Source of the DNA: Microcaldota archaeon
GTDB lineage: Archaea; Micrarchaeota; Micrarchaeia; Micrarchaeales; CABMGC01
Assembly (NCBI GenBank): GCA_027334165.1
Contig: DAHWXM010000015.1
Location: 77,832-124,822 of the forward strand
Direction: 5' to 3'
DNA length: 46,991 nt
Position 1 is the first letter of the stretch. Every line of letters starts with the position of its first letter. Of the stretch, positions 1 through 46,991 are shown in pieces. The position numbers and the translations under genes are program-made. The notes under the pieces were generated by a model, which was not told the origin of the DNA, ran no database searches, and saw only the letters and a program-made list of their open reading frames with translations.

Positions 1-1
1 G

Positions 2-295
2 CAGAACAATGCCAACACCCTGTTCCAGGGCACGCCGTACACTATTTGGGGCAACGCCATGTTCGCAGGTGCCGATGCTGTTGACTTCGGCAATTCGACT
101 CCGACAGGCGCAACTCTCGCCCTGTCCTCAATGACCCATGCGGACGTTTTGAATCAACTCCGCACCCCAAATGACCAGTTTGCGTGGACCGAGTACGCAG
201 CCGCCGATATGTACATCGCAGGACTGTGCAAGTCATTGAACAACACCGCTCCGGTGTGCTCATTGCCCGCAATAGTCATGCTGGAAAAGAAATAA
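2..295 (+). CDS. C-terminal part of a DUF929-type thioredoxin-like protein (5' truncated by window)
   Basis: The open frame runs from base 2 without a start, so only the last ~97 residues are present. The tail, with its AAADMYIAGLCKSLNN stretch followed by PVC, resembles the C-terminus of archaeal DUF929 proteins, whose upstream part is a thioredoxin-like fold; that part lies outside the window. The two cysteines visible here (CKSLNN...PVC) sit in the position where DUF929 tails often carry a disulfide. The next gene starts 10 bp later and encodes a membrane protein with a CxC motif, so the two may act together in thiol chemistry at the membrane; that link is inference. Family assignment is from recall of the tail pattern only. 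Confidence 0.5.
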   Translation, partial: QNNANTLFQGTPYTIWGNAMFAGADAVDFGNSTPTGATLALSSMTHADVLNQLRTPNDQFAWTEYAAADMYIAGLCKSLNNTAPVCSLPAIVMLEKK

Positions 296-305
296 GCGTA
301 TTAGC

Positions 306-857
306 ATGCAATCACGGAAGACGCTACGGACTGGTAGGATCGGCGCATTTGCAACGGTCTTCAGAGAACCACGCTATATTGCCATAGCCTTGCTTGGTGC
401 CATTGCTTACTACTTTGTGTACTTCATAATAATACGGGCCAGCAACTACGGCATATTCCTAATTACGGTGCCGCTTTATCTGATATACGCAATAGCTGCT
501 ACGTCCGGAATCCTGTTGGCCCTAAGCGCGTTCTCTATAGCCAAGTCGTTGCTTTCCCTTAAAGCCGGCACGGCCGGCGGAATAGCTAGTGCATTCATAC
601 CATCCGTAGGCAGCATGGTCGCAACGTGCGCGTGCAGCTATCCAATACTGGGCTCGTTCCTGTTCTTTCTCGGTGTCAACGCATTCGAATTATCGAGCAT
701 AGTGTCCGTAATCTCACAGTACGAGCTTGAGGCGACATTCCTTATAGTTGTAGTGAATATGCTCCTGTTATTCTACTACTCCGGCAGGATAGCGCGCGCC
801 GAAGGGTTGAAGCATGCTGGAAAATCCCCCTTTCGCGTGAAGATAAAACGACTCTGA
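306..857 (+). CDS. Multi-pass membrane protein with CxC motif, function unknown
   Basis: 183 residues with about five hydrophobic segments (roughly 24-45, 48-78, 92-106, 112-128 and 140-160) and a basic C-terminal tail (RVKIKRL), so an integral membrane protein. A CAC motif at residues 108-110, followed by SYPILGS, lies at the start of a membrane segment and could be a redox-active or metal-binding thiol pair. I do not recognise the family. It starts 10 bp after the stop of the DUF929-like gene with no separate promoter visible, so the two are probably co-transcribed. ATG 306 is the first in-frame ATG after that stop. Confidence 0.6.
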   Translation: MQSRKTLRTGRIGAFATVFREPRYIAIALLGAIAYYFVYFIIIRASNYGIFLITVPLYLIYAIAATSGILLALSAFSIAKSLLSLKAGTAGGIASAFIPSVGSMVATCACSYPILGSFLFFLGVNAFELSSIVSVISQYELEATFLIVVVNMLLLFYYSGRIARAEGLKHAGKSPFRVKIKRL

Positions 858-871
858 CTCTTGGAGATTCT

Positions 872-1399
872 ATGCATGATTTTGAACCAGATTTTAAGAA
901 CGGCTTGCGTCTGCCTATGCGCCTCCGCAAAGAACTCCGGAAGACGTACGGTAAGATAATCCAGACATCGGAACTCGGACGCAGTCTTCGAAAGAATGAT
1001 ACCCTGTTTGCAGTTGGTGATATCGTGGTTGGCACCCTCCTTGATAATGGCTTTTTGCCCAAGATTTCCATATTCGACTGCAGGACGGAGCGGGGTAGGA
1101 TAGTCGTGCCGTCAATAAAGAGTAAATTCAGTAAACCGATAGTGGTTAGGAACCGCCCCGGCACCATAAGCCGTTCATTGTGGTTTGCGATAAAGCGTGC
1201 CGCAGCCAGGCACCAGCGCGTAGGCATAAGGGTGTACGGAGAGGAGGACCTTGCGTCACTCGCATGCATACACTTCGCGCCGTTGGGAGCCGTGGTCATG
1301 TATGGAATAAGGGGCAGGGGAATGAACTTGATCCGAGTAGACGGGCACATAAAGGATGTGGTTGACGGCTTCCTGCTCCAGATGTGCGGCGTGCGATAG
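872..1399 (+). CDS. GTP-dependent dephospho-CoA kinase (DUF359 family)
   Basis: Last step of archaeal coenzyme A synthesis: phosphorylation of dephospho-CoA using GTP. The 175-residue protein has the DUF359 layout: VGDIVVGTLLDNG (about 48-60), the FDCRTERGR acidic segment, the RNRPGTIS element in the middle, GEEDLASLACI (about 124-134) and APLGAVVMYG near the end. Length is normal for the family. ATG 872 is preceded by TTGGAG about 6 bp upstream as a ribosome-binding site. It lies 14 bp after the membrane protein gene and is probably in the same transcript. The family was described biochemically in Thermococcus; assignment here rests on motif recognition. Confidence 0.85.
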   Translation: MHDFEPDFKNGLRLPMRLRKELRKTYGKIIQTSELGRSLRKNDTLFAVGDIVVGTLLDNGFLPKISIFDCRTERGRIVVPSIKSKFSKPIVVRNRPGTISRSLWFAIKRAAARHQRVGIRVYGEEDLASLACIHFAPLGAVVMYGIRGRGMNLIRVDGHIKDVVDGFLLQMCGVR

Positions 1400-1499
1400 A
1401 TGCTGCGAATGTCCCTCTTTCTTGACATTTCCGCTCCTTCCTATCCTCATCAAACACGCGGTAATTTAAATCCGGGCAGAGGGATTAGTATGGACCACT

Positions 1500-3065
1500 A
1501 TGTCGTTCATATACCCGGAGCAAATGCTGAGAATACGGATAGTAGTACTCAGACAAGACACAGACAAAACCATTTCCGCGCTTAATGGCATGGGCATAAT
1601 GGACTTCAGAAGAAGCGGGCTGGGGCTCGCAGACGAACAGCCTCCCCTGTACGCCAATGACCTGTTCATTCTATCCTCAAACATCGCACACGCCGTCGAA
1701 GTGCTTCCCAAAGGCAGGTGTGTGCGCATGCGTCACCTTGGACTACAGGAGTTGCTTAAGTCTGCCAAGGAGGAATCCGCGCTAGTGGGACGCATCACAG
1801 CAATGGACTCCAGAAGGAAGGAGATACTCGCGATGCTCTCCGGGGACAGTGAAGAGTCGCTCTGGGCAAGGCAAGCGCAGCTCAGGTCGGAAGCAAAGCG
1901 AATAGATGCTGCGCTTGGCGAAATCGGCATGGAGCATTACGGCAGGCTGGCGTGCATCGGCGAGATGCTTCGGTTCGAATGCATGAATGTTGATGCCGTT
2001 AGGATGTTAAAGCGTACCGAGGATACCTGTGTGATGGAAGGATGGATCCCTACAAAGCGCGAACGCGAGCTCTTCGGAAAGCTGCACCAACTGCTCGGCG
2101 AAGAATTCAGCATAGAGCACGTCGGGACAAAGGAATCCGCCCCTGTCTACTATGAGATGCCGGGCATAATGCACTCTTTCAACTACGTATTGGACATGTA
2201 TTCGGCACCAAGAGGCGACGAGATAAATCCCGCATTCTTCCTAATGGTATCGTTCCCGATACTTTACGGACTTATGATAAGCGATGTGGGATACGGGCTC
2301 CTCTCCCTGATACTATCAATAATCATTGCAAGGTTCACTGAAAAGGATGGCCTCCTGCACAACATGTCAAACATCTGGGCATTTGCTTCCATATTCACGA
2401 TCCTGTTCGGCGTCTTCAATGACCAATACTTTGGCTTTGCACTTGACAAGTACTTCCTGCCATATGGTGGCTTCGACTGGGCACACAACCTGAATTTCGT
2501 AATAGCCGCGTCAATCCTGATAGGCATATCGCAGGTGGGTCTCGGCCTTAGCATAGGCGTCTGGAACAGCATTAAGAAACGAAAACTCCGATTTGCAGTT
2601 GCACGGCTCCTGCTTCTGGCAGCGTTGATATCCGGAACCGTTTACGTATCCGGCCTTATCTTCGGTGCGTTTGCCAATGGCACCACAGCATGGAGCGGCG
2701 CAGTAGCCCTATTCTCTGTGCTTCTGTTGATATTAGTAAACGCCAAACAGCTCAACAAGTTGGTCGATATGATCATATACCCGATAAGCTACGTCAGGAT
2801 AGTCGGCTTCGGACTCACGAGCATGCTTATCGCATCCGTGATAAACGAGGCGGTCACGCCCAACGTGCACTCCGGCATCGCCATATTCGTGCTTTATCTC
2901 TTTGTCTTCGTGTTCCTCCACCTGCTCAACATGGCGCTGAGTACTTTCGAAGGAGCACTGCAGAGCATACGGCTGAATTTTGTGGAATTCTTCGAGGAAT
3001 TCTACACCGGCAACGGTGTGGAGTACCGTCCGTTTGGATTTAGGCGCAGGTGCACGTTCGAATGA
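1500..3065 (+). CDS. atpI: V/A-type ATP synthase subunit I (a-subunit homolog)
   Basis: Membrane-embedded stator/proton-channel subunit of the archaeal A-type ATPase. The N-terminal half is soluble and includes a coiled-coil-like stretch (about 80-130). The C-terminal half has about seven membrane helices starting at FFLMVSFPILYGLMISDVGYG, a typical subunit I signature, and ends with RLNFVEFFEEFYTGNG, also typical. At 521 residues it is shorter than the common ~620-700, mainly in the soluble arm. A TATA-like element (taatttaaatcc, about 1461) lies ~35 bp upstream of ATG 1500. No other ATPase subunit is adjacent, so this gene is detached from the main operon. Confidence 0.85.
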   Translation: MSFIYPEQMLRIRIVVLRQDTDKTISALNGMGIMDFRRSGLGLADEQPPLYANDLFILSSNIAHAVEVLPKGRCVRMRHLGLQELLKSAKEESALVGRITAMDSRRKEILAMLSGDSEESLWARQAQLRSEAKRIDAALGEIGMEHYGRLACIGEMLRFECMNVDAVRMLKRTEDTCVMEGWIPTKRERELFGKLHQLLGEEFSIEHVGTKESAPVYYEMPGIMHSFNYVLDMYSAPRGDEINPAFFLMVSFPILYGLMISDVGYGLLSLILSIIIARFTEKDGLLHNMSNIWAFASIFTILFGVFNDQYFGFALDKYFLPYGGFDWAHNLNFVIAASILIGISQVGLGLSIGVWNSIKKRKLRFAVARLLLLAALISGTVYVSGLIFGAFANGTTAWSGAVALFSVLLLILVNAKQLNKLVDMIIYPISYVRIVGFGLTSMLIASVINEAVTPNVHSGIAIFVLYLFVFVFLHLLNMALSTFEGALQSIRLNFVEFFEEFYTGNGVEYRPFGFRRRCTFE

Positions 3066-3113
3066 TGTGTCAAGACGCGATTCGCCAGGTCAATTCCACG
3101 CCAGCAGGATCTG

Positions 3114-4007
3114 TCACTTGCGATACAGCTTCTTTTCTATCTGCAGGAGGAGATCAAGTATCAGGCCGCTTATTATGGAGAGAAAGCCCAGCACAACCAA
3201 CATGAATGCTATCAGGGCTCTTCCGATCTCGGTTAGCGCACCGGTATGGAGGTAATTTCCTATCACAAAAAGTCCGAGGACCAATCCTATCACCACCAGC
3301 ACGAGCCCCGTCCCGCCGAAAATCACGAGCGGATTGTAGTCTCTCGCATACCTTATCGAGTGGCTTGCTATGTTAAGACCGTATATGGGTTTTGCCCTGG
3401 TTATTCTGGACGTCGAGCCCACCCGCGGCTTGTACCCTATGGGCACATCTATTATCCTGTATCCGCGCCTTGCGAGCTCTATCTCGAAGAACATGGTGCC
3501 CGCCCGATACGGCTCCTCATCGCGCATGGCCTCGAATGCCTTTCTGGTCATAACGAAGGAACCGCTCAGCGCATCGTGTATGTTCTTCCTGTAGAGAATA
3601 TTGAACAATCCTGTGAGGAATCTGTTTCCGAAAGCTATGGACGGTGTCATGGCGCCCCTGGACGGATGCGCAAACCTGTTACCGCTTACGAAGTCCGCCT
3701 TTCCCTTCCTCAGTTCAGCTACAACCCTGCCGAAGTCGCTTATGGAGTACGTGCCATCCGGATCAAGTGTGCCTATGATGTCGCCTTTGGACAGCCTGAA
3801 TCCCTCCATTAGCGCGTTCTCGTAGCCGTCAGATTCCTGGCTAAGGACAAGTGCGCCAGTGCCCGCGAGTTCCTTTCTGTGCCTTGCATCGCTCTTGTCA
3901 ACTATTATTATCTCCGCCGAGTTCCCGAAGGCCTTCAAGAGTTCGAGGACGGACTTGCGCGCCGAAGGCTCATTCTTCGTGGGGACTATGATGCTCAGTT
4001 CTGGCAT
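3114..4007 (-). CDS. Family 2 glycosyltransferase, dolichol-phosphate sugar synthase type
   Basis: GT-A fold enzyme expected to transfer a sugar from a nucleotide donor to a lipid (dolichyl/polyprenyl) phosphate at the membrane. SIIVPTKNE at the N-terminus and the acidic TLDPDGTY motif (DxD-like, about residues 89-96) mark the GT2 nucleotide and metal site. After the catalytic domain come two membrane helices (about 224-250 and 262-287), as in DPM1/GtrB-like enzymes. A TATA-like tttatatta sits ~35 bp upstream of ATG 4007. The convergent partner is atpI; the upstream neighbour is a large membrane protein, then a divergent flippase, suggesting a glycan assembly locus. The sugar specificity cannot be read. 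Confidence 0.85.
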   Translation of the reverse strand: MPELSIIVPTKNEPSARKSVLELLKAFGNSAEIIIVDKSDARHRKELAGTGALVLSQESDGYENALMEGFRLSKGDIIGTLDPDGTYSISDFGRVVAELRKGKADFVSGNRFAHPSRGAMTPSIAFGNRFLTGLFNILYRKNIHDALSGSFVMTRKAFEAMRDEEPYRAGTMFFEIELARRGYRIIDVPIGYKPRVGSTSRITRAKPIYGLNIASHSIRYARDYNPLVIFGGTGLVLVVIGLVLGLFVIGNYLHTGALTEIGRALIAFMLVVLGFLSIISGLILDLLLQIEKKLYRK

Positions 4008-4051
4008 AAATAACGGAAATTAGTGGTACTTCAAGTAATATAAACGCTACT

Positions 4052-5608
4052 TCAAACGCCGGTATTCACCGCGGTCTCGTTCAGATATGTGTGCACGAGA
4101 TGGACAAATCCCTGCGGGAAGAAGCCATAGGAGAAATACTCGTATGTGCTGGAATTCGATATGGAAATAGGGACACGCACATCTTTGTATCCTGAGAAAT
4201 TCGCATAATACGTGCTGCTCACGTGCTCGTTTACCCTTGCCGTGCCAGCCGAGACTACCACATAATATGTGCATTCGCTGTTGTACGAAAGGTTCATTGT
4301 TGCATTCCGTGATTCCATAACGCTGCCGTAGCCTCTTGCCGCCAGTGCAGAGGCGTATCCCTGCGCGCCCAGGTACGGGGTCGTGCCTGTCACCGCCTCT
4401 GAGAAGTCTGTGGTGTTGTAAATTCCTATCACGCTAACAGGCACATCGGCACTTATCGTAAGCGTTGTAACCTTGTGCGTTCCAGGCGTACACACCATCT
4501 GTGGGGTTTCGTATCCATCCGTTGTGATGTTGTAAGACTCTGTCCTGCTTCCCCATTCCTTTCCGTAGTACAGCACGCTTCTGTTAACATACGCGCCCGT
4601 ATTCGTGATCCGTCCATAAACCGCGTAGAGCGCCTTGGCAGTGACATTTGCCGCCCGTTCCTGCGAAAATTGTGTCAGGTTCTTTGAGAATCCAGTGCCA
4701 TAGGCTTCGAAGTACATCCTGATGGTTGTGCCATTGCTCCCCCCTCCAAGATAAAGAAGGAACTTCGCCGTGTTATTGGTCCTGTTCGCGCTTTGAAACA
4801 CCCCTGCCGCGATGGGTGTGCCATTAGAATAGTAGAATCTCACATTGCCGTATTCTGGATTTACAATGCCGGAGTATCTGCTCATGTTCACGTATACTGC
4901 ATACGGGGCAGGACCATGCGCCCCATTCTCAGGTGCGAATCCGGAAAGCGTCACGTTCGCATAAGGCATCACGCCAAGGTGCACTATTGTACCGAGAGGC
5001 CATATGGGCAGTATCATCAGAATCGCACAGAAGGCTGCCGCCGTGTGCCTGATTCGTAACGAATGCCTGTCAAGCCCACGCAGTGCAAGTTGCGCCTTCC
5101 TTTCCAACGAAGCCTCGTTCTGGAAATAAACAATGCGCCAAAACAGGCCCATAACAACGCTTATCAGGAGATAGTATCCAAGGATCGCGACATTTATGCT
5201 AAGCGCCTGAAACCTCTGGAAATTCAAGGCAAGAAAGAGGATCGGGAGCAGTGCACCCGCTGCCACGAGGGCCGCGTACGTCCGTTGCATTTTCCCGGAG
5301 AAGGCAAGATACGCCATTGCCGCTACTGCAAATGCCGCGCATGCAGAGTATGGCAAGGCTATGCTGGGGAAGCCTTGCATGTAAATCATCGAGCTCGCGT
5401 ATATTAGCGCCATCGATACTCCCAGTGCAAAACCCGACATTCTTTCTCTGATTAAGGCAACCGACAAAGCTACGAAAATCACAAAGGAATAAAGTATAAA
5501 GATGCTGCTGTTCATGACTACGAAGTACGCAGAGAATAATATCGCAAGCGCAATGAAAAGTGCGCTTTCTGCCAATACCAGAAGGCCGCTCCGCGAATAT
5601 TTAGACAT
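4052..5608 (-). CDS. Large membrane protein with extracellular domain, function unknown
   Basis: 518 residues from ATG 5608. The N-terminal half has about six hydrophobic segments; the C-terminal half (from about residue 210) is rich in Asn, Thr, Ser and Tyr with many N-x-S/T sequons, consistent with a large exposed and perhaps glycosylated domain. The ORF track starts 21 codons earlier (5671), but a TATA-like element (aagatatttaat, around 5640) lies ~30 bp upstream of 5608, so a nearly leaderless start at 5608 fits better. No family recognised. It sits between a GT2 glycosyltransferase and a divergent flippase, so a role in cell-surface assembly is possible but only inferred. Confidence 0.65.
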   Translation of the reverse strand: MSKYSRSGLLVLAESALFIALAILFSAYFVVMNSSIFILYSFVIFVALSVALIRERMSGFALGVSMALIYASSMIYMQGFPSIALPYSACAAFAVAAMAYLAFSGKMQRTYAALVAAGALLPILFLALNFQRFQALSINVAILGYYLLISVVMGLFWRIVYFQNEASLERKAQLALRGLDRHSLRIRHTAAAFCAILMILPIWPLGTIVHLGVMPYANVTLSGFAPENGAHGPAPYAVYVNMSRYSGIVNPEYGNVRFYYSNGTPIAAGVFQSANRTNNTAKFLLYLGGGSNGTTIRMYFEAYGTGFSKNLTQFSQERAANVTAKALYAVYGRITNTGAYVNRSVLYYGKEWGSRTESYNITTDGYETPQMVCTPGTHKVTTLTISADVPVSVIGIYNTTDFSEAVTGTTPYLGAQGYASALAARGYGSVMESRNATMNLSYNSECTYYVVVSAGTARVNEHVSSTYYANFSGYKDVRVPISISNSSTYEYFSYGFFPQGFVHLVHTYLNETAVNTGV

Positions 5609-5730
5609 TGAACCACATAACAATGCCGTTTTGGCATTAAATATCTTACGCGGTTGGCGCACCGGCGCCACCGTATCCGCGCTGAATCTTTTTTAGCTTT
5701 GCGCACGTATCCATTTATAGCCTCTGGAGT

Positions 5731-7362
5731 GTGTTTACTTTGACCGTGAAAAGCAAAAATGCACGAAGCACCGAAACCGTCAAGATGGGGAAGGCGGGCG
5801 GCAACTCCTCCGGCTCCGAAACCATGCGAATGGGGGTACACAGCGCGGGCCTTGCAACGTTTGTATTTTTCGGAAAGTTTCTCTCGCTCCTGTTCGGGGC
5901 CGCAATGCTGATAATTCTGGCGAGAGTGCTCGGCCCATCGCAGTATGGGGTTTACGTGGTAGCTCTCGCAACAGCAGGATTCATAAGCGCCTTCGGCAGC
6001 ATAAACATAGGCGCTTACTTCAACAAGAAACTGCCCCAGCTAATAGCGGAGAAGCGGATTGCGTTTGCGGGATCACTGATCGGGGACTCTCTGATATTTA
6101 CGATTGCGGTGTCATGCGTACTCACCGCAGCCGGGATACTGCTCAGCGGCAGCGTTTCCGGGCTGCTATTCGGATCTCAGGCGCACTACTTCGAAATAGC
6201 GCTTGCCAGTGCGAGCATCTTCTGGATAATAGCCTATCCCATGCTAAACACAACGCTCATAGGCGTCGGCACGGGCAAGGAGCTGGCGCTATCTACCATG
6301 TCGAGCCTTGTCCTGCAATCTACAATAAGCATAGTGCTAGTGCTTTTCGGTTTTGGGGCAGATGGAGCAATTTTTGGATATCTGTCCGGATTTGCCCTGG
6401 CTGCCGTGCTGACCGGGTACTACATCAACAGGCATGTTCCCATCTCCATCTCGTTCAACGGTATGCGCAGGAGGCTTCGCGAGATGCTCTCCTTTTCCAT
6501 GCCACTCACTCTTTCTGGAATTCTTGGCACGCTGACAAGCAATTTCGCAGTGATGTTCCTTGGCATGCTTTTGATCTCCTCCGCGGTTATAGGGCAGTAC
6601 GGCGTGGCGCAGAAGATCGGCAACGTGATAGACCTCGCCAGCGGTGCCATAAGCGTCGTGCTGGTACCGATGTTTGCAACCGCGATATACCGGAGCCAGT
6701 CGCTCGTGAAGATAGGGAAGCTCTATCACGCGTCGCTGTATTATGGGCTGCTCTTCACCGCGCCAATGGTGGTTTATGCGTCTGTGCTGTCGCGCGACAT
6801 AATCCTTACGGTATTTACTCAATCGTACACGCTTGCGGTGCTGTACATGCCGCTGATAAGCGTCGGCATACTGATAGGCCTTGTCGGAGGCTACGCCTCA
6901 TCGATACTAATAAGCTACGGCATGGTGCGCCGCATTCTGCGCTTCTCGCTATACACGACAGCGGTGCAATTCGCCTCAATACTCATCCTGGGCTGGCTTT
7001 TCAGGGTGATCGGCGTCATATTCGGGTACTTCTTCATAGGCAGCACGGTTTCGTCCTTCCTTTACATGCACGAACTGCACCGCACCGGACTCAGGGTGCG
7101 CACAGGGCCTATCCTTCGGATGCTCCTGTCCAACACCGTATTGGGCATCGCCCTTATCCCGCTCATCTTCCTCCAGATAAGGCCCCTGTACGTGCTTTTC
7201 CTGGGCCTTGCCGAGGCTTTCATAGTGTATCCCGCGGCGCTTGCTAAGACGCACGCCATCTCCTCCGACGATCTTGGCGTGCTGCGCAAGGTAGGCAGCG
7301 AAATGCCCCTTGTCGGCAACGCGCTCCTCCTGATAATACGCTACGCAGAAGCCTTGCTCTGA
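5731..7362 (+). CDS. Polysaccharide-type flippase (Wzx/RfbX, MATE-like superfamily)
   Basis: Membrane transporter expected to flip lipid-linked oligosaccharides across the membrane. About 14 hydrophobic helices start at SAGLATFVFFGKFLSLLFGAA; the LARVLGPSQYGVYVVALA segment in helices 1-2 is characteristic of the oligosaccharide flippase family. 543 residues as listed, slightly long because of a polar N-terminus. The start is uncertain: GTG 5731 is the first codon, but a TATA-like tttata at 5714-5719 would place the transcript start near 5742, favouring GTG 5746 or an ATG further in (5785). Divergent from the membrane protein and GT2 gene, forming a likely surface-glycan cluster. Confidence 0.82.
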   Translation: MFTLTVKSKNARSTETVKMGKAGGNSSGSETMRMGVHSAGLATFVFFGKFLSLLFGAAMLIILARVLGPSQYGVYVVALATAGFISAFGSINIGAYFNKKLPQLIAEKRIAFAGSLIGDSLIFTIAVSCVLTAAGILLSGSVSGLLFGSQAHYFEIALASASIFWIIAYPMLNTTLIGVGTGKELALSTMSSLVLQSTISIVLVLFGFGADGAIFGYLSGFALAAVLTGYYINRHVPISISFNGMRRRLREMLSFSMPLTLSGILGTLTSNFAVMFLGMLLISSAVIGQYGVAQKIGNVIDLASGAISVVLVPMFATAIYRSQSLVKIGKLYHASLYYGLLFTAPMVVYASVLSRDIILTVFTQSYTLAVLYMPLISVGILIGLVGGYASSILISYGMVRRILRFSLYTTAVQFASILILGWLFRVIGVIFGYFFIGSTVSSFLYMHELHRTGLRVRTGPILRMLLSNTVLGIALIPLIFLQIRPLYVLFLGLAEAFIVYPAALAKTHAISSDDLGVLRKVGSEMPLVGNALLLIIRYAEALL

Positions 7363-7432
7363 TCCGGACTGTTCCCATGCTTTGGGCTCCGGCTGCGCTA
7401 CCTTTTTGAAGTTTGCATGCGTATAGCAAAGC

Positions 7433-8533
7433 ATGGACAGGAGAATAGAATTGCGGCAGCTCACCGAGATACTCGCACTTTTCCTGATAGTCCAATTCCT
7501 AGGCCTAGCCATAATCTTCTTTTCCGTGCCTCCATGGGCCATCTCGTTGGTCACCGCTCCGGTATCAACGTCAACAAGCATCTCACAGGTGGCAGAGCTG
7601 CTGGTTTACATGATAGCTGCCTCGATAATCCTGGTAGTGATATTCCGTGTTTACAAGGGTGCGATATTATTCAAGGCTCTGGAGGCATACGTTGTTGGGG
7701 TCCCATCATTCTTCTTGTTCTTGATACTCATCGGGGATTTTGCTCCAACCCTATCCGCCACTGCGTCGATGGTCGTCGCCGCGGCACTTTCCATCGCGCT
7801 GGTCTATGCAAAGAGCAGGAAGCCCTGGCTGCGGAACACCACCACCATAATATCCAGCATAGGAATGGGCATAATAATAGGGATGTTTGGGTTCTCGTTC
7901 GGATACTTCCTCATGGCACTGATAGCAGTGTATGACTATGTGGCCGTATTCATCACCAAACACATGCAGGTCATGGCCCGCGCCCTTGCGAGCAGGAACC
8001 TCTCTTTCCTAATAGGTTCTTCTGACATCTCGCTAGTGCCGGAGAATACCATACCGCGCCGCGACAGGCCCGATGCCATGAAGGCAGCCGCAGAACTTGG
8101 AAAGAGAAATCCCTCGATAGAAAAGTTCGTCAAGGCCGGCACGGTTCCAATGGTGTCGCAGGTCATGCTGGGCGCAGGGGATCTTGCCATACCGCTGATG
8201 CTCGCCGTAAGTGCCTACATCAGCTTCGGCGATTTCTTCGTCCCGCTGGTGATAGCCTGCGGAGCCGCTGCCGGAGTCCTTGGCACAATGTATCTCCTTA
8301 AAAAGTACATGGTGCCCCTGCCTGCGATACCTCCGCTCTTCGCATTCATAAACGCCGCTCTCGCAATCGCCCTCTTCATCAAACCATCAATAATGCCCGG
8401 AATTTCTCCTCTCGCATTTCTGGCGCTCGCGGTGATGATACTCCTGCTACTTTACTTCACGCTGGAAAGGCACCCGTTGCGCAGTGAGGAGCCTTCGTCA
8501 GGAAGCGGGCGAAGGAAGCCGCGGCATGCATGA
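7433..8533 (+). CDS. Presenilin/signal-peptide-peptidase-like intramembrane aspartyl protease
   Basis: Nine or so hydrophobic segments with the paired aspartates of A22-type intramembrane proteases: YD in AVYDYVAVF (Asp168) and a GxGD-type motif in MLGAGDLAI (Asp250). A PAL-equivalent element follows at LPAIPPL (about 296-302). Between the two aspartates is a long polar loop (about 180-240), as in archaeal presenilin homologs. These enzymes cut membrane-spanning segments of other proteins, for example remnant signal peptides. 366 residues is a normal archaeal length. It follows the flippase gene by 70 bp on the same strand. The PAL motif is altered by an inserted residue, which is within the range of archaeal members. 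Confidence 0.8.
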   Translation: MDRRIELRQLTEILALFLIVQFLGLAIIFFSVPPWAISLVTAPVSTSTSISQVAELLVYMIAASIILVVIFRVYKGAILFKALEAYVVGVPSFFLFLILIGDFAPTLSATASMVVAAALSIALVYAKSRKPWLRNTTTIISSIGMGIIIGMFGFSFGYFLMALIAVYDYVAVFITKHMQVMARALASRNLSFLIGSSDISLVPENTIPRRDRPDAMKAAAELGKRNPSIEKFVKAGTVPMVSQVMLGAGDLAIPLMLAVSAYISFGDFFVPLVIACGAAAGVLGTMYLLKKYMVPLPAIPPLFAFINAALAIALFIKPSIMPGISPLAFLALAVMILLLLYFTLERHPLRSEEPSSGSGRRKPRHA

Positions 8534-8542
8534 TTCCGCGCG

Positions 8543-9079
8543 CTAAGTGTACTTCGTATTGAACGTCGCTATCATGACTGTCTGGCTTTTGTATCCCGGT
8601 ATCGTGTAGTTGAGCCACACATAGCCCGCATAACTGTTGCCGTAGATGCCTTTCGACATCCCTCCTGGGCCGTAGCAGTACATATCGTACGTGTTCGCCT
8701 TTCCGCTGTACAGGAGCGCGGAACCCATTCCAACGGCAGGATAGAAGATCGCATTTGACGATACCGCGGTGTTTCCATAAGCCGGCCTGTCGCCCGTGCT
8801 GTTTGGGGCAGCGGCACACGCCACACCATTTATCGTGGCCGTGGTTCCAGACACCTGTGCTATCTGCACCGAGAACGCGCCGCTCGTGTTTAGGAAGTAG
8901 TAGCCGCACGAGAATCCAGGGGAAGGGTTGCAGAAGCTGGTTTCGGTGTACGAGTTGTTAGTGCTGAACACCAGGAGTATGGCTATCGCTATGCCTATTA
9001 CCAATATCACGAATCCATAAGAAATGAGAAAATCGAGGGCAGCTTGTCCCCTTATCCGGATGCCCGCCGTACCGCGCAT
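8543..9079 (-). CDS. Secreted or pilin-like protein with class III signal sequence
   Basis: From ATG 9079 the protein has 178 residues: a short basic leader ending IRIRG, then QAALDFLISYGFVILVIGIAI, the pattern of archaeal type IV pilin-like (class III) signals in which cleavage follows the Gly. The rest is a Ser/Thr/Gly/Tyr-rich domain with six cysteines, likely disulfide-bonded and extracellular. The ORF track opens at TTG 9133 next to the uS2 stop, but the start at 9079 gives the usual short positively charged leader. It converges on the presenilin-like gene and lies directly downstream of uS2. No specific function can be assigned. Confidence 0.65.
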   Translation of the reverse strand: MRGTAGIRIRGQAALDFLISYGFVILVIGIAIAILLVFSTNNSYTETSFCNPSPGFSCGYYFLNTSGAFSVQIAQVSGTTATINGVACAAAPNSTGDRPAYGNTAVSSNAIFYPAVGMGSALLYSGKANTYDMYCYGPGGMSKGIYGNSYAGYVWLNYTIPGYKSQTVMIATFNTKYT

Positions 9080-9134
9080 TGCGCTCGTAGCGCCACGACC
9101 ATATCCTGCATGCCTATCGAGCAGCGCCTTCAAG

Positions 9135-9752
9135 TCAGTTCGCCTTCATCTCCATTTTAACTTCGAAATCGGAGATCTTGTAGTTGAACTCTTCATTTGA
9201 CTTTATTAAGCCTTTCTCCTTCATGAATTCCCTTGCAAGAAGGAAGTAAACGAGTGCAAGGGCCCTGCGTCCCTTGTTGTTGCATGGTATTATCAGGTCT
9301 ACGTACTTTATCAGGTTGTCGGTATCACAGAGTGCAACTGTCGGTATGTTCGTCTTGCTAGCCTCGCGGATAGCCTGCCTTTCGTTCCTGGTATCGCTGA
9401 CAAGCATTATCGCCGGCTCAGAGTAGTCAGCCCTCTTTGGGTTGGTGAATATTCCGGGCATGACTCTCCCCTGAAGGAGCTTCGCGCCGGTTATCTCCGC
9501 AAATTTAGATGCTGCTGATATTGCATAAATCCTTGAAGCGGTGACCACTATGTCCTTGGGTTCATATCTGGCGAGCACCTTCGCCGCCGTCTGTATCCTC
9601 TCATTTATCGTGGAGAGGTTTAGCAGGAATAATCCGTCCTCGCGCACCTTGTATATGAACCTGGACATTCCAGGCGTAGTGACCTTTGTGCCTATGTGCA
9701 CTCCCGCCTCTAAGTATGCGGCCTGATCCAATAGCAGTTCCTCTTGTTCCAT
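9135..9752 (-). CDS. rps2: 30S ribosomal protein uS2
   Basis: Small ribosomal subunit protein. YLEAGVHIGTKVTTPGM near the N-terminus, the RYEPKDIVVTASR region, PGIFTNPKRADYSEPAIMLVSDTR and PTVALCDTDN are classic archaeal/eukaryotic S2 (Sa) sequence. ATG 9752 (205 residues) is chosen because GGTGA lies 4 bp upstream as a Shine-Dalgarno sequence. The ORF track extension to 9863 would read into a tRNA gene that ends at 9777. In other archaea this gene closes the L13-S9-RpoN cluster after rpoK and enolase; here those two are absent and a tRNA sits between rpoN and rps2. Confidence 0.95.
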   Translation of the reverse strand: MEQEELLLDQAAYLEAGVHIGTKVTTPGMSRFIYKVREDGLFLLNLSTINERIQTAAKVLARYEPKDIVVTASRIYAISAASKFAEITGAKLLQGRVMPGIFTNPKRADYSEPAIMLVSDTRNERQAIREASKTNIPTVALCDTDNLIKYVDLIIPCNNKGRRALALVYFLLAREFMKEKGLIKSNEEFNYKISDFEVKMEMKAN

Positions 9753-9790
9753 TGCTTCACCAGTCTTAAGGTTGTTCGGGGTCGCCGAGA

Positions 9791-9815
9791 CTTTCATAGG
9801 CTTTAGAGAGCCTAT
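9791..9815 (-). other. tRNA intron 2 (25 nt, position 59/60)
   Basis: Exon bases TTCA pair with intron bases TGAA to form a 4-bp central helix. The 5' bulge is AA^A and the 3' bulge AG^T, each cut after the second base. Inside the intron TAGGCT pairs with AGCCTA around a 6-nt loop, and outside it the T-stem CCGAG/CTCGG forms the outer helix once intron 1 is gone. This is textbook splicing-endonuclease geometry. Confidence 0.8.
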
Positions 9816-9821
9816 TTTGAA

Positions 9822-9838
9822 TTCCCGAAAGAATTTTT
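9822..9838 (-). other. tRNA intron 1 (17 nt, position 53/54)
   Basis: Exon CCCG pairs with intron CGGG as the 4-bp central helix. The 5' bulge is AG^A and the 3' bulge AA^T, each cut after the second base. A tiny AAA/TTT hairpin lies inside. The outer helix is weak (GA/TC), so it resembles the relaxed helix-bulge-helix form. At 17 nt it is close to the shortest archaeal tRNA introns I know of. Confidence 0.75.
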
Positions 9839-9916
9839 CTCGGGTCTTATGCTCCCTAAGCACAGAGCCTAACCAAGCTAGCAGACGACCCCGTACTTTA
9901 TCGTTTGGCTGATCTT

Positions 9917-9926
9917 GTTTTTATAT
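9917..9926 (-). promoter_or_regulatory. TATA box for the intron-containing tRNA
   Basis: On the minus strand the sequence reads gatataaaaac, centred ~30 bp before the first base of the tRNA. This is the expected archaeal TATA spacing and indicates that the tRNA (and probably uS2 behind it) has its own promoter, located beyond the end of rpoN. Confidence 0.65.
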
Positions 9927-9943
9927 CTTGTGCTGATACCGTT

Positions 9944-10144
9944 TTACTTCCTGCTGTAATTTATTATATCGTCGATCAGATCAACGTTGCCCACAAGCAT
10001 GCGCCTGCAGCAATATCTCTTGACGTTGAGTTCGTTGAGCACCTTGTCAGAGTCCTCTTTGTCGACGTTTACCCTCTTGTTGAATTCTTCCCACTTGTCG
10101 GCAACTACCTGACCGCAGGAAAAACATCTCACAGGAATCATCAT
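9944..10144 (-). CDS. rpoN: DNA-directed RNA polymerase subunit N (Rpb10 homolog)
   Basis: Small zinc-binding assembly subunit of archaeal RNA polymerase. MMIPVRCFSCGQVVADKW at the N-terminus gives the first CxxC (CFSC), and KRYCCRRML gives the CC pair that completes the zinc site. 66 residues is normal. The start at ATG 10144 (MMIPVRC) mirrors the common MIIPVRC form; ATG 10141 directly after it is the alternative. The longer ORF to 10237 reads into the rps9 3' end and has no support. It follows rps9 by 13 bp in the usual archaeal order L13-S9-RpoN. Confidence 0.95.
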   Translation of the reverse strand: MMIPVRCFSCGQVVADKWEEFNKRVNVDKEDSDKVLNELNVKRYCCRRMLVGNVDLIDDIINYSRK

Positions 10145-10157
10145 TTCTAACCACCAA

Positions 10158-10706
10158 TCATCTATAGGACTTCTGGAATTTTGCTCTTGCCTTAGGTCCA
10201 AGGAACTTCTTGGGTTCCACTCTCCTATAATCATCAACTAGAATGGTTCTGTCGTAATCCATGTAAAGCTTTCTGAGCGAGTCGCCGCTCGCTGCCTCGG
10301 CGAGCGCTTTTCCTATCGCACTCCTGGCAGCCTGCGCCTGCCCGCTCCTGCCTCCTCCATAAACATTGATTGAGATATCTGAACCACTTGCTATCTCCAT
10401 TGCCTTCTCCGATATCTTTATCGGTTCCATTATGAGCTCCCTCAAGAATTCCGGCCTCATGAACTTTATGTCGCTGCCGTTTATAAGAACCCTGCCGCTG
10501 CCCTGCACCAGCGTCGCGCGCGCTATTGCCTCCTTGCGCTTGCCCTTTGCCATCACTAGCTTCTTCTTCGTCGTGCTCTTACCAACTGCCTTCTTCTTCG
10601 GCGCTGCGCTTTTTCTCGCTCCCGCGCGCTTCTGCGGCGCCTGCTTCGGCTGGTAAAGCGTCTCCAATTCCTTGTCCAGGTTAACGTTCTTGTTCTCTTC
10701 AGCCAT
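10158..10706 (-). CDS. rps9: 30S ribosomal protein uS9 with Lys/Ala-rich N-terminal extension
   Basis: The conserved C-terminal ~130 residues carry the S9 core: GKRKEAIARATLVQGSGRVLING, the GGGRSGQAQAARSAIGKAL loop and the basic RAKFQKSYR tail that reaches into the decoding centre. About 50 residues precede it, low-complexity and rich in Lys/Ala, absent from typical archaeal S9 proteins (~130-150 residues); such tails usually contact rRNA. The start is taken as ATG 10706 (MAEEN), with GATGAT upstream; ATG 10715 overlaps the uL13 stop. Confidence 0.95.
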   Translation of the reverse strand: MAEENKNVNLDKELETLYQPKQAPQKRAGARKSAAPKKKAVGKSTTKKKLVMAKGKRKEAIARATLVQGSGRVLINGSDIKFMRPEFLRELIMEPIKISEKAMEIASGSDISINVYGGGRSGQAQAARSAIGKALAEAASGDSLRKLYMDYDRTILVDDYRRVEPKKFLGPKARAKFQKSYR

Positions 10707-10711
10707 CACTA

Positions 10712-11155
10712 TCATCTATTTAGGTGGTTCTTGTATCCGAGGTCTTCCATGAGTTCGCTCACGGTCATGGCATTCTGGTATAGCTCTTTAGGACTCTTGG
10801 ACTCTACTTTTGAAACATCAGCACTCTTGAATTCCTCTGGTGTGCCTATGTACACCTTGAGCAACTTGTACGCGGCCTTCCCTTTTGGCTTCTTGTACGG
10901 CAGCATGCCCCTTATGCTCCTCTTTACGAACAGGTCCGGTCTCCTTGACCAGTAAGGCGAGTGCTCCGGATTTGCTTTGTCTTTAAGCTCTAAGAGCTGT
11001 TTGTACTTTTCAAAAAGAACTTTCCTGTCACCGCTTATCGATATCTTCTCCGCGTTGAGCAGAACGACGCTCTTTCCATTAAGAAGCTGCTTAGCTACCT
11101 GGCTCCCTACTCTGCCAAGCACCTTGTCGCTTCCGTCTATTATCAAGTCCGCCAT
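10712..11155 (-). CDS. rpl13: 50S ribosomal protein uL13
   Basis: Large-subunit protein. LIIDGSDKVLGRVGSQVAKQLL near the N-terminus, VVLLNAEKISISGDR, and the PYWSRRPDLFVKRSIRGMLPYKKPKGK core are unmistakable archaeal L13. 147 residues. It lies 10 bp after eL18 and its stop is close to the uS9 start, as in a translationally coupled operon. Confidence 0.96.
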   Translation of the reverse strand: MADLIIDGSDKVLGRVGSQVAKQLLNGKSVVLLNAEKISISGDRKVLFEKYKQLLELKDKANPEHSPYWSRRPDLFVKRSIRGMLPYKKPKGKAAYKLLKVYIGTPEEFKSADVSKVESKSPKELYQNAMTVSELMEDLGYKNHLNR

Positions 11156-11165
11156 GAAACTGACC

Positions 11166-11519
11166 TTATATTATGATCCTAACATTCTCTTTCTTGCGCA
11201 TCTCCTGCAGCCCTAATATCTTGCCATTCGCCTTCTTTATTTTTTCCTCGGCGTCATGCGAGTATTCGACTGCGGTTATATTTAACTCTTTGCTGAGCTT
11301 TCCTCCTCCGAGGACCTTGCCAGGAACGATGACGTTGTCACCGCTCTGCGCATGCTTCTGAAGCTTGGAGAGATTCACCGCAATCCGGCGTCTCTTTGGC
11401 CTGGAAGCGAGCTTGTATACATAGTCCCACAGTTTTGCGTTCTTCTCGTTCTTTCCTACCTTGCTAAGCTCATCTAGCCATTCCATGACGCCTGTCTTTT
11501 CGATGTTCCTCTTTTGCAT
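11166..11519 (-). CDS. rpl18e: 50S ribosomal protein eL18
   Basis: Archaeal/eukaryotic large-subunit protein. RPKRRRIAVNLSKLQKHAQSGD and VPGKVLGGGKLSKELNITAVEYS are diagnostic. ATG 11519 (MQKRN, 117 residues) is preceded by GGTGA as Shine-Dalgarno. The longer ORF to 11558 would run into the tRNA-Leu gene. It heads the L18e-L13-S9-RpoN run. Confidence 0.95.
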   Translation of the reverse strand: MQKRNIEKTGVMEWLDELSKVGKNEKNAKLWDYVYKLASRPKRRRIAVNLSKLQKHAQSGDNVIVPGKVLGGGKLSKELNITAVEYSHDAEEKIKKANGKILGLQEMRKKENVRIII

Positions 11520-11533
11520 ACATTCACCATCCG

Positions 11534-11619
11534 TGCGGGGGGTGAGATTTGAACTCACGCAAGCGATAAGCTACTGACCCCTCAAGCCAGCGCATTTGAC
11601 CATGCTCTGCCACCCCCGC
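11534..11619 (-). tRNA. tRNA-Leu (GAG)
   Basis: Acceptor GCGGGGG/CCCCCGC with A73; D-arm with GGTCAA; anticodon stem CTGGC/GTCAG around TTGAGGG, giving anticodon GAG; a long class II variable arm; T-arm GTGAG-TTCAAAT-CTCAC. 86 nt, no intron, CCA not encoded (CGG follows). It lies between rpoD and eL18 on the same strand. Confidence 0.95.
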
Positions 11620-11633
11620 GCCAGTTAAGTCAG

Positions 11634-12203
11634 TTACTTTTTCAGCTCCTTATGTATTTCTTTTACATTATCACTTATTATACTTAATGCCCTGGCCAGG
11701 ATTTCAGCGGGGGACATCTGGCCAAAGGTCTCTATGTAAAAATCAAATTCCTTGTCTGAGAGCGCCTTGTACGTTACGAGTCCCGGCTGAAACTTCGGAC
11801 TTGTGTTTGCGTCTCTCATGACTGCTTTTCCATCGAGCCTTATGGTCTGACCCAGCGCAAGCTTCATGATTGGTATCTTCCCATTAACGGCCTTTACCTC
11901 CTTGTCATTTGCCTTGAGGTCGCTAGAGTATACAGTAGTTGGTCCCTCCGCACTTAGCGTGAAAAGTATTTCATCCTTCTCGTCATAACCCTTTGGGGTG
12001 GCAAGTGGTATAAGACCTATCCTGTGCGCTATGTACTCATCGAACATGGCCGAAGAGTTCTCGTAGAAAGTGACGCTGTCTATGGCAAACGTGGGTACGC
12101 GGCTTATTGCCGTGCGCCTTATTGCGTTCGCCGTGCTGAAGTTCGCACCGCTAAGCTTGAAGCGTATCAAAGTCGGTGTGTTCTCTATGATGTCTATTTT
12201 CAT
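11634..12203 (-). CDS. rpoD: DNA-directed RNA polymerase subunit D (Rpb3/alpha homolog)
   Basis: Assembly-platform subunit of archaeal RNA polymerase. FSTANAIRRTAISRVPTFAIDSVTFYENSSAMFDEYIAHRIGLIPL is the conserved alpha-motif region. The protein is 189 residues with no cysteine, so it lacks the iron-sulfur domain present in longer (~260) archaeal D subunits; shorter forms are known in methanogens. A TATA-like tatatatttta (~12250-12260) lies upstream on the minus strand. First gene of the minus-strand cluster, followed by tRNA-Leu and eL18. Confidence 0.95.
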   Translation of the reverse strand: MKIDIIENTPTLIRFKLSGANFSTANAIRRTAISRVPTFAIDSVTFYENSSAMFDEYIAHRIGLIPLATPKGYDEKDEILFTLSAEGPTTVYSSDLKANDKEVKAVNGKIPIMKLALGQTIRLDGKAVMRDANTSPKFQPGLVTYKALSDKEFDFYIETFGQMSPAEILARALSIISDNVKEIHKELKK

Positions 12204-12405
12204 AAGACCAGCTAAAAGTAGCGCTGCAGTACCAATGACACTCTTAAAATATATATCGTAAAGTATTTAAATCTTGTTTAGCCACCACGCTATGTTACGC
12301 TGTGCACCAACTGCCAGTGGCCCTCCCCTAGACTGCCGTTACCGTTGCTCCGTGCATACGAATATAACTCTTGTCTGGCCACTAATTCTGAAGAATGGTG
12401 TACCA

Positions 12406-12993
12406 ATGAATCTCTGGAATGCCTATCTGTCCGAATCCTCAAAAAGCGGCTTTGGATCGGCAAAGCTGTCCCTGAAGACGGGGCACAGATGGCACACATC
12501 GCTCAAAATGGTCGGCGCAGTCTCCGCGGAGCTGGCTCAGAACGCAGTCATGAGGTGCAGATACGCTGACGATAAGAGGTACGTGCTGGCAAAGGACATC
12601 TCATTCGATCTTCTCATCTCTATATACGATGTTGATACCAAGAACGCGTTGATTTTGCGCCCCACTTCCTTGCTCCTTCTGGAAGAGGTTTCCCGGCTAA
12701 CCAAGTACGTACACGACGCACGAATGTCGAACATCGAGGTCAGGCTCATAGGCCTGCAGAATTGGCGCGTCGAGGTTGCCCGAAGCCTGCCTGAGCTGTC
12801 AAAGATACCTGGGGCAAAACTTGCGGAGGTTGACCTGTTTGGCAATGAGCTTCGGCACATAGCGATAGATCTCAAGACTGGCGAGAGCTACGATCTTCTC
12901 CTGAATAACAAGATATGCACTCCGGCAGAACTGATAAACCAGACGAGCATGGGGGATTATAAGCTCCACGAGTCAAAGCTCAACTTCGTATAG
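12406..12993 (+). CDS. Hypothetical protein
   Basis: 195 residues from ATG 12406. No family recognised; the sequence looks soluble and alpha/beta, with conserved-looking strings such as LQNWRVEVARSLPEL and AKLAEVDLFGNEL. The start is chosen because GGTGT lies 5 bp upstream and a TATA-like aatataac sits at about 12359. The ORF track extends to 12274; ATG 12292 would be leaderless from a second TATA (agtatttaaatc, about 12262), but the extra N-terminal residues look non-protein-like (Cys/Pro-rich). Its 3' end overlaps the convergent thpR gene by 21 bp. Confidence 0.6.
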   Translation: MNLWNAYLSESSKSGFGSAKLSLKTGHRWHTSLKMVGAVSAELAQNAVMRCRYADDKRYVLAKDISFDLLISIYDVDTKNALILRPTSLLLLEEVSRLTKYVHDARMSNIEVRLIGLQNWRVEVARSLPELSKIPGAKLAEVDLFGNELRHIAIDLKTGESYDLLLNNKICTPAELINQTSMGDYKLHESKLNFV

Positions 12994-13494
12994 CTTCTCG
13001 TAAATCGGCCCCGATCCTGTAAGTGTGCTTTTGATCAGCGCCACCCTCGTGACATTCATCCCTCCAAAATCCATATCCGCATATTTTTCGGCTATCCCGC
13101 GTATGCGTCGCACATCGGCACCGGGTTTTACTCTTGCTATGGTCAGATGCGGGCTGAACTTCTCATCCTCGATGCCCACCAGTCCCATCAGTCGTGCATT
13201 CATGCCTGTGATCTCCGCGGCCCCGTCGATAACGTTTGCATACACTACGCGTATCCTTGTCGGAGTAAAGAATCCAATGCCAGAAATGCGCAGCCCAAAC
13301 CTTTTCTGTCCATGCGCGGCCTCCCAAAGGGCCTTCTTTGCAGTCTCAAGGTCTACATCACCCAGAAACGCCACGGTCATATGCATCGCATCTCTTTTCA
13401 CCGTGGTGACCCTGCCAATGTCAAATTCTCTTGCGACTTCAATCAGTGCGTCCTTTATCCCGTCAGAAATCTCTATTGCCGCAAATAGCCTCAT
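12973..13494 (-). CDS. thpR: RNA 2',3'-cyclic phosphodiesterase (2H/LigT family)
   Basis: Hydrolyses 2',3'-cyclic phosphate ends of RNA; bacterial relatives are called LigT. The two HxT motifs of the 2H superfamily are present: HMT at 38-40 (HMTVAFLG) and HLT at 116-118 (SPHLTIARVK), spaced as expected. MRLFAAIEIS at the N-terminus is typical, so ATG 13494 is taken rather than 13503. 173 residues, normal. Possibly relevant to tRNA processing, since archaeal intron excision leaves 2',3'-cyclic ends, but that link is inference. Confidence 0.9.
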   Translation of the reverse strand: MRLFAAIEISDGIKDALIEVAREFDIGRVTTVKRDAMHMTVAFLGDVDLETAKKALWEAAHGQKRFGLRISGIGFFTPTRIRVVYANVIDGAAEITGMNARLMGLVGIEDEKFSPHLTIARVKPGADVRRIRGIAEKYADMDFGGMNVTRVALIKSTLTGSGPIYEKLYEVEL

Positions 13495-13518
13495 TCTTCC
13501 CACATCGAATCAAGCATG

Positions 13519-14400
13519 CTACGGGGCATAGTAATTGCTGCTCCACGTCCCCGAATACGAAATCTCCGACGTCACACTTCCATGCGAATTGCCGGAGTAG
13601 TCGCGCGTGTTTCCATTGAGTGGATACCAACCTATTAGGTTATCCAGCATTATCGGGGCCCCACCTATCCCCTCTTGATAAATTGTCTGTACCTCATTGG
13701 CTGTGAGGGACGTGTTGTACACCTGCACATTCGACACGCCTCCAACCAGATTCGAGCCGTCCTTGCCTTTTCCTATGTACATGTATCCCGTGCTTATTAT
13801 ATTGGAAGGCACGCCACCGCTGCCTCTGTACAACTGTCCATCTACTCCACCGTAAACTGTCTGCCCGGTCGAATTGCTGGTAAGTGCTGCAAAGTACCAT
13901 GTTCCCTTCGAAGTGCCTCCTGGAACAGGAGAGCACACCTGGCTGCACCATGGGTCGCTTTCTATTGTTGGATTTCCACAGTCAACTCCGAGCCTGAAGC
14001 TGAAGTAGTTGCCTCCCCCACACGCCGTGTTGTTGCTCCCGTACGCTAGCAGCATTATGTCTGGATTATTATTGTAGTAGAACCACATTGTTACGGTGAC
14101 GGGGTTCGCGCCCTTCGGAAGGTCCGACATGTTTATCCTAACGTAAGAATTTCCGTTGAGCTGCGCAACGTATCTTGGCAGTTCCCCATTGCACGTGCCT
14201 TGCAGAGATAAGTACGCTGTTGTGCCCGCCCCATACGGCCTGTTAACCGTGCACGATCCTGGCTGCGCCTTCGGCGCGAAGTTCGATGGGTTGAAAACCC
14301 CCAGTGCGTAAAGCATTCCAAGGACAACAACGATGGCGAGTATGGCCCATCCGTAAGTAATGAGATACTCCATCGCCGACTGAAGTTTGCTCGTTCGCAT
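13519..14400 (-). CDS. Pilin-signal LamG-like surface protein (paralog 1)
   Basis: 293 residues. After MRTSKL comes QSAMEYLITYGWAILAIVVV, a class III (pilin-like) signal/anchor, then a conserved neck FNPSNFAPKAQPGSC, an N-terminal Cys-containing segment and a concanavalin-like LamG domain with the tail EGIGGAPIMLDNLIGWYPLNGN. ATG 14400 is selected over the ORF start at 14526 because a TATA box (gaatataaaag) lies ~28 bp upstream, giving a leaderless message. Probably exposed and carbohydrate-binding, or a pilus-like subunit; the exact role is unknown. Tandem with paralog 2. Confidence 0.8.
   Translation of the reverse strand: MRTSKLQSAMEYLITYGWAILAIVVVLGMLYALGVFNPSNFAPKAQPGSCTVNRPYGAGTTAYLSLQGTCNGELPRYVAQLNGNSYVRINMSDLPKGANPVTVTMWFYYNNNPDIMLLAYGSNNTACGGGNYFSFRLGVDCGNPTIESDPWCSQVCSPVPGGTSKGTWYFAALTSNSTGQTVYGGVDGQLYRGSGGVPSNIISTGYMYIGKGKDGSNLVGGVSNVQVYNTSLTANEVQTIYQEGIGGAPIMLDNLIGWYPLNGNTRDYSGNSHGSVTSEISYSGTWSSNYYAP
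14251..14295. repeat. 45-bp exact repeat, copy A
   Basis: Identical over 45 bp to 15158-15202. Both copies encode the FNPSNFAPKAQPGSC neck of LamG paralogs 1 and 2. The flanking coding sequence is much more diverged, so the identity is local. Confidence 0.9.
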
Positions 14401-14428
14401 ACTCTTCTTCCTCACACTGCTTTTATAT

Positions 14429-15307
14429 TCATGGCGGTGCATAGCTCCCTGTCCAGGATCCCGCATACTCCACGTTGGCCGGCATTCCGCCGTTGTTGTT
14501 TCCTGAATAGTCATTAGCATTGCCATTCAGCGGATACCACGCTATCAGGTTTTGCAATCGTATCGGTGCACCCCCAATGCCTTCGCTGTAAATATCATGT
14601 ATCTCGCTTGCCGACAGAGATGCATTGTACTCCTGGACATTTGCAAGGTCCGCTATTAATCCCTGCCCGTTGCACGTGCCCCCGATTTTTCCTAGGCATC
14701 CGAAGAATGCGGGGTACACAACGTTCGCAGCGCTGCTTATCCTTATGCCATTCAAGTATATGGAAAGGGAATTCGAGCTGTTCCACCGGGCCACCACGTT
14801 GTAAAATGTCGTTGGAGAAAATGGGTTCACTTTCACGTTTGTGTTGTACTGCACATCGGCGTCACTAAACACCCTAAAATAAAAGATCACGCTGCCGCTT
14901 CCACCCCCTGTGGCTATGAGATCGAAGTCGTTTGCAGCACCGTCGTTGCCCATCGACCAGATGAACTGCCTCCCCGATCCGGTTCCTTCGTACCACACGC
15001 TTATTGTGCCATTGGTCGGGTTCATGCCGCTATTGTTTATGTCAGAGATGGAGGAGCGGCCGCTAAAATTTGCAACGTATTGCGGCAATTCCCCTCCACA
15101 CTCCCCTTCAAGATTTAAGTCGTAGCTTGTTCCGGGGCCGTTCGGCCTTAGCACCTGGCACGATCCTGGCTGCGCCTTCGGCGCGAAGTTCGATGGGTTG
15201 AATATGCCGAGCGAGTACAGCACTCCGAGGACGACAGCGATGACCAGTATGGCCCAACCGTACGTCATCAGGTATTCCATTGCGGATTGGAGCTTTTGTC
15301 GTCGCAT
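14429..15307 (-). CDS. Pilin-signal LamG-like surface protein (paralog 2)
   Basis: 292 residues with the same architecture as paralog 1: MRRQKLQSAMEYLMTYGWAI signal/anchor, FNPSNFAPKAQPGSC neck, then a LamG-like beta-sandwich (YFRVFSDADVQYN, LNGIRISS) ending EGIGGAPIRLQNLIAWYPLNGNANDYSGN. The start is directly at the basic leader. It lies 28 bp upstream of paralog 1, whose TATA box overlaps this gene's 3' end, and 7 bp downstream of the Spherulin-4-like gene. Many N-x-S/T sequons fit an exposed glycoprotein. Function inferred only as surface adhesion or sugar binding. Confidence 0.8.
   Translation of the reverse strand: MRRQKLQSAMEYLMTYGWAILVIAVVLGVLYSLGIFNPSNFAPKAQPGSCQVLRPNGPGTSYDLNLEGECGGELPQYVANFSGRSSISDINNSGMNPTNGTISVWYEGTGSGRQFIWSMGNDGAANDFDLIATGGGSGSVIFYFRVFSDADVQYNTNVKVNPFSPTTFYNVVARWNSSNSLSIYLNGIRISSAANVVYPAFFGCLGKIGGTCNGQGLIADLANVQEYNASLSASEIHDIYSEGIGGAPIRLQNLIAWYPLNGNANDYSGNNNGGMPANVEYAGSWTGSYAPP
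15158..15202. repeat. 45-bp exact repeat, copy B
   Basis: Second copy of the 45-bp block at 14251-14295, here in paralog 2. Confidence 0.9.
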
Positions 15308-15314
15308 AGTGCCA

Positions 15315-16481
15315 TCACGTATGCTCTTGTCCCACTTCGTGCGCGCCGCCGCTATCGCCGTCTCTCCTTACCGCCCTGGCCATCCTAGTCAGGTAATACG
15401 CGAGAACGAGAAGAATCACCACGGCTGCACCAGTAAGGAACGGATCTTGCGTTAAAGCCGTTTTTGCGGCCCCAGCCCCGCTAACGTTCACCTCCAACCC
15501 ATAGTATTGAGAGAAGCCATTCGAGTCGCCGACTTTCACAGAGATGTTGTATGTATTCGAATATGTCAAGGTGCAAGCCACCCTGCTTCCATTCGGCACA
15601 CATTGGCTAGGCAGCCCATTCCAAGAGTACGTGTAATTCCCGCTGCCCCCTGCCACACCCAATGTCACATCAATGGATCTGCCATCGGAAACGTTCGCAA
15701 GCGAAATCCTCGGGTGCAACGCTATCGGGTTTACGTCTTCCGCTTCTGCCCGCAGGTACTCCGGAAGCACGCCAAGCGTGTTATTCGTATCCCTGTTTGT
15801 TATGAACACGTATCCTACGCCAGACCTTCCCGCGCGGTCTATTATGCTTTGCATGGCCGTAACGTTGGGAACATTGTACACTATCATACTGAAATGGCTC
15901 GGCGTGTACCCCCGCGTCCAATTGTCCATGCCGAAGTACTTTGTGTAAACCGAATAATTGTTCTCGAAGATATTTATAACGTCTGAGATCCCTCCATAGC
16001 AGGATTCTACAGATGTTCCGGGATCCATCATCACCACGCTGCCCGGGTACTTGCCCTTGATATAATTGTAGAGAGCCGTGTAGTATGCCGTGTTAGAGGC
16101 ATTGCATATACTGGGGACCATATCAAGAAAGATGCCGTCTATTTTATACCACGAATAGTACTTTGAAATCTCATTTTCAGCATCCAGCAGCGGCATAGTC
16201 CCGTCATTGTAGTACGTAGGTACGTATCCAAGTACCGTCACGTTGCGCTGCCTTAGCATAGCTATGTACACCGCGTAATTACGGTCGCTCACATTCCCTG
16301 GGCCGCTCTCCGGGTTTGCTATCACGAGGCCTACTCCGGGGGTGTAGTTCGCTACTACACTCCAACTCTGGTTTGGGTAGATATAAAGAGGTATAAAGAC
16401 GCGCTCCACGCTTCCGGCGCCATAATCCTGCCCCGCAATCACGAGCAGCAGAAGTGCGATAACCGCCACTCTATGGTCCAT
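15315..16481 (-). CDS. Spherulin-4-like secreted/membrane-anchored protein
   Basis: 388 residues. A signal peptide (about 1-22) is followed by a TIM-barrel-like domain of the Spherulation-specific family 4: VFIPLYIYPNQSW, VGLVIANPESGPG, VTVLGYVPTYY, KIDGIFLDMVPS and VVMMDPGTS lie in family order (about 28-250). Then comes an Ig/PKD-like module (about 265-345) and a C-terminal membrane helix with a basic tail. The family resembles glycoside hydrolases, so a surface polysaccharide-degrading or binding role is plausible but unproven. ATG 16481 is preferred over GTG 16487; TATA-like elements lie near 16493 and 16516. Confidence 0.75.
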   Translation of the reverse strand: MDHRVAVIALLLLVIAGQDYGAGSVERVFIPLYIYPNQSWSVVANYTPGVGLVIANPESGPGNVSDRNYAVYIAMLRQRNVTVLGYVPTYYNDGTMPLLDAENEISKYYSWYKIDGIFLDMVPSICNASNTAYYTALYNYIKGKYPGSVVMMDPGTSVESCYGGISDVINIFENNYSVYTKYFGMDNWTRGYTPSHFSMIVYNVPNVTAMQSIIDRAGRSGVGYVFITNRDTNNTLGVLPEYLRAEAEDVNPIALHPRISLANVSDGRSIDVTLGVAGGSGNYTYSWNGLPSQCVPNGSRVACTLTYSNTYNISVKVGDSNGFSQYYGLEVNVSGAGAAKTALTQDPFLTGAAVVILLVLAYYLTRMARAVRRDGDSGGAHEVGQEHT

Positions 16482-16581
16482 GCTCACACGCGTATAAAAT
16501 GCGCAACAATGTTTTTATGCGTGTGCACAACCACATACGGGCACCGCTCACGCTAACTCTGAAAAAGCAATAGCGCTGCGA

Positions 16582-18774
16582 TCAATCGAGGAACTGTTCC
16601 GGCCCCGGCGGGTTCTCCGGCTGGCCCTTCCTTTTCCGTATCTCGCGCACGACCTTGTCCTGGAGTTCCCTGTTGAGCTTCTCATAGCCTGCATACTCCG
16701 GGTACCAGATTGCCTTGCCCTGGGTTATGCCCCTGAGCTCGTTGGAGAAGCCCTTTATGACCTCCGCAACAGGCATCTTGGCTATTATCGTCACGTTCTC
16801 ATTCTCCTGCTGTATGTCAATAACCTGGCCGCGCTTGCCCTGCACGAATGATATCACATCCGATAGGTACTCCTGGCCAATGTTGATTGTGAATTTCTGC
16901 TTCGGTTCCATGAGAACCACCCCTGCCATGAGCATGCCAGCATATATCGGCCTTCTCATCGCAGGTATTATCTGCGCCGGACCCCTGTGAACAGGATCCT
17001 CGTGTATCGTTGCATCTAGTATCGAAACTTTTATTCCGGAACACTTCTCCCTCGCAAGAGGCCCGTCTCTGACCGCCTCCTCGAATCCCTCTATGAGAAG
17101 TTCCATGACCTCGTTTAGGTACTGGACTCCCTTCGTCGCATCTATGAGCACGCTTCTGGTGCACACGTCAACGAGTCCTCTGGCCTCCTCCCTGGTAAGT
17201 CCCGCTTCTATAAGCGTATCCACGTACTGCTTGCCTTTCGGCTTGCCCTCCTTGAGCGTACCTGTCTCTATGAGGTCTACGACCTTTTCACTGAGCGGCT
17301 CGACGCTTATGTAGAACCTGGAGTGCCTGTTCGGGGATTTGCCCTCCACCTTATCCACTTTCCTCTCTATCGTCTCCCTGTAAACCACTATGGGCTCGCT
17401 GGTTATGATCGGCACCTTGAATTCGTCACGTATCTTCTGCTCGATGACCTCCAGGTGGAGTTCTCCCATTCCGCTCACCAAGTGCTCTCCGGTCTCCTGA
17501 TTGAGTTCGACAACAATTGTCTGGTCTCCCTTTGAGAGCTCACGCAGCGCTTCTATGAGCTTCGTCATATCGCGCGTGTCTTTGGCTTCTATGGCTTTAG
17601 TAACCACCGGTTGTGAGTAGTGCTTGATCTGCTCGAACGGCTCTATGTTTTCCTGGCTTATAGTGTCCCCTATGGAAACATTCTTGAGGCCCACGAATGC
17701 CGCTATGTTGCCAGCAGGTATCTCTTCTATTATAACCTTGTCAGGGCCCATGTATATGCTGACCTGCTGCACCTTCTGCATATCCGGCATGCCAGTTGCA
17801 TATACGTCAACGCCTTTTTTGATCGTACCCGAGAACACGCGGCCTATGGCCACCTCCCCGCTGTGTTGATCATAGTTAATTCCGAATATTATCATATTGA
17901 GCGGTGCCTTCTGATCGACATTCATCATGGCAACTCCATTGGGGCTGTTCAGATCTCCGTGCCACAGGTACGGTATCCTGTACCGCTGCGCAACCTTGGG
18001 GTCAGGCATGTGCTCTATTATCATAGATAGCACTGCCTCGTCTATCGGCGCAACCTCCTGCAGTTTCGCTTCGTCGTTCTTGGCCGTGAGTTCGAATATG
18101 TCCTTGAATGTCACATTGTACCTCTCCGTTATCCTCTTCGAGATGGCCCACTTCTTGTAAGCCGAACCGAAGCACACGCTGCCGTTCTCCACGCTTACCG
18201 TCCAGTTCTTCGCCATCTCCTCCGGCGCGAACCTCACGATGAGCTTGTTTATGTCATTTATAAGTTTGAGCAGTCTCTCGAACGTCTGCTCTGGCGTGAG
18301 CTTAAGCTCATTGAGCAGTCTGTCAGTCTTGTTAACAAATAGCACCGGTTTGGCCCGCTCCTGCAGTGCCTGCCTGAGCACGGTCTCTGTCTGCGGCATT
18401 ATCCCTTCCACCGGGTCTACAACCAGCACGACTCCGTCAACGGCACGCATGGATCGCGTGACGTGTCCTCCGAAGTCAACGTGGCCAGGCGTGTCTATAA
18501 GGTTTATTATGTAGTCCTTTCCCTTGTAACCGAAGCCCAGTGATATGTTGGCAGACTTAATCGTCATCCTTCTTTCCTTCTCTATGGCTTCATAGTTTGT
18601 ATAGAGTGCCTCTCCTGCGACTCCCTTGGATATGATTCCTGCTCTGGCGAGGAGGGAGTCAGTGAGTGTTGTCTTTCCGTGGTGAACGTGCGCTATTATG
18701 GCGACGTTTCTTATCTGCTCTATGTTGCCCATGATCTTGGCCGCTTCCTCCGCGGCAAATTCTTTCCTTACCAT
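16582..18774 (-). CDS. fusA: Translation elongation factor 2
   Basis: GTPase that drives ribosomal translocation. P-loop AHVHHGKTT (residues 29-37), DTPGH (G3) and NKTDRL (G4) are all present, then the domain II-V regions, including HEDPVHRGPAQIIPAMRR, which carries the histidine expected to become diphthamide. 730 residues, normal. The first H of HHGK stands where Asp is common (AHIDHGK). The gene follows uS7 by 4 bp and closes the eL30-uS12-uS7-EF-2 run; in many archaea EF-1A occupies or shares this place. Confidence 0.97.
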   Translation of the reverse strand: MVRKEFAAEEAAKIMGNIEQIRNVAIIAHVHHGKTTLTDSLLARAGIISKGVAGEALYTNYEAIEKERRMTIKSANISLGFGYKGKDYIINLIDTPGHVDFGGHVTRSMRAVDGVVLVVDPVEGIMPQTETVLRQALQERAKPVLFVNKTDRLLNELKLTPEQTFERLLKLINDINKLIVRFAPEEMAKNWTVSVENGSVCFGSAYKKWAISKRITERYNVTFKDIFELTAKNDEAKLQEVAPIDEAVLSMIIEHMPDPKVAQRYRIPYLWHGDLNSPNGVAMMNVDQKAPLNMIIFGINYDQHSGEVAIGRVFSGTIKKGVDVYATGMPDMQKVQQVSIYMGPDKVIIEEIPAGNIAAFVGLKNVSIGDTISQENIEPFEQIKHYSQPVVTKAIEAKDTRDMTKLIEALRELSKGDQTIVVELNQETGEHLVSGMGELHLEVIEQKIRDEFKVPIITSEPIVVYRETIERKVDKVEGKSPNRHSRFYISVEPLSEKVVDLIETGTLKEGKPKGKQYVDTLIEAGLTREEARGLVDVCTRSVLIDATKGVQYLNEVMELLIEGFEEAVRDGPLAREKCSGIKVSILDATIHEDPVHRGPAQIIPAMRRPIYAGMLMAGVVLMEPKQKFTINIGQEYLSDVISFVQGKRGQVIDIQQENENVTIIAKMPVAEVIKGFSNELRGITQGKAIWYPEYAGYEKLNRELQDKVVREIRKRKGQPENPPGPEQFLD

Positions 18775-18778
18775 AAAA

Positions 18779-19552
18779 TCATCTCGCTCTCTTCGCTATG
18801 CGTTCGCCTTCAACCCTCTTCTTTATCGCGTAGCTGTCCGGGCTGTTGTTGGCCGCAAGGATGAGCTCATTGGCCAATGCATCCGAAAGGGATCGCTTGT
18901 TCTTGAATGCCCCTATCAAAGCCGCCAACGCTATATTCTTAAGTGCAACATTTATCCTTCTCTGGGCGCTGATCCCTACCGCGACATTGTAGCTTATGCC
19001 GCCGTACCTTACCCGCGTCGTATCCTCTATGGGTGCAGAGTTCTGCAGTGCATTTATTAGCACCTGCAGCGGGTTCTTTCCTGTCTGTTTGCTTACCGAA
19101 TCGAACGCGTTCTTGACTATGCGCATGACCGTGACCTTTTTGCCCTGGAGCCTGCCCTCTGTCCTGACCACCTTTCCGCCGATCTTCTTGCCTGTGCCTC
19201 CGCGCATGAGTTTGTTGATCAGGCGCTCCACCACGCTTATGTGCGATTCGTAGTATGACTGTTTGCTTCTCCTTCCGAAGATGTTTGGATATATATAGGA
19301 ATCAAGGTTAACGTAGTCGGCCATGCTCCCATCGGTTATCACAACGTCCTTGGGATCATACTTGCCAAACACCAGCTGTTTGTTGAGGCCTGCCTTGCCG
19401 CTCTGCCTTCTCTTTGCCGCGAGCTCCGTTACCTCTTCTGCACTCTCCACCGCGGTATCCACTCTCGCGGCGGTCCTCCTTCTTCTAGGCTGCGCAGCTT
19501 CCGTATCTGCAACGTCCTCCGCACCAATTTTTTCAGTTGAATCTTCGGCCAT
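18779..19552 (-). CDS. rps7: 30S ribosomal protein uS7 with N-terminal extension
   Basis: SU assembly protein binding the 16S 3' domain. The core includes SYYESHISVVERLINKLMRGGTGKKIGGK, NPLQVLINALQNSAPIEDTTRVRYGGISYNVAV and the LILAANNSPDSYAIKKRVEGERIAKRAR tail, all typical of archaeal S7. About 60 N-terminal residues, rich in Glu/Ala/Arg, are an extension beyond the usual ~190-215 residues. ATG 19552 (MAEDS) is chosen; the longer ORF start overlaps the uS12 stop. Confidence 0.96.
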   Translation of the reverse strand: MAEDSTEKIGAEDVADTEAAQPRRRRTAARVDTAVESAEEVTELAAKRRQSGKAGLNKQLVFGKYDPKDVVITDGSMADYVNLDSYIYPNIFGRRSKQSYYESHISVVERLINKLMRGGTGKKIGGKVVRTEGRLQGKKVTVMRIVKNAFDSVSKQTGKNPLQVLINALQNSAPIEDTTRVRYGGISYNVAVGISAQRRINVALKNIALAALIGAFKNKRSLSDALANELILAANNSPDSYAIKKRVEGERIAKRAR

Positions 19553-19557
19553 TAAAA

Positions 19558-19986
19558 TCATCTCTTAGGTTTCTCCTTCCTGCCCTTTACTACCTCGAAA
19601 ATATCCGCACCGTTTACTGCTATCACGCGATATCTGAGGCCAGGTATGGAACCCATTGCCCCCCTCTGCGAGCCTCCCATTCCCTGTATTGTTACCTCGT
19701 CGTGCTCTTCTATGAAGTTGATAGAGCCATCGTAAGGAACGTAAGCACCCACGGTCTTGCCGTTCTTGACTATCTGCACTCGCACACACTTTGTGAGCCC
19801 CGAGTGCGGTTGCTTCTGCTGGAGCACGAACTTCTGTAGCACGAGCGCCTTTGCCATCGGCACGGTGCCCACTGGATCGTACTTCTTCTTGAGCTTGAAG
19901 TACTTTCTCTTCCACCATTTGTTAAGCATCCTGTGCTTCTTTCTCTTTTTTATAAGCTCCCTAGCTGAGAATTCTCCCTTTGGCAA
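19558..19986 (-). CDS. rps12: 30S ribosomal protein uS12
   Basis: Decoding-centre protein. KALVLQKFVLQQKQPHSGLTKCVRVQIVKNGK contains the conserved QPNSA-like loop (here KQPHSGLTKC), and VPYDGSINFIEEHDEVTIQGMGGSQRGAMGSIPGLRYRV is standard archaeal S12. 142 residues, normal. Between eL30 (15 bp upstream) and uS7 (6 bp downstream). The PHSGL in place of the usual PNSAL/PNSAI is a mild local change. Confidence 0.96.
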   Translation of the reverse strand: MPKGEFSARELIKKRKKHRMLNKWWKRKYFKLKKKYDPVGTVPMAKALVLQKFVLQQKQPHSGLTKCVRVQIVKNGKTVGAYVPYDGSINFIEEHDEVTIQGMGGSQRGAMGSIPGLRYRVIAVNGADIFEVVKGRKEKPKR

Positions 19987-20001
19987 GTATTCACCTAAAC
20001 A

Positions 20002-20304
20002 TCATTCGTATTTCTCGTTAAGTATGTTCGAGTTTCCTGGTTCTAGTATGGCAAGCCCGTTCACAGAGTGCGGCTTACCGCATGCGGCGCCTAGCTCAAG
20101 CCCGTTACCATTGAATTTTATTATGCGTATGTCGGCTATCCCGCACACGTGCGTTACATCATCCACTATCTCTTTCTTCCCCTTTGTCGCCAGCACCACG
20201 GCCTTCGCGGTGTTTGCATTTATGCTCCTCACCAGGCTCCTGTAGCCGAAGCTGACCTTTCCCGTGTCTATAGCCAACCTAAGGTCGTTGTTTAAGTCAC
20301 TCAT
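20002..20304 (-). CDS. rpl30e: 50S ribosomal protein eL30
   Basis: L7Ae/L30e superfamily RNA-binding protein of the large subunit. DLNNDLRLAIDTGKVSFGYRSLVRSI at the start and AVVLATKGKKEIVDDVTHVC fit the L30e fold; 100 residues. ATG 20304 (MSDLN) is taken rather than TTG 20313. Promoter: tttatatacc (~20391-20400, minus reading), leaving a leader of about 65 nt. Archaeal clusters usually place nusA between eL30 and uS12; it is missing here. Confidence 0.92.
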   Translation of the reverse strand: MSDLNNDLRLAIDTGKVSFGYRSLVRSINANTAKAVVLATKGKKEIVDDVTHVCGIADIRIIKFNGNGLELGAACGKPHSVNGLAILEPGNSNILNEKYE

Positions 20305-20390
20305 GCTAATCAATCAGGCCAAGCTTTAAGGAGGAATGCAGTGCATTCACGCAATAAGTAGCCTATAAGCACTATCATTATTTGTGAAAA

Positions 20391-20400
20391 GGTATATAAA
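20391..20400. promoter_or_regulatory. Bidirectional TATA element between eL30 and agmatinase
   Basis: ggtatataaa reads as a TATA box in both directions: toward eL30 (minus) and toward the plus strand. A second plus-strand TATA, gcatataaat at 20474-20483, is better placed for the agmatinase start at 20559. The ~250 bp between the two genes holds these promoters and no convincing gene. Confidence 0.5.
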
Positions 20401-20558
20401 TCTTCAGAAAGCGGTCGCATATGGCCCTGCAGGACGCCACCGCCGCACCTCCTCATTCATATGCCATTATAATGCATATAAATATTTGTTCGCATAATTT
20501 ATGGCTTGATGGTTTGCCCCGCACCAGCCGCGCAGCCCAATTTGTGCTTAGTGATTCG

Positions 20559-21437
20559 ATGAAGATACTGAACGCGATGCCGCCGTACAATCTGTTCGGT
20601 GTTGAAAACCCCGACTTCAAGGATGCGATGATAGCTGTGCTCCCCATACCGTACGACTCTACCGTGACGTACAAATCCGGATCGAGGGATGGCCCACACG
20701 CAATAATCGATGCAAGCAGGAACATGGAGATGTACAGCGAGGAGTTTGACGGGGACGTAACCCAACTCGGCATATACACGCTGGAGGAGATGGCTCCGAA
20801 CCTCAACTCACCAGAGGAAAACATAAACATGATACAGAAAGAGGTGTCAAACATACTTGACAACGGGAAGATCCCTGTGATACTCGGCGGCGAGCACACG
20901 GTCATGGTTGGTGCCGTCCGCGCTGTTGCCGCGCGCGAAAAGGACATGAGCGTGCTGCACTTTGATGCTCATTCGGATTACAGGGACTCGTATTCAGGAA
21001 GCAAGTTCAATCATGCCTGCGTAATGGCTCGCGCAAGGGAGGCATGCCCAAGCTGCTTCAGCGTTGGCATAAGGAGCACCGACGAGGTTGCTGCCAGGAA
21101 ATACGGCAAGGACATGCTCTACAGGAAGGACATGCACAAGATGTCACTCGACGATGTTGTTGATACGATAGTCAATAGGACAAAGGACAATCTCTATATA
21201 ACAATAGACATGGACGTCATGGATCCTAGCGAGATGCCCAGCCTCGGCACGCCAGAACCTGACGGTCTGAGCTTCTACGAGCTCACGTACATACTCCGTG
21301 GGGTACTCTCAAAGAAAAAACTCCTTGGGATAGACTTCAACGAGCTGTGCCCGATACCCGGCATGATAGCACCAAACTACCTAGTAGCGAAACTCGTCTA
21401 CATGGCCCTCGGATATGCGTTCTTTGCAAAGAAGTAG
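20559..21437 (+). CDS. speB: Agmatinase-like ureohydrolase
   Basis: Manganese-dependent hydrolase, expected to convert agmatine to putrescine plus urea. Metal-site motifs are intact: GGEHTVMVGA, HFDAHSDYRD (DAHxD) and ITIDMDVMDPSEMP (DxDxxDP), followed by GTPEPDGLSFYE. 292 residues from ATG 20559, which matches family length and has GTGAT upstream; the ORF extension to 20421 crosses a TATA box (20474) and is not protein-like. Arginase or another ureohydrolase specificity cannot be excluded from sequence alone. Confidence 0.85.
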   Translation: MKILNAMPPYNLFGVENPDFKDAMIAVLPIPYDSTVTYKSGSRDGPHAIIDASRNMEMYSEEFDGDVTQLGIYTLEEMAPNLNSPEENINMIQKEVSNILDNGKIPVILGGEHTVMVGAVRAVAAREKDMSVLHFDAHSDYRDSYSGSKFNHACVMARAREACPSCFSVGIRSTDEVAARKYGKDMLYRKDMHKMSLDDVVDTIVNRTKDNLYITIDMDVMDPSEMPSLGTPEPDGLSFYELTYILRGVLSKKKLLGIDFNELCPIPGMIAPNYLVAKLVYMALGYAFFAKK

Positions 21438-21439
21438 CG

Positions 21440-22207
21440 TCACAGATCCCTGACCATCCTGCTGCTGATTATCCTCTCCAGCTTGCTGGCCATACCTTCC
21501 TGCATCCCCTGCAGCCTTACGATGCTCAAATCCCTATCCGAGAGGCGCACCTCAAAGCTCCTTCCAGGAGCAAGGGTGGATATGCGCATCCCGTCATACT
21601 CCAGTGCCCCTCTATACTTCACAACCTTCACGACTATCCTCTTCATCGCGCCGACCACTATCGGGTTCCTGTACGGTCCATCCGCATTCAGGAATGTCAG
21701 GCAGAAAACGGCGGGGCTTAGTATTATCGGTCCCCCCGCCGACTTGTTGTATGCCGTGGAGCCTATCGCGCCTGTCACCAACACCCCGTCTCCGCCCATT
21801 ACGAACGGATATATCTCTTCCAGATTCCCGTCCCTTTTTTCATACACCTTGAAATTAACCTCACGCTGCATGTTGCGCAGCACGGCTTCGTTAACGGCGT
21901 AGTGCCGTTTCCCGTTGTACACTATCTCGAGCTTCTTTTCCAATGCCTCGATGTGGAACTTGCGCCCAGTCAACTTATCTATAATCTCCTCCATGCGCTC
22001 CAGTGACGCGTCGGCGTAGTAACCACTGCTTCCCGGCGCCCCTCCTCTTATTGGCAGTATTGGCCCATCATACTCGCGCGCCGCGCGCACGAAAGTGCCG
22101 TCACCCCCGATTGCCACGCAGATGTCCCCATCTGCACCAACGTCAAATTCCTCCTTCAGCCTGCGTATCTCAGGGAAATTCCCCGCGGCAACTATTTTTA
22201 TCTTCAT
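21440..22207 (-). CDS. nadK: NAD kinase
   Basis: Phosphorylates NAD to NADP. The GGDGT motif is at residues 34-38, followed by the diacylglycerol-kinase-like second motif GSTAYNKSAGGPI (about 149-161) and NEAVLRN. 255 residues, typical of compact archaeal NadK. ATG 22207 overlaps the lpdA stop by 4 bp, so it is translated with the 2-oxoacid dehydrogenase operon. It converges on the agmatinase gene with a 2-bp gap. Confidence 0.92.
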   Translation of the reverse strand: MKIKIVAAGNFPEIRRLKEEFDVGADGDICVAIGGDGTFVRAAREYDGPILPIRGGAPGSSGYYADASLERMEEIIDKLTGRKFHIEALEKKLEIVYNGKRHYAVNEAVLRNMQREVNFKVYEKRDGNLEEIYPFVMGGDGVLVTGAIGSTAYNKSAGGPIILSPAVFCLTFLNADGPYRNPIVVGAMKRIVVKVVKYRGALEYDGMRISTLAPGRSFEVRLSDRDLSIVRLQGMQEGMASKLERIISSRMVRDL

Positions 22208-23595
22208 ACCCTGCCACCCGATTTCTTGCCGTAAAAGAAGTGCAGCGGCCTGCCCAGCGCCGCCTCGGCTGCCTCCTGTACTGCCTCGGAAAAGGTCGGG
22301 TGAGGGTGTATTGTATCCGCGATGTCTTCGAGCGTTGCGCCCATCTCTATCGCCAACGCCGCCTCGGCTATCATCGCGCTCGCATTCTCCCCAACTATCT
22401 CAACACCCCTAACGAGCCCATCGGCATCGTGTGCTATCTTTACAAATCCTTTCTCCTTCCCAATTGCTATTGCTCTTCCTATCGCTGTCATTGGAAACTT
22501 CGTTACGCTCACGCCGGCGCCCTCCAGGCTTCCTGCAAGTGCCACTTCTGGGTCTGAAAATATCACCGCTGGAACAACGATATTATCATATCCGGAGTTC
22601 ACCCCGCTTGCACATTCCCCTGCAACAACCCCCTGCCTTATCGCCTTGTGCGCCAACATGGGCTCTCCTATAACATCCCCTACTGCATAGATGCTGTCAT
22701 CGTCTGTCTTCAGTGATCCATCTACTGTAATGAAGCCGCGCTGGTCTAGCTTCACCTTTGTGTTCTCCAAGCCGAGAACGTCGGTGTAGGGCTTCAGTCC
22801 TACCGCGACAACTATGACATCAGCGTCAAGCTTCTCTCCATCGGCCAGGCTAACCGATTCGCCATCATGAGACACTGGCTCTGTACCTGCATGCACCGTT
22901 ACGCCTAAGGCCGACATGCTCTCCTTTATCAGGTTTACGGCATCCCTGTCGAACCTTGACAGAACGTCAGATCTGGCTATTATGTGCACCTTGCTTCCCA
23001 GCTTAGCGTACAGCGTGCCTATCTCCACTGCCACGTATCCGGCGCCTATTATCACCATGCTTTCAGGCACGCGGTCCAGCATGAGCGCCTGCTTGTAGTC
23101 CAGCACATTGCCTCCGAAATCAAATCCCTTAAGTGCGGTAGGCTCCGACCCTGTCGCTATTATCGCCTTCTTGAAATCAAGCTCCTCCCCGTTGGTCAGC
23201 TGCAGCTTGTTTGAGGAGATGAACGCTCCCTGCGCCTTGATGACCTCTACGCCGTTCGACTTGCACAGGAATCCAACGCCGTCCTCGAGCTTCTTTGATA
23301 CTCCCATGCGCCAATCGAGCATCACCTTCGCGTCTACGGACACGCCGTTGCCATTTATCCCAAACCTCTGCGAATTCCGCGCATCATACACCAGGTCTGC
23401 TATGTGTATTAGCGTCTTGGATGGTATGCACGCATAATTCAAGCAGTGCCCTCCGAGTTTCTCCTTCTCTACAAGCGTAACGCTCTTTCCTAACTCCGCG
23501 GCCCTTATCGCAGCGACGTACCCTCCGACGCCACCTCCTATAACTGCAATGTCAACTTCCTCTGGAATGGAGCCCATAACCATCGCATCAGCCAA
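22204..23595 (-). CDS. lpdA: Dihydrolipoyl dehydrogenase (E3)
   Basis: FAD enzyme that reoxidises the lipoyl group of the 2-oxoacid dehydrogenase complex with NAD. N-terminal FAD motif GGGVGGYVAA, redox disulfide GGHCLNYACIPSK (CxxxxC), NAD-binding GAGYVAVEIG, the second FAD motif IYAVGDV, and the C-terminal active-site base in HPHPTFSEAVQEAAEAA. 463 residues; the start may be one of several Met near the N-terminus (1, 5 or 7). Fourth gene of the E1alpha-E1beta-E2-E3 operon, overlapping E2 by 8 bp. Confidence 0.95.
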   Translation of the reverse strand: MADAMVMGSIPEEVDIAVIGGGVGGYVAAIRAAELGKSVTLVEKEKLGGHCLNYACIPSKTLIHIADLVYDARNSQRFGINGNGVSVDAKVMLDWRMGVSKKLEDGVGFLCKSNGVEVIKAQGAFISSNKLQLTNGEELDFKKAIIATGSEPTALKGFDFGGNVLDYKQALMLDRVPESMVIIGAGYVAVEIGTLYAKLGSKVHIIARSDVLSRFDRDAVNLIKESMSALGVTVHAGTEPVSHDGESVSLADGEKLDADVIVVAVGLKPYTDVLGLENTKVKLDQRGFITVDGSLKTDDDSIYAVGDVIGEPMLAHKAIRQGVVAGECASGVNSGYDNIVVPAVIFSDPEVALAGSLEGAGVSVTKFPMTAIGRAIAIGKEKGFVKIAHDADGLVRGVEIVGENASAMIAEAALAIEMGATLEDIADTIHPHPTFSEAVQEAAEAALGRPLHFFYGKKSGGRV

Positions 23596-24844
23596 GCATC
23601 TCCAGGAACTCTGGATCCTGGAGGTATCGTATTAGCGCGTTGCCAAAGGCCACCGCCTCCGCACCATCGACTATCCTGTGGTCGAATGTTATTGAGAACG
23701 GAAGCACCTTTCCCACCGCGACCTTGCCGTCCTTAACCACCGGAGCGTCGCGTATCATGTGCACTCCAAGTATCGCCGCTTCGGGATAATTTATCATGGG
23801 CACCGATAGGTATCCTCCTCCTAGGCTGCCTATGTTTGTTATCGTGAACGTGCTGTCCCTCATCTCGTCCAGCGTGATCGTCTGGTCCTTTATCTTGCCG
23901 TGCAGCAACTGTATCTCCTTCGCTATCTCAACTATGCTCTTCCTGTCCGCATCCTTTATTACGACAACCTTGAGCCCGTCCGGCGCCTCGGCAGCCAACC
24001 CTATGTTGTAGTACTTTTTGACTATCAGTTCCTGTCTGTCTCTGTCGTAGCTGGAGTTGAAGTTGGGGTTCTCCCTGAGCGCCTCTACAACCGCCTTTAT
24101 TATGAACGGAAGGAAAGTGAGCTTGGTCCCGAGCTTCTCCGCATTCGCCTTCTCCCTGGATACTATGTCTGACAGATGCGTGGCGTCGATAAGATCCATG
24201 TGCACAGCGCGCGGTATCGTCCATGAGAGCTCCATGTTCCTGGCTATGGCTTTCCTCGTTTGCGACATCTGCACTCTGTCTATCTCATGTCCATGCTTCT
24301 CCTCAAGAATCTCAGAGAACTTCGGTGTGGGGGCCACGGCCTGGGCTGTCACATGCAGCATAGACCTTATGTCATTTTCAAGTATCCTGCCGTTGGGTCC
24401 CGTTCCATGAACCTTGGATATATCTATTCCAGAATCCCTTGCAAGCTTCCTAACCCCCGGAGTTGCTATTATCTCGCGCACATTCTGTGCTCCCTCCTTC
24501 GTTTCCTGCGACGGCGGATTTCCTGCTGCCGCACGTGTTGCTGGCTTGGCGGCTGCAACCTCAGATTTTTGCGCAGATGCCTTCTGTTGCGTTGTCGTGG
24601 CGGTTATCTCAGCCGTTTCCCCGACAAAAGCGATATCGTCCCCCACCTTCACCGTCTTCCCCTCTGGGGCATTGATCCTTATTGTACCTCCTACGGGAGC
24701 AGGTATGTTCACCACTGCCTTATCGGTCTCTATTTGCACAAGCGGCTGATCCTCCTTTACAACATCCCCGTCCTTGACAAGCCACTTCTGTATCTTGCCT
24801 TCCTGTATTCCCTCTCCAACGTCAACGAATTTTATGCTCCTCAT
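23588..24844 (-). CDS. Dihydrolipoamide acyltransferase (E2) of a 2-oxoacid dehydrogenase complex
   Basis: Core of the complex. One lipoyl domain (about 1-78) with the lysine in ETDKAVV; a Lys/Ala/Thr-rich linker (about 80-125); a peripheral-subunit-binding domain ATPGVRKLARDSGIDISKVHGTGPNGRI; and a catalytic domain ending with DHRIVDGA (HxxxDG) near the C-terminus. 418 residues from ATG 24844 (MRSIKF); ATG 24859 is an alternative that overlaps E1beta by 11 bp instead of starting just inside its stop. Substrate (pyruvate, branched-chain or other 2-oxoacid) cannot be told from sequence. Confidence 0.93.
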   Translation of the reverse strand: MRSIKFVDVGEGIQEGKIQKWLVKDGDVVKEDQPLVQIETDKAVVNIPAPVGGTIRINAPEGKTVKVGDDIAFVGETAEITATTTQQKASAQKSEVAAAKPATRAAAGNPPSQETKEGAQNVREIIATPGVRKLARDSGIDISKVHGTGPNGRILENDIRSMLHVTAQAVAPTPKFSEILEEKHGHEIDRVQMSQTRKAIARNMELSWTIPRAVHMDLIDATHLSDIVSREKANAEKLGTKLTFLPFIIKAVVEALRENPNFNSSYDRDRQELIVKKYYNIGLAAEAPDGLKVVVIKDADRKSIVEIAKEIQLLHGKIKDQTITLDEMRDSTFTITNIGSLGGGYLSVPMINYPEAAILGVHMIRDAPVVKDGKVAVGKVLPFSITFDHRIVDGAEAVAFGNALIRYLQDPEFLEMLG

Positions 24845-24848
24845 GAAA

Positions 24849-25814
24849 TTACGCCTCAAGCAATTTGTCTATCGCCTGGGAAATTCTCTGCGCTCCGGGG
24901 ACGTAGTATTTCTCATATCCCGGAAACGGATACGGCAGGCTCGGAGATGCGATCCTCATTATCGGCGCCTCCAATTCGAACATGGCCTTCTCCGCTATCC
25001 TTGCTGCAACTTCCGCTCCAGCGCCGAAACTCAGCGAGGCTTCGTGCACTATGAGTGCTCTGCCGGTCTTCTTTACGCTTGAAAGTATTGTCGTCTCATC
25101 AAGCGGATTTATTGTCCTCAAGTCGACTATCTCCGCGTCTACTTTTTTCTTTTCAACAACTTCCTTAACGAGGGGTACCATCGTGCCGTATGTTATTATA
25201 GAAAGCGCATTTCCTTCCTTCACTACCGATGCCTTGCCTATCGGAACCTCGTACGCTTCGTCGGGTATCTCCTGCTTGAACAGCCTGTAGAGTTTCGTAG
25301 GTTCCAGGAAAACTACCGGATCTTCACCGTGTAATGCCTTGAGCATTAGCCCCTTCGCATCATACGGCGTTGAAGGTTCGACTACAATCAGTCCACCCAT
25401 GTGTGAATAATACACCTCCGGACTTTCCGAATGATGTTCTAACGTTCTTACCCCTCCGCTCACCGGGGTTCGCACGATCATGGGCACGGTGAACTTCCCG
25501 CGCGTCCTGCTTCTGTACCGCGCCGCATGATTTATTATCTGATCAAATGCTAGGAACATGAATCCCGCAAACTGCATTTCCGCAACCGGTTTCAACCCGG
25601 ATAGGGCCATGCCGATCGACATACCGGCTATTCCCGCTTCCGCAAGCGGCGTATCTATTACTCTGTTTTCTCCGAATTTTGCCTGCAGGCCTTCGGTTAC
25701 CCTGAACACTCCGCCGTCCTTTCCTATGTCTTCTCCGAGCAGCACGACGTTTTCATTTTCACTCATGCCTATTTCGAGTGCATTGTTTATCGCGGTTACC
25801 ATATTAGCCTGCAT
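24849..25814 (-). CDS. 2-oxoacid dehydrogenase E1 beta subunit
   Basis: Transketolase-like pyrimidine-binding half of the heterotetrameric E1. VVLLGEDIGKDGGVFRVTEGLQAKFG, AEAGIAGMSIGMALSGLKPVAEMQF and PVSGGVRTLEHHSESPEVYYSH are standard. 321 residues from ATG 25814, which is fused with the E1alpha stop in TAATG, so the two are translationally coupled. Length and sequence fit pyruvate or branched-chain E1beta. Confidence 0.94.
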   Translation of the reverse strand: MQANMVTAINNALEIGMSENENVVLLGEDIGKDGGVFRVTEGLQAKFGENRVIDTPLAEAGIAGMSIGMALSGLKPVAEMQFAGFMFLAFDQIINHAARYRSRTRGKFTVPMIVRTPVSGGVRTLEHHSESPEVYYSHMGGLIVVEPSTPYDAKGLMLKALHGEDPVVFLEPTKLYRLFKQEIPDEAYEVPIGKASVVKEGNALSIITYGTMVPLVKEVVEKKKVDAEIVDLRTINPLDETTILSSVKKTGRALIVHEASLSFGAGAEVAARIAEKAMFELEAPIMRIASPSLPYPFPGYEKYYVPGAQRISQAIDKLLEA

Positions 25815-26890
25815 TATTTTCCACCCTGCCAAAATCCGTTTGCCTTGGCGTCTTCCAATTCATCTTTCAATATGTCCGGCATGAAACTGTAAATATTGTC
25901 AAACATGCTCTCCGGATTTTCGACAAACTTCTCTGCCTTTTCAACTGCTTCGTCTATTCTTTTCGAAAATTCAGCCGTCGCTTTGCCTTCAAGCTCGTCA
26001 TTCCATAATCCCTTTCCTTCAAGATACGCCTTTACGCGCGAAATGGGGTCTTTCGGTTTCCATTGCTCGACTTCGGAGTCAGGCCTGTACTTCGTTGGGT
26101 CGTCTGCCGTGGTATGCATGCTCATCCTGTACGTTACGCATTCTATTACAGTAGGCCCGTCGGCGGCAGAGTCTATCGCATCCTTTGTTGCTTTGTAAAC
26201 CGCAACGACGTCATTTCCGTCTACCTGCACTCCGCGTATTCCGGCGGCTATGGCCTTCTGTGCAAGCGTCTTCGCCGCACTCTGTTTCGCCCTGGGTATC
26301 GATATTGCCCACTGATTATTTTCTATTATTACTATCAACGGTAATTTCATGACCCCTGCAACATTCAGCGCTTCGTAGAACTCCCCCTCGGAAGTTCCTC
26401 CATCTCCAACATAAACAAGTGCGACATTGCCTGTTTTCTTGTATTTTTGCGCGAATGCCATACCCACTCCGTGAAGTACCTGTGTTGCCACTGGAACTGC
26501 GACAGGCAGATCTCCCTTATCGCCTTGAACCGAGGCGCCTTCCTCGTATCCTCTCCAATAAAGAAACATGGATTCCATTGGGAATCCTCTTACTATGTAA
26601 GAGCCGTGCTGGCGGAACGAAGGCACAAAAATATCATCCTTCCGCAGTGCAAACGCCGTTCCTATCTGCGTTGCTTCCTCTCCGACTAACGGGGCATATG
26701 TTACCGCCCTGCCCTGGCGCTGAAGACTCAGCACTTTTGCATCGAACATTCTTGCAAGAAGCATGTAATTGTACATGCTCAGTATCTTCGTATCGTCAAG
26801 GTCCTTGGGATACAGTGCTATGTCTACGTTGCCCTTTTCATCCATTATCTGCAAGTATTTTATCTCTCCTTCGAAAGCGCCAGTTTCCAA
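25814..26890 (-). CDS. 2-oxoacid dehydrogenase E1 alpha subunit
   Basis: Thiamine-diphosphate half of E1. GDGGTSEGEFYEALNVAGVMKLPLIVIIENNQWAIS carries the TPP motif (GDG...NN), and the phosphorylation-loop region TYRMSMHTTADDPTKYR is conserved. The ORF track begins at 27115, but that N-terminus has no family resemblance and spans a TATA (cgtataataatc, about 26920). TTG 26890, with GGGGG a few bp upstream, gives 358 residues beginning LETGAFEGEIKYLQIMDEKG, the usual family start. First gene of the operon E1alpha-E1beta-E2-E3-nadK. Confidence 0.9.
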   Translation of the reverse strand: METGAFEGEIKYLQIMDEKGNVDIALYPKDLDDTKILSMYNYMLLARMFDAKVLSLQRQGRAVTYAPLVGEEATQIGTAFALRKDDIFVPSFRQHGSYIVRGFPMESMFLYWRGYEEGASVQGDKGDLPVAVPVATQVLHGVGMAFAQKYKKTGNVALVYVGDGGTSEGEFYEALNVAGVMKLPLIVIIENNQWAISIPRAKQSAAKTLAQKAIAAGIRGVQVDGNDVVAVYKATKDAIDSAADGPTVIECVTYRMSMHTTADDPTKYRPDSEVEQWKPKDPISRVKAYLEGKGLWNDELEGKATAEFSKRIDEAVEKAEKFVENPESMFDNIYSFMPDILKDELEDAKANGFWQGGK

Positions 26891-27256
26891 CAAACCCCCT
26901 AACCTATCCAACGCTGAAAAGATTATTATACGTTTCAAGAGATTTGATGCCTTGCCATGCCACTGCGTACATCGCGGTCCGTTTTCAGAAAGCGTCGGTG
27001 CGCGCGAAATTCGGCGTTCCTCATTGTCGTCAGAAAGGAGTAGACCCAAACAGTTACTTTGATGCTTGAAGTATATAAAGTTTGCCTGCCTGCGCAGAGC
27101 CTTCAATTTCCCCAATTAAAAGTATATAAACCCGTGGCGGCACACATTAATCGTTGCTCAGATAAACCACATCGTGCTGGCAGTGTCCTTTTTCTGACAT
27201 TGGCGCCCCGCACGTCGAAGCGTAACCCGTATCCGGGCAACAACTGGTGAGGAGAC
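26891..27256. promoter_or_regulatory. Divergent promoter region between E1alpha and the Fic gene
   Basis: About 370 bp without a supported gene. Minus strand: TATA near 26920 for the dehydrogenase operon. Plus strand: two TATA-like elements, agtatataaag (about 27071) and agtatataaac (about 27123), the second giving the Fic gene a leader of roughly 100 nt. The leader contains a hairpin (CAGTGTC/GACATTG, 27180-27202) and ends with the strong Shine-Dalgarno GGTGAGGA. I see no tRNA or clear ncRNA in it. Confidence 0.5.
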
Positions 27257-29257
27257 ATGGAAACGAGCTACGCGAGAGCACTACGCGAAATAGGGATAGA
27301 CAACATGCTTGTCTTTGACGGGGATGCCGAAGCAATGCTGCACAGCAGTCTGGTTAAAGCGGTCTTCTACTCAAACACGAATTCCGGTCACAAGATGCGC
27401 AATGAGGACCTGATAACCAGCGGCGCTCTGATAAGCAAGGACGGCATACTTCCGGATTATCTACAGATACTCAATCTCAACGGGGTTCATGACGTATTCT
27501 CACGGATAAAATGGGGCGAAGTCAGGACCGAGCACATATGGGACGTTAGGAGGGCACTCCTGAACGGGGTGTACAGCAATGGAAAGTATCTGGAGGGCCT
27601 GCGCAGATATCGTACCAGCGTGGGCCCATACCTTTCGACTCCCTTGCCTACGTTGCACGAGGATTTCGAGAGGGCCGTCGAGATGCTGGGCACCAGCTTT
27701 GAATCCCCTTCGGAGAATTTAATGCATTCGGTGAACTTCCTCACAAAGTTCCTGGAGCTGCACCCGTATGAGGATGGAGACGGACGCACCGGAAGGCTCA
27801 TAACGAGCTATTACCTGATAAAGAATGGCATCCGGCCTCTGCACGTGTCTGCAAACATAACGGAGTTCTGGCCGGAGAGCGCCAATGCGTACCACATAAA
27901 CAAGTGCATAGGGCCGTACGTTGCATCAACTATCATACAGATACTTGGGCACGAACAGTCGCAGGAGCTCGCGCGTCGCATACGTCAGGCGGAGCCGCGG
28001 GATGCGTATTCGCGCTCTCTCAAGCTGAACCTGCTGGTGCAGACAAACAACCTCGACGGCGCAGCGCTCAGACGGGAGGCGGAGGGGCTGTATCGCATCG
28101 GCCTCGCCGAGGACAATTTGGAGATCATGTCCAGCGCACTCTGGCTCCTTGCTATAAAGAAATGCGACAGCGGAATTATACGCCATGCGTACGACAGTAA
28201 TAACGGAGAGATCCGGGCCATGGGAATCTACGCCATGGCAAAGGTGAACTTTGAAAAGTATGCGGGACACATAGAGCGCACGGCGTTACGCGATGCGAAC
28301 ACGCAGTCACGCATAGAGGCGGCAGTGCAACTTGGTCTTCGTGGCATGATGGATGCCGACATGTCGCTGCGTATGTTTGCCACTAATCCCGACGAAGTCG
28401 TAAGAATCACGATCGCAAGGTACGCGGCAAGCGCGTCAAATTCCAACGGCATGCATGGACTGGTTGATTTCCTGATGGACTCGGGCTCATACGATCTGAA
28501 GATCCGCGCATACAGAATAATGATGCGGCACTACTCAGACGATGAGATAGCGGGAATTATCAAGGGTGACTTCCTGTCGGAGAGCGACGCGCTTAGAAAG
28601 GGCACCATAATAGAGCTTAACAGGTGCAAGAGGCTGAACAGCCCAAAGATAGCGGTCGCTCTGTGCGAGGCAGCATCTAATGACCGGCTCATCAGGGAAT
28701 CCATGCTTGGGGAATTGATGGTTACCGCAAACATGTCCGACATCTACGATGCGCTCCTTCTGGATGTGATGAAAGGTAATTTTAAGGAGGGATCCACTGT
28801 CTTTGACAGGGCATATGCCATATACATGCTAGGGCGCAAGCACGGCCACGAGTTCGTCCACTCAGCAATGCGTCTGCCTGGCGATTCGGTTTCTAAGGAG
28901 GAACGAATAGCACTATCACTGGTTAGGCTTCACGACTTTGCAAAAGGATTGAGCGATACAATCGATTTCAACTCTATACTGAGCGAGAAGGACAGCGACG
29001 TGCTCTTGGTAAACGTCTCCGAAATAAGTAGGATGATGGGTGGCGGGGAGATGTCCCGCCTAAACGGCTCCACAGAAAGGGCAATAGACGATGTGAGGAA
29101 GACGGAACTTCGCCTGTCGGCACGCGGAGAGAATGATCGCGGCATGTTTGATCTGAGGAAAATACTCACCTTCATAGACACCGGACTTTCCACGTTGCAC
29201 GAGGCCAGGGGCGTGAGGAACGGGCCTGACATGAAGTCCACACGGCTGCGCACGTGA
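27257..29257 (+). CDS. Fic-domain protein fused to HEAT-like repeats
   Basis: 666 residues. The Fic core has the active-site motif HPYEDGDGRTGRL (His169-Arg180 plus L; consensus HPFxDGNGRxxR) and the target-binding flap YRTSVGPYLSTPLPTL upstream (118-133). Fic enzymes usually transfer AMP to hydroxyl side chains. In the motif the usual Asn is Asp. Residues about 265-560 look like repeated helix pairs (e.g. NTQSRIEAAVQLGLRGMMDADMSL, NPDEVVRITIARYAAS), suggesting a HEAT scaffold for target recognition. No antitoxin-like partner is adjacent. ATG 27257 is fixed by GGTGAGGA 3 bp upstream. Confidence 0.8.
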   Translation: METSYARALREIGIDNMLVFDGDAEAMLHSSLVKAVFYSNTNSGHKMRNEDLITSGALISKDGILPDYLQILNLNGVHDVFSRIKWGEVRTEHIWDVRRALLNGVYSNGKYLEGLRRYRTSVGPYLSTPLPTLHEDFERAVEMLGTSFESPSENLMHSVNFLTKFLELHPYEDGDGRTGRLITSYYLIKNGIRPLHVSANITEFWPESANAYHINKCIGPYVASTIIQILGHEQSQELARRIRQAEPRDAYSRSLKLNLLVQTNNLDGAALRREAEGLYRIGLAEDNLEIMSSALWLLAIKKCDSGIIRHAYDSNNGEIRAMGIYAMAKVNFEKYAGHIERTALRDANTQSRIEAAVQLGLRGMMDADMSLRMFATNPDEVVRITIARYAASASNSNGMHGLVDFLMDSGSYDLKIRAYRIMMRHYSDDEIAGIIKGDFLSESDALRKGTIIELNRCKRLNSPKIAVALCEAASNDRLIRESMLGELMVTANMSDIYDALLLDVMKGNFKEGSTVFDRAYAIYMLGRKHGHEFVHSAMRLPGDSVSKEERIALSLVRLHDFAKGLSDTIDFNSILSEKDSDVLLVNVSEISRMMGGGEMSRLNGSTERAIDDVRKTELRLSARGENDRGMFDLRKILTFIDTGLSTLHEARGVRNGPDMKSTRLRT

Positions 29258-29363
29258 TACTGTTTTCCTATGGGCCCTCTCATCGGAGAGTGTCATGGGA
29301 TTAGAGAAGAAGACTCTCTCAAAACCATGCGCGTTAAATTATAAAATGAGTAATCCCGCCGTT

Positions 29364-29386
29364 TTGCACTCGGCAGCCGAGTGCAA
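29364..29386. promoter_or_regulatory. Perfect 23-bp palindrome upstream of a TATA box
   Basis: TTGCACTCGGC and GCCGAGTGCAA are exact inverted arms around a single A. The site ends 10 bp before the TATA-like tttaaata (29396-29403) of the nucleotidyltransferase gene, in the 220-bp gap after the Fic gene. The position fits a transcription factor site; an RNA hairpin/terminator for the Fic transcript is the alternative, but there is no T-run after it. Confidence 0.55.
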
Positions 29387-29477
29387 TCCACAGCGTTTAA
29401 ATAATTTGTTGTCCAAATCCAATTTACAAGATTGTAGGGCCGCCACGTGCGGTTCCCGGTTGCTATAAGTGAAGAAG

Positions 29478-30212
29478 ATGGATGCGCTGATACTTTGCGG
29501 AGGATTTGCCACGAGGTTAGAACCGATAACACTGTTCGTGCCGAAGCCGCTGCTTCCAATAAACGGCAGGCCGATACTCGATTATACTATTGACAATGTG
29601 GTATCAAACGGGGCAAAACGCATCGTGGTTTCGACGAACCAGAAGTTTGCTAACCAGTTTGAGTACTGGAAGAAGAACATTGAATGCGTCAAAGGGCTGA
29701 AGAACCTGGAGATGGTGACAGAGCCGACGATGCACAATGGGGAGAAGTACGGTGCCATACGGGGAATACAGCACGCGATAGAAACTCTGGGCATCAGCGA
29801 TGACCTGTTGATAGTCGCCGGTGACAACTTCTACGACTTCAACTTATCCGCCCTGCTCGACCACTTCAACAGGACGAGAAAACCGATACTGGTAACATAC
29901 GATATAAAATCCCTGGACGAGGCAAAGCGCTTCGGAGTGGTCACGCTCGACGGCGACAGGATAGTAGACTTCCAGGAGAAGCCGCAGGCTCCGGCATCAA
30001 CCAAGATAAGCACCGGGATATACGCGTTTCCGAAGGAGATGCTGCACAAGTTCAGTGAGTATCTGGGAGATAACAACAACCCCGATGCGCCAGGATACTT
30101 CCTGCAGTGGCTCATCAAGCGCGCAGAGATCGAGTCTATATCATACACTGGCAAATGGTATGACGTGGGCAACATAGACACCTACAAGGAGGTGTTCGAC
30201 CTGCACCTATAA
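29478..30212 (+). CDS. NDP-sugar pyrophosphorylase (sugar-1-phosphate nucleotidyltransferase)
   Basis: Makes an activated sugar (NDP-hexose) for glycan synthesis. The N-terminus carries ALILCGGFATRLEPIT, the GG-x-G/A-TRL signature, then PKPLLPINGRPIL, AGDNFYDF (metal-binding Asp) and VVDFQEKP (glucose-1-P thymidylyl- or mannose-1-P guanylyltransferase pattern). 244 residues; no C-terminal left-handed helix, so a short form. ATG 29478 with GTGA upstream is favoured over GTG 29469. Sugar and nucleotide specificity not determined. Confidence 0.88.
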   Translation: MDALILCGGFATRLEPITLFVPKPLLPINGRPILDYTIDNVVSNGAKRIVVSTNQKFANQFEYWKKNIECVKGLKNLEMVTEPTMHNGEKYGAIRGIQHAIETLGISDDLLIVAGDNFYDFNLSALLDHFNRTRKPILVTYDIKSLDEAKRFGVVTLDGDRIVDFQEKPQAPASTKISTGIYAFPKEMLHKFSEYLGDNNNPDAPGYFLQWLIKRAEIESISYTGKWYDVGNIDTYKEVFDLHL

Positions 30213-30222
30213 CGAAAAACGT

Positions 30223-31362
30223 TCACTTCCAATTGCTTATTATCATTGTGAACAGTGCTGTCACATCCTGAAGGCTCTTCTTTACCGAGTACTCGTTCTG
30301 CGCGTGCGCATTCCTCCCCTCCGGCCAGAGCGTAACCACCGGTACGTTGAGAACCCTGGCGAGGGCATTGTCATCTGCCACGGAACTTCCATAGTTCCGC
30401 ACAATCTCGCCAAAGTTCTCCCTTACTATCTGTATTACGTTCCCCACCCTCTCATCATCCTCACTTGTGACATACGGCTCAAGGTACGGCGTCTCCCTTT
30501 TCCTGAGCGCAACCGTGACCACAGTCCTGTCATCAAGCTTTCCTTCCTGTCGTAGCGTTCCTATGAACTTCTCGACCCTTTGACGCATCTCCTCCGCACT
30601 TCCCGGCGGTACGAAATGGCAATCGAGTTCCAGGCTTGCATTCTCAGGAAGTGACAAACTTGTCGCCCTGCCCTCGATCATGCGCACGAAAATGCCGTCG
30701 CTGCCAAGTTTTTGGTGTGTGTTGAGCGGTATGCGGTGCGCGTTATCTGCGATCCTGGCTGCCTCGTTTATGGCATTCACGCCCTTCCCGGGATCCGCTC
30801 CATGGGACGAAAGCCCACGCACGTCTATAGTTACAACGCATCTCCCCCTCCTTCCGAGAGTGACGGTTGTCACGCCACCATTGCTTGTCTGCGAAGTAGC
30901 CCCATCCCCAGACACGACGAGTTTTACGTCCTTGAACCAGTCTCTCCTGTCCACGACGGCCTTCCACGCCCCTTTTGATATGTTCTCCTCGTCTACGCAG
31001 ATCAGCACCTTTATGTGCTGATCGCCAGCGCTGTCGAGCGCGGTGAGGATGGCGGCAAGTCCACCCTTCATGTCCCTCGCTCCGAGCCCGTAAAGCTTCC
31101 CCCCCCTCTCAGTAAGCGTGAACGGATCACTCTCCCACGTGCCGTAAAGCGGCACGGTATCCATGTGTCCGTAGAACAACAGCGCGTCTCCACCACTGCC
31201 CCTTTCTGCAAGAAGGTCATACCTGTTGTCCTCCACAAGCAGGCGCTCGACCATGAAGCCCCGTTCCTTTAGGTAACCCTCTAGGTAATTGCATATCTCG
31301 GCTTCCTCAGGAAATGACGATTTGATATGCACTAGTTCTCCAAGCAATTTTTCTACTTCCAT
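30223..31362 (-). CDS. M20 family metallopeptidase/deacylase (ArgE/DapE/CPG2 type)
   Basis: Two-zinc hydrolase acting on peptides or N-acyl amino acids. Metal ligands: His/Asp in YGHMDTVP, Asp in GARDMKGG, Glu-Glu in VDEENIS, Asp in VVSGDGA and His near the C-terminus in GRNAHAQNE. A dimerisation domain sits in the middle (about 185-290, RGRCVVTIDVRGLSSHGADP). 379 residues, typical. Specific substrate not assignable; candidates include acetylornithine-type or lysine-carrier-type deacylases. Convergent with the pyrophosphorylase gene. Confidence 0.88.
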   Translation of the reverse strand: MEVEKLLGELVHIKSSFPEEAEICNYLEGYLKERGFMVERLLVEDNRYDLLAERGSGGDALLFYGHMDTVPLYGTWESDPFTLTERGGKLYGLGARDMKGGLAAILTALDSAGDQHIKVLICVDEENISKGAWKAVVDRRDWFKDVKLVVSGDGATSQTSNGGVTTVTLGRRGRCVVTIDVRGLSSHGADPGKGVNAINEAARIADNAHRIPLNTHQKLGSDGIFVRMIEGRATSLSLPENASLELDCHFVPPGSAEEMRQRVEKFIGTLRQEGKLDDRTVVTVALRKRETPYLEPYVTSEDDERVGNVIQIVRENFGEIVRNYGSSVADDNALARVLNVPVVTLWPEGRNAHAQNEYSVKKSLQDVTALFTMIISNWK

Positions 31363-31366
31363 ACAG

Positions 31367-32428
31367 TCACTCCCTTCTCATGCTGTCCAGAACTCCCCTG
31401 ATCTCATCCGCCCCTGCGAGTCTGGATATGTTTTCGCTAAGCAGATAATTGACCGCAAGAGGATAGAATTCGGCATTCCCGTTGCTCGTGCGCATTCTTA
31501 CGTGCTGATCCAATATGCCCTGCGGCACTCTGTCGAGCCCGCCCATGATCCCCCCTTGCATCGCCCTCACCGCCAGAACGGTGCTTTTCGTCGCGTTGGA
31601 TTCCGAATATATTACCGAATTCTCCCCGGCGTATGACGTCACTAGGAGTGTTGTGACCGCGGCATAAACCCTGTTTATCTCACCAGGCTGCCTGAAGTCC
31701 GGATGTATGGTGGCGTTCGTGAGTTCCACAATGTTTGCGTTTCCTCCTTGCACGCCGACGTTCGCCGCTTCTCCCATGCTTATGCCTATTATGCGCTCGC
31801 CAAGGAACGCTGCCGCCACCCTGTTCCTGCTGAGCTCTCCATGTACCGAAGCTTCCGTATCGTAACCATGGAAGCGCATGAGATAGCCGATGTCTTCGAG
31901 CTGATTCTCGCTCAGGCTCTGCTCGCTCACGAGCCCTACTGTTATTCCCTCGCGCCGAGCGGCCCTAAGCAGTCCGGATAGAGCCACAAAGTTGCCGCCC
32001 CTGTGTCTGTTTGCATTCGATAGCGCGTGCGCCACTCTGCTGTGTAGCGTTTGTTCTTCCCTAAACCTTCTCCCCCCCTCATTGTATCCGACATAAACGA
32101 TAGAAAATCCATTCTGCAGCGGAAGTACTGCTTCGGTGTCATCAAGCTGATCAGCATACGCATCCCTTGCGAGCACTCTCAGAGTAAGCCTGGAGTAACC
32201 GCTCTCGTTCAGATATCTTTTGCCCTGCCCAAGGAATGTGTTGAACCTGGCGACGTCCTGTGGGCTTGCTATGGCCTCTTCGTTGAGGAAGCCTTTCAGT
32301 CTGCTATTGAACTCGTCCGGAGCTATTCTCCCTATTACGCCCTGACTGCTGCTGTGTCCATCCACTCCGTTCGCTACAAGCGACCTGAATGACCGGTACA
32401 TGCTTTGTGACGTTCTTTTATACATCAT
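31367..32428 (-). CDS. Putative protein with GNAT-like acetyltransferase region
   Basis: 353 residues, soluble. The segment from about 205 to 300 (AFLGERIIGI, NIVELTNATIHPDFRQPGEINRVYAAVTTLLV, VIYSESNATKSTVLAVRAMQGG) resembles the core of GNAT N-acyltransferases, including a position where RxxG-like acetyl-CoA loop residues would lie, but the loop is not canonical. The N-terminal 200 residues are not recognised. It starts 4 bp upstream of the M20 peptidase gene, so they form an operon. TATA on the minus strand (agtatatata, about 32484-32494). Function tentative. Confidence 0.55.
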   Translation of the reverse strand: MMYKRTSQSMYRSFRSLVANGVDGHSSSQGVIGRIAPDEFNSRLKGFLNEEAIASPQDVARFNTFLGQGKRYLNESGYSRLTLRVLARDAYADQLDDTEAVLPLQNGFSIVYVGYNEGGRRFREEQTLHSRVAHALSNANRHRGGNFVALSGLLRAARREGITVGLVSEQSLSENQLEDIGYLMRFHGYDTEASVHGELSRNRVAAAFLGERIIGISMGEAANVGVQGGNANIVELTNATIHPDFRQPGEINRVYAAVTTLLVTSYAGENSVIYSESNATKSTVLAVRAMQGGIMGGLDRVPQGILDQHVRMRTSNGNAEFYPLAVNYLLSENISRLAGADEIRGVLDSMRRE

Positions 32429-32496
32429 TAGTCAAACCCTTTAACCTAACCTTTTGATACAGCAATAACTGTGCCTTTCTTAATATATATACTTTA

Positions 32497-32512
32497 TGTT
32501 ACTGTAGTAACA
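32497..32512. promoter_or_regulatory. 16-bp palindrome between divergent promoters
   Basis: TGTTACT-GT-AGTAACA, perfect 7-bp arms, placed between the minus-strand TATA of the GNAT-like gene (~32484-32494) and plus-strand TATA elements (~32519-32543) of the ACT-domain gene. The position suits a regulator of both promoters. Confidence 0.5.
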
Positions 32513-32561
32513 AAAGTGTTATAAATTCTCGCTACTATATAAAACACGCATTGGTGTGAAA

Positions 32562-33218
32562 ATGGCAACGGTATCGCACGTGGTTACAAGAATCTTAGAG
32601 GGAATGCCATTCTTGGAGGAGGCCCTAGTCCGAGACATAATAAACTATGCATATCTGGCAGAGATGATACGGCCGGAAGTGGAGAGCGAATTGCGTCACC
32701 CCGCCAAACGCTCCGCTATAGTGATGGCGATAAGGCGCTTCAGGGAAGCCCTTAAAGGTAGCGAGATCCGGGCTACTGCACTAAAGCTGACAGGACTTGA
32801 CATATCCGTGAAGTCAGGCATATTCGAGATCACGGTCAACAGGAACGCAGATACGGTAAACGCGCTGCAAGGCCTGTACGGCCTGGTCGACTTCGCGAAA
32901 GGCGACGTGCTTACAATAACGCAGGGTCTCTACGAGATAACCATACTCTCGAACACGAAGTACATGGAACAGATAAAGCGAATACTCGGCGCAGGGCATG
33001 TGCTGCGCGTGATAGATGGGCTGTCATCACTCATGGTGCGCATCCCGGAGAGCGCTTCCGAGACCGTCGGTATAATATACATACTAGTCAAGGCACTCAG
33101 TTGGAACAACGTCAACATAGTGGAAGTCGTTTCGACGCTCACCGAAGAGATATTCATAATAAAGGAGGAAGACACGTCGATAGCGTTCAATGCCTTGAAG
33201 AATCTTGCAAAGGCATAA
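32562..33218 (+). CDS. ACT-domain protein with HTH-like N-terminus, putative regulator
   Basis: 218 residues. The N-terminal ~70 residues (SHVVTRILEGMPFLEEALVRDIINYAYLAEMI) are helical and resemble archaeal DNA-binding or dimerisation modules; residues about 135-215 look like paired ACT domains of the aspartate-kinase type (ILGAGHVLRVIDGLSSLMVRIPE, NIVEVVSTLTEEIFIIKEED). ACT domains bind amino acids. No kinase catalytic domain is present. ATG 32562 fits a leaderless start from the TATA tatataaaac (~32535); GTG 32556 is possible. A palindrome lies just upstream, so autoregulation is plausible. Confidence 0.65.
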   Translation: MATVSHVVTRILEGMPFLEEALVRDIINYAYLAEMIRPEVESELRHPAKRSAIVMAIRRFREALKGSEIRATALKLTGLDISVKSGIFEITVNRNADTVNALQGLYGLVDFAKGDVLTITQGLYEITILSNTKYMEQIKRILGAGHVLRVIDGLSSLMVRIPESASETVGIIYILVKALSWNNVNIVEVVSTLTEEIFIIKEEDTSIAFNALKNLAKA

Positions 33219-33291
33219 ATTAATTCCGCGCCAATAATATGACCACGGAAGCCGCAGGTGCGCATTCGCCATGCTTTCGTGAGGGTTTTTC

Positions 33292-33663
33292 ATGAACGTA
33301 GGCATAGATTTCGATAACACAATAACCGCAAACCCGAAATTCTTCAAGGAACTGGTGAACGATCTGCTCTCCAGCGGAAGGAATTTGATATACATTATAT
33401 CTTCTTGTGCCAAGGAGGACGAACCAACGCTTTCGGAGATACGGACTAGAAAGTCACTGCAGTTGAATGAATGGGGCATACCCTTTGAGCGGCTAGAGCT
33501 TGCCCTTGAACCTATACCAGAAAACAAGGCGTTTTTGTGCGAGTCGCATGGCATAGGCTTAATGATAGACGATGACCTCCGCAACCTCGAGGCCATAATG
33601 AAAAGGGATCCTTCCATCGTGTGCGTGCAATTCTTTCCGCCAAACGGCGATGAGGGGAGATGA
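33292..33663 (+). CDS. Small HAD-like phosphatase
   Basis: 123 residues. Starts with the HAD nucleophile motif GIDFDNTIT (DxDxT-like: D-F-D-N-T) and ends with the acidic motif MIDDDLRNLE (motif IV), with a conserved Ser in IISSC (motif II). No cap domain. Resembles 5'-nucleotidase or polynucleotide-kinase phosphatase type small HAD proteins; the substrate is unknown. ATG 33292 is preceded by GTGAGGG. It ends 4 bp before the GT4 glycosyltransferase start, so the two are coupled. Confidence 0.75.
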   Translation: MNVGIDFDNTITANPKFFKELVNDLLSSGRNLIYIISSCAKEDEPTLSEIRTRKSLQLNEWGIPFERLELALEPIPENKAFLCESHGIGLMIDDDLRNLEAIMKRDPSIVCVQFFPPNGDEGR

Positions 33664-33667
33664 TAGT

Positions 33668-34993
33668 ATGAGTGGAATAAAGCTTGGCATAGTTTCTCAG
33701 ACGCCTGCGGTGCGCTTCCTAAGAAAGGTGCGCGGCAGCGTGGTTCATCTGCGCGACTTGAAACGGAAGGATTACATGTACACGGTTGGCGGCGTCACCC
33801 CGATGGTACGCGCGCAACTCTCAGAGCTGGTCAAGGAGAAAACCGTCTCAAAGGCCGAATGGTTTTCCTTGAATGCAAACGCCCCTGAACGTATCATACT
33901 CAACGAACACATAGAGATAGAGAACGTCTTCCTGCGCAAGGAAAACAGTCAGCAGTACACTAACTTCAAGCAGGAACTGTGGAATAACATCCATGGAATA
34001 GATGCAAAAGGGTTCAACATAGCAGAGTATCTTGGCTATTTCAGGTACAACTCGCGCCTTGCTAAGGCGATACTGCAGCGGTCGGAGAGATTCGACATCT
34101 TCGAGATACACGATTTCCAGCAGCTTCTGCTGGGCTCGATGCTGGGGCCAGCGTATCCGACGATGTTCAGGTGGCACATACCATTCGTTCCAGACATACT
34201 AAATGCAAAGATAAAGAAGTTCATAATCAACGGCATGGAGAGCAACGATGCGGTCGTCGTCAGCACAAAACGCGATCTCGAAGGGCTGATACGCGCCGGA
34301 TTCGATGGCCGTGCCTATCAGGTGTATCCTCACATAGACCCGGACGCGTATCCGAAATCCGACGCCGAGGAGCTGGTGCGGTTTGAAGCCAAGTATTCCA
34401 TCCCGCCTGGCGAGTTCCTCATTATCAACGTTGCGCGTATGGACAACATGAAGTCGCAGGACGATCTCATAAAAGCATTCTCCCTGATCAAGAATCCCAA
34501 ATGCAAGCTCATGCTCATAGGGAATGGCTCATTCACTTCGCAAACGCTTGGCCACGCTAAGGGGAATTCATGGCGTGCACATCTGGAGCGCCTGGTTGCC
34601 CGATTGGGGCTGTCAGACCGAGTCATCTTTACAGGATACATGCCTGACGAAGAGGTGCGCGTGGCGTATTCCCGTGCAAACCTGTTTGTGCTGCCTTCCC
34701 GTACCGAAGGATTTGGCCTTGCCGCTGTAGAGGCGTGGCTCTACAATGTTCCATCTATAGTAAGCGCCGGGGCAGGAGTATCGGAACTGATAATCGATGG
34801 CCTCAACGGGGAGACGTTCGCTCCGGGAGATTTCAAGAGCTTGGCGAAAAAGATTGGCGTGTTCATAAAGGACCCAGAGTTCTGTAAGGAACTCGGAGTT
34901 AACGCGCACAGAACTGCCCGCGTATGCTTCGTCAAGACCGCAGTGCCACAGCTGAAGTCCATATACATGAAGACTCTGGCCGAGTTCGAGTGA
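33668..34993 (+). CDS. Family 4 glycosyltransferase
   Basis: GT-B fold enzyme. The C-terminal domain shows the usual order: INVARMDNMKSQDDLIKAF, LMLIGNGSF, VIFTGYMPDEEVRVAYSRANLFVLPS and TEGFGLAAVEAW (E-x7-E retaining motif), then SAGAGVSELI. The N-terminal half with FEIHDFQQLLLGSMLGP and FRWHIPF resembles the trehalose/sucrose-type GT4 group, but this is not certain. 441 residues from ATG 33668, with GGGGAGATGA upstream as a strong ribosome-binding site. Neighbouring HAD phosphatase could act on its product. Confidence 0.85.
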   Translation: MSGIKLGIVSQTPAVRFLRKVRGSVVHLRDLKRKDYMYTVGGVTPMVRAQLSELVKEKTVSKAEWFSLNANAPERIILNEHIEIENVFLRKENSQQYTNFKQELWNNIHGIDAKGFNIAEYLGYFRYNSRLAKAILQRSERFDIFEIHDFQQLLLGSMLGPAYPTMFRWHIPFVPDILNAKIKKFIINGMESNDAVVVSTKRDLEGLIRAGFDGRAYQVYPHIDPDAYPKSDAEELVRFEAKYSIPPGEFLIINVARMDNMKSQDDLIKAFSLIKNPKCKLMLIGNGSFTSQTLGHAKGNSWRAHLERLVARLGLSDRVIFTGYMPDEEVRVAYSRANLFVLPSRTEGFGLAAVEAWLYNVPSIVSAGAGVSELIIDGLNGETFAPGDFKSLAKKIGVFIKDPEFCKELGVNAHRTARVCFVKTAVPQLKSIYMKTLAEFE

Positions 34994-35003
34994 ATGTATC
35001 GCG

Positions 35004-36176
35004 TTATAGCAGTGCGGCTATGCCGCACAGGAGGATTGCGACAGCGCTGCCCCAGAATGCAATCCTATCGAATCTGCCGAGTCTGTGCCTGCCCATGATA
35101 TTCTCCCGTTGCGCAAGTATCCCGAGCGTGACAACGGGCCCTATAAGCACGAACACGAGCAGAACCATGAGTCCTATAACGAGCGATATGAGGTTAGTGA
35201 ACAGCAGCGGCACCAGGGCAGCCGGAAGCGATTCCAACACGTAGATCTTGAACCACGTGTCGCGCTTCATGTTAAGGGCTTCTGTGACTCCCCACGCGCT
35301 GGCCATGGATATCACTACAAGGGCGAGGAAACCCGCAAGGACGAGCCCCGCGCTGAATATCACCGGCGCGTACGTTCCACCTATACCCCGTATTCCCTCT
35401 GCTATGCCCTGCATCGTAGAGAAACCGGCGCCGTGGCCAAGGCCGCTGCTCACCATGACTATCGCAATCATTATTATTTCGCCAAATACTGCGCCAGTGA
35501 AGGTCTCTATCTTGGTTGCTCGGACCGACCTGAATTTCTTCTTTGCCGTTGCTGTGGTCTGATAGAAGAGCATGAACGGCATTATCACTGCTCCGACGTT
35601 AGCAGCGAGCAGGTAGAAGAATCTGCTGCCAATACCTGTGGGCATGAGAGGGTAGCTGCCAATTCCGTCACCCATGAGTCCCATGTACGCCACCAGCATC
35701 AGCATCGACATCACAAGCAGTGTCCTCTCTATCGCACCATGATCCCTCCTGTACACGAAGAGTATGTGCGCCACGTAGACTACTGGTATGGCGATAAGCG
35801 GTGAGATGCCAAGTATCGATGCCGCTATCGCTATGCCGGCATATTCGGCCACGTAGCTCAGGAGGTCCGTTATCGCCATGGGCAGGCTCATCAGTGCCGC
35901 TGTCCTGCGCGAGAAGTTCTCCCGTATCAACTCCCCGAGCCCCTTTCCAGTGACCGCACCAACCCTTCCGGCAACCTCTTGTATAAAGTACAGGGGCAAT
36001 ATGAGCAGCAGCAGTACTAGCACGAATCCATACTTGAACTCCGCGCCGCTCTGCATGGCCGTGATTATGCTTGCCGCATCCACATCTGCCATCATCACGA
36101 GCCACGCCGGCCCGAATACCCTCCTTAGCTCAGACAGCAGGTTCGTGCCGTTCCGTACCATTCTTGCTCCAGGCAT
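35004..36176 (-). CDS. NRAMP-related metal transporter with divergent motifs
   Basis: 390 residues with about 11 membrane segments in NRAMP order. In the first helix the family metal motif DPGN is replaced by DVDA (MMADVDAASIITAMQSGAEFKYG); in the sixth helix MPH is MPF (VIMPFMLFYQT). The rest (LPLYFIQEVAGRVGAVTGKGLGELIRE, ISMASAWGVTEALN) stays recognisable. The usual Mn/Fe ligands (Asp, Asn, Met, His) are therefore only partly kept, so the substrate may differ. ATG 36176 has the strong Shine-Dalgarno AGGAGT. It converges on the GT4 gene. Confidence 0.8.
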   Translation of the reverse strand: MPGARMVRNGTNLLSELRRVFGPAWLVMMADVDAASIITAMQSGAEFKYGFVLVLLLLILPLYFIQEVAGRVGAVTGKGLGELIRENFSRRTAALMSLPMAITDLLSYVAEYAGIAIAASILGISPLIAIPVVYVAHILFVYRRDHGAIERTLLVMSMLMLVAYMGLMGDGIGSYPLMPTGIGSRFFYLLAANVGAVIMPFMLFYQTTATAKKKFRSVRATKIETFTGAVFGEIIMIAIVMVSSGLGHGAGFSTMQGIAEGIRGIGGTYAPVIFSAGLVLAGFLALVVISMASAWGVTEALNMKRDTWFKIYVLESLPAALVPLLFTNLISLVIGLMVLLVFVLIGPVVTLGILAQRENIMGRHRLGRFDRIAFWGSAVAILLCGIAALL

Positions 36177-36304
36177 GCTGACTCCTTTCCTAATCAAATA
36201 GATAAATCTGCGTTAACGTGCAGCTTAAACTGCAGAAAATGGAAATTTACCAAGCTAAGTTTAAATACCACCGGCCCGAACTTTGTTGGGAGAAGGTTGG
36301 TGCT

Positions 36305-37171
36305 TTGGCAGAAGCGTTCAGAGAGAGGCCCCGGGTTCGCGAACTGGTGCTTGATTACGAGCAGTTTCTCAGGACCGCAAGGAGTCTCTCAGAATCAGGG
36401 AACATGCGATATGCGGGTATCGCGTACGGGGTAGTTGCAGAAAAGGCCAAGTTAGTCGCAGATTCTGGCAAGGACATAGAAACCACCATCAAATATCTGC
36501 GCCTGGCATCAGAGGCGGCCGCCCTGTCAGATACGCCCGCTTCCGCAAGAGGCCTGCGCCTATTCCTGGATCTTTACACGGCCATGCGAGACAATGACAT
36601 GGAAAGAACGAATATGAATAACGCACGCAACACTACGGGCATACTGGAAGGCCCTCCTGTATCGGGGGCACTCCGTCCGTCTGTAGATGGAGATGGCCCC
36701 TCCAGAATCGGCTCTGATGTTTTCACCGATGCGGAGTTTGAAATAGGACGACTGCGCCGAGAGGTTCTTGAAGGGGTGGATAGATCGTTCGAGCATTTCG
36801 ATGGAAAGACCGGCATATATCTCGCAAGGGCAAGGTTCCGCAGCGCAGAAGCACTGCAGCCTGAGGCTCTCGATTCCCTGGTCCGTGAACTGGACGCGTT
36901 GCTCGTAGATACTGCCGGATCACTCGGCCTCTCCTATCTCATCTCCCCAAAGATAATAAGCATGAAGCGCAATACGATCGGCATTGAAGGGCGGGACCAG
37001 GGCGGCATCCTGGTGCTTTTCCGGCACAACGGCATTTACATCAGCATAAATGAAGTTGGATACATAGAGATATTCATGGAGAAGATGCGCTGCGATGAGA
37101 AGATGTTCTCGCTATTCAAGTATCTCGTCGATGCGACCGCGTTCGTAATAGAGAAGAAATATTTGGTGTGA
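36305..37171 (+). CDS. Hypothetical protein, TPR-like N-terminal region
   Basis: No family recognised. 288 residues if started at TTG 36305. Helical pairs at the N-terminus (RYAGIAYGVVAEKAKLVADSG, TTIKYLRLASEAAAL) look TPR-like. A central linker is rich in Gly/Pro/Ser and Asp (about 110-145 of this form), and a beta-rich C-terminal domain follows (SMKRNTIGIEGRDQGGILVLF, VGYIEIFMEKM). A typical TATA (agtttaaatacc, ~36252-36263) lies inside the ORF-track version that opens at 36218/36239, pointing to a transcript start near 36285 and to TTG 36305, preceded by GGTTGGTG. ATG 36239 is the alternative start. Confidence 0.55.
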   Translation: MAEAFRERPRVRELVLDYEQFLRTARSLSESGNMRYAGIAYGVVAEKAKLVADSGKDIETTIKYLRLASEAAALSDTPASARGLRLFLDLYTAMRDNDMERTNMNNARNTTGILEGPPVSGALRPSVDGDGPSRIGSDVFTDAEFEIGRLRREVLEGVDRSFEHFDGKTGIYLARARFRSAEALQPEALDSLVRELDALLVDTAGSLGLSYLISPKIISMKRNTIGIEGRDQGGILVLFRHNGIYISINEVGYIEIFMEKMRCDEKMFSLFKYLVDATAFVIEKKYLV

Positions 37172-37266
37172 AGCTGCCGGTTTCCGTGGCATCATATGCC
37201 GGTGTCACGGGTCAGCATCATCAGATAGCTTTATCTGTTTTTTTGCGCACCTTAAATCCGATTGTG

Positions 37267-38172
37267 ATGCGGATGACATTACGTTTTGCGCTATTTGCAA
37301 ATGGAGTACCATCCCCTAAAAGGCTGCGGTGCCACAAGGCTCAGTCCGCCATGGAGTACCTGATGACGTACGGGTGGGCCATACTGGTCATCGCTGTCGT
37401 CCTCGGCGTTTTGTATTCGCTAGGCATATTTAGCCCTTCAAATTTTGCTCCAAAAGCAACCCCTGGTTCGTGTCAGGTTTTCCGTCCAAACGGCCCGGAT
37501 ACGAATTACGATATTAACCTCGAAGGAACGTGCGGCGATGAACTGCCCGAATACGATGCGCAGTTCAATGGCGGTAGTGCTTACATATCGTTGTCTTCGC
37601 CTGCTTCCTCAAAGAGCTACACGCAACTCAGTATTTCAGCGTGGATCACTAATCCTGGCAATGCGTCCAGGTACGAGATTATGAATTTTTACGGTTTTTA
37701 TCTCAACGTGCAATCAGGAAAAATATGCTTTTTTGTAAGCAATGTCAACTCCGGATATCTGTGTTCCTCTTCTACATTAAGACCAGGCTACAACTTCATT
37801 GCCGCGACGCTGAGCAATAGCACAGAAACAGTTTATGTAAATGGAGAGTCTTCTGGCATCGCCTCTTATGGTTTAGGAATTGGAACAGGATCTCCGGATG
37901 GTACGATAGGCGTGTGCTCCTACTGCGGTAACATATACTACTTCAATGGCCAGATTTCAAACATACAGGTTTACAACACCTCGCTCACGAATTCATCAAT
38001 AAAGGCGCTATACTACGAAGGGATAGGCGGAGCGCCAGCTATGCTACAGAATATTGTTTCATGGTGGCCCCTCAATGGCAATGCGAATGATTATAGCGGC
38101 AACAATAACAACGGCGTGCCGACAAATGTTGTGTACACCGGTTCTTGGCAGACAGAATATACACCAACATGA
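37267..38172 (+). CDS. Pilin-signal LamG-like surface protein (paralog 3)
   Basis: 301 residues. A longer leader (MRMTLRFALFANGV...CHKA) precedes QSAMEYLMTYGWAILVIAVV, then the neck FSPSNFAPKATPGSC and a LamG-like domain ending EGIGGAPAMLQNIVSWWPLNGNANDYSGN. Start at ATG 37267 gives a short leader; a TATA-like ctttatctg (~37229) sits ~34 bp upstream. Same architecture as the tandem pair at 13.5-15.3 kb, on the other strand. It shares an identical 44-bp block with the truncated gene at the window end. N-x-S/T sequons throughout suggest an exposed glycoprotein. Confidence 0.78.
   Translation: MRMTLRFALFANGVPSPKRLRCHKAQSAMEYLMTYGWAILVIAVVLGVLYSLGIFSPSNFAPKATPGSCQVFRPNGPDTNYDINLEGTCGDELPEYDAQFNGGSAYISLSSPASSKSYTQLSISAWITNPGNASRYEIMNFYGFYLNVQSGKICFFVSNVNSGYLCSSSTLRPGYNFIAATLSNSTETVYVNGESSGIASYGLGIGTGSPDGTIGVCSYCGNIYYFNGQISNIQVYNTSLTNSSIKALYYEGIGGAPAMLQNIVSWWPLNGNANDYSGNNNNGVPTNVVYTGSWQTEYTPT
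37342..37385. repeat. 44-bp exact repeat of the pilin-signal module, copy A
   Basis: Identical for at least 44 bp to 46948-46991 (the window ends inside it). It encodes QSAMEYLMTYGWAI. The sequence before it differs, so the identity begins abruptly at the signal module. Confidence 0.88.
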
Positions 38173-38189
38173 TGGCGAGGAACAGACCT

Positions 38190-38310
38190 TGGCGGAGGGG
38201 AGATTTGAACACCCGACCTCTAGATTTCTTAGCAATCACAGCAAAAAGCTCATCACTCATAAAACGTAGCTTATGAGTCTAGCGCTCTAACCAGGCTGAG
38301 CTACTCCGCC
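38190..38310 (-). tRNA. Elongator tRNA-Met (CAT) with 46-nt intron
   Basis: Acceptor GGCGGAG/CTCCGCC with A73, D-arm GCTC...GAGC with GGTTA, anticodon stem CTAGA/TCTAG with loop CTCATAA after intron removal, T-arm GGGTG-TTCAAAT-CTCCC (one T-T mismatch). The intron is at the canonical 37/38 position (38226-38271). CCA is not encoded. Elongator rather than initiator because the anticodon stem lacks the three consecutive G-C pairs. Confidence 0.93.
38226..38271 (-). other. tRNA-Met intron (37/38)
   Basis: 46 nt. The boundaries come from the mature anticodon loop. The central helix is imperfect (CTCA against TAAG, one C-A mismatch) with bulges TA^A and AA^A. An alternative hairpin ACTCATAA/TTATGAGT, perfect over 8 bp, pairs the anticodon with intron sequence. 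Confidence 0.75.
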
Positions 38311-38353
38311 CTGCCAGATAATGCTACTTCTTAATATATAGTTTTTATGGTTC

Positions 38354-39232
38354 TCATACGGTGCCAAGCACGACGGCCCCCGCCACCATTATTCCGAGCC
38401 CAACAAACTGCAGCCTGCTCAGCCTCTCCTTGTAGAACAGGAATCCGAGGAACGATACTACCATGGGGGACAGCGCAGTCATTGCGCCGCCTATCGCAAA
38501 CACCTTTGATATCACGGTGATCCCAAACACCGAGTCTCCAATCCCATCAACAAGGCCCATAAATATGACCAGCGCAGCCAGCGCGCCGAAGGCGCTCGAC
38601 TTGCGCATCGCATGCAGCCTGTTTCGCATGTCCTTCATCGTACCCTTTCTGAAAAACACGAAGGCGAGTGCGAGCCCTACGCTCACTATCCTGGAAACCA
38701 ATACGGGCAGGGAGAATCCGTGCGCCGAGCTTATCGCATAGGACATCATCATCCAGTACACTGCCCACGATACACTGGCCAGGGCTGCAGGTATCAGGTA
38801 TTTGTTTATCCTAAACTTCTCATATGTTATAATTAGGAATGCCCCAACAAATATCGCAGCCATGCTGAGGAGCTGTATCCGTGTAACCTGCTCTCCGAGC
38901 ACCAGCAGACCAAAAAGCACAAGTGCCGCAGGCTGTATTTCGCCCAGAGCAGAAGCGTTCGCCAGCTGTTCTGTCCTCAATGACATGTACATGAGTATAA
39001 AACCGAGACCCAGGAATACGCCAGACGCCGCGGCCATCGCCGTGCTGTACAGCGGCATGCTGTACATGCCGGTAAGCACCACCGATACCGACATCGGGAT
39101 TATGCCCAACAGTATCACTGCGAGTGCGATGAGCGGCGCGCCGAAGGCCTTCACTACCTTCTTCGATATCCCGTTTGATATTATCCAGAAAAAAACCGCA
39201 GTTATTGCGGCCGCTGTGCCTTGAATTATCAT
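38354..39232 (-). CDS. EamA/DMT-family transporter
   Basis: 292 residues with ten membrane helices as two EamA repeats of five (about 1-135 and 145-292). Features such as ALGEIQPAALVLFGLLVLGEQVTRIQLLSMAAIFVGAFLI and VSFLGFLFYKERLSRLQFVGLGIMVAGAVVL are the family hallmark (the E-R turn before the last helix of each repeat). Substrate unknown; the family exports metabolites or takes up nucleotide-sugars or amino acids. ATG 39232 is chosen with GAGGGAT upstream; the ORF extension to 39331 covers TATA elements (~39265-39285). Confidence 0.85.
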   Translation of the reverse strand: MIIQGTAAAITAVFFWIISNGISKKVVKAFGAPLIALAVILLGIIPMSVSVVLTGMYSMPLYSTAMAAASGVFLGLGFILMYMSLRTEQLANASALGEIQPAALVLFGLLVLGEQVTRIQLLSMAAIFVGAFLIITYEKFRINKYLIPAALASVSWAVYWMMMSYAISSAHGFSLPVLVSRIVSVGLALAFVFFRKGTMKDMRNRLHAMRKSSAFGALAALVIFMGLVDGIGDSVFGITVISKVFAIGGAMTALSPMVVSFLGFLFYKERLSRLQFVGLGIMVAGAVVLGTV

Positions 39233-39342
39233 TGAGATCCCTCGCACTTTATGCCGTGCAGGATAAATAGCAATAATATATATGTGATGGCTATTATTTA
39301 ATATTCTCCTTGCTAACTGAAATGCGGTCACTGCGCTACGGT

Positions 39343-39415
39343 GGCCTTGGTAGTGTAACGGCTCGCATAGGAGGCTGTGAACCTTCTGGACCGGGTTCGA
39401 CTCCCGGCCAAGGCC
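39343..39415 (+). tRNA. tRNA-His (GTG), G-1 encoded
   Basis: G-1 at 39343 pairs with C73; acceptor GCCTTGG/CCAAGGC; anticodon stem GGAGG/CCTTC around CTGTGAA gives GTG; T-arm CCGGG-TTCGACT-CCCGG. The next three bases are CCA, so the 3' end is genome-encoded here, unlike the Leu and Met tRNAs of the window. No intron. Confidence 0.93.
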
Positions 39416-39460
39416 CCATTCATCAAAACACTTTCCCAGCAGAGCATCTATCAGTGCCTG

Positions 39461-42055
39461 TCAGAACGCGTATATCGCCAGCTTCCTAACGAACTTCTTC
39501 ACGGTCATGTACCACTTGCTGCTGTTTCTCTTAACATCCTTTATAAGCGGCTTGTATCGTGCCTTCTCTTCTGGAGAGAGTTTTCCCTCCTTGACTATCT
39601 CCTGCTTCTTGCCATCGACTATCTGTGTTTCCCTTTTGCTGATTATGTCCTTCCTGACCATGGCGTACCATTCGTCAAGTGTCCCCCCGTGCTTCTTGAT
39701 CATGCGCAGGAAGTCCCTCATCTCTATCTTTCTCCTCTTTCCAGTTCGGTCCTCCTCCGCCGCAGGTATCAGTGCGGCCTTGTCGCATATCTCCGCAATG
39801 TCTGCCTGCGAGAAGCCCATCGTCGCCCTGGACAGCCTTCCGAAGTTCATGTGGCCCAGTGGCATCTTCCTTGTGTTGTATATGAACGCTGCCTTTCTCG
39901 TCTTGTAGTTCGGCGGCGGTATGTATATCGCCTCCCCAAATCTCTTGCTCCTCTTGAGGGCGGGGTCTATGTCCCACGGCTGGTTCGTGGCCCCAATCAC
40001 GAACAGCCCTTCCGGGTTGGCTTCCACTCCGTCCATTTCCTGTAGGAATTGGTTGACTGCCATGCGCATGTAATTCTGCGAACCTCCCTCTCCACCTCCC
40101 CCCTCTCCTCCTCTCTTCACCCCTAGGGCGTCGAGTTCGTCGAAGAAGACTATGACCGGAGCGTGCTTCCTTGCCTGTTCGAAGATCGCATGCATGTTTT
40201 TTTCCGTGTTCCCCGCGTACATGTCTACTATCTCGTTTATTCTCGCTATTATCACATTGGACTGCGTTTCTCCGGCTATGGCATTGACGAGGTAAGTATT
40301 ATGAACGAAGAATTCGTTAGCTACGAAGTTGTGCGTTTCATCCACGGTAAGGTCATAAACAAACTCCGGCGCAGGAATATGTTCTATCTTGCGTATCTGT
40401 TCGTACACTACTCTGCTGCCTCCCGTCTTCTTTATTTTACCCCACGCGTCCTTTCTTTTCATGAGCGCTTCTCCTTTCTTGCCGAACATCCCTATTTCGT
40501 CAATGAATATGTCAATGTCTCTGTTTCTGTGTATTACAAGGTCCCAGCGGTCCGCGCTCATTTTATATACATTAGACAATACGCCAAATCTTAGTAATAG
40601 ATGCTGAAGGTCCCTAACAAGTCTTTCAGAGTTGCTTGCATAACCTATGGCTCTCATCATTTTCTTTCCATATGTGCCTTCATGCTCGTTATTTTCTTGG
40701 AACCATCCGTCTCCTGTGAACATCCTGTTAAGGAACAGCGCCAAGAGGTGTTTCGGCAATTGATAAACGCGCTCTGGCACCTTTTTTTCATACGAGCTTG
40801 TAAGCGATAGTTTGCAACTGTCAAGGAGGAGTTGCATGGAATTTCTTTCTCTCCCGCCACTTCTATCACCATTAACGTACATTGTCATCGTATAGCCGTC
40901 CTTCGTTTGCACATTAATGTGCAACTTCATATCAAACTGTTTCGCAGAGGACTGAAAATCTTCAAGAACTTCAGGGTCTGAATTGGTAAAGACTGCCTTG
41001 CCCTGTGTTAGCCCTCCCTCTGTTATAAAGTATGCAAGAAGCTTAACTTCACACTCGCGCATATTTACAGAACCAAATACCGGGACGTCGCATGGTACTC
41101 CAATTATTGCGCTTTCGCTGAGTTCCGATGCATTGATCCATCCATCCCGCGTAAGCAAAGGGTGTTCAGGGGTACATTCTAGTACTCTATTCCTATTCGT
41201 AGTTATCCTAAGCAGTGGTTTTCCTTTCAGTTTCCACCACCCACTAACTTTCTTCACTGCAAGCTTATGTTGCGGTGTTAAGGTAAGAATATACGGCTCC
41301 CTATTTTCGACTACTTCTTTTATGGTCGGATATCTACCATCAGGAAGCATAATACGAGTGCTTTCCGCAACACATTTCCCGTTGCCTGGCGGACCATAGA
41401 ATATTACTCCCAAGCCAAGCTTCTTTCCATAGGCTTTAAGCAGTTCGGGCTTCTTTATCGCAAGTATTATGTTCTCATAAATCATCTGCTTTTCCTTATC
41501 CATGCCGACCAGGTCCTTGAACGACATGTTTGATTTGTGCCATCTGACCTGCTTTATTTGTCCCTCGACAACTTCGGTTTCTTCTCCTACGCCCTTCTCC
41601 TTCTTCTCCACTTGTTTACCAGGCGTGCTCAGGGTCTTTGTCTTCAGCTGCTCTAGTCGTGCGCGCGCCTGCTCATACTTGGGGTTCTTCGCGAGCGCCC
41701 GTTCGTACCACTCCTTCGCGCCTTCGTAATCGTGCTGGTACTCGGCCACGATCCCCATAACGTAAGGCGCATCGTGGCTGTCCGGTTCTATATCCATTAC
41801 CGACTCGGCATCACGCTCGGCTTCTTCGTATCTGTTAAGTATGGCGTATGAAAGTGCTCTGTTAAAGTATGCGCTCGCATAGTTCGGGTCTGCATCTATG
41901 GCCTTGGAATACAGGTCTATGGCCTCCTCAAACTTGTTCTCTTCGAACGCCGCGCCCGCCTTAGTGTAGAATTCCTTCGCTTCTGGGTTAGGCCCGCCGG
42001 CCTTCTGGTGGCTCGGCACCTTCTTCGTTTCCTTCCCTGATTCATTGTCGGCCAT
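39461..42055 (-). CDS. TPR-AAA+ ATPase interrupted by an intein in its P-loop
   Basis: 864-residue precursor. N-terminal TPR repeats (about 26-135), a charged linker, then an AAA+ module: Walker A GPPGNGK(T) at 221-227, Walker B VIVFFDELDAL (about 634-644), sensor NQPW and Arg-rich KRSKRF. Between GK and T of Walker A lies a 359-residue intein (C228-N586), so the mature ATPase is ~505 residues. The AAA domain (GMDKEKQMIYENIILAIKKPELL) resembles Cdc48/Vps4-type remodelling ATPases; TPRs likely recruit partners. TATA tatataaatata (~42093-42104), start ATG 42055 with GGGGA upstream. Convergent with tRNA-His. Confidence 0.9.
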   Translation of the reverse strand: MADNESGKETKKVPSHQKAGGPNPEAKEFYTKAGAAFEENKFEEAIDLYSKAIDADPNYASAYFNRALSYAILNRYEEAERDAESVMDIEPDSHDAPYVMGIVAEYQHDYEGAKEWYERALAKNPKYEQARARLEQLKTKTLSTPGKQVEKKEKGVGEETEVVEGQIKQVRWHKSNMSFKDLVGMDKEKQMIYENIILAIKKPELLKAYGKKLGLGVIFYGPPGNGKCVAESTRIMLPDGRYPTIKEVVENREPYILTLTPQHKLAVKKVSGWWKLKGKPLLRITTNRNRVLECTPEHPLLTRDGWINASELSESAIIGVPCDVPVFGSVNMRECEVKLLAYFITEGGLTQGKAVFTNSDPEVLEDFQSSAKQFDMKLHINVQTKDGYTMTMYVNGDRSGGRERNSMQLLLDSCKLSLTSSYEKKVPERVYQLPKHLLALFLNRMFTGDGWFQENNEHEGTYGKKMMRAIGYASNSERLVRDLQHLLLRFGVLSNVYKMSADRWDLVIHRNRDIDIFIDEIGMFGKKGEALMKRKDAWGKIKKTGGSRVVYEQIRKIEHIPAPEFVYDLTVDETHNFVANEFFVHNTYLVNAIAGETQSNVIIARINEIVDMYAGNTEKNMHAIFEQARKHAPVIVFFDELDALGVKRGGEGGGGEGGSQNYMRMAVNQFLQEMDGVEANPEGLFVIGATNQPWDIDPALKRSKRFGEAIYIPPPNYKTRKAAFIYNTRKMPLGHMNFGRLSRATMGFSQADIAEICDKAALIPAAEEDRTGKRRKIEMRDFLRMIKKHGGTLDEWYAMVRKDIISKRETQIVDGKKQEIVKEGKLSPEEKARYKPLIKDVKRNSSKWYMTVKKFVRKLAIYAF
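40298..41374 (-). mobile_element. Intein with LAGLIDADG homing endonuclease domain
   Basis: Starts with Cys (CVAESTRIMLPDG) and ends with VDETHNFVANEFFVHN; the next extein residue is Thr of the Walker A motif. Splicing block B is CTPEHPLL (TxxH). Two LAGLIDADG-like helices are visible: LLAYFITEGG (acidic E346 of the precursor) and LALFLNRMFTGDG (acidic D449). Both acidic residues are kept, so endonuclease activity is possible. Insertion at GPPGNGK^T disables the ATPase until splicing. Codon use looks slightly more AT-rich than the flanks, consistent with separate inheritance. Confidence 0.92.
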
Positions 42056-42144
42056 GCGCGTCCCCGTACCTCAATAGATGATTTCCTATATTTATATATC
42101 TTGGCTAAGACGAGAGATGCGGCCTCCGATTCCGTGCATCCCGC

Positions 42145-42561
42145 TTACTTACCCATGCGGTCAAGCAGTGCGTTTAGCCCGCCATCAACACTAACTATGT
42201 GCTCATTCTCACGTGGCACATTCACGAACCTTGCCTTTGCAAATTTAGAGGCTATGCTGCGTGCCTGAAGGTTGAGCCGCTTCAGTCCATCATTCTTAAT
42301 CTTGAACTTTCCGTTCATCTGATTTACTATCAGCTGGCTGTCAGAGTGCAGCGTGATATCTGCGCCTTCGCCGTAGTCGCGCAACGCTCTCCTTAGGGCC
42401 TCTATCACCGCTATGTACTCGGCCTCATTGTTTGTCTTGATCCCATTGTACAAGCTGCGTTCGGCAAGCAACCTGCCGCCATCATCGAAGATCTCGTATC
42501 CCGAGGCACTTTCGCCGGGGTTCTTCCTAGATGCGCCGTCCGTGTATATCGACAAATGCAT
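42145..42561 (-). CDS. rnhA: Ribonuclease HI family protein
   Basis: 138 residues. Catalytic acids are in place: Asp in YTDGASRKNPG, Glu in NNEAEY, Asp in HSDSQLIVNQMNG and a C-terminal Asp in VSVDGGLN. It lacks the basic protrusion of E. coli RNase HI, as archaeal and dsRHB-less forms do. Degrades RNA in RNA-DNA hybrids. ATG 42561 is preceded by GGAGAG; a TATA-like gatataac sits at about 42627. Located upstream of the AAA ATPase, 89 bp away, on the same strand. Confidence 0.9.
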   Translation of the reverse strand: MHLSIYTDGASRKNPGESASGYEIFDDGGRLLAERSLYNGIKTNNEAEYIAVIEALRRALRDYGEGADITLHSDSQLIVNQMNGKFKIKNDGLKRLNLQARSIASKFAKARFVNVPRENEHIVSVDGGLNALLDRMGK

Positions 42562-42714
42562 ACTCTCTCCATCTGCCTGTGCACGAAACTGCGCAAAATG
42601 CCCGTAGCATGCGACAAGCCCCGTTATATCTTGCTCGCAACGAATAAAAAACTGTAGATGACGTTCTGCCTTTGGATAAGCTTATTAAACATGCTCTTGG
42701 CATTACTTACAATC

Positions 42715-43764
42715 ATGGCGTTCGGAGTTAAACAGAAGAAGCTTTTCGGCCCTGCACCAAAGCGCAGGCCTTCTGGATTCGGAAAGACCAAGTGGGTTCC
42801 GGGCGTGCACAGCAAGAATCGGCACATCCTTTACGTGATCGTGGCGGCAATAATCATTGCAGCAATCTATTTTCTGGCTTCCGGATGGAATGGCGTGTAC
42901 AGCATATCGCAAAACAACACTATAACCATCGGACTCAACAAGAGCATAGTCATACGATCCGGTGCATCGGGACAGTCATTCGCAGTGGGTTTCCTTGGCA
43001 CTTCGGATAACGTTTCGACATTCTTCATGGGTCGCACACCTATTCTCGCGAATCCGGTGTACAAGATTCTTCTTTCTCCGCAACAGGTCGTCAATTTCAG
43101 CACGTCAAGCACCACTACGGCTGATCTACAGATCAAGCTTGTCTCCGTTACTGTATCCGGTGCAGTTGTTGAGTTCGTGCACGTGCCATCAACATTCGGC
43201 CTACGGGCAAGCCACTTCGAGCTGTTTAATCAGACCGCAAGCCCGTCCCCACAGACGACCACGTTCACTACGACGGTAACTCAGGCGCAGAAGACCACCG
43301 CGGCAACCACCACGGTGCAGCAATCATCCGGTTTTTCAAGTTCGGATGCAATGCTCGCGGTCAATGAGAGTGAGTATGGCATACTGATGAACAACCTGCG
43401 CGCCTTGTACCTAAAGGACACGCAGTGTACTTCGGCAGTTTACAACTCAACGTTCTATCAGCGCTACGGGTCATCCCCGTCAGGCCCTAATGCCTACTCT
43501 TCAGTTAGGGACACCACGCCGCACGACATATCCACATCTGTGGTACAGGTTAGGGGCCCGGCCTTCGTAGTGACCTTCAACGCCGTGTCGTATTCCTCAA
43601 TAACCAACGGTCCAATCCTCCGTTTGGGCGTCAATGCCTCCGCAGGCACAATAACCAATGCAACTTTTGAGGGTATGTTCCAGGGCAGCACGTTCACCGA
43701 GGTCAACCAGACGTACCACTCCCAGGATTCGGTGACCAACTACTGCGGTGCCTATGTGCCGTGA
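42715..43764 (+). CDS. Single-pass membrane protein with exposed domain, function unknown
   Basis: 349 residues. A basic cytoplasmic segment (KRRPSGFGKTKW), one hydrophobic helix (ILYVIVAAIIIAAIYFLASG, about 38-57), then a beta-rich exposed part with N-x-S/T sequons and a Thr/Gln-rich linker (about 180-205), followed by a second domain with two Cys. Likely a surface protein. The start at ATG 42715 fits a leaderless message from a TATA (cttattaaac, ~42678), rather than ATG 42658. No family recognised. Convergent with the histidine kinase. Confidence 0.6.
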   Translation: MAFGVKQKKLFGPAPKRRPSGFGKTKWVPGVHSKNRHILYVIVAAIIIAAIYFLASGWNGVYSISQNNTITIGLNKSIVIRSGASGQSFAVGFLGTSDNVSTFFMGRTPILANPVYKILLSPQQVVNFSTSSTTTADLQIKLVSVTVSGAVVEFVHVPSTFGLRASHFELFNQTASPSPQTTTFTTTVTQAQKTTAATTTVQQSSGFSSSDAMLAVNESEYGILMNNLRALYLKDTQCTSAVYNSTFYQRYGSSPSGPNAYSSVRDTTPHDISTSVVQVRGPAFVVTFNAVSYSSITNGPILRLGVNASAGTITNATFEGMFQGSTFTEVNQTYHSQDSVTNYCGAYVP

Positions 43765-43778
43765 GACCTCTCGGGCAA

Positions 43779-43791
43779 AAAAAGAAAAGCG
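43779..43791 (-). terminator. T-run downstream of the histidine kinase gene
   Basis: On the minus strand the region right after the stop at 43795 reads cttttcttttttt, a U-rich tract typical of archaeal termination. It lies in the 30-bp gap between convergent genes. Confidence 0.4.
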
Positions 43792-43794
43792 ATA

Positions 43795-46059
43795 TCATTC
43801 CGTTCCAGCCTGGTCCTTCTGCGTGTCCTGTTTCTTGCGCTTCTTTTCCGCGCCTTTCTCAATCGGCAGGGTGAACCAGAAGGTGCTTCCCTTGCCAAGA
43901 TCCGAACGCACTCCGACCCTTCCTTTGTGCAGGTTCACTATTTCCTTGACTATGGATAGCCCCAGGCCCGTTCCGGCCTTTGGCTGCATTGTCAAGTCCT
44001 TTCTGGAGACCTGATAAAATTTCCTGAACAGTTTAATCCGGTCCTCTTCGCGTATCCCGAGTCCAGTGTCTGTGACTTCGACGCGAACGTTTCTTCCCTT
44101 TCGTGTGACGTTTACGTGCACGCCTCCTTTCTCTGTGAACTTGAGCGCATTGTCTATGAGGTTCACAAAAACCTGTATTAGCCTGTTGGGATCAGCGGAT
44201 ATCTCAGGAGTGTTGTAATCCACGCTGATGTCGAACTCGAGTCCGAGGCTCCGCGCCCTCTCAGCAAGGGCCTTTACACTCGGGTTTTCGGCAATGCTGT
44301 TGAAGTTCACCTGCTGCATGTCCAGCTTTATCTTTCCGGACGCGAGCTTCGCCACATCCAGTATCTGGAGTATTAAGCCCATTAGCCTATCCACTTCGCC
44401 AAGTATCGTCTCAAGCGAACTCTTCTGCTCTTCTGTAACGGCTCCGAACTCCCCCTCACTCATGAGCTTCGAGTAGCCCTTTATGCTTGTGAGCGGCGTT
44501 TTGAGGTCATGTGATATGTTGTATATGAACTGTGTCTTGAGGTCGCTCTCAGATTTGAGGCGTTCGACTTGCTTGCCCATCTCTTCCGCCGCGTCTTTGA
44601 ATATCTCCATCCGTCTCTTCGTTGCAAGTTCCTTCCCGCTTATTATGTATCCGCTGAGTTTGCCGCTCTGATCGGTGAGGCTAAGCACACTCGCTTCTAC
44701 AGGCACCGTGCCTTCGCTACTCTTGCTCATCAAGTTGAGCAACATCGGGGTGACAACCCCTGTCCTCTTAGCTATCAGCAATGCCTCTCCGAGCCTCGAC
44801 TGACTCTCCCGGTCTGCGCACAGCGCGCCCACCGATGCGCTGGAGAATTCCCCATTCGAATATCCCAGTATTCTCTCTGCAGCCCTGTTTATCCCAGATA
44901 TGTTTCCCATCGAGTCTATCTTTATTATCACATCGTTTGATAGCTTCGTGATCTCATCCACGAGCCTCTGCGCGGATGACACAACCTTTTCGTAATCCCG
45001 TGATATTACACACGAGTATCCTGCAGCGTTCTTGAACGCTGTCAATTTTACGTCAAGGAACATGTCATTGCCAACGCTTATCCTCAACGGTGTGGAACAC
45101 TGCGAATCGGCGGCCGATGGCATCTTGCCTACGAGCGCTTCCGGCTCCACCACTATATCTAGCAATCTTCTCCCAAGCACGGCATCCTCACTAAGCCGCA
45201 GCTCTCTGTCCACGTTTCTGCTCACCCAAAGGACTTTCATCGAATTGTCCAGAAGCATGAAAACATCGTTTCCTATATCGAGAAGTACGGTCTTGTTTCC
45301 TAGTTCCTCGTTCTCAGATATGTCCTGTGCCAGCACGTGGGTGAGTTTGTCACTTATCTTCGCGGAACTCAGCACGAAGGAAATGCCCTTGCCAGCACTG
45401 CGCACCCTGATTGGCTTTCCCTTAACCAGGCCTACCAATTCGTCATTTCCTATTTTGAAGAAATCCCTTATGTTCTTACCCTGCACATCTCTTGCGGAGA
45501 TGTCCGCTAGATTTAGCATCCACTTGTTTGCCTTCATGATGTTCCCGCCGCTTTCCATGAGGACCTGCGGCACGGCACTATTGAATGCCGCATCGAAATA
45601 CCTGGCTACACTTAGACTTTTTTCCTTCTCAAGCTTCATGTATGCCTCTATGCTGAGTATTCGACCAAGAACGGACACATAATTTTCAATGTCAGTTCCG
45701 AATGCCCCTTCCTGCCTGGACAACAGTATCAGCACACCCAGTCTCTTGCCTTCTGCCTCTATCGGGAGCAGCGCGCAGCTCTTGTACCCGGCCCTGTAGA
45801 ACTCGATGAGCTCTGGGAATGCCGAGTACTCGCTGAGCTGGTTGTCCAAGAAGACCTTCCCCGTGTTGAGTGCCATCTCCTCTGCCGGGCTGAGATGCAC
45901 GTCCTTTACGAGCAGTTCCTGTACTACCACCTGGTCTATTTCCAAGAGTGCCTTAAGCCGCTGGCTGGACTTAGCCAGCAGGTCATTGACCCCAACCGAC
46001 TCGAATCCCGTCTTCTGGATCTCGAGTATCAGTCTGTCTATAGGGATCAGCTGCGGCAT
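43795..46059 (-). CDS. Cytoplasmic GAF/PAS sensor histidine kinase
   Basis: 754 residues from ATG 46059. An N-terminal GAF-like domain (about 20-140) and about three PAS-like regions (150-250, 260-355, 370-480) are followed by HisKA with SHDLKTPLTSIKGY (His517) and HATPase_c with NLIDNALKFT (N box), DTGLGI (G1), LFRKFY (F) and GTGLGLSI (G2). No membrane helix, so it senses a cytoplasmic signal. No response regulator lies in the window, so the kinase is an orphan here. TATA attataag (~46072) ahead of the start; T-rich tract after the stop. The Lys-rich C-terminal tail is unusual. Confidence 0.92.
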   Translation of the reverse strand: MPQLIPIDRLILEIQKTGFESVGVNDLLAKSSQRLKALLEIDQVVVQELLVKDVHLSPAEEMALNTGKVFLDNQLSEYSAFPELIEFYRAGYKSCALLPIEAEGKRLGVLILLSRQEGAFGTDIENYVSVLGRILSIEAYMKLEKEKSLSVARYFDAAFNSAVPQVLMESGGNIMKANKWMLNLADISARDVQGKNIRDFFKIGNDELVGLVKGKPIRVRSAGKGISFVLSSAKISDKLTHVLAQDISENEELGNKTVLLDIGNDVFMLLDNSMKVLWVSRNVDRELRLSEDAVLGRRLLDIVVEPEALVGKMPSAADSQCSTPLRISVGNDMFLDVKLTAFKNAAGYSCVISRDYEKVVSSAQRLVDEITKLSNDVIIKIDSMGNISGINRAAERILGYSNGEFSSASVGALCADRESQSRLGEALLIAKRTGVVTPMLLNLMSKSSEGTVPVEASVLSLTDQSGKLSGYIISGKELATKRRMEIFKDAAEEMGKQVERLKSESDLKTQFIYNISHDLKTPLTSIKGYSKLMSEGEFGAVTEEQKSSLETILGEVDRLMGLILQILDVAKLASGKIKLDMQQVNFNSIAENPSVKALAERARSLGLEFDISVDYNTPEISADPNRLIQVFVNLIDNALKFTEKGGVHVNVTRKGRNVRVEVTDTGLGIREEDRIKLFRKFYQVSRKDLTMQPKAGTGLGLSIVKEIVNLHKGRVGVRSDLGKGSTFWFTLPIEKGAEKKRKKQDTQKDQAGTE

Positions 46060-46112
46060 AAAAAACACAATACTTATAATACACGTCAACGCTTTAAATT
46101 GTGCGTGTGACC

Positions 46113-46772
46113 ATGGAGATAGAGCGTCTCTTCAACGGAGTGTTCAGGATAGACAACAAGCTTGCCACAATCAACTTGGCTCCTGGAATAAAGGTTTATG
46201 ACGAGGAGCTGCTTCGCGACGGAAAAATCGAATACAGGACATGGAATCCGTATCGGAGCAAGCTCGCTGCGGCGATGCAGAAGGGCCTAAAGCACATGGA
46301 GATCAAGGACGGAGACAGCGTCCTGTATCTCGGTGCGGCAACAGGCACGACCTGCAGCCACATAAGCGACATAATAGGTGACAAGGGCAGCCTCTTCTGT
46401 ATAGAGATATCCGAGAGGAGCATGCGAGACCTGCTGAAGCTCTGCGAACACAGGAGCAACGTCCTACCTATGCTGCAGGATGCAAGGAACGTTTCAACGT
46501 ACGGAAAGGACGTTGGCACAGTGGACGCGATATACGAGGACGTCGCCGCGCCAGACCAGGCAGAGATGCTGCTGTACAACAGCGAACTGCTGAAGAGTGG
46601 CGGATTTGCATACGTTGCGATAAAATCGCAGAGCATAGACGTATCCAAGAAACCTACGGAGGTCTACGACGCGTTTATCAAGAAGGTGTCCACGAAGTTC
46701 GCGCTCATCGAGGCAATCAACATCGAACCGTTTGACCGGATGCACTTGTTCGTGGTATTCAAGAAGCGCTGA
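46113..46772 (+). CDS. flpA: Fibrillarin-like 2'-O-methyltransferase
   Basis: SAM-dependent methyltransferase of box C/D ribonucleoproteins, acting on rRNA and tRNA. N-terminal YRTWNPYRSKLAAAM, motif I VLYLGAATGTTCSHISDI, and DAIYEDVAAPDQAEML are diagnostic; the C-terminal FDRMHLFVVFKKR is standard. 219 residues. ATG 46113 is preceded by GTGTGA; a TATA (ttataatac, ~46075) lies between it and the divergent kinase gene. Nop5 is not adjacent in the window, although it often is in archaea. Confidence 0.95.
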   Translation: MEIERLFNGVFRIDNKLATINLAPGIKVYDEELLRDGKIEYRTWNPYRSKLAAAMQKGLKHMEIKDGDSVLYLGAATGTTCSHISDIIGDKGSLFCIEISERSMRDLLKLCEHRSNVLPMLQDARNVSTYGKDVGTVDAIYEDVAAPDQAEMLLYNSELLKSGGFAYVAIKSQSIDVSKKPTEVYDAFIKKVSTKFALIEAINIEPFDRMHLFVVFKKR

Positions 46773-46866
46773 CCCCTTCGGGACACAGCCAAAATGTTTC
46801 CCAAGGTAAATTCCTCTGAACCCGCTGCTTTAATGTATGTCTTTTTAAGCGTGAAGCTCGAGATAC

Positions 46867-46991
46867 ATGCCTATTGGGGATGAGGAGTTGCAAGACCTTA
46901 AGAGGATTGGGCACACGAAACTTTTTGGAAAAGTTTCACCAAAAGCGCAGTCCGCCATGGAGTACCTGATGACGTACGGGTGGGCCATACT
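46867..46991 (+). CDS. Pilin-signal surface protein (paralog 4), 3' truncated by window
   Basis: ATG 46867 opens MPIGDEELQDLKRIG... followed by AQSAMEYLMTYGWAI, the class III signal shared with the LamG paralogs; the rest is outside the window. It is too short for the ORF track. A TATA-like ctttttaagcg (~46840) sits ~27 bp upstream, so the message would be leaderless. The leader before the signal is longer and more polar than in paralogs 1 and 2. Confidence 0.75.
   Translation, partial: MPIGDEELQDLKRIGHTKLFGKVSPKAQSAMEYLMTYGWAI
46948..46991. repeat. 44-bp exact repeat of the pilin-signal module, copy B
   Basis: Matches 37342-37385 without a mismatch up to the window end, so the full repeat may be longer. 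Confidence 0.88.

Follow-up and report, generated by a model that had tools for sequence, protein, structure and literature searches.

Archaea have been described as lacking all ANN anticodons (PMC8007984), with genes for A34 tRNAs absent from the domain (PMC11066159), and our literature search found no paper that reports an exception. In eukaryotes, the AGG anticodon encoded by tRNA-Pro genes is made IGG by ADAT2/3. A34 proline tRNAs are also known as mutants or engineered forms from Salmonella and E. coli (cited in PMC11066159), in which unmodified AGG reads CCU and CCC; Schmitt and colleagues showed that in E. coli such a tRNA, with no detectable inosine, reads the two codons almost equally, and found no functional grounds for the failure of A34 tRNAs of this kind to evolve (PMC11066159). 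A second line of earlier work concerns tRNA introns: ARMAN-1 and ARMAN-2 are among the archaea with multiple-intron tRNAs (PMC4033280), and their introns, like those of Thermoproteales, are tiny and non-canonical and have splice sites of the bulge-helix-bulge (BHB) type, served in ARMAN by an epsilon2 endonuclease, a type of enzyme that accepts relaxed and unusually placed splice sites (PMC12397907, PMC4033280).

Here we describe a locus in which these two subjects meet, within a window of 46,991 nucleotides (the whole stretch of DNA analysed) from a Microcaldota archaeon (genome G000). In our reading, to which we assign a probability of roughly 0.85, the locus is a working proline tRNA gene whose introns would be spliced out and in which, as in the rest of its family, G34 has given way to A34 (Table 1). 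Assignment to tRNA-Pro follows its NGG anticodon, G37, the loop TTAGGGA and a body like that of the family's UGG and CGG proline tRNAs. The evidence is DNA sequence, mostly from metagenome assemblies, and from it we infer that the tRNA is expressed, charged with proline and spliced from its precursor to the mature 74-nt form. A preliminary description of the locus correctly identified the introns, their cut sites and their likely order of removal, but passed over the AGG anticodon, which is the more surprising feature.

Table 1. Features of the tRNA-Pro(AGG) locus and its surroundings (window coordinates; sequences 5' to 3' on the gene strand)
Feature	Position	Strand	Detail	Basis
tRNA-Pro(AGG) gene, two T-arm introns	9777..9892	minus	116 nt; mature 74 nt without CCA; G1 at 9892, discriminator at 9777	direct reading, orthologues (BLAST, alignments)
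Exon 1 (positions 1-53)	9839..9892	minus	GGGGTCG-TC-TGCT-AGCTTGGTTA-GGCT-C-TGTGC-TTAGGGA-GCATA-AGAC-CCGAG	direct reading; sequence kept across relatives
Intron 1, 17 nt, at 53/54	9822..9838	minus	AAAAATTCTTTCGGGAA; central helix CCCG(48-51)/CGGG	
Exon 2 (positions 54-59)	9816..9821	minus	TTCAAA	
Intron 2, 25 nt, at 59/60	9791..9815	minus	ATAGGCTCTCTAAAGCCTATGAAAG; central helix TTCA(54-57)/TGAA; inner helix TAGGCT/AGCCTA	
Exon 3 (positions 60-73)	9777..9790	minus	T-CTCGG-CGACCCC-G	
Anticodon AGG	9855..9857	minus	A34 at 9857; loop TTAGGGA closed by TGTGC/GCATA	
TATA-box-like TATAAAAA	9918..9925	minus	~26-33 nt upstream of G1	
Ribosomal protein uS2 gene	9135..9752	minus	directly downstream of tRNA	Pfam PF00318, E 1.6e-22
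uS9, uL13, eL18 (L18e)	10158..11558	minus	upstream part of ribosomal operon	

Both T-arm introns proposed at the outset are borne out by direct reading and by orthologues that have one intron or none and the same exons; their central helices and 3-nt bulges, cut after the second base, read as claimed. Excision of both restores a canonical tRNA, whose joined T-arm, CCGAG-TTCAAAT-CTCGG as first given, is exactly that of two intronless orthologues (L097 and L298). The landmark residues T8, A14, G15-C48, G18G19, T54-A58 and C56 are all present. Of the four stems said to form, the acceptor, anticodon and T-stems do so, but the D-stem is weak, with three pairs (G11-C24, C12-G23 and U13.G22) and U10 opposed to U25. 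The TATA box reported upstream is likewise there (TATAAAAA, 9925-9918), and resembling boxes lie at equal distance upstream of the orthologous genes of several relatives. On the other side, uS2 starts ~25 nt past the end of the tRNA and is the neighbour in relatives too, all orthologues read out in their context lying upstream of it. In relatives the base at -1 is often complementary to the discriminator (C-1/G73, once T-1/A73), though not in all species, and this could be an extension of the acceptor stem.

BLAST with the gene recovered orthologues in 50 of 60 relatives; across the order within Micrarchaeota some have both introns, others one of the two, and others no intron. The exons hardly differ among 82 distinct gene sequences, whereas insert length ranges from 11 to 32 nt. 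Within the archaeon's own family (66 genes), both introns are present in 15, intron 2 alone in 49 and intron 1 alone in two; in the sister family (16 genes) the corresponding counts are nine, five and one, with a single intronless gene, L097. In the same 82 orthologues we observed that intron 1 occurs only in genes whose T-stem starts with CCGAG or TCGAG, and in none of the 13 that have CCGCG or CCGGG. Co-varying bases keep each intron's own inner helix: that of intron 2 has a mean of 3.1 stacked pairs over 73 distinct introns, as compared to 0.84 when partners are swapped between species (none of 500 swaps scored as high, the top one reaching 1.29), and that of intron 1 has 1.8 as compared to 0.50. 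A tree built from uS2, uS9 and uL13 calls for at least 11 changes of intron 1 and three of intron 2. With its 4-bp central helix and two 3-nt bulges, intron 2 fits the BHB class in full after removal of intron 1; intron 1 has the central and inner helices, but its outer helix amounts to only about two pairs, a relaxed form. Together, these comparisons of sequence indicate that the T-arm introns of the tRNA-Pro are real.

The preliminary description called the pair of introns extreme. This is apt for their spacing, six bases apart in one T-arm, and less so for their rarity, as the same pair is found in many genomes of the order. Short non-canonical introns and multiple introns are already established in ARMAN, and the T-arm pair is a rather extreme further case. 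Unlike the multiple-intron tRNAs of ARMAN-1, ARMAN-2 and Thermoproteales, the pair described here combines this close spacing with a second site that would depend on removal of the first, and it is widespread in the order, with introns lost or gained repeatedly.

A broad-specificity epsilon2 splicing endonuclease, whose presence the preliminary description suggested checking, is encoded in the same genome. Two PF01974 matches fall in one 385-aa frame whose best solved relative is the ARMAN-2 epsilon2 enzyme (PDB 4fz2; 336 aa, E 3e-138), to which it is ~60% identical (PDB 4fz2, 9w2k); it thus agrees with the three-unit chain of ~390 aa, homologous to the ARMAN-2 enzyme, that marks the epsilon2 class, and it is an orthologue of a type that accepts relaxed splice sites. 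We propose that this endonuclease would remove the two bulge-helix-bulge introns from the precursor. In single-structure folding of that precursor, C48-G53 are paired with intron 1 and the T-stem is blocked; with intron 1 taken out, the T-stem and the intron 2 hairpin form together. Since the T-stem serves as the outer helix of intron 2 and is blocked until intron 1 is gone, intron 1 would likely be cut first and intron 2 second. This agrees with the ordered splicing proposed earlier, as CCGAG is held by the intron 1 helix in the predicted fold and would pair with CTCGG only after intron 1 is lost. Our literature search found no experimental epsilon2 substrate of the two-intron T-arm kind.

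We then turn to the anticodon. Its stem consists of five pairs that are kept through compensatory changes (TGTGC/GCATA, TGTGC/GCACA, TGCGC/GCGCA and TATGC/GCATA), and the loop motif YTAGGG is conserved throughout the family. A third intron that would alter the anticodon was considered and rejected: in every relative the stem covaries around a loop of 7 nt, and therefore no hidden intron shifts the frame. One search pattern finds the AGG gene in 70 of the 79 family genomes and 25 of the 27 genera, and another adds a 71st genome (G071), so that AGG is present in at least 71 of 79; by pattern scan, all 19 family genomes that are at least 90% complete have it. The same anticodon pattern was found in none of 222 genomes of the phylum outside the family and in none of 85 sister-family genomes. 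In the sister family the orthologous locus, in the same operon and with the same acceptor, T-arm and introns, carries GGG, which a pattern scan recovers in 53 of 85 genomes; G34 there stands in the loop TTGGGGT in place of TTAGGGA, and the anticodon stem is different. On the uS2, uS9 and uL13 tree a single change of anticodon, with support of 100, suffices. Its direction was likely from GGG to AGG, because archaea are otherwise without ANN anticodons (PMC8007984); G34 would thus have been replaced by A34 once in the family. In a public genome collection, 68 of 69 matches to the AGG pattern, which requires a particular D-arm motif and would not pick up divergent proline tRNAs with A34 elsewhere, are metagenome-assembled genomes labelled Micrarchaeota or, in a few cases, Marsarchaeota or 'bacterium'; the remaining match, in Streptomyces, is a chance one. 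The A34 anticodon of this family contradicts the published statement that archaea lack all ANN anticodons.

Has the usual GGG tRNA been lost from the family? The source genome is 83% complete, so that its own lack of GGG means little, and it is the other family genomes that carry the point. With a pattern that allows an intron after the anticodon (37/38), a GGG proline tRNA was found in the family only in G029, the one other match not being a tRNA; a G091 match from the GGG pattern scan mentioned above is no tRNA either. The G029 gene (L210, G029:C84, minus strand) is intronless, lies on a 3.7-kb contig elsewhere than the uS2 locus and has a body like that of the family's UGG tRNA; G029 carries AGG too, and L210 is possibly the result of a recent change from U34 to G34, or of contamination. 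In G011 (97% complete) the tRNA set is full and proline is represented only by AGG, UGG and CGG, while tRNAs with G34 serve the remaining four-codon boxes, namely Ala GGC, Thr GGT, Val GAC, Gly GCC, Leu GAG, Arg GCG and Ser GGA, the last from L280 read by hand.

CCC nevertheless remains in use. Sampled genes of the source genome contain 723 CCC and 875 CCT codons, and CCC makes up 16% of proline codons in 30 family samples, as compared to 17% in the sister family; relative avoidance of CCC did not differ significantly between the two families (p = 0.17 or 0.07). As for an enzyme that might convert A34, the TadA-type profile PF00383 has no match in the source genome or most of the family, and PF14437 matches in only 21 of 79 family genomes (4 of the 19 best); neither TadA-type profile matches in the source genome or in the near-complete G007, G011 and G015. 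The six matches that we examined resemble dCMP, cytidine or related deaminases, and none comes close to the TadA cut-off (the best, in one genome, scoring 76.7 against 150 bits). By these profile searches, the family has no conserved TadA-type deaminase. Given the lack of GGG, the continued use of CCC and the absence of a conserved TadA-like deaminase, we lean towards the view that A34 is left unmodified and serves for CCU as well as CCC, with help from two strong G-C pairs. Such a tRNA would be the first natural one with A34 in archaea, fixed in a family, in contrast to the mutant or engineered A34 tRNAs of Salmonella and E. coli.

It is also conceivable, though unlikely, that A34 is deaminated by an archaeal enzyme unrelated to TadA/ADAT, I34 then reading CCU, CCC and CCA. 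Such an I34 is normal in eukaryotic tRNA-Pro, which counts in favour of this alternative, and inosine occurs in archaea at tRNA position 57. With inosine known at that position (PMC8007984), deamination of adenosine is not foreign to tRNA biology; however, no archaeal A34 deaminase is known (PMC8007984), TadA-type profiles match only a minority of family genomes, and the matches examined belong to the other deaminases named above. Here the gene-encoded anticodon is the same as in eukaryotes, but the gene body and locus are archaeal and we found no conserved TadA/ADAT homologue. We regard as similarly doubtful a division of labour in which the AGG tRNA reads only CCU and the UGG tRNA takes CCC by wide wobble: the family does have UGG and CGG proline tRNAs, but compared with the sister family CCC shows no clear depletion, and unmodified AGG reads CCC well in E. 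coli (PMC11066159).

That the locus is instead a decaying pseudogene, its apparent introns random insertions, might be suspected from the weak D-stem and from the failure of standard tools to report it; we consider this very improbable, as the exons are kept in dozens of species while the inserts vary in length and sequence, the helices co-vary, intron-free orthologues exist and the anticodon stem stays paired through its changes. Moreover, no other gene replaces tRNA-Pro(AGG), and the combination named at the outset as speaking against the gene, a different complete gene for the same isoacceptor along with a lack of conservation of the present locus in close relatives, is not what the genomes show. 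Neither ARAGORN nor Rfam detected the gene at 9777-9892. Among the orthologues, ARAGORN detects none of 15 two-intron genes and three of 49 with intron 2 only, and at its gathering score the Rfam tRNA model reports none of eight tested, including the intronless GGG orthologues L097 and L298, which it probably misses on account of their weak D-stem; because even these go unreported, a negative from Rfam does not count against the gene. It is the introns that conceal the gene from both tools, and A34 may have been overlooked as a result. An assembly or sequencing error as the source of A34 or of the inserts, though the genomes are metagenome assemblies, is more remote still, since this A34 recurs in 70 independent assemblies, from 25 genera, and nowhere outside the family.

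If A34 is indeed unmodified, the family would break, in nature, the rule by which A34 occurs only where it is deaminated. One archaeal family, the proline box, a single switch and no conserved TadA-type enzyme would make the A34 question testable in nature. Two interdependent introns in one T-arm, with relatives that have one, two or none, likewise offer a ready-made system for the epsilon2 endonuclease, and they serve as a warning that isoacceptors can go unnoticed in tRNA scans of such archaea.

A loose cloverleaf scan that allowed an over-long T-loop returned, in the window, only the tRNA-Pro locus and a normal tRNA-His, and gave one match in 30 Markov-shuffled windows. At 38190-38310 on the minus strand, Rfam and, when introns are allowed, ARAGORN report a further gene of the window, a tRNA-Met(CAU) whose intron, of ~46 nt, is a canonical one in the anticodon loop. 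Elsewhere in the same genome, a tRNA-Leu gene (L030, G000:C3:4254-4352) has a 14-nt insert in its T-loop, TTCAA-TAAAAATTGAACAA-AT, in which GTTC/GAAC may form a central helix; the proline tRNA would therefore not be alone in having T-loop introns.
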